Virus record (IMG/VR): IMGVR_UViG_3300010883_000425
Location: 1-25,063 of that record
DNA length: 25,063 nucleotides
Source of the DNA: a virus
Strand: one strand, 5' to 3'
Positions within the stretch are counted from its first letter, which is position 1; each line of letters begins with the position of its first letter. The notes below the pieces were generated by a model. The model was not told the DNA's origin and ran no database searches. It saw nothing but the letters and a program-made list of their open reading frames with translations. Made by a program: the position numbers and the translations under genes. Below are positions 1 to 25,063 of this stretch, one piece after another.

Positions 1-24
1 AAAACTTAATAAATTAATCACTCA

Positions 25-41
25 CTAAAACAACAAGTATG
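25..41 (+). repeat. Shared leader, copy 1 (CTAAAACAACAAGTATG)
   Basis: These 17 nt run into the start codon of the first gene and are identical to 4062-4078, just before the gene at 4076. Both copies are also preceded by ATTAATC a few bases upstream. It may be a conserved translation-initiation leader or part of a promoter. Confidence 0.6.
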
Positions 42-323
42 AAAATTAGAATCCTTAGTCCTGAACTATTTGTTCAGCATCGTAATCAAATAGGTATGAT
101 CCTATTCACCAATGAACAAAATGTTTATGTAAACTTCTTCACTGGAGATAATGAACATAAAAAAGTACACCGTAATGAATTAGGTTCACCAAGTATGTCA
201 GACTTGGAAGTTGAACTAATATCAAATGATTCATTAAGACACTTAGCTTCTGACAATGATTGTATAGAGGTAAGCCATCAAGATAGCTTTGACTATATAA
301 AGTATGCATCATCACATAATTAA
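39..323 (+). CDS. Hypothetical protein, 94 aa
   Basis: I do not recognise this protein. It is small, soluble and mildly acidic toward the C terminus, with no cysteine pair, membrane segment or known motif; the first half reads as beta-strand rich. The start is the first ATG and is preceded by the leader CTAAAACAACAAGT, which is identical up to the ATG with the leader of the gene at 4076. That supports this start and suggests shared expression. The gene lies 23 nt upstream of a small lipoprotein gene, and a candidate promoter for that gene sits inside its 3' end. Confidence 0.7.
   Translation: MKIRILSPELFVQHRNQIGMILFTNEQNVYVNFFTGDNEHKKVHRNELGSPSMSDLEVELISNDSLRHLASDNDCIEVSHQDSFDYIKYASSHN
260..291 (+). 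promoter_or_regulatory. Candidate Bacteroidota-type promoter for the lipoprotein gene
   Basis: TTG (260-262), a 21-nt spacer and TAGCTTTG (284-291) match the TTG / TAnnTTTG pattern used by the primary sigma factor of Bacteroidota. It lies in the 3' end of the first gene, about 55 nt upstream of the lipoprotein start. Such short motifs occur by chance in AT-rich DNA, so this is only a candidate. Confidence 0.3.
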
Positions 324-346
324 CACTAATCTTAAATTTAAATCAA

Positions 347-514
347 ATGAAAAAGAAATTGCTTTACTTAATGTTACTTCTATTCATAGTAGGACCAATA
401 TTACAGTCTTGTGGATCATCTAAACGTGGATGTAAGAACATGAGAAAATATCGTAAATACTCTTATCAACCAGTTCAACCGTTAAATATTAATCAATTGT
501 ATAAACTGTCTTGA
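347..514 (+). CDS. Small lipoprotein, 55 aa
   Basis: Translation gives a 55-residue protein with a charged N terminus (MKKK), a hydrophobic core at residues 5-19 and the lipobox LQSC followed by GSS, so Cys22 would be lipidated after signal peptidase II cleavage. The mature part is only 34 residues and is basic (KRGCKNMRKYRKY), ending in a short tail with two prolines. It would be anchored in the inner or outer membrane. It sits just upstream of a multi-pass membrane protein and a secreted DUF4846 protein, and a hairpin terminator follows its stop. Roles to consider are superinfection exclusion or an o-spanin-like lysis function, but no family is recognised. The coding call rests on the very clear lipoprotein signal. 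Confidence 0.75.
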   Translation: MKKKLLYLMLLLFIVGPILQSCGSSKRGCKNMRKYRKYSYQPVQPLNINQLYKLS

Positions 515-525
515 TAAAAAAGAAC

Positions 526-551
526 AAGGTTATCAGTAATGGTAACCTTTT
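526..551 (+). terminator. Hairpin terminator after the lipoprotein gene
   Basis: AAGGTTA (526-532) pairs with TAACCTT (543-549) around a 10-nt loop and is followed by TT and an A run. The T tract is short, so termination may be partial. Confidence 0.5.
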
Positions 552-593
552 AAAAAACAGTTAGAATTATAAACCACTTAATAAAACTCAATC

Positions 594-923
594 ATGAAAA
601 ATCTTATTCAATCTTTAATTAAAATACTTTACGTAGTAATATTACCATGTCTTGGTACTGGTAGTATAGTTTATTATCTTTATGCTTATGATTATACTGC
701 ACCTTTATTGGGTGCATCGTTATTATTATTGTTCTGTGTATGGTTTAATGCTTTCTTTTATATGAGAAAGCTTAGTCAAACAAGAATGTTTCCTTCAGTG
801 AAGGTAGAAGTAATGCCAATAGTTGGTTTTGCAATAGGTGTAGACCTACAAAGAGCACAGTGGATATTAGTATTACCATTTGTGTGTATAGATTTTAACT
901 CAAAAAATGTAAATAAATTTTAA
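594..923 (+). CDS. Membrane protein with 2-3 transmembrane segments, 109 aa (holin-like size)
   Basis: There are two clear hydrophobic segments, at about residues 8-30 and 35-57, with a weaker third at about 74-98. The short basic stretch MRKLSQTR (57-64) after the second segment is likely cytoplasmic. No family is recognised. Length and topology fit the general range of phage holins, and the gene lies 15 nt before a secreted DUF4846 protein and after a lipoprotein, an arrangement like a lysis cassette. That role is inferred only from context and topology; an unrelated inner-membrane accessory protein is equally possible. The first ATG is used, with an A-rich leader (ATAAAACTCAATC). Confidence 0.7.
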   Translation: MKNLIQSLIKILYVVILPCLGTGSIVYYLYAYDYTAPLLGASLLLLFCVWFNAFFYMRKLSQTRMFPSVKVEVMPIVGFAIGVDLQRAQWILVLPFVCIDFNSKNVNKF

Positions 924-938
924 CCTAAAGAATGTAAA

Positions 939-1772
939 ATGAAAGATATAAAATATAGTAAAAACGTATTAAAACTACAACTTATCACATTAGCTTTATT
1001 GTTATGTGCTCTTGTAGCATCAAGCCAAAATTATACAGGTGTATCCATTGAGGGTACATTTGCACCTTATGAAGGTTATGAAAGAACAAATTTAGACGCA
1101 TACTCTGAATGGTTAATATCACATCCATTAAAAGAAAGTAATCAAGTGTTGTATTACAATGGTTCGTTAAAAGAAAACCGTAGTATATATGCTGCTGTGT
1201 TTAATTATGAAATAGGTGATAGAGATTTACATCAATGTGCTGATGCTGCTATTTATCTTAGAGCAAGTTATAACTATTCAAATAAGTTTTATGATAGATT
1301 AGAATTCACCTTTACAAATGGTGTTACCTCGTCTTATACAGAATACTTACTTGGTTATAATTATGTTGAAATGAATGGTGGTAGAGACCTAATAAAAAAA
1401 AGAGGAAAGTCAAGAAAAAATAATTGTAAGAATTTTAGAAAATGGTTAAGCCTTGTATGGAATTATGCTGGTACATACTCAATAGAAGAATATGATACAG
1501 TATCAGTTCCCTTATTTGATATGCAACCAGGTGATGTATTTGTTGAAGGAGGTTTTCCTGGACATGCAATGACTGTTGTAGACATGGCAGAAGATATGGA
1601 GAACGGACATAAAATATATATGTTAGCTCAAAGTTATATGCCAGCACAAGAACAACAAATAGTTTTGAATCCATTAACTAAAGATGTATGGTTCTCATTA
1701 GATGATATGAATTATATCATAACACCAGAATATACATTTACACCGGATCAATTAAGGAGATTTAAAAAATAA
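939..1772 (+). CDS. Secreted DUF4846 domain protein, 277 aa
   Basis: Residues 1-29 form a signal peptide or N-terminal anchor (hydrophobic core about 14-27, ending ALVASSQ). The rest matches my memory of the DUF4846 family (Pfam PF16138): an FxPYEGYER-like start, WLxxHPLK, the block DLHQCADAAIYLRASY (96-111), WNYAGTYSIEEY, the GDVFVEGGFPGHAMTVVD block (198-215) and LAQSYMPAQ (229-237). The family is mostly found in Bacteroidota and has no established function that I know of. Cys100 starts a predicted helix and His209 lies in a GHA strand, an arrangement like papain-fold NlpC/P60 or CHAP hydrolases. A cell-envelope amidase or peptidase is therefore a reasonable but untested inference. The gene follows the membrane protein by 15 nt and probably shares its transcript. 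No strong terminator follows. Confidence 0.85.
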   Translation: MKDIKYSKNVLKLQLITLALLLCALVASSQNYTGVSIEGTFAPYEGYERTNLDAYSEWLISHPLKESNQVLYYNGSLKENRSIYAAVFNYEIGDRDLHQCADAAIYLRASYNYSNKFYDRLEFTFTNGVTSSYTEYLLGYNYVEMNGGRDLIKKRGKSRKNNCKNFRKWLSLVWNYAGTYSIEEYDTVSVPLFDMQPGDVFVEGGFPGHAMTVVDMAEDMENGHKIYMLAQSYMPAQEQQIVLNPLTKDVWFSLDDMNYIITPEYTFTPDQLRRFKK

Positions 1773-1940
1773 AAGTACCACAGGTGAGCCACTAACAGTA
1801 CCAGTAGTTATATTAGTTATATATACTAGTAGATAGGCCTTGTTTAAAACAGTAAATGGTTGATTGAGTGGTAACCAGAAATCAGTAATACATTCTTCCC
1901 TTTTCATACTTGTTACGGGAAGTTTGTAGCTGATTTTAAT

Positions 1941-1997
1941 TATAACCAAAGGTTTTTTAATTAACTTCTGGATATAACCAAAAGTTAATTATAACCA
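1941..1997 (+). repeat. Three copies of TATAACCA in the intergenic region
   Basis: TATAACCAAA occurs at 1941-1950 and 1973-1982, and TATAACCA at 1990-1997. The copies are spaced 32 and 17 nt apart. They could be protein-binding iterons or operators upstream of the gene at 2065. Confidence 0.5.
1958..1991 (+). repeat. Perfect 10-bp inverted repeat (hairpin) in the intergenic region
   Basis: TAATTAACTT (1958-1967) and AAGTTAATTA (1982-1991) are perfect reverse complements around a 14-nt loop that contains one TATAACCAAA copy. The stem is AT-only except for one G-C pair and lacks a downstream T run, so an operator or weak RNA hairpin is more likely than a terminator. The rest of the 1773-2064 gap contains a minus-strand open frame (1752-1949) and the C-rich element at 2009. 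Confidence 0.45.
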
Positions 1998-2008
1998 TAT
2001 TAGTAGAG

Positions 2009-2031
2009 ACCCAACCCTCTGCTCCCCAACT
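2009..2031 (+). promoter_or_regulatory. C-rich upstream element, copy 1 (ACCCAACCC-T-CTGCTCCCCAACT)
   Basis: This C-rich tract stands out in AT-rich surroundings and recurs almost exactly at 10730-10753. In both places the element ends 34 nt before the ATG chosen here for the next gene. It may be a promoter, an operator or an RNA element. Confidence 0.5.
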
Positions 2032-2064
2032 TTATTTAGTGAAATCCTTAAAAAATTAATTCGT

Positions 2065-2607
2065 ATGTCAGAAACATATCAAGTATCAAAGAAAATAATA
2101 AATAGAATATTCAAAGATTTAATAGATACTACTGCAATAAATGAAACAGAAAACATTGATGCTATATTAGATCTATTCTTAAATGAATTAGATCAACATG
2201 TTATGGAATGTATTATACATCTTATGATGAGTGATACAAAGTATGAAGTGTTAAGTGTAGGAGACTATGTAAAGTTAAAACCACCAAACTATCATATAGG
2301 AACTGAATATGAAAAAGATGTTCTTATAGAGATGGGATTAGTACCTAATGTAAGTATGGTCTATGGAATTGTTAAATCAGATAGTTCATGGTCAACATCA
2401 ACTCCTTTCAATCCTTTTTACAGAAGTATCAAGATTAATTTAATGTATCATGATTCTGATGGTGGTATTAAATATAAAGAAGATGAATTTAATCCTCTTA
2501 TGTTAACCAAAGTTAATAAAGAATCAATCAAATATTTTAATTCAAGTAATGAAACTCCTTCTAAAGAAGAGGTAGAGTTATTAATCACACCTCAAGAAAA
2601 TGTCTAA
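2065..2607 (+). CDS. Hypothetical protein, 180 aa
   Basis: I recognise no family. The first 55 residues look helical (KKIINRIFKDLIDTT, ILDLFLNELDQHVMECIIHLMM). They are followed by a probable small beta domain starting GDYVKLKPPNYHIG (about 67-80) that could be an SH3-like barrel, and an acidic C-terminal tail rich in Glu. There are no membrane segments or catalytic motifs. The gene begins a new transcription segment after a long gap with the C-rich element, and its last 8 nt overlap the next gene, so the two are probably translationally coupled. Confidence 0.7.
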   Translation: MSETYQVSKKIINRIFKDLIDTTAINETENIDAILDLFLNELDQHVMECIIHLMMSDTKYEVLSVGDYVKLKPPNYHIGTEYEKDVLIEMGLVPNVSMVYGIVKSDSSWSTSTPFNPFYRSIKINLMYHDSDGGIKYKEDEFNPLMLTKVNKESIKYFNSSNETPSKEEVELLITPQENV

Positions 2608-2782
2608 ATTATCAATTTCAATTATTAAACAGGAACACTCTAAATATAAGAGTAAAACAAATTTTGGTGCTTATATGTGTGTTAAATATAATCTTAATGA
2701 CGCAGCTTTAGCAGATGAAATAGATGTTAATATGGCTTTGTTGAGACTTATGAAAGATCATGTATATACTGAAAAAAAATAG
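2600..2782 (+). CDS. Small hypothetical protein, 60 aa
   Basis: Basic N-terminal half (IIKQEHSKYKSKTNFGAYM) followed by a helical stretch NDAALADEIDVNMALLRLM (34-52) that could be half of a small helix-turn-helix, though I cannot assign a family. It overlaps the previous gene by 8 nt and the following HTH gene by 23 nt, so the three are probably co-translated. Its last codons and stop lie in a run of eight A residues (2772-2779). The protein is short and unrecognised, so the call rests on gene packing. Confidence 0.55.
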   Translation: MSKLSISIIKQEHSKYKSKTNFGAYMCVKYNLNDAALADEIDVNMALLRLMKDHVYTEKK

Positions 2783-3014
2783 ATTTGGAATAGTTAAACA
2801 TGAAGTTATTACTGATCCATGTTTATCTGTATCTGCAAAAGCACTTTATAGTGTATTATGTTGTTATGCAAACAAAGACAGAATATGTTGGCCTTCTATT
2901 AGCACATTAGCAGATGACCTTGACTCAAGCCAATCTAGTATAAAAAGATGGTTAAAAGAGTTAAAACATTACAATTACATAAAAAGAATTGGTAGAAAGC
3001 TAACCATAAGATAG
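2760..3014 (+). CDS. Winged-helix HTH protein (HTH_36-like), 84 aa
   Basis: Residues 10-78 match the helix-turn-helix family common in phage and plasmid replication or regulatory proteins (Pfam HTH_36): SAKALYSVLCCYANKD, then CWPSISTLADDLDSSQSSIKRWLKELKHYNYIKRIGRK. The CWPS motif starts the HTH, and IKRWLKEL is the recognition helix. It probably binds DNA as a regulator of its region. The protein stops only six residues after the HTH domain (LTIR), shorter than most relatives, so it may be C-terminally trimmed. The start at 2760 gives the usual short lead-in (RFGIVKHEVI) before the domain. Confidence 0.75.
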   Translation: MYILKKNRFGIVKHEVITDPCLSVSAKALYSVLCCYANKDRICWPSISTLADDLDSSQSSIKRWLKELKHYNYIKRIGRKLTIR

Positions 3015-3038
3015 AACGTTAGCTATATATATGCAATT

Positions 3039-3046
3039 TAATTTTG
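3039..3046 (+). promoter_or_regulatory. Candidate -7 box (TAATTTTG) in the 3015-3124 gap
   Basis: TAATTTTG fits TAnnTTTG in the 110-nt gap before the gene at 3125. No convincing TTG lies at the expected upstream distance, so this is weak. The rest of the gap shows no gene. Confidence 0.25.
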
Positions 3047-3124
3047 TGCACAGATCATAATTCATTTAATTATTCTGATTCAGAAGAAGTTATATCGTTA
3101 TCTTTACAATAATAAAATAAGATA

Positions 3125-3394
3125 ATGATAATACAACTTCCTAATGGTCGTATAATAGAATGTTCAGTTGAACAATACTTATCACTAAATGATGATGAGT
3201 ATAGAGACTTGAATGGTCTTAGCACAGCTTATACCAAGGAAGTGGGTGATCCATTTTACAATAGTATTTACAAAACTAAATCTATGCCTGAGTTCATTGA
3301 AACAGAAATGATAGAAGAGCATGAACCGGCTTTAGATGAGTTTACTGCTGTTGAAAAATTAGATGATCCGTATTTCCATTCAGATGATATCTAA
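3125..3394 (+). CDS. Acidic hypothetical phage protein, 89 aa
   Basis: The N terminus IIQLPNGRIIECSVEQYLSL followed by NDDEYRDLNG reads like a small conserved protein of Bacteroidota phages that I recall without a known function. The first 30 residues would form a beta hairpin (IIQLPNGRIIECS) and a helix. The C-terminal half is strongly acidic (EEHEPALDEF, HSDDI). There are no catalytic motifs or membrane segments. It follows the HTH protein after a gap and precedes an acid-tailed protein. Confidence 0.7.
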   Translation: MIIQLPNGRIIECSVEQYLSLNDDEYRDLNGLSTAYTKEVGDPFYNSIYKTKSMPEFIETEMIEEHEPALDEFTAVEKLDDPYFHSDDI

Positions 3395-3437
3395 AATCAT
3401 CAATTAATTATTTTATTCACCTTTAAATTTTAAAAAA

Positions 3438-3998
3438 ATGCAAAATCAAGTAAACATCCAAGCGGATGACATGGGTAATGTTGTACGTTTATCAAAAAAC
3501 AATTCAGATTATGGCTTTATCAGATTAACACAAGATAGAGTAATTATTAACAGTAACAATTTTGTTAATAATAAGCAAGTTAGCACATTAATTGCTGGAA
3601 AAGTAGAAGATCTTCAAGCGTTAAACCTTAAAGCAAAATCAACAATGCCAGGAAAGATAATTGTTAAGGAACAGTTATTACCTTTTAATGAAGTTAACCC
3701 GGACATTACTTTAAAATATGCAGGTACAACAGGTATCATATGCTGCGTAGATGGACAACCTATTTATAGGAAAACATTTTTTGTATCAGATACTGATGCT
3801 CAAGATATATTACTTGCACATACTAATGGAGATGACATTAAAATTGCAAATGGTCAATTTACAGAAACCAAAGTTAATAAAACCGTTCAACCAGCAGAAG
3901 CATTTGGTTTAGAAAAGGAAAAAACTGAGGACATTGAAGTAGTTAGTGAAGAAGTTGTAGAAGAAGTTGTAGAAGAAGCTGAAACTTTTGAGCTATAA
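3438..3998 (+). CDS. Acid-tailed hypothetical protein, possibly nucleic-acid binding, 186 aa
   Basis: The body (1-140) is predicted to be beta rich, with segments such as YGFIRLTQDRVIINSNNFV and ITLKYAGTTGIICCVDGQP. The last 35 residues form a highly acidic low-complexity tail made of VVEE repeats and ending AETFEL. A beta body plus an acidic tail ending in a hydrophobic pair is the general plan of phage single-stranded DNA-binding proteins, but no OB-fold signature can be proven by eye, and a better SSB candidate lies at 12070. The tail is encoded by a 12-bp tandem repeat (3948-3971). A compact double hairpin overlaps the stop codon. Confidence 0.65.
   Translation: MQNQVNIQADDMGNVVRLSKNNSDYGFIRLTQDRVIINSNNFVNNKQVSTLIAGKVEDLQALNLKAKSTMPGKIIVKEQLLPFNEVNPDITLKYAGTTGIICCVDGQPIYRKTFFVSDTDAQDILLAHTNGDDIKIANGQFTETKVNKTVQPAEAFGLEKEKTEDIEVVSEEVVEEVVEEAETFEL
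3948..3971 (+). repeat. Two tandem 12-bp repeats (GAAGAAGTTGTA)
   Basis: Two exact copies (3948-3959, 3960-3971) followed by a third diverged copy encode the EEVV repeats of the acidic tail. Slippage here would change tail length in units of four residues. Confidence 0.7.
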
Positions 3999-4036
3999 CA
4001 AAATTGTTATAAGGCTGGGGTATAACAACCTCAGCC
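3994..4036 (+). terminator. Double hairpin, likely terminator or 3' processing structure
   Basis: TATAACAA (3994-4001) pairs with TTGTTATA (4004-4011), overlapping the stop codon. GGCTGGGG (4013-4020) pairs with CCTCAGCC (4029-4036) with one G-U, around the loop TATAACAA (4021-4028). The loop repeats the first arm, so TTGTTATA could pair with either copy. A T run does not follow directly, so termination may be weak. Confidence 0.5.
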
Positions 4037-4061
4037 TAAATAACATATCTTTTATTAATCT

Positions 4062-4078
4062 CTAAAACAACAAGTATG
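4062..4078 (+). repeat. Shared leader, copy 2 (CTAAAACAACAAGTATG)
   Basis: Identical to 25-41, again ending in the start codon. It follows the double hairpin and heads the gene at 4076. TATCTTTT a little upstream (4047-4054) is near the -7 consensus but has T in place of the final G. Confidence 0.6.
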
Positions 4079-4603
4079 CTATCACAAGAACAACTGCAAA
4101 AAATTGAGTTAGGACACAATGAGTCTAAACTTAGTCAACGTGCTGAACGTTATCAATATCTGGGTATATTAGATGAATATCAATTACACCCACCATCAAT
4201 CATTAATTCATTCAAGTATTCAAAATTAAATCCATATCAACACTTTTTATTTAAAAGAGTATTACATGGTCTTAATGTTTACAAACCAGAAGAGGTACAA
4301 AAACTACACTGGGATAAAAGAAGAAGAATATCTAAAGTATGGAAAAGGTCACAAAAAGAACTCAATCATTGGAAACAAACTCTTTGTAATAAAAGAATTA
4401 ATTCTTACCTTAGAAAAACTTTTAAATGCTCTCCATTAGCACTGTATATTGCAAATATACCAGCTGAAGAAACATTAGATGATTATAATAACACTATGAC
4501 TTTCAAAGAGTTAGGTATTACTTATGAAGATGTTATTTTAAAGTTTATGTCTCTTGGTCTATTGCCAAGAAACTTCTTTACTATAAAACCAAATGTCAAT
4601 TAA
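4076..4603 (+). CDS. Basic hypothetical protein, 175 aa
   Basis: No family recognised. The protein is mostly helical and basic, with a dense Lys/Arg/Trp region at about residues 82-120 (LHWDKRRRISKVWKRSQKEL, then WKQTLCNKRIN) that would suit nucleic-acid binding. The C terminus (TMTFKELGITYEDVILKFM) looks like a small helical module. Its last 11 nt overlap the following HNH gene in another frame, suggesting coupled translation of the two. The start is supported by the leader shared with the first gene of the window. Confidence 0.65.
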   Translation: MLSQEQLQKIELGHNESKLSQRAERYQYLGILDEYQLHPPSIINSFKYSKLNPYQHFLFKRVLHGLNVYKPEEVQKLHWDKRRRISKVWKRSQKELNHWKQTLCNKRINSYLRKTFKCSPLALYIANIPAEETLDDYNNTMTFKELGITYEDVILKFMSLGLLPRNFFTIKPNVN

Positions 4604-4865
4604 AAAGTATTCTAACAAAATGGCTAAAACAAATGCTTCTTATGCAAAACTGCGTAAGGAGTACTTGTCTAACCATCCGGTATGTCATGCTAAAATACAT
4701 CAATGTACTATCCGTGCTACTGATGTTCATCATAAACAAGGGCGTGGTATTCATCATTTAAATGTAAATACTTGGCTACCTGTTTGCAGGAACTGTCACA
4801 TGTGGATAGAAGAAAATCCTACTGAGTCATATGAACTTGGTTATTCAACTTTAAGATCTAAATAA
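4593..4865 (+). CDS. HNH endonuclease, 90 aa
   Basis: The zinc-stabilised HNH fold is visible: a first Cys pair (Cys31, Cys38), the core ATDVHHKQGRG (42-52) with catalytic His46 or His47, a HHLNVNTW segment supplying Asn, and a second pair CRNCH (65-69). Small free-standing HNH proteins in phages act as homing-type nucleases, in DNA packaging, or as replication and recombination nicking enzymes. This one lies far from any visible packaging gene, so its role is open. The start at 4593 overlaps the upstream gene by 11 nt; a second in-frame ATG at 4620 would give an 81-residue protein that keeps the whole domain. Confidence 0.85.
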   Translation: MSIKKYSNKMAKTNASYAKLRKEYLSNHPVCHAKIHQCTIRATDVHHKQGRGIHHLNVNTWLPVCRNCHMWIEENPTESYELGYSTLRSK

Positions 4866-4871
4866 AACCTT

Positions 4872-4970
4872 ATGGAAAATAAATTTAATTATGAAAGAGC
4901 ACTTACATGGTTCATAATATTACTAATAACTTGGATATTATGGTCTAGTATAATAAGCGCATTCCTATGA
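4872..4970 (+). CDS. Micro membrane protein, 32 aa
   Basis: This short frame encodes MENKFNYERA followed by one hydrophobic segment (residues 11-32, LTWFIILLITWILWSS...) running to the C terminus. It begins 6 nt after the HNH stop and ends in an ATGA overlap with the helicase start, exactly the packing seen throughout this phage. It should be a single-pass inner-membrane peptide. No family is recognisable at this length. Support is the packing plus the clean membrane segment. Confidence 0.5.
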   Translation: MENKFNYERALTWFIILLITWILWSSIISAFL

Positions 4971-6067
4971 ACAATAGAGAAATAGTACAAAATGATGCAT
5001 TAACCGTTGCATTAGAAAACAAAAGATGTGGTTTAGGTATTTCTATGGGTGTAGGTAAAACAAGAATTGCAATACAACACCTGCAAAAAAACTTTAATCC
5101 ATTTGTACAAGCTTTAGTAGTTATACCAAAACATTCAGTAGCACAGGCGTGGATAGATGAATTAGAAAAGATGAACTTATCAAGTTTAGTTAAACATATA
5201 ACGTTTACTACATATTTATCATTAAAAAAACACAATCCTAATGAGTTTGATTTAGTATATTTAGATGAATGTCATTCTCTTAAATATTCACATGAATTGT
5301 TTTTGGCTAATTTTACCGGTAAGATCTTAGGATTAACTGGTACACCACCAAAGCATATAAAGTCTGAAAAAGGAATGCTTGTTCAAAAGTATTGTCCAAT
5401 CTTATATAGTTTTGACGTAGACAGTGCAGCTGATTCAAATATAATTAATGATTATAAAATAGTAATACATTATTTAGAGCTATCAAAGTTACCTACTTTA
5501 AAAAAGAAAACTAAAGCAGGAGGACATTGGTATACTACAGAGAAGAAAGATTATGACTATGTAACGTCTAGAATAGCTGATGCAATGACTGATAAACAAG
5601 AACAGTTTGGAAGAATAATGCGCATGAGAGCCTTAATGGATTATACAACTAAAGAGCTTTATGTTAAAGGGTTATTAAAAAATACTAATGATAAATGCAT
5701 TGTATTTGCTAATACCATGAAGCAAGCAGATAGAATTTGTAAATATAGTTATCATTCTAAAAACAAAAAATCTGATGAAAACTTAGAACTATTTTCTGAT
5801 GGAAGAATAAATAGTCTTAGTTGTGTATTACAATTAAGTGAAGGTATTTCTATATCAAATCTTAAGCAAGGTATTATAATGCATGCTTATGGTAATGAAA
5901 AGAAAACAGCTCAGAGAATAGGTAGATTACTTAGACTTAGTCCAAGTGAAGAAGCTATATGTCATGTATTGTGTTATAAAGGAACACAAGATGAAAAATG
6001 GGTCAATTCAGCTTTACAAAGTTTTGATTCAAATAAAGTATTTATATTTAATCCACTAAAACAATAA
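4967..6067 (+). CDS. SF2 DNA helicase (SNF2/DEAD-like), 366 aa
   Basis: The superfamily 2 motifs are in order: motif I SMGVGKT (26-32), motif Ia VVIPKHS, motif II DECH (100-103), motif III LTGTP (123-127), a second RecA-like domain with CIVFANT, and motif VI QRIGRLLR near residue 327. It would use ATP to translocate on or remodel DNA during phage replication or recombination. At 366 residues it is compact, close to the two-domain core, and lacks long accessory domains. The Gln-Arg-xx-Gly-Arg motif VI supports an active enzyme. It starts within the ATGA overlap of the 32-aa membrane peptide and is followed after 3 nt by another membrane micro-protein. Confidence 0.88.
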   Translation: MNNREIVQNDALTVALENKRCGLGISMGVGKTRIAIQHLQKNFNPFVQALVVIPKHSVAQAWIDELEKMNLSSLVKHITFTTYLSLKKHNPNEFDLVYLDECHSLKYSHELFLANFTGKILGLTGTPPKHIKSEKGMLVQKYCPILYSFDVDSAADSNIINDYKIVIHYLELSKLPTLKKKTKAGGHWYTTEKKDYDYVTSRIADAMTDKQEQFGRIMRMRALMDYTTKELYVKGLLKNTNDKCIVFANTMKQADRICKYSYHSKNKKSDENLELFSDGRINSLSCVLQLSEGISISNLKQGIIMHAYGNEKKTAQRIGRLLRLSPSEEAICHVLCYKGTQDEKWVNSALQSFDSNKVFIFNPLKQ

Positions 6068-6070
6068 TCA

Positions 6071-6244
6071 ATGAACATTTTATTTTTAACATCTTTGTCA
6101 ATAGTATCAATAGTAATTTTATTATATTTTGCTTATAAGATAGGTAACCGTGTAGGTAGAGAAACTCTTGTAGATAAACTTAATGAGTTAACTCAGCGCA
6201 ATCTTTTACTTCATAAAAAAACATGCTTTAAAGATATTATATAA
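6071..6244 (+). CDS. Small single-pass membrane protein, 57 aa
   Basis: One transmembrane segment (about residues 3-22) is followed by a basic, helical tail YKIGNRVGRETLVDKLNELTQRNLLLHKK. This is an N-out, C-in layout by the positive-inside rule, with a short amphipathic helix on the cytoplasmic side. It starts 3 nt after the helicase stop, and its stop overlaps the next start (TAATG). No family is recognised; it might tether other phage proteins to the membrane. Confidence 0.6.
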   Translation: MNILFLTSLSIVSIVILLYFAYKIGNRVGRETLVDKLNELTQRNLLLHKKTCFKDII

Positions 6245-6351
6245 TGGGAACAGCAATTTTATGGTTCTTACTTGCAATAGGAGTTGCAATGATAGGAAAA
6301 GCAATTGGAAAATATTTTTGGCCTGAAGACTGGCCGGATGAAAACTTTTAA
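6244..6351 (+). CDS. Micro membrane protein, 35 aa
   Basis: A single hydrophobic segment with small-residue spacing (AIGVAMIGKAIGK) is followed by the acidic, Trp-rich tail YFWPEDWPDENF. The start shares an A with the previous stop (TAATG), which supports real translation. The GxxxG-like spacing could allow helix packing with the adjacent 57-aa membrane protein. Function is unknown. Confidence 0.5.
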   Translation: MGTAILWFLLAIGVAMIGKAIGKYFWPEDWPDENF

Positions 6352-6362
6352 AAAAAAACACA

Positions 6363-6596
6363 ATGGGAAAAATGAAAGAAGTATTTATGGATCAATTTAA
6401 TAATGAGTATCAAGGTAGTCATGATGCATTTATTCATGGGCTTGCTCAGGCTAGCATAGAAGAGTTTATAAAAGATGAAGACACTCCATGTCCAAATTGT
6501 AATAACTTTAGCTTAGAACGCAATGAAAGTGAAGCAGCATGTACTAACTGTGGTCAAGATTATATATTAATAGGATCATCATTAAGATTTAAATAA
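6363..6596 (+). CDS. Zinc-ribbon protein, 77 aa
   Basis: The N-terminal half is helical and acidic (MDQFNNEYQGSHDAFIHGLAQASIEEFIK). The C-terminal half holds two Cys pairs, CPNC (43-46) and CTNC (60-63), which form a zinc ribbon. Such small ribbons in phages often bind nucleic acid or host RNA polymerase, but nothing here shows which. A second ATG at 6372 (MKEVFMDQ) is an alternative start. The stop codon overlaps the start of the next gene. Confidence 0.75.
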   Translation: MGKMKEVFMDQFNNEYQGSHDAFIHGLAQASIEEFIKDEDTPCPNCNNFSLERNESEAACTNCGQDYILIGSSLRFK

Positions 6597-6856
6597 TGCC
6601 ACATTTTAGAACAACTATAAATGGTATGTTTATGGAAGTAACATATACATATCATAAGGGAGAAGAAGAAGTTCATACAGAGTCTAATGGTGACCCAGGA
6701 ACACCTGGTTATCCTGATACAGTAACAATTGATGAAGTATGGACTTATTTACCAGATATGTCAGATAATGATATAGGAGTAAATATTATGGATATAATAT
6801 ATAACTTTGAAGGTGACTTAATTGAAGCACTAGAAAATGAAATACTAAGCAAATGA
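6596..6856 (+). CDS. Acidic hypothetical protein, 86 aa
   Basis: Not recognised by name. The N-terminal half is beta rich (FRTTINGMFMEVTYTYHKG), with a turn-rich stretch DPGTPGYPDTVTIDEVW that resembles small phage proteins of unknown function. The C-terminal half is acidic and ends in a helix (DLIEALENEILSK). It starts in a TAATG overlap with the zinc-ribbon gene and ends in an ATGA overlap with the next membrane protein, so it belongs to one tightly coupled operon. Confidence 0.7.
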   Translation: MPHFRTTINGMFMEVTYTYHKGEEEVHTESNGDPGTPGYPDTVTIDEVWTYLPDMSDNDIGVNIMDIIYNFEGDLIEALENEILSK

Positions 6857-7005
6857 CTAAGAGTAAAAAAACTAGACAGTATAGAAGTAACCAAGGAAGA
6901 TCTCCTGAAGCTATGGAAAAAACTTATCAAGGGTGTTTTTGGACTATTATAATAGGTTTTGTAGTAGTTATTATCTGTATGATTTATAATTTTATAATTA
7001 TATGA
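6853..7005 (+). CDS. Small single-pass membrane protein, 50 aa
   Basis: A basic, Ser-rich N terminus (MTKSKKTRQYRSNQGRS) precedes one transmembrane segment at about residues 30-50 (WTIIIGFVVVIICMIYNF), predicting an N-in, tail-anchored topology. Both ends are ATGA overlaps with neighbours (6853 and 7002), strong evidence that it is translated. It is the fourth tiny membrane protein between the HNH gene and the minus-strand gene. Function is unknown. Confidence 0.65.
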   Translation: MTKSKKTRQYRSNQGRSPEAMEKTYQGCFWTIIIGFVVVIICMIYNFIII

Positions 7006-7385
7006 AAGATAGTCTTTTTATAAAAGCCACAATAAAGGAAGGAGAATTACACTTCCCTATAAAAGCTATAGGAACTAAGTACAAAAAGTTTCTATCACAA
7101 TTACCTGATGATTCTAAAATAGAAATATTTATAGGTGTTAGTGGAGATAAAGGAACTAATCCTCAATTAGCTAGACTTCATGCTATGATTAGAGAAATAG
7201 CACAAGAAATTGGCTACACTTTTGTAGAAGCCAAAATTGAAGTAAAAAGAGCTGCAGGATTATGTTTTGTAAGAGACAAACAAGAGTATTGTAAATCTTT
7301 TGGAGACTGTGATAAAGATGAGTTAAATTTAGCAATTCAAGCTTGTGTTGAAATAGGAGACTTTAATGGAATGCAACTAAGATAG
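7002..7385 (+). CDS. Possible NinB-like recombination protein, 127 aa
   Basis: A beta-rich N terminus (FIKATIKEGELHFPIKAIG) is followed by NPQLARLHAMIREIAQEIGY (53-72) and a helix with VEVKRAAGLC-like spacing. This layout recalls NinB/YbcN family phage recombination proteins, in which a residue pattern around an LHxMxRxIA helix precedes a conserved Lys/Trp segment. The resemblance is by eye and modest. If right, it would bind single-stranded DNA and take part in recombination with the RusA-like and SSB-like proteins. It ends 1 nt before the stop of the convergent minus-strand gene, within a perfect hairpin. Confidence 0.5.
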   Translation: MKDSLFIKATIKEGELHFPIKAIGTKYKKFLSQLPDDSKIEIFIGVSGDKGTNPQLARLHAMIREIAQEIGYTFVEAKIEVKRAAGLCFVRDKQEYCKSFGDCDKDELNLAIQACVEIGDFNGMQLR

Positions 7386-7402
7386 TTTATTTAACTATCT
7401 TA
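7378..7402. terminator. Bidirectional hairpin at the convergent gene junction
   Basis: TAAGATAGTT (7378-7387) and AACTATCTTA (7393-7402) form a perfect 10-bp stem with the 5-nt loop TATTT. It contains the stop codons of both converging genes. No long T run follows on either side, so it may act through RNA stability or as a weak two-way terminator. Confidence 0.5.
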
Positions 7403-7833
7403 AGTTTGCTTTCTAAATCTTTTAGTTTATCACTTATATCTTTACCAGATTTGACCATTTCAGTCATTTCTTTTAAGTCTTCTTTAGTTGCAGTTGTTTT
7501 TGTTTCTATTTCAAGACCTTGCTGTTTAGCTTTATATTTCATTTCTTGTAATAAAGAAAATAAAGTATAAATTTTAGCTTCCCATTCATCAAGTTTAGGC
7601 ATAGCTTCAGTTTCTTCTTTAGTAAGTACTTCACCTTTGTCTATTCTTGTACCAGCAGTAACAATTTGATCAAACTTTTTAAAAGTTTCACCAACTGTTT
7701 GTATTCTATCACTTGACAAAATTTCATGTTGAATAATGTTTTGAAAAGATGTAATATAAACAGTAGAACATTCAATACCAGTTATTGTTTTTGAATGATC
7801 ATATGTGATGTAAGTTTGCAGTGTTTCAGACAT
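7387..7833 (-). CDS. Hypothetical coiled-coil protein, 148 aa (only minus-strand gene)
   Basis: The start MSETLQTYITYDHS (position 7833) is preferred to the upstream ATG at 7884. A good minus-strand promoter (-7 box at 7853-7860) lies just before it, and the upstream frame would overlap the divergent gene. The N-terminal half looks beta/alpha mixed; the C-terminal third is a charged coiled coil (EDLKEMTEMVKSGKDISDKL and onward). No family is recognised. It stands alone against the transcription direction, with its own promoter and a shared hairpin at its end, so it is regulated separately; an early regulator, antirepressor or host-takeover factor are possibilities without direct evidence. Confidence 0.7.
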   Translation of the reverse strand: MSETLQTYITYDHSKTITGIECSTVYITSFQNIIQHEILSSDRIQTVGETFKKFDQIVTAGTRIDKGEVLTKEETEAMPKLDEWEAKIYTLFSLLQEMKYKAKQQGLEIETKTTATKEDLKEMTEMVKSGKDISDKLKDLESKLKIVK

Positions 7834-7852
7834 AATAATTAATTTTAATATA

Positions 7853-7884
7853 CAAATATAGTATAATTTATGGAAAAAATTCAA
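7853..7884 (-). promoter_or_regulatory. Minus-strand Bacteroidota-type promoter
   Basis: Read on the minus strand: TTG (7884-7882), a 21-nt spacer and TATATTTG (7860-7853), a full match to TAnnTTTG, then about 20 nt to the ATG at 7833. The promoter overlaps the start of the uracil-DNA glycosylase gene, so expression of the two genes may interfere. Confidence 0.55.
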
Positions 7885-8565
7885 GTAGACATAAATAATC
7901 TTAGAGAAAGTTTAAACAATAATCTAAAATCAAGCGGGTGGGATACAATGTTATCACCATATGTAAATGGTTTAAGTTTTGACCACATTATAAATACATT
8001 AGTAGATAATGTTAATGATGGAAGAAGGTTTACACCTCAGTTCAAAGATATATTTAATGCATTTTATGAATGTCCTTATGATGATCTTAAGATTGTTATA
8101 GTAGGACAAGACCCATATCCTCAATTAGGTGTGGCTGACGGAATAGCTTTTAGCTGTAGTAAAAAACACAAAACAGAAAAATCATTGCAATATATTTTTA
8201 AAGCTCTTTATGGAGAACATGAAAATTATGATAATGATTTAAGACGCTGGTCTAACCAGGGTGTACTTTTAATTAATACGGCATTTACTTGTCAAGTTAA
8301 TAAAATAGGTTCTCATTATGGTATATGGAAAAGTTTTACTGAACACCTTTTTGATAATTTAAATAAGCATAAGCCTAACATTATATTTATATTAATGGGT
8401 AAGAAAGCAGAAGCATGGTTACCTTTGATTCCTAATCAATTAGTATTTAAAGTTCCTCATCCAGCATCAGCTGCATATAGAGGTGGAACATGGGATCACA
8501 ATGGTGTATTTAATAAAGTAAATATAGCATTAGAAAAGCAAGATAAAACTTGTATAAATTGGTAA
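7870..8565 (+). CDS. ung: Uracil-DNA glycosylase (family 1-like), 231 aa
   Basis: Removes uracil from DNA by cutting the N-glycosidic bond. The water-activating motif GQDPYP is at 79-84 (GQDPYH in classical Ung), followed by the VADGIAFS segment, LLINTAFT (133-140) with the uracil-reading Asn136, and the second active-site loop HPASAAYRGG (197-206) with His197. Length is typical of Ung. The loop is shorter than the usual HPSPLSxxRG and lacks the Leu that normally wedges into the DNA, so base flipping may work differently. The gene diverges from the minus-strand gene with only 36 nt between starts. Its presence fits repair of deaminated cytosine during phage replication; no dUTPase or thymidylate synthase is in the window. 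Confidence 0.92.
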   Translation: MEKIQVDINNLRESLNNNLKSSGWDTMLSPYVNGLSFDHIINTLVDNVNDGRRFTPQFKDIFNAFYECPYDDLKIVIVGQDPYPQLGVADGIAFSCSKKHKTEKSLQYIFKALYGEHENYDNDLRRWSNQGVLLINTAFTCQVNKIGSHYGIWKSFTEHLFDNLNKHKPNIIFILMGKKAEAWLPLIPNQLVFKVPHPASAAYRGGTWDHNGVFNKVNIALEKQDKTCINW

Positions 8566-8586
8566 TAATAGTTACATTTGTGTAAC
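8550..8586 (+). promoter_or_regulatory. Promoter with overlapping palindrome upstream of the DnaA-like gene
   Basis: TTG (8550-8552), a 20-nt spacer and TACATTTG (8573-8580) fit the Bacteroidota promoter. The -7 box sits inside the palindrome GTTACA-TTTG-TGTAAC (8571-8586), a likely operator. A transcript would start about 12-15 nt before the ATG at 8602. This is the clearest promoter in the window. Confidence 0.6.
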
Positions 8587-8601
8587 TACAATAATATTTA
8601 A

Positions 8602-9132
8602 ATGACTGATAATCAAAAGATTGAACAGAAAATTAAACAAATAACTCAGATAAAAAAATTTAAGTTAGAGTTCTATAAAGAACATGATATAAAGCTTTTT
8701 ATACTATCACCTAAAACAGATAATCAACATGCTTGTACATTAGAAACATACAAGGCGTTAACTATGTTATCTATTGTTGAAGACCATCCAAAGTTTAAAG
8801 ATTATAATTTTGATACAAGATCAAGAGAGCGTGATTTTATAATGTATATACAAGTAATGAGTTTTTTAGCTAATAATGATGGTTACTCTAAAACTGCTAT
8901 TGGTGAAGCAATTAACAGAAATCATGCAACTGTTATAAATTCTTGTAAAATAGTAAGTAATGCTGTTTATACTAAAGATGAAAACTTTACTAGAATACTT
9001 AAAAAATTACAAAACAAAATAGATAATTATGTGGGACTTATTACAGAAGATATTGAAAGAGAAAATGACACCAAATCAGTGCCTGATCCTATTTGGAATG
9101 AAGCAAGGCATTTCTTGGCCTCAAACCAGTAA
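8602..9132 (+). CDS. Stand-alone DnaA domain IV-like protein, 176 aa
   Basis: Residues 73-140 resemble the C-terminal DNA-binding domain of the replication initiator DnaA: RERDFIMYIQVMSFLA (75-90), then a helix-turn-helix with YSKTAIGEAI and the signature-like NRNHATVINSCK (105-116), matching the GxxxHxTV pattern of domain IV. DnaA's AAA+ domain is missing; the N-terminal 70 residues are helical and charged and unlike DnaA. The protein would bind double-stranded DNA at DnaA-box-like sites, either to recruit the phage DnaB helicase encoded nearby or to compete with host DnaA. It heads a transcription unit with its own promoter. The next gene overlaps its end by 68 nt. Confidence 0.8.
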   Translation: MTDNQKIEQKIKQITQIKKFKLEFYKEHDIKLFILSPKTDNQHACTLETYKALTMLSIVEDHPKFKDYNFDTRSRERDFIMYIQVMSFLANNDGYSKTAIGEAINRNHATVINSCKIVSNAVYTKDENFTRILKKLQNKIDNYVGLITEDIERENDTKSVPDPIWNEARHFLASNQ

Positions 9133-9619
9133 ACTTGATGTTGAAGAATTACAAACATTAGGTTTTCTAGAATTTGTGGATGATAAATATATAATGACAC
9201 CAACAGCTAAACTATTTTGTGTTAAGCTAGATAATTATTTTGTCAAAGCTAAAAAGAAAACTGATATACAACTCATGGGTAAAGATTTTCTTGATAAAAT
9301 TCACACCTACAGAGAAATATTTCCTGCTAAGAAGCTACCAAGTGGTAATCCAGCAAGAAATAATGTAAAAGCATTAGGAGAGAACTTTAGATGGTTCTTT
9401 GAAACTTATGATCATACATGGGAAGACATTATTAAAGCTACCAAGATGTATGTAAATGAGTACAGAGATGCTGATTATCTATATATGCAAACTAGTCAAT
9501 ACTTTATATCTAAACAAGATAAACATAAAGTTAAACATTCCAGATTAGCTGATTATTGTGATATGATTGTTGATGGAGTAAGTACAGAAGATGAACATTT
9601 TAAAGAAACAGTAGTATGA
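9065..9619 (+). CDS. Hypothetical phage protein, 184 aa
   Basis: I chose the ATG at 9065 (MTPNQCLILF) over the upstream one at 9029: it follows a purine-rich GAAAGAGAAA leader, shortens the overlap with the DnaA-like gene, and MTPNQ is a start I recall from related Bacteroidota phage proteins. The N terminus suggests a winged helix (LDVEELQTLGFLEFVDDKYIMTPTAKLF, residues about 24-51). The C-terminal half is helical (WFFETYDHTWEDIIKATKMY). Lying between the DnaA-like protein and the DnaB helicase, it could be a helicase loader or replication adaptor, but that is inference from position only. Confidence 0.7.
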   Translation: MTPNQCLILFGMKQGISWPQTSKLDVEELQTLGFLEFVDDKYIMTPTAKLFCVKLDNYFVKAKKKTDIQLMGKDFLDKIHTYREIFPAKKLPSGNPARNNVKALGENFRWFFETYDHTWEDIIKATKMYVNEYRDADYLYMQTSQYFISKQDKHKVKHSRLADYCDMIVDGVSTEDEHFKETVV

Positions 9620-9774
9620 CACCAAGTAAAGTAAATACAGTATTACAAAAATTAAATTTAGTTTTAGAAGATTTTCAAATGTTAAGAGATGGTTCTTGGA
9701 GCCCTGAGACTGACAGTTGTGAAGCTAGTATAGATAATATAACAGATGTAATAAATATAATAGAAAATGGGTAA
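9616..9774 (+). CDS. Small hypothetical protein, 52 aa
   Basis: A 52-residue acidic helical protein (MTPSKVNTVLQKLNLVLEDF..., ending VINIIENG). It starts in an ATGA overlap with the upstream gene, and its last 8 nt overlap the DnaB helicase start, filling an otherwise empty gap in frame with the operon's packing. No family is recognisable. The overlaps at both ends are the main support. Confidence 0.65.
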   Translation: MTPSKVNTVLQKLNLVLEDFQMLRDGSWSPETDSCEASIDNITDVINIIENG

Positions 9775-10723
9775 AACTGATAAATCATGGGTAGGACAAC
9801 ATGCTGCATTTAGTGAAGCATTAAAATATATGAGTGCTAGGTCTAAAGGTGAAGAGAAATCTATATATACACCTTGGCCTAAGTTTAATGACGCTGCTAC
9901 TGATGGTTTAGAATGGAATACTTTAACTGTAATTGGTGGTAGACCTGGATCAGGTAAAACGCTAATTAAAGATCAAATTATTAGAGAATCATTTGCTTTA
10001 AATCCAAATGATGACTTTAGAGTATTAGAATTTCAATTTGAAATGGTTGGTAGAACATCAGCTATTAGAGAGTTTAGTTCTATGACTGGTAAAACATACA
10101 AAGAACTATGTAGTGCAGGTAGTATATTACAACCTGATGTATTAAACAATTGTTTACAGTATGCTAAAGAAAGAGTTAAGAATCCAGTAGATATTATTAG
10201 TACACCATTAACAGTAAATCAAATGCGTGAACAAGTTGATATGTATATGGAATTGCATAAAGGGAAAAAAACAATAATAACTTTAGATCATACTATGTTG
10301 GTTAAAAGAGCACCTTATCAAAACAATACATTAGATATGATGTTTGAGCTTGGTGAATTTTTTACTCAGTGTAAAAGAGATTATCCTTGTTTATTTATTG
10401 CTTTATCACAACTTAATAGAAACATAGATAACCCGGACAGGGCTATAGATGGTAAGTATGGTAATTATATACTTGAATCAGATATATTTGGATCAGATGC
10501 AATGTTACAACATGCAGATATGTTAATAGGTATTAATAGGCCGGCTAAACAAAAGATTAGGTTCTATGGGCCTGATAGGTATATCATAGAAAATGATAGA
10601 ACATTAGTATTACACTTTCTTAAAGCAAGAAATGGTGATGCAAGAATGAGTTTCTTTAAAGCTAAGTTTGAACAAATGCAAATTGAGGAGATGAATACAC
10701 CGGGTCAACAAGAACGTAGGTAA
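9767..10723 (+). CDS. DnaB-type replicative DNA helicase (C-terminal domain only), 318 aa
   Basis: RecA-fold helicase of the DnaB family. Walker A GGRPGSGKT is at 57-65, the H2 region ending LEFQFEMVGRTSA at 87-99, Walker B ITLDHTMLV at 171-179 (Asp174), and the ALSQLNR motif (DnaB H4-like) lies downstream; a basic patch near the C terminus contains LKARNG. It would unwind DNA at the phage fork as a hexamer. The family's N-terminal primase-binding domain is absent and the protein is about 100-150 residues shorter than bacterial DnaB, as in several phage helicases, so loading may depend on other phage proteins such as the neighbours at 8602 and 9065. Confidence 0.9.
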   Translation: MGKTDKSWVGQHAAFSEALKYMSARSKGEEKSIYTPWPKFNDAATDGLEWNTLTVIGGRPGSGKTLIKDQIIRESFALNPNDDFRVLEFQFEMVGRTSAIREFSSMTGKTYKELCSAGSILQPDVLNNCLQYAKERVKNPVDIISTPLTVNQMREQVDMYMELHKGKKTIITLDHTMLVKRAPYQNNTLDMMFELGEFFTQCKRDYPCLFIALSQLNRNIDNPDRAIDGKYGNYILESDIFGSDAMLQHADMLIGINRPAKQKIRFYGPDRYIIENDRTLVLHFLKARNGDARMSFFKAKFEQMQIEEMNTPGQQERR

Positions 10724-10729
10724 TTGCTC

Positions 10730-10753
10730 ACCCAACCCAACTGCTCCCCAACT
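10730..10753 (+). promoter_or_regulatory. C-rich upstream element, copy 2 (ACCCAACCC-AA-CTGCTCCCCAACT)
   Basis: Nearly identical to 2009-2031, differing only by T versus AA at the junction. It is followed by TATAATACATATATATATG-like AT-rich DNA. It ends 34 nt before the ATG at 10787, the same distance as copy 1 to the ATG at 2065. Confidence 0.55.
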
Positions 10754-10786
10754 ATATAATACATATATATATGAAAAAATATAAAA

Positions 10787-11359
10787 ATGAATACACAAAA
10801 TATAAATAAAAATAAAATGGGATTAACACCACAGCAACGTAAAGAGAAAGTTTTAAACTTAAAGACAATGCATGAAGATTATTTTCAAACAGAAGGTAAA
10901 ATTAATGCATTATATATACCTAAGATGGCGTATAGACCATCAGGAAAAGATGAATTGCATGTATCATTTTTTCCTAGTGAGCTTGAAAAAGAATCAGATA
11001 TATACACAGAGTTTGTAAGTATAGATTATGACTCTGAAGATCCAAAAAGAACATTATATCTTTTACATTATAATCCACATTGGAAATCTGAGTATGAACT
11101 TATTACTTCTAACTCAGGATTTCAAAGACACCTTATACCGGTTAGTGAATTAAAAGTAATAAATGATATTACTAGCAAAAATATTAAGTTGCCTTTGTTA
11201 AAAGAGAAGCTGAATCTTGGCATGCAACAAAAAAAATTAGAACTTTTTAATATAGCTGATCCAGAAGCAACAACATCATCATTAACAGTGGATAAGTTAG
11301 AAGAAATTAATCAGACATTAATAACATTAACAAAAGTAATAACTAAATTAATCAAGTAA
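10787..11359 (+). CDS. Hypothetical protein, 190 aa
   Basis: No family recognised. A beta-rich middle (YIPKMAYRPSGKDELHVSFF, then IDYDSEDPKRTLYLLHY) is followed by a helical C terminus with a possible coiled coil (VDKLEEINQTLITLTKVITKLI). The segment QKKLELF resembles a QxxLxxF clamp-binding peptide but lies internally. The start is uncertain: the ATG at 10817 (MGLTPQQRKEK) is preceded by AAATAAAAATAAA, nearly the same leader as the gene at 20909, and may be the real one. The gene lies just before the Sak4-like ATPase and may share its transcript. Confidence 0.65.
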   Translation: MNTQNINKNKMGLTPQQRKEKVLNLKTMHEDYFQTEGKINALYIPKMAYRPSGKDELHVSFFPSELEKESDIYTEFVSIDYDSEDPKRTLYLLHYNPHWKSEYELITSNSGFQRHLIPVSELKVINDITSKNIKLPLLKEKLNLGMQQKKLELFNIADPEATTSSLTVDKLEEINQTLITLTKVITKLIK

Positions 11360-11361
11360 AC

Positions 11362-12045
11362 ATGGCACAAAGCGTATTAGTAATTGCTGATTCAGGTACC
11401 GGAAAGTCTACCTCAATCAGAACATTAAATCCAGATGAGACTTTCATTATAAATATTGCAAACAAACCTTTACCATTCAAAGGCTATAAGAGTATGTATA
11501 CTCAGATTAGTAAAGAAAATCCAAAAGGAAATTTAACATCAGCAGCTAGTGCTCCTGGTATTATTAAAGCAATGAAGCACGTTAGTGATAAAATGTTACA
11601 GATCAAAACTTTAGTTGTAGATGACTGGCAATATATGAGTTCTTTTGAATACTTTGACAGAGCTAATGAGAAAGGTTATGATAAGTTTACTCAAATTGCA
11701 GCTAACCTTGCCATGGTGGCAAAGTTGCCTAAAGATTTAAGAGATGACTTAACTGTAATCTTTTTAACACATTCAGAAGATTCAACTGATATAAACGGTA
11801 ACAGAAAAATTAAAGCTAAAACTATTGGTAAAATGATAGATAATACTTTAACTTTGGAAGGCCTATTTTCCATTGTGCTATTTGGAAAAGTAAATAAAAA
11901 TGATGATGGTGAACTCTCATATGGTTTTGAAACCCAAAACTCAGGAGAGAACACATGTAAATCGCCAATGGGTATGTTTGAGGATTCTTTTATCCCTAAT
12001 GACCTAGCGTATGTAAAAGCATGCATGCAAAAATATGAAGAATAA
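11362..12045 (+). CDS. Sak4-like RecA-fold ATPase (AAA_24-like), 227 aa
   Basis: The P-loop ADSGTGKST (9-17) begins almost at the N terminus; Walker B LVVDDWQYM (84-92) and a polar motif VIFLTHSED follow. Size, P-loop position and the VDD Walker B fit Sak4-type phage single-strand annealing/recombination ATPases, which often pair with an SSB gene; here an SSB-like gene lies 24 nt downstream. It would bind single-stranded DNA and promote strand annealing in phage recombination. Alternatives are other small RecA-like or AAA_24 nucleotide-binding proteins. Confidence 0.8.
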   Translation: MAQSVLVIADSGTGKSTSIRTLNPDETFIINIANKPLPFKGYKSMYTQISKENPKGNLTSAASAPGIIKAMKHVSDKMLQIKTLVVDDWQYMSSFEYFDRANEKGYDKFTQIAANLAMVAKLPKDLRDDLTVIFLTHSEDSTDINGNRKIKAKTIGKMIDNTLTLEGLFSIVLFGKVNKNDDGELSYGFETQNSGENTCKSPMGMFEDSFIPNDLAYVKACMQKYEE

Positions 12046-12069
12046 TCTATTAATTAAAAATCAAAAATT

Positions 12070-12744
12070 ATGTTAAGTACTAAAGACATGTCTGCAGGGT
12101 CAGGCAACACAAAACCAGTAATTTCAGTAGGTAATCAAAAAGTTAAAATTAATTCTATATCATTTGATCCAACACCATATGATGCTGAATCTTTTAATAT
12201 TGTATTAAATGTAGAATCTGAACCTATAACAGGTGAATTTAATGGCTTCTCAAAGGATATGAATAATCCTAATAGTGAGCGTTATCTTGGCCAAGTAGGT
12301 AGAGTTAGATTTTCACAATACCCATATAAAGATGCTATATTACCATCAGGTAGAGAAATCAGTAAAGATACTGAGGTATTAAAAGGAATGGTATATTTAA
12401 GTGAAGTTCTTAATAAAAGAGAAGCCTTAGATAAAATAGAAGCAAATACTATTGAGCTTTTTATGGATGAGTGTAATAAATTATTTTCTAATAGTGAGTA
12501 TATTAATGCTTGTATAGGAGGCCGTGAGTGGGAAAATAAAGAAGGTTATATAAACTTTGATTTATATTTACCTAAAATGAGTAAAGAAGGTATACCTTTA
12601 GAAGCTATAGATAAAGAAAACTCTAGGTTATTAACTTATGATGAAAATAATAAAAATCATTTAAGAAAGATCCAAACGCAAAACGCACCTACAACTACAA
12701 GCTTTGAACCAGCTACAGCTACAGGTGATGACTTTGATTTATAA
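12070..12744 (+). CDS. SSB-like single-stranded DNA-binding protein, 224 aa
   Basis: The body is beta rich (QKVKINSISFDP, SFNIVLNVESEPI, INFDLYLPKM) and the C terminus is a low-complexity linker (NAPTTTSFEPATATG) ending GDDFDL. This is like the acidic hydrophobic-ended tail (DDIPF in E. coli SSB) that recruits replication proteins. Its place directly after a Sak4-like ATPase and before a primase supports a single-stranded DNA-binding role. The OB fold itself cannot be confirmed by eye. The 3' gap to the primase carries a structured hairpin. Confidence 0.6.
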   Translation: MLSTKDMSAGSGNTKPVISVGNQKVKINSISFDPTPYDAESFNIVLNVESEPITGEFNGFSKDMNNPNSERYLGQVGRVRFSQYPYKDAILPSGREISKDTEVLKGMVYLSEVLNKREALDKIEANTIELFMDECNKLFSNSEYINACIGGREWENKEGYINFDLYLPKMSKEGIPLEAIDKENSRLLTYDENNKNHLRKIQTQNAPTTTSFEPATATGDDFDL

Positions 12745-12766
12745 TTAGTTAATTTAAGTAATGATA

Positions 12767-12811
12767 GGGGTGTGTCTGCATAGTGTTTCCGAAAGGACCT
12801 GGCAGCACCCC
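12767..12811 (+). ncRNA. Structured RNA hairpin between the SSB-like and primase genes
   Basis: GGGGTG (12767-12772) pairs with CACCCC (12806-12811). After a 3-nt bulge (TGT), CTGC (12776-12779) pairs with GCAG (12802-12805). Inside is a small GAAA-tetraloop hairpin TCC-GAAA-GGA (12788-12797). TTGATTTATTTT follows. It is much more GC-rich than its surroundings. It could be a terminator, a regulatory leader of the primase gene (28 nt downstream) or an unassigned cis-RNA. Confidence 0.55.
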
Positions 12812-12838
12812 TTGATTTATTTTAAAACAATACACTGA

Positions 12839-13816
12839 ATGTTTAACACTAAAAATTTAGTAAGAGAAGGCTCAGATGTACCAAGCTACTGGGCGTTTCA
12901 GTATTATTTAAATCTATCAGAAACTTTAACAGGTCAAGATGTTAAGATTAAATCTATATTTAATCCTAATGAGAAGACTCCTAGCTTTTGTATATATGTT
13001 GATAAAAACATTATGCAATATAAGTTTAAGGATTTTTCAACTGGTAAGATGGGTAACAAAACAGATTTAGTTATGGCTATGTTTGATATATCATATACAG
13101 ATGCTATGAATAAAGTAGTAAATGATTATAATATACATATTAAATCTCCGGATTTTAAAGAACAAACATTTAAACCTGTAGTTAAATGGAAAATAGATTA
13201 TATAAAAACTAGAGATTGGACAATAGAAGATAAAAAGTTCTGGTTGTCTTTTAGAATTGGTAAAACAGTTTTAGAAGAATATAATATAAAACCTATTGAG
13301 TACTATAATATGGCTAAAGAAGATAACGGTGAGTTTAGATCTTTACAGGTAGGTAGTAAATGGTGCTATGGATACTTTGATAAAAATAATGAAGTTTATA
13401 AAATATATCAGCCATTTAGTAAAAAACACAAATTTCATAAAGTTAAATCTTATTTACAAGGAGTTGACCAATTAAAATATAACCAACCATATCTTGTAAT
13501 ATGCTCATCATTAAAAGATGCAATGTGTTTAAAAGGAATGGGTTATAATTTAGAAGTATTAGCACCTGATAGTGAAAATACAATGATAAAGCCTCATGTA
13601 ATTGCTATACTTAAAAAGAAATACAAGAAAGTAATAACTCTCTTTGATAATGATGAGGCTGGCCTTAAAGCTGTTGAAAGATATGCTGATGCATATAAAA
13701 TTAACGGTTTTGTACCAACTATATGTAAAGACATATCAGATGCTATGAAGTTACATGGGTTTGATAAAGTTCATGCAATGCTAAAACCTTTATTAAAAGA
13801 AACATTAAATAAATAA
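12839..13816 (+). CDS. DnaG-like primase with Toprim domain, 325 aa
   Basis: The N-terminal part (35-80) follows the zinc-binding domain of DnaG primases in its IFNPNEKTPSF and FKDFSTG...GNKTDLVMAMF segments, but the Cys/His zinc ligands are missing. The C-terminal part is a Toprim domain: LVICSSLKDAMCLKGMG (219-235) and LFDNDEAGLKAV (268-279) with the DxD metal pair, and KDISD at 297-301. The first Toprim motif normally has a catalytic Glu (EGxxD) and here reads SSLKD. It probably makes primers with the nearby DnaB helicase, but the lost Glu and zinc ligands mean reduced activity or a different metal arrangement should be considered. The start ATG at 12839 follows the structured RNA. Confidence 0.82.
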   Translation: MFNTKNLVREGSDVPSYWAFQYYLNLSETLTGQDVKIKSIFNPNEKTPSFCIYVDKNIMQYKFKDFSTGKMGNKTDLVMAMFDISYTDAMNKVVNDYNIHIKSPDFKEQTFKPVVKWKIDYIKTRDWTIEDKKFWLSFRIGKTVLEEYNIKPIEYYNMAKEDNGEFRSLQVGSKWCYGYFDKNNEVYKIYQPFSKKHKFHKVKSYLQGVDQLKYNQPYLVICSSLKDAMCLKGMGYNLEVLAPDSENTMIKPHVIAILKKKYKKVITLFDNDEAGLKAVERYADAYKINGFVPTICKDISDAMKLHGFDKVHAMLKPLLKETLNK

Positions 13817-13817
13817 T

Positions 13818-14027
13818 ATGGAATTACACAAAGTACCCAACAATAGTAGAATAAAGATAGTTACCAAAGATAAGGTACCACCCGGAGCTCCTCCCGTTGA
13901 TGAAGGAGAAGAACTTAACTTTAGATCTATAGATGGAATGTATAGTTACTGTACCAGAGACAATGGTGAAGTAGTACATTTAGTTGCATGGACTGATGTA
14001 GAAATAATTGAAGATTATGAAAAATAA
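13818..14027 (+). CDS. Small conserved phage protein, 69 aa
   Basis: A compact beta-rich protein (SRIKIVTKDKVPPGAPPVDE, then DGMYSYCTRDNGEVVHLVAW and TDVEII) that I recall as a small SH3-like protein near phage DNA-metabolism genes, without a known activity. It starts 1 nt after the primase stop and overlaps the RusA-like gene by 11 nt, so it is translationally coupled to both and probably belongs to the recombination/replication operon. Confidence 0.7.
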   Translation: MELHKVPNNSRIKIVTKDKVPPGAPPVDEGEELNFRSIDGMYSYCTRDNGEVVHLVAWTDVEIIEDYEK

Positions 14028-14454
14028 AAAATGGTTTATACCAGGATCAGTACCAAGTAGTAAGAATGGCCGTAGATGGACAGGTAAATACTTTATTGCT
14101 AGCAAAACAGTAATGAATTATAGAAAAAAAGCTAAAGATTATTATGCAAAATATCATGATGAATTTAAGGCTGAACTAGCTAAACATGATTTACCAGCTA
14201 AAATATCTTTTGAATTTATAAGAGGTACACGTCATAAATTTGATTATATTAATCCTGCACAGACCGTGCAAGATGACATGGTTAAAGCAGGTTGGATTGA
14301 AGATGATAATGCAGAATTTATTCTACCTGTCTTTGAACAATATACATATGATAAATCTAATCCAGGAGTATGGATTGAAATACTAGAAGATGAAAATAAT
14401 ATCAAGTCAGGAATTATTACAGATAGTACAGATGATCAAAAGCAAAAACAATGA
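14017..14454 (+). CDS. RusA-like Holliday junction resolvase, 145 aa
   Basis: The N-terminal PGSVPSSKNGRRW motif (9-21) and the catalytic region FDYINPAQTVQDDMVKAGWI with EDDN (75-98) match the RusA family. The acidic residues Asp76, Asp86/87 and Asp96/97 stand in the positions of the RusA metal site (DxDN...D...DD), although the DIDN part reads DYIN. It would cut branched DNA made during recombination, before packaging. The ATG at 14017 is used; a TTG at 14008 three codons earlier is a poorer start. Confidence 0.82.
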   Translation: MKNKKWFIPGSVPSSKNGRRWTGKYFIASKTVMNYRKKAKDYYAKYHDEFKAELAKHDLPAKISFEFIRGTRHKFDYINPAQTVQDDMVKAGWIEDDNAEFILPVFEQYTYDKSNPGVWIEILEDENNIKSGIITDSTDDQKQKQ

Positions 14455-14686
14455 AGATGTTGAATTAGCTCTGACACTTTACAAAAATTTAGATATAGCA
14501 GATAGAAATATTACTAATAGATTAATTGCAAAAGCATTAGTCTTTGATAAAAGGGCAACCTTTTATAGTAGTATTGATACTACATATACCTATAAAGAAT
14601 TATTGACATGTAACTTAACTACTCTTATAAAAAATTCTAAATCAGCAACAAATTTATATTTATCTATTTTAAAAGAAATAACATGA
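14432..14686 (+). CDS. Small helical hypothetical protein, 84 aa
   Basis: I prefer the ATG at 14432 (MIKSKNNEDVELALTLYKNL) over the one at 14390, which would extend the overlap with the RusA-like gene to 65 nt and adds a low-complexity lead-in. The protein is all helical with a DVELALTLYKNLDIADRN repeat-like segment of unknown role. It ends in an ATGA overlap with the vWA gene, so it is coupled to it and could be an accessory subunit of that cassette; no family is recognised. Confidence 0.6.
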   Translation: MIKSKNNEDVELALTLYKNLDIADRNITNRLIAKALVFDKRATFYSSIDTTYTYKELLTCNLTTLIKNSKSATNLYLSILKEIT

Positions 14687-15840
14687 TAGTACAAGAAAAG
14701 GTTGCTAGGACAACCAAAAGTTTAATATTTACAGAGCCCTTTTACGGGCTCTTTTTAATTGGTATCAATAAAGAATACACTGAACGTATACCTACAGCAG
14801 GTGTAAGTAAAAATGGTATTGGTATGCAGTTGACAATAAACCCTGAGTTCTTTATGAACTTAAGTGAGGACCATAGATATGGATTAATAAAACATGAGCT
14901 ATTGCATATTGCATTTGGTCATTTATTATTAAGAGATCTGTATTCTGATCATAAACTATTTAATATAGCCGCTGATCTAGAAATAAACCAGTACATACTG
15001 GAAAGTAAATTACCTGAAGGTGGTTTATTATTATCAAGTTTTCCTGAATTAAATCTTCCTGTTAAAGCAGGTACTAAAAAGTACTATGAATTATTAGAAG
15101 AAGCACAAGGAAGTGGGGAATGCCCATCATTAGATAGCTTAATGGACCAGATGAAAGGTGATAGCCCATATTGTCATAGCACATGGAATGATTTTGAAGA
15201 GTTACCTGAAGCGGATAAAAAGTTAGTTCAAAAACAAATTGATCATCAACTTAAAGAAGCTACAGAACAAACTGAAAAGAAATGTGGTGATATACCAGGA
15301 GAACTTTCTGATTTAATAAGTAGACTTATGCATATTGATCCACCTAAGTTTAATTGGAGAGCTTACTTAAGAAGATTTGCAGGTAATTCTAGTGTTGTAT
15401 ATACTAAAAAACTAAGACGTAAATATAATAAACGTTATGCTGCAAGTCCAGGATTAAAGATTAAATTTAAGAATCATATACTTGTTGGTGTTGACACAAG
15501 CGGATCTGTAAATAATGATGAGCTTAAAGAGTTTTTTAGTGAATTAACTCATATGCATAAAACAGGTCATAAAATTACAGTTGCACAGTGTGATACACAA
15601 CTTAGAACAGTAGAAGAATTTAAACCTAAGAAAGATTGGGAAATACATGGTCGTGGTGGGACAAGTTTCCAACCAGTTATTGATCACTACAATGAAAAAG
15701 GTATTTATACCGCATTGATATATTTAACAGATGGTGAAGCATATGCTCCAGAAAAATGTCCTAATAATGCCTTATGGGTACTTAGTAGTATATCTGATGT
15801 AAATGATGATTTACCAGGACAAGTAATTAAATTAAATTAA
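14683..15840 (+). CDS. Metallopeptidase-like / vWA domain protein (DUF2201-like), 385 aa
   Basis: The N-terminal domain holds a zinc peptidase-type motif HELLHIAFGH (71-80) and NIAADLEIN (94-102), likely supplying a further metal ligand. A charged linker follows. The C-terminal von Willebrand A domain has the MIDAS residues DTSGS (271-275), GGTSF (Thr327) and LTDGE (Asp350). The pair matches DUF2201/VWA proteins that act with MoxR AAA+ ATPases, and a MoxR-type gene follows 8 nt later. Such pairs usually remodel protein complexes; the target here is unknown. The ATG is conserved-looking because the segment PFYGLFLIG, typical of the family start, follows it, yet a perfect terminator-like hairpin lies in those codons. 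Confidence 0.85.
   Translation: MIVQEKVARTTKSLIFTEPFYGLFLIGINKEYTERIPTAGVSKNGIGMQLTINPEFFMNLSEDHRYGLIKHELLHIAFGHLLLRDLYSDHKLFNIAADLEINQYILESKLPEGGLLLSSFPELNLPVKAGTKKYYELLEEAQGSGECPSLDSLMDQMKGDSPYCHSTWNDFEELPEADKKLVQKQIDHQLKEATEQTEKKCGDIPGELSDLISRLMHIDPPKFNWRAYLRRFAGNSSVVYTKKLRRKYNKRYAASPGLKIKFKNHILVGVDTSGSVNNDELKEFFSELTHMHKTGHKITVAQCDTQLRTVEEFKPKKDWEIHGRGGTSFQPVIDHYNEKGIYTALIYLTDGEAYAPEKCPNNALWVLSSISDVNDDLPGQVIKLN
14733..14756 (+). terminator. Intrinsic terminator inside the vWA gene
   Basis: AGAGCCC (14733-14739) pairs with GGGCTCT (14746-14752), with the loop TTTTAC and TTTTT (14752-14756) following. This is a textbook intrinsic terminator 50 nt into the coding region, over codons for EPFYGLF. 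It would attenuate the downstream vWA/MoxR/paralog genes unless translation or antitermination prevents it. Confidence 0.7.
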
Positions 15841-15848
15841 AAATAAAA

Positions 15849-17126
15849 ATGGCACAAGTAAATTTAAATGTAACGGAATTAAAAGGATTTGTAAATCATA
15901 TAATTACAAATAACAGGTACTTACAATCCAATGGAAAAAGTCCAGTATCAGTTGAAGTAGTAGGTGAATCAGGTATTGGTAAAACATCTACTATTGTAGA
16001 ATTAGCACAAGATAATAATCTAAAATTTGTTAAATTAAACTTAGCTCAGATAGAAGAGTTAGGTGACCTAGTGGGTTTTCCTGTACGTCAATTTCAGATG
16101 TATAAAGAAAAAATAGTTAACGTCCCAACTAAGAAATTAGATGACTTGTCATATACTGCAGCACAAAGATCTGCCGCTTCAGCAGATTTAGCTAACATGC
16201 CTGCAACAATAACTAAAAAAGTTGGTATGTGGGTTGATGAACTTGCTGTACAGGAATATCTTAAAACAGGATACAAGATGACAGGGAAGAATAGAATGTC
16301 TTACTGTGCACCAGAATGGATTGCAGATGCTAAAGAAGGTGGTATACTATTATTAGATGATTGGAATAGAGCTGATACAAGGTTTATTCAAGCAGTTATG
16401 GAATTAATAGATAGACAAACTTATATTTCATGGTCCCTTCCTAAAGATTGGCATATTATATTAACAGCTAACCCGGATAATGGTGACTATATGGTTAACA
16501 GTGTAGATAGTGCACAGAAGACTAGATATGTAACTGCAAATCTTAAATTTGATGTTAACGTATGGGCTGAGTGGGCGGAAAGTGCAAGTATAGATACAAG
16601 ATGTATTAACTTTTTATTATTACATCCTGAGCTAGTAACACAAGAAACTAATGCAAGATCTATTACAACATTCTTTAATGCAATATCTAGTTTTGATAGC
16701 TTTGAAGATAACTTATCATTAATTCAAATGATTGGTGAAGGTTCTGTAGGTGATACATTTGCATCTATGTTTACTACTTTTATTAATAATAAACTGGACA
16801 AATTAGTAACACCAAAAGATTTATTGACTCATGAAAATGAATCATATATTCTTGGTGAACTTAGAAGTTGTGTAGGGCAAGATGATACTTACCGTGCAGA
16901 TATTGCTGCAACGTTAGCTACAAGACTTGGTAATTTTTCAGTTGTATATTCTAAAGAAAGTTCAGTGACTCAGAAAATTACTGATAGATTAATATCTTTA
17001 TGTACTAAAGATTATTTTACTAATGATCTTAAGTATTTAATTGTACGTACTATCTTTAATGGTAATAAACAGAAGTTTAACAAAATGATGATGAATCCAG
17101 CAATCATTAAAATGACAATGAAATAA
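15849..17126 (+). CDS. MoxR-type AAA+ ATPase, 425 aa
   Basis: AAA+ signatures are in order: Walker A GESGIGKT (39-46), Walker B ILLLDDWNRAD (166-176), with DD in place of the usual DE, sensor 1 LTANPD (205-210, Asn208) and a nearby Arg (QKTR, 223-226) in the arginine-finger region. The short helical insertions and ANPD motif fit the MoxR/CobS group. It would form a ring that uses ATP to remodel a target delivered by the vWA partner encoded just upstream. The C-terminal 150 residues are helical and unassigned. Two paralogous unknown proteins follow directly (2 nt gap), so the four genes form one operon. Confidence 0.88.
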   Translation: MAQVNLNVTELKGFVNHIITNNRYLQSNGKSPVSVEVVGESGIGKTSTIVELAQDNNLKFVKLNLAQIEELGDLVGFPVRQFQMYKEKIVNVPTKKLDDLSYTAAQRSAASADLANMPATITKKVGMWVDELAVQEYLKTGYKMTGKNRMSYCAPEWIADAKEGGILLLDDWNRADTRFIQAVMELIDRQTYISWSLPKDWHIILTANPDNGDYMVNSVDSAQKTRYVTANLKFDVNVWAEWAESASIDTRCINFLLLHPELVTQETNARSITTFFNAISSFDSFEDNLSLIQMIGEGSVGDTFASMFTTFINNKLDKLVTPKDLLTHENESYILGELRSCVGQDDTYRADIAATLATRLGNFSVVYSKESSVTQKITDRLISLCTKDYFTNDLKYLIVRTIFNGNKQKFNKMMMNPAIIKMTMK

Positions 17127-17127
17127 A

Positions 17128-18174
17128 ATGGCAAATAAATCAGTATATCAAGATTTTGATGCTGATGCTTTAACTTACTTTGGATTAGAGAAGGACACTA
17201 TTTATGGTGTCCTTTCTAGTTCCGGGGTAGTTGATAAAGTATTATGTACTCAAGATCAAACAACATATGAAAAACTACAAACTATATTAACAGTACCAAC
17301 AGAAGATGGTATTACTTTTAGAACCAAAAAGAAAGCTTTTATATTACCTAAGTGTAATGTATCTCAAGATAGATTAAAAGCAGCTCTTAGAGAGCACAGT
17401 ATAACTGTAACAAATGATTATACATTGGCAGATTTAATTATAGGACATGAAGATATATCAACTTACCGTTTAGAAAATGCAGAGAATATACCTTCTACTA
17501 TAATGATGAATAAGATATGGAACTATGAAACTACAAAAGGTAGAAACACTGCAACACATCCTAAAGAAATAGCAATAGTTAATTCAGGCCTTGAAGTTTT
17601 ATTAACTCCTAAGCTTACAGAAAGTGTAAGGTATTATGATTTGGATATTGAAAATAGTCTTTATGATGAGTGGATGTTAACAGGGATGGCTATAAACTTA
17701 GCATATCTTATTGATACAACTAGTGTAAGTGTAATTGATCCTGAAACAGTATTATATAGTTCTGCTAATAAAACGGTTCTTGATGAACAACTTCTTAGTG
17801 ATTTACAAGTACAATTAAATTCTCATGGTGATGATAAAGCTTTGGCTCTTAAAATTATACCTACTATAGATTATAAACAAAACTATCATTTACTGTGGCA
17901 GTTTGCGCAAAATTGTAGTAATATAACTTATGCTAACAATAGAGATAAAGACTTGCAATACTGGTTAAGTGAATCTAACTTTGTATCTTTTGAAAGAAAA
18001 AGTGCTCAGAGTATGATATTATGGTTAGAAGAAAATGGAAACTTATGCAAAACTACCTTTAGATATCTAGAGCCAATGGTAAGAAAAGAAATATCAATTA
18101 ATAATAGGGACCTTTATACATTTAAAGTAGCTGTTAAAAAAGAATATCAAAAATATATGAAAAATGATTTATAA
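17128..18174 (+). CDS. Unknown protein of the MoxR-vWA cassette, paralog A, 348 aa
   Basis: No family is recognised. It is clearly a distant paralog of the next gene. The block AFILPKCNVSQDRLKAALRE...ADLIIG (70-106) lines up with VYRFPKLNLPRQKFELLKEK...AEILIV there. A downstream segment around DDKALALKIIPTIDYKQNYH also lines up with ETRSLCVEMIANCNVNES. The 70-106 block has a beta-alpha-beta-beta pattern that could be a BRCT-like fold (speculative). C-terminal parts are helical. Its place after a MoxR-type ATPase suggests a substrate or adaptor of that machine. The start ATG follows the MoxR stop by 1 nt; a perfect hairpin lies in codons 22-29. Confidence 0.75.
   Translation: MANKSVYQDFDADALTYFGLEKDTIYGVLSSSGVVDKVLCTQDQTTYEKLQTILTVPTEDGITFRTKKKAFILPKCNVSQDRLKAALREHSITVTNDYTLADLIIGHEDISTYRLENAENIPSTIMMNKIWNYETTKGRNTATHPKEIAIVNSGLEVLLTPKLTESVRYYDLDIENSLYDEWMLTGMAINLAYLIDTTSVSVIDPETVLYSSANKTVLDEQLLSDLQVQLNSHGDDKALALKIIPTIDYKQNYHLLWQFAQNCSNITYANNRDKDLQYWLSESNFVSFERKSAQSMILWLEENGNLCKTTFRYLEPMVRKEISINNRDLYTFKVAVKKEYQKYMKNDL
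17191..17214 (+). repeat. Perfect 8-bp hairpin inside the paralog A gene
   Basis: AAGGACAC (17191-17198) pairs with GTGTCCTT (17207-17214) around an 8-nt loop, over codons for KDTIYGVL. TTTCTAGTT follows, too broken for a strong terminator. It mirrors the vWA-gene hairpin in position, 63 nt after the start codon. Confidence 0.5.
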
Positions 18175-19345
18175 AATAACATTACCCCAATTAGTAGATA
18201 ATAAAAAAAAATATAATGCAAGTGATATAGAAATAGATCACGTAGGATATTTTATTGGAACAACATTGTCATATAGATATGATGGTCTTGATGCAAATGA
18301 TTTAAAAGAGTTTGGCTTAGTATTGGAAGATAAAAAAACTATAAATCTACAAGATAAAACTGTATATAGATTTCCTAAGTTAAATCTTCCTAGACAAAAA
18401 TTTGAATTGTTAAAAGAAAAATATAACTGTAAAGTAATAAGAAATAAGGAAAAAGCTGAGATTTTAATTGTTTCTCCAAAGTATGTAAATAGTTTAGTAA
18501 AGACAAATTATCACAGGTCACGTGATCTTAATCAATATTTTAAACTTTTAACTTCATTGAAACAGTCAGATCTACTAAGTGAATGTGCTGTAAATAAATT
18601 TAATGATTTCTTTCAGGATCCTGAAAAGTTTATACCTGGCTCAAGAATTGATGTTTGTTTTTCATATGCTGGTTATCATTCAACTAAGGGTGTAATAGAA
18701 GCAAAGAGAGAAGATATAGTACATAAATGGAAAGAAGATATAAATAAAAACCTTCTACCATCTGCAAATGATTTAAGAGATGTTGTAATAGAGTCAGAAT
18801 CTGATTTTGAACAATGGTTATTTTTACAAGATAACTCACGTACAATAATATTAGATGAAGATGTTATGAATCTTACTAATGAAGGATTAGCAATTATACC
18901 AAATGATGAGTATAATACTATACATTCTATGCTTACTAGTACTGATCAAGAAACAAGAAGTTTGTGTGTAGAAATGATAGCTAACTGCAATGTTAATGAA
19001 TCTTTTGATGTAGTTGCTACATTATTTTATTGGCATTATGATTGGTTTAAAAATTCAAATAATTGGAATACTGTGAATGTTAAAGCACTTCGTCAAGCAT
19101 TAAAAGAGTTTGGAGGTGTTAATCATGAAAACCATAGTATATACCAATACAATCAGTTTATATCAAAAATGATTAATAGAGGTAAATTGACTAAGTTTGT
19201 ATTTGAGAATACAAGAAAAAGATTATATACTAAATTAATAAATCAAATGGTAGGGCCTGGTTCTGAAATGTGGACTGTTAAAGAAATAGATCTTACACTT
19301 AGACCTGAAGAATTTAATAAAATAAAATTTAATGAAACAGAATAA
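18164..19345 (+). CDS. Unknown protein of the MoxR-vWA cassette, paralog B, 393 aa
   Basis: Second member of the tandem paralog pair. The conserved block lies at residues 68-103 (VYRFPKLNLPRQKFELLKEK, then AEILIVS), with a further alignable segment near TDQETRSLCVEMIANCNVNE. It has about 45 residues more than its neighbour, mainly in the middle. The C terminus is helical and basic (NTRKRLYTKLINQM). It overlaps paralog A by 11 nt and the next nuclease gene by 14 nt, so it is translated with both. No catalytic motif is visible. Divergence between the two copies suggests they play different roles in one complex, possibly as a heterodimer. Confidence 0.75.
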   Translation: MIYKITLPQLVDNKKKYNASDIEIDHVGYFIGTTLSYRYDGLDANDLKEFGLVLEDKKTINLQDKTVYRFPKLNLPRQKFELLKEKYNCKVIRNKEKAEILIVSPKYVNSLVKTNYHRSRDLNQYFKLLTSLKQSDLLSECAVNKFNDFFQDPEKFIPGSRIDVCFSYAGYHSTKGVIEAKREDIVHKWKEDINKNLLPSANDLRDVVIESESDFEQWLFLQDNSRTIILDEDVMNLTNEGLAIIPNDEYNTIHSMLTSTDQETRSLCVEMIANCNVNESFDVVATLFYWHYDWFKNSNNWNTVNVKALRQALKEFGGVNHENHSIYQYNQFISKMINRGKLTKFVFENTRKRLYTKLINQMVGPGSEMWTVKEIDLTLRPEEFNKIKFNETE

Positions 19346-20315
19346 ACAGAAAGAAGAAGAGTTTTATGCTAAAGATTTTAACTTTAGTTATTCTTCTTTA
19401 AACAAATTATTATTTTCACCATCCTTGTTTTATAAGGACTATATATTGTGGGACCGTGAGCTTAGAACAGATAAACACCTTGTAGAAGGAAAGCTTGTAC
19501 ATTGTTTGTTGTTTGAACCAGAAAATGTTAATGAAAAGTTTAATGTTGCACCTGGTAAAAGTCCAAGTGATAATATCAGAAAAGTAATGAAAGATATGTC
19601 TCTTCATACTGATGCAGAAACATTAGAGTTTTGTGAATTTCAAGCTTTAGCATCACTAAAAACTTTAAATCTTTTTCAGTCTCTTAAAACAGATGAGCAA
19701 AGATTAAAAAAAGTAGTTAATGAAGATAATGAACCATATTGGAAATTTATAAGTAATAGTAATGTTGATGTTATTGACCAAGATACTTTATTAAGGTGTG
19801 AAGAAAGAGTTGAAATTCTTAAAAATAATAAAGATGTTATGTCTTTATTTGAAGAAGTAACTACAGATTTTGATTTAGATCCTATTGAAACACATAGTGA
19901 AAAATATCTTAAATCTAAGCTAAATGATTCATCTTTTGGTTTACATGGATATATTGATTATTATAAAGTAGATAGTGATAAAAAGCAGGTTACTATATGT
20001 GATCTTAAAACAACAGGTAAGACTATTTCTGATTTTAAAGATACTATAGACTTTTATAATTACTGGCTACAAGCTGCTATTTATATGAAGTTAGTTTATG
20101 ATACTTTAGGTGTTGATGCAGATGAATATGATATGCTGTTTAAGTTTATTGTAATTGATACATATAACCAAGTTTATGTGTTTGATGTATCAAGAGAAAC
20201 TATGGGTAGATGGGCTGATGGTTTTGGTGGTGCTATAAAAACTGCTGAATTTCATTACAACAGTAGAAATTTTTCATTACCTATAGAGTTTTTAACAAAT
20301 AAAGTAACTTTATAA
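19332..20315 (+). CDS. PD-(D/E)XK nuclease, RecE/Cas4-like exonuclease, 327 aa
   Basis: The nuclease core is visible: SSLNKLLFSPSLFYK (21-35) near the start, EGKLVHCLLFEP (52-63) with His57, the acidic residue in HGYIDYY (205-211, Asp209), the signature ICDLKTTGK (222-230) with Asp224 and Lys226, and QAAIYM (247-252) as motif IV. This order fits RecE/exonuclease VIII-like and Cas4-like enzymes (DUF3799 type). It would resect DNA ends to produce single strands for the Sak4-like and SSB-like proteins in annealing-based recombination. It overlaps paralog B by 14 nt, tying recombination genes to the MoxR cassette. Confidence 0.88.
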   Translation: MKQNKQKEEEFYAKDFNFSYSSLNKLLFSPSLFYKDYILWDRELRTDKHLVEGKLVHCLLFEPENVNEKFNVAPGKSPSDNIRKVMKDMSLHTDAETLEFCEFQALASLKTLNLFQSLKTDEQRLKKVVNEDNEPYWKFISNSNVDVIDQDTLLRCEERVEILKNNKDVMSLFEEVTTDFDLDPIETHSEKYLKSKLNDSSFGLHGYIDYYKVDSDKKQVTICDLKTTGKTISDFKDTIDFYNYWLQAAIYMKLVYDTLGVDADEYDMLFKFIVIDTYNQVYVFDVSRETMGRWADGFGGAIKTAEFHYNSRNFSLPIEFLTNKVTL

Positions 20316-20316
20316 T

Positions 20317-20901
20317 ATGGCTAAAGTTTACACAGATTATTTTCAAAAGAGTAAAGTCTTTTTATATCCTTTATTAGGGTTTAGACAAGGTGTAAAACAT
20401 GTCCCACAGCAAACATATATTGCTTGGGATAATGTTTACTCTTTGAATTCTTGTAGACTACTATGTGAATACAAAACTAAAATGGATATAGGGTTTAAAA
20501 GATTTTCTTTGGATTATCTTCAAAATCATCCTTTATATGAAGATCATGTAGAGCTATCAAATAATAAATATTTATACATTTTTAATTTAGAATCATTTAA
20601 ACCGGACATGGAACGTTTCATACAAGGCATGTTCTCTCAGTTCAGTTTAGATACTAAAATAACTATATTAGATTTCTTTGGGGATCAAGGTAAGGCGGCA
20701 GAATACATACATACATTTTTAACACCTGATGATGGTTTTGAAGCATATGCATATCACTTAAAAGTTGATATTAAAACTATAGAAGCCATAGGAGAATTGT
20801 GTTCTAAACCAGATCTTAAGAAAGAAACATTAATTGATAATAATCATACATTACATCAATTATTAAAAAGAAGTTCCATATATTTGTCTAAATCAAAATA
20901 A
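20317..20901 (+). CDS. Hypothetical phage protein, 194 aa
   Basis: Not recognised by function. The opening YTDYFQKSKVFLYPLLGFR and the later FKPDMERFIQGMFSQFS give a mixed alpha/beta protein with several aromatic residues. I vaguely recall similar proteins in Bacteroidota phages beside nucleases. There are no membrane segments or metal motifs. It begins 1 nt after the nuclease stop, so it is co-transcribed and may assist that enzyme. The 3' end contains a TATATTTG box that may drive the next gene. Confidence 0.7.
   Translation: MAKVYTDYFQKSKVFLYPLLGFRQGVKHVPQQTYIAWDNVYSLNSCRLLCEYKTKMDIGFKRFSLDYLQNHPLYEDHVELSNNKYLYIFNLESFKPDMERFIQGMFSQFSLDTKITILDFFGDQGKAAEYIHTFLTPDDGFEAYAYHLKVDIKTIEAIGELCSKPDLKKETLIDNNHTLHQLLKRSSIYLSKSK
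20879..20886 (+). promoter_or_regulatory. Candidate -7 box (TATATTTG) before the gene at 20909
   Basis: A full TAnnTTTG match 22 nt upstream of the ATG at 20909. No clear TTG lies 17-23 nt further upstream, so this is a partial promoter at best. Confidence 0.35.
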
Positions 20902-20908
20902 AAATAAA

Positions 20909-21328
20909 ATGACACAAATAGGTCAAAACATGATGTTAGTAAATTCTACGTTTAGAAATGCTAAATCATTTACATTAATTCCAGTGAGCATGGACTCACC
21001 GTATACAGAAGCTATGTTTGACCCTGCGTCAGGCATTTTAGCAGTCATCAGTAAAGTAATGAAGCAATCATATCATATGGTTCCTAAGTTAAATGATGAC
21101 GGAGAACCTATGAGATTAAAAACTCCTAATCAACAAACAGGAAAAACTGTAAAAGAAGAAAGAAGATTGGTAGATACATTTTCTGAATTTTATTTAACTG
21201 AAAAAGCTGACATTGATACTTTTATTCACATGTTTGCAGTTAATGTAGAAACATTTGATTATTCAAAGTTTACAGAAGTTGATGTTAAAGAAACAACAGT
21301 TTCAAAAGTCATATTACCTGGTCAATAG
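20909..21328 (+). CDS. Hypothetical protein, 139 aa
   Basis: No known family. The N-terminal half is beta rich (SFTLIPVSMDSPYTEAMFD, then GILAVISKVM); a charged middle (NQQTGKTVKEERRLVDTFSE) and an acidic helical region (YLTEKADIDTFIHMFAV) follow. The size and beta character could suit a small DNA-binding accessory of the recombination genes, but nothing specific supports this. The leader CAAAATAAAAATAAA before the ATG is the typical A-rich start context of this phage. A good terminator follows about 40 nt after the stop. Confidence 0.7.
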   Translation: MTQIGQNMMLVNSTFRNAKSFTLIPVSMDSPYTEAMFDPASGILAVISKVMKQSYHMVPKLNDDGEPMRLKTPNQQTGKTVKEERRLVDTFSEFYLTEKADIDTFIHMFAVNVETFDYSKFTEVDVKETTVSKVILPGQ

Positions 21329-21364
21329 TTTTGAGAGAATAACACCTTATTGACTAAAAAAAAG

Positions 21365-21390
21365 AAAGCTCATTGATTTGGGCTTTTTTT
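21365..21390 (+). terminator. Intrinsic terminator before the DNA polymerase gene
   Basis: AAAGCTC (21365-21371) pairs with GGGCTTT (21380-21386), with one T-G pair and an 8-nt loop, and TTTTTTT (21384-21390) follows. This separates the recombination operon from the polymerase-GroEL operon; no full TAnnTTTG promoter was seen between 21391 and 21414. Confidence 0.75.
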
Positions 21391-21414
21391 GGCACTAATA
21401 TTTAAAATATAGAC

Positions 21415-23421
21415 ATGAGACATTGGGTAATGGATTATGAAACTCTTTATGATTGTTTTACTGGTGTTTTTGAAAATTATAAAACAACAGAAACTAAGAT
21501 ATTTGTAATATCAAGGTTAAGAAATGATCAGACAGAGTTCATAAGTTTTTTAAAAGAAAACATTAAAAATAAAGAGTGGCATATATCTTATAATGGTTTA
21601 GCATTTGATGCACAAGTCACTCACTATATACTAGATAATGTTAACAATTGGAAAGATAAAGAAGGTTTAGATCTTGATGGTCATTTAGTTGCTAATATTA
21701 TTTATAAGTATGCACAAAGATGTATACAGAGATCAAACAATAAAGAATTTAGTGACTATCCAGCTTGGAAAATGAAAATGGGTCAAATAGACGTATTTAA
21801 ACTTCATCACTGGGACAACCCTGCTAAACGTTCTAGTCTTAAATGGATACAGTATAGTATGGATTGGCAAAACATATTGGATATGCCTATTCATCATGAA
21901 ACTGAAATTAGAACTCAAGAAGATCTAGACACTATATTAGAATACTGTATTAATGATGTCAAGTCAACTAAAGAAATCTATAACAGATCTAAATCTCAAG
22001 TAGGTTTAAGAAAAGAGTTGACCAAGACATATGATATTAATATGTTTAGTGCTTCAGAACCAAGAATCAGTAAAGAAATATTTGGTTATTACTTATCTAA
22101 AAATTTAAATATTCCTAAAAGAGATCTCAAACAAATGAGAACTTATAGGGATACTATAAAAGTAAAAGATATAATATTACCATATGTTTCATTTACATCT
22201 CCTGAGTTTAAACTTTTACATGAAAGATTTAAATCTCTTGAGATAGATGCATCTAAGTTAAAAGGTAGTTTTAAATACCATATTAACTATAAAGATGTGA
22301 AGACTCACTTTGGTTTAGGAGGTGCACACGGTGCTACGGCTAAAGGTATTTATGAAAGTACAGATGATATGTTAATTATGAGTTCAGATGTAACATCTTT
22401 TTACCCTAATTTGGCTATTAAGAATCAGTGGTCTCCAGGACATTTTCCAAAAGAAGCTTTTAGTGATCAATATGAATGGTTTTTTGAAGAGCGTAAGAAG
22501 ATTCCTAAGAGCAATCCAATGAATTATGTATATAAGATTATACTTAACTCAACATTTGGTCTTAGCAATGATGTAAATAGTTTCTTTTATGATCCTGAAT
22601 TATGTATGCGTATTACAATTAATGGTCAATTAACCTTGATGATGTTGTATGAGCAAATAATGGAGAGAATACCAGGTGCTATAGCTTTACTTCAGAATAC
22701 TGACGGTGTAGAAACTATAATACCTAAACAGTACTATGAATTGTATATGGAAATATGTGAAGAGTGGGAACATACTACAAGTTTAAACTTAGAACATGAT
22801 CAATACCAAAAATTGGTACTTTCAGATGTTAATAATTATATTGGTGTAAATAACTATGTTAATGTTGACATTACTAAGTGGAGAGAAGTTAAACAAAAAC
22901 AGCCTCATTACCTATTTAAGGTAGATAATGACAAGTTTAGCTTTGCTCCTGTTAAACTTAAAGGACGTTTTGATTTTCAAGATTTACAATTACATAAAAA
23001 TAAGTCTAAATTGGTAATTCCTAAAGCATTATATCAGTATTTTGTTAATGATGTACTACCTGAAGAGTATCTAGAAGAAAATAAAAATATTCTGGACTAT
23101 TGTATTGGTGGGAAATCTAAAGGACAATGGCAACAAGTTGCACGTAGTATTGAAAATGGATCTTTTAAAGAAGAAAAGCTTCAAAAAATTAACAGATACT
23201 TTATATCTAAGCAAGGAGTTAAAATTATAAAAGTCAATAAAGATGATGCAAGAGAAATACAATTAGAAGCAGGCAGGTGGGTACAAACAGTCTTTAATAA
23301 GATGGATGTAAAACCTAAATGGGAACTATACAATATAGATAAGTTGTATTATCTTCAAGCCATTGAATCAGAGATCAATAATATATTATCAATAAATACA
23401 AATCAATTAAAATTATTTTAA
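21415..23421 (+). CDS. Family B DNA polymerase with 3'-5' exonuclease, 668 aa
   Basis: The replicative polymerase of the phage. The proofreading domain has Exo I DYET (7-10), Exo II YNGLAFD (59-65) and Exo III YCINDVKST (177-185). The polymerase domain has a GLGGAHG segment before motif A, motif A DVTSFYP (325-331), motif B KIILNSTFG (374-382) and motif C QNTDG (427-431), where the usual first Asp of DTD is Asn. The C terminus ends NTNQLKLF, a match to the bacterial sliding-clamp-binding motif QLxLF seen at the end of E. coli Pol II. No protein-priming TPR insertions stand out. It begins a new operon after the terminator and is followed by groEL after 3 nt. Confidence 0.92.
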   Translation: MRHWVMDYETLYDCFTGVFENYKTTETKIFVISRLRNDQTEFISFLKENIKNKEWHISYNGLAFDAQVTHYILDNVNNWKDKEGLDLDGHLVANIIYKYAQRCIQRSNNKEFSDYPAWKMKMGQIDVFKLHHWDNPAKRSSLKWIQYSMDWQNILDMPIHHETEIRTQEDLDTILEYCINDVKSTKEIYNRSKSQVGLRKELTKTYDINMFSASEPRISKEIFGYYLSKNLNIPKRDLKQMRTYRDTIKVKDIILPYVSFTSPEFKLLHERFKSLEIDASKLKGSFKYHINYKDVKTHFGLGGAHGATAKGIYESTDDMLIMSSDVTSFYPNLAIKNQWSPGHFPKEAFSDQYEWFFEERKKIPKSNPMNYVYKIILNSTFGLSNDVNSFFYDPELCMRITINGQLTLMMLYEQIMERIPGAIALLQNTDGVETIIPKQYYELYMEICEEWEHTTSLNLEHDQYQKLVLSDVNNYIGVNNYVNVDITKWREVKQKQPHYLFKVDNDKFSFAPVKLKGRFDFQDLQLHKNKSKLVIPKALYQYFVNDVLPEEYLEENKNILDYCIGGKSKGQWQQVARSIENGSFKEEKLQKINRYFISKQGVKIIKVNKDDAREIQLEAGRWVQTVFNKMDVKPKWELYNIDKLYYLQAIESEINNILSINTNQLKLF

Positions 23422-25056
<1,635 letters not shown>

Positions 25057-25063
25057 TAAATTA

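Follow-up and report, generated by a model that had tools for sequence, protein, structure and literature searches.

A MoxR-vWA gene pair and two paralogous partners with predicted BRCT-like folds in the replication module of crAss-like phages: candidate for a remodelling machine with exchangeable adaptors

Results

Organization of the four-gene block

The window analysed here is the whole 25,063-nucleotide (25-kb) stretch of a virus record (IMG/VR record IMGVR_UViG_3300010883_000425), in which the list of open reading frames (ORFs) shows four adjacent genes on the plus strand in the order vWA, MoxR, P4 and P5; all of the features described below lie on this strand. The first gene (14683..15840) encodes a metallopeptidase-vWA protein of 385 aa, assigned to DUF2201_N, DUF2201 and PHROG 1314 by Pfam, PHROGs and alignment with distant phage homologs. 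The second (15849..17126) encodes a MoxR-type AAA+ ATPase of 425 aa, assigned to PHROG 1297 by PHROGs and by AAA+ profile matches. P4 (17128..18174, 348 aa), characterized by family searches and an AlphaFold2 model, is without a database family, and P5 (18164..19345, 393 aa), characterized by alignments and an AlphaFold2 model, is a paralog of P4 and the fastest-evolving of the four genes. All four ORFs claimed in an earlier sequence-only reading are present in the list. The start of the block was placed there at 14432, an ATG inside a separate ORF of 98 aa (14390..14686) that overlaps the vWA start; only 30 of the 82 distinct loci have a complete homolog of this ORF, and it is an accessory gene rather than a constant component of the block.

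The vWA stop codon and the MoxR start are separated by 8 nt, MoxR and P4 by one base, and P4 and P5 overlap by 11 nt. The genes had been described as translationally linked. The downstream RecE gene also overlaps P5 by 14 nt, which indicates that tight packing is a trait of the whole module and by itself no marker of a cassette. Translational coupling was therefore dropped as cassette evidence.

The block is placed between RusA and RecE in the replication/recombination module. The genes for DnaB, Sak4, a primase and RusA lie upstream, and those for a RecE-like PD-(D/E)XK nuclease, two small proteins, DNA polymerase A (PolA) and GroEL lie downstream. The setting among recombination genes that had been read from the sequence is thus correct, with RusA and RecE flanking the block and Sak4 in the same module. 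The source lineage is an uncultured marine crAss-like (Crassvirales-like) phage with a genome of about 115 kb. In a 114-kb relative (G003), the relatives of the terminase and portal are crAss-like, Flavobacterium and Cellulophaga phages, a Leptolyngbya phage being the best match for the portal, and the terminase and portal lie on one strand, the four genes on the other. Among the matches listed, the PolA of isolates reaches at most 34% identity, and no isolate is close. We infer a host in the Bacteroidota. The crAss-like phage cr50_1 has a similar replication module with primase, Holliday-junction resolvase and exonuclease in the same order, but the four genes are missing there. An Rfam search of one locus of the lineage (L180) gave no intron.

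Motor and metallopeptidase

The vWA protein matched DUF2201_N (putative metallopeptidase) at 2.6e-16 and DUF2201 (VWA-like) at 5.8e-16 in Pfam, as well as PHROG 1314. The PHROG and GenBank label "HNH endonuclease" attached to PHROG 1314 was rejected, because the motif is HExxH rather than HNH and Pfam gives a metallopeptidase and a vWA domain. The zinc-site motif HExxHxxxxH (HELLHIAFGH, residues 71-80, 14893..14922) is present in 82 of 82 distinct loci, and H71, E72, H75 and H80 are invariant in an alignment that includes five distant phages. The MIDAS motif of the vWA domain (DTSGS, residues 271-275, 15493..15507) is conserved as DxSxS in all 82 distinct loci and in the DTSGS form in 78 of them, and GRGGT..TDG is likewise found in 82/82; the MIDAS residues D271, S273, S275, T327 and D350 are invariant in the same alignment with the five distant phages. 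According to Pfam, the vWA domain extends to residue 384 of 385, and no effector domain follows at the C-terminus.

The ATPase matched PHROG 1297 at 1.4e-33, and its profile matches AAA+ proteins, with midasin as the best. Both the Walker A motif (GESGIGKT, 15963..15986) and the Walker B motif (LLLDDWNRA, 16347..16373) are identical in 82 of 82 distinct loci. In the Walker B motif, Asp replaces the usual catalytic Glu of MoxR proteins (DD for DE), which is unusual and holds throughout this lineage. As these motifs are intact and nearly invariant, the motor and the peptidase look functional at the level of sequence. The MoxR-vWA pair with an HExxH domain that the sequence-only reading had recognized is therefore borne out by the Pfam families, by PHROG 1297 and by the presence of HExxH in all 82 loci.

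Paralogy and predicted folds of P4 and P5

P4 and P5 gave no significant match and no usable relative in Pfam, PHROGs, NCBIfam, PADLOC, isolates or PDB sequences, and none of the 72 P4/P5 members had a significant Pfam match; the best E-value of the P4/P5 sequence searches against Pfam and PDB was 0.024. The partners had been called unknown, and they do belong to no family described in these collections.

They had also been called tandem paralogs. BLASTP detected nothing between P4 and P5, and the hhalign alignment is marginal, yet colinear; over the full length, the observed score was reached in 2 of 100 column shuffles. At the level of domains, the BRCT-like cores align without gaps over 49 columns, where the mean pairwise score has a z of 7.4, and the first helices of the C-terminal domain also align without gaps, with a z of 5.5; for these two segments, both of which were picked after the models had been seen, a choice for which the shuffles make no correction, the observed value was reached in 0 of 300 column shuffles each. 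The two independent models have their strands and helices in the same order. The gap-free domain-level alignments and the matching order of secondary structure support the view that P4 and P5 are full-length paralogs.

The structures of the partners were predicted singly, one of the checks proposed together with the original reading, and both models consist of a BRCT-like domain and a helical domain. The AlphaFold2 model of P4 has a pLDDT of 91.0 and a pTM of 0.81, and that of P5 a pLDDT of 88.8. In P4, a predicted BRCT-like domain with an insertion (residues 62-212, 17311..17763), for which BRCT chains are among the top structure matches, is followed by a helical domain of ARM/HEAT-like type (residues 216-325, 17773..18102), which matches importin-alpha, FHOD1 and similar proteins at Z 5-6 with low specificity. 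In P5, structure matches and alignment entropy delimit a conserved BRCT-like core b1-a1-b2-b3 (residues 61-104, 18344..18475), after which the domain is interrupted by a variable insertion with an entropy of 2.3-3.2 bits (residues 105-204, 18476..18775). The second half of the domain (residues 205-240, 18776..18883) is assigned from the range of the structure matches (61-240), and a conserved helical domain (residues 245-365, 18896..19258) from the model, the structure matches and the entropy.

In the VIA-align search with P5, each of the first 43 rows is a BRCT domain or a chain that contains one, matching residues 61-240, with a best Z of 6.1, and Foldseek gave a probability of 0.97 to a PARP BRCT domain (2le0). 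P4 matched the MCPH1 BRCT domain (3szm) at Z 6.8 and the PARP1 BRCT domain (2cok) at a Foldseek probability of 0.93, together with ARM-type helix rows. These scores are moderate: Z is 6-7, and single BRCT chains have Foldseek E-values no better than 0.28. The Pfam BRCT family (PF00533) reached a best E-value of 0.024, in 7 of 35 P4 members and in no P5 member, and the sequence signatures of BRCT domains, i.e., the Gly turn before b2 and the Trp in the last helix, are not kept in P4 and P5, the Trp being absent from both. Because of the moderate fold scores and the Pfam value of only 0.024 in some P4 members, the term "BRCT-like" is used here. With this wording, P4 and P5 are predicted with good confidence by the models to consist of a BRCT-like domain interrupted by a variable insertion and then an ARM/HEAT-like helical domain. 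The matches of the helical domain (importin-alpha, Hgh1, AP-3) were rejected as a family name because they are too generic.

Conservation of the set and allele replacement

The block was found with all four genes in the same order in 188 (redundant) loci anchored on P4/P5. In order to escape the circularity of this anchor, loci were also collected with PolA; 79 loci were analysed, and all of the 70 that spanned the region hold the four genes in order (70/70), some contigs being from the same phage species, so that the loci are partly non-independent. The neighbour survey that had been proposed as a check thus shows the genes to be conserved as a set, and on the PolA-anchored loci the four-gene set is a fixed part of the lineage.

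The four genes differ in their rate of change. The median pairwise identity is 87% for MoxR, 82% for vWA, 65% for P4 and 40% for P5, and the pN/pS in close pairs is 0.04, 0.10, 0.23 and 0.34, respectively. Within P5, the pN/pS is low in the BRCT-like core (0.12) and the helices (0.19) and higher in residues 105-240 (0.44) and residues 1-60 (0.73). No segment has a pN/pS above 1, the level of positive selection, and the fast change of P4 and P5 may therefore reflect relaxed constraint.

Between loci L006 and L043, the identity of P4 in 150-nt bins is 68-89%, and nearly all of the flanks are 96-100% identical; the dS is 0.69 in P4 compared to 0.02-0.11 in the surrounding genes (0.07 in MoxR and 0.02 in P5). 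Between L028 and L038, the first 250 residues of P5 have been replaced, whereas the helical part is still 95-99% identical. Phages that are otherwise nearly identical thus differ in P4 or P5 alleles that recombination has replaced. Of about 14 genes compared, P4 or P5 is the least identical in 8 of 15 independent clusters. RusA, RecE, the primase and o194 recombine too, less often, and the replacement of P4 and P5 is therefore an enrichment and not an exclusive property. The allele replacement argues for a target of P4 and P5 that is under diversifying pressure.

Discussion

Relation to known MoxR-vWA systems

A chaperone-cochaperone pair of MoxR and metallopeptidase-vWA proteins has been described in jumbo phages, with a proposed role in virion assembly (Iyer et al. 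2021, PMC7824862). The pair in this window has the same two proteins, the same domain fusion and gene adjacency, and intact HExxH and MIDAS motifs. It differs in that it sits in a replication block and has DD for DE in Walker B, and the five examined phages with the known pair have no detectable P4/P5. In tblastn searches, the vWA protein was found in 360 isolate records, with a MoxR gene nearby in five of the five inspected, and the pair also occurs in N4-like and other phages (N4 gp24/gp25-like genes). The motor pair is already known in phages; what is new is the P4/P5 partners. The proposal of a candidate new system therefore holds for the partners and for the mismatch with every named ternary system, and it does not hold for the pair itself.

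The VMAP/iSTAND ternary conflict systems likewise combine MoxR, vWA and a fast-evolving third component, with a peptidase linked to vWA (PMC7159879), and the present block resembles them in each of these points. In the VMAP systems vWA evolves fast as well; here fast evolution is seen for P4/P5 and not for vWA. The order here is vWA, MoxR, P4, P5 in all block-spanning loci, whereas the VMAP systems have the order VMAP, MoxR, vWA (PMC7159879). Moreover, no variable effector lies C-terminal to vWA, the vWA protein is conserved, and the partner is duplicated, with BRCT-like and helical domains. The third component carries a VMAP-C domain in VMAP systems and an inactive STAND NTPase domain in iSTAND systems. 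VMAP-C gave no significant Pfam match in the 72 P4/P5 members, and nSTAND_NTPase4 matched 1 of 37 P5 members at 0.025, which is at chance level; for both, the fold searches listed BRCT and helical matches, and for VMAP-C absence from such a list proves nothing. The block was not filed as a VMAP/iSTAND system because the gene order, the effectors and the type of partner differ. RavA-ViaA and NorQ-NorD (PMC10585395, PMC13036017) also consist of a MoxR motor with a vWA cofactor, for which a force-through-vWA model exists; compared to these, the present block has a zincin domain on the vWA protein, two extra partners and a location in a phage genome.

Proposed machine and alternatives

MoxR-vWA pairs are widespread in phages, and here every sampled locus links the pair to two paralogous partners whose predicted fold can be named. 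From the observed genes, motifs, predicted folds, co-occurrence and evolutionary pattern, we infer a complex, its division of labour and its client. In the reading that we prefer, with a probability of about one half, the four genes form one core remodelling machine in which the paired, exchangeable adaptors P4 and P5 choose a variable client. By analogy with NorQ-NorD and other MoxR-vWA pairs, the MoxR ATPase ring would hydrolyse ATP and pull on the vWA protein, whose MIDAS would bind an acidic residue in either an adaptor or a client; the zincin domain may cut the protein presented to it. The adaptors would be P4 and P5, probably as a heteromer of paralogs, with the conserved helical domains docked on the constant motor and the BRCT-like domains contacting the client through their variable insertions. 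The combination of a constant motor and two exchanged paralogous partners points to adaptors that choose the client, and the contrast between constant helical ends and variable fronts, most plainly seen in P5, suggests that the proteins dock with their back and recognise with their front. A protein bound to phage or host DNA is the most likely client, as suggested by the BRCT-like fold and by the fixed place of the block in the replication/recombination module, and the exchange of P4/P5 alleles indicates that this client probably differs between hosts or strains.

A more specific form of this proposal, which is put forward tentatively, treats P4 and P5 as swappable specificity subunits, i.e., a heteromeric BRCT-ARM adaptor in which the insertion sets the client and alleles are exchanged to track changing hosts or rivals. 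If true, the system would be the phage equivalent of the MoxR-vWA conflict systems of bacteria and would use adaptors of a new class.

A role in host takeover or counter-defence, in which P4 and P5 would recognise a variable host defence or replication protein that the MoxR-vWA peptidase then unfolds or cuts, is an unlikely alternative with some weight. P4 and P5 change faster than the other two genes and their alleles are exchanged, which is the pattern of parts facing a variable partner, and the third component of bacterial MoxR-vWA ternary systems evolves fast in the same way (PMC7159879). However, the block is never absent (70/70), unlike typical anti-defence genes, its place is within the replication module rather than an accessory region, and there is no PADLOC match to known defence-system components that would hint at a target. 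The combination of MoxR, vWA-peptidase and fast-evolving partner is the reason to consider a phage-borne ternary conflict system directed against competing phages or superinfection, with P4 and P5 as sensors, because this composition resembles the published scheme (PMC7159879, PMC12839542). The differing gene order, a vWA protein that has no variable effector and is not fast-evolving, and the lack of a VMAP or STAND prediction for P4 and P5 make this reading very improbable.

A chaperone with a peptidase for virion assembly and maturation has been proposed for the same motor pair in jumbo phages (PMC7824862), and such a role also for Acidianus two-tailed virus. In the present lineage this role is improbable: the genes belong to the replication module and do not share a strand with the terminase and portal, the predicted fold of the partners is typical of DNA-repair scaffolds, and late structural clients would poorly explain the replacement of P4/P5 alleles.

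For the adaptor machine, the clear split between constant and exchanged segments makes the question of the client testable, and the allele pattern means that a core block of the replication module can hold a recombination-driven allele system.

Occurrence of the partners in other phages

The occurrence of the motor pair in other phages without detectable P4/P5 is a point against the adaptor machine. In profile searches, P4/P5 were not found in the five pair-carrying phages searched, and the third genes beside the motor pair in other phages have no similarity to P4/P5. They were also not found in cr50_1, phi14:2, crAss001, cr125_1, cr273_1, cr108_1, Dulem 42 and Bajarodcaudo 1 (terminase/portal relatives), or in phi17:2, Lbo-JY46 and DAC16, the last four records of this search being queried with P5 and vWA only. 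In the comparison of the P5 model with BFVD, four proteins of uncultured phages matched with a near full-length fold (E-values from 8e-11 to 2e-6, probability 1.00) at 12-14% identity, a level at which sequence profiles would miss distant P4/P5 members. These are A0A6J5LXR8, A0A8S5QMV2 (crAss-like ctYsL76), and A0A8S5TKB2 and A0A8S5TL70 (both Podoviridae ctz6O13); the two copies in the same podovirus indicate that paired proteins of the P4/P5 kind exist beyond this lineage.

Variation of the four-gene block among related phages

The spacing between the vWA and MoxR genes extends to 350–430 nt in 8 of the 82 distinct loci compared, and in six of these (L004, L072, L073, L110, L177 and L198) the gap contains an ORF of 118–133 aa with the motif MGRYYxGDI..., most of these ORFs terminating in CSFTAEL. 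Shorter ORFs occupy the 350–430-nt gap in L080 and L135. The 118–133-aa ORF is a possible optional fifth component.

In one relative (L180:2943-5263), approximately 1.1 kb interrupts the MoxR gene immediately 3' of the Walker B motif, LLLDDWNRA, and contains a 235-aa ORF that, as read from its sequence, resembles a GIY-YIG homing endonuclease. The interruption probably represents an intron located where the gene is most conserved; the Rfam search gave no intron match at the gathering threshold. At the junction between P5 and the RecE-like nuclease gene, 0.8–2.1 kb is inserted in two loci (L393:5866-7926 and L386:7090-7935), where in most other members the genes overlap or have no gap.

Directly 3' of PolA, the window encodes a phage GroEL (PHROG 5725; 23425-25056), which shares at most about 60% identity with chaperonins in the phage-collection records and follows PolA in only some relatives.

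The PHROG 1314 label of "HNH endonuclease" for the vWA protein (14683-15840) was rejected, as the protein is a metallopeptidase-vWA fusion; its GenBank homologs carry the same label in many phage records. Among the structural genes of G003, the 114-kb relative, and distant from the cassette, L226:16858-19104 encodes a protein of 748 aa that has fn3 and matches VWA weakly. The complete four-gene block is also present on a contig of 114.7 kb (L172, WLWP01000004.1) that had been assigned to a Pseudomonadales MAG; this contig is most likely a phage genome placed in the wrong bin.
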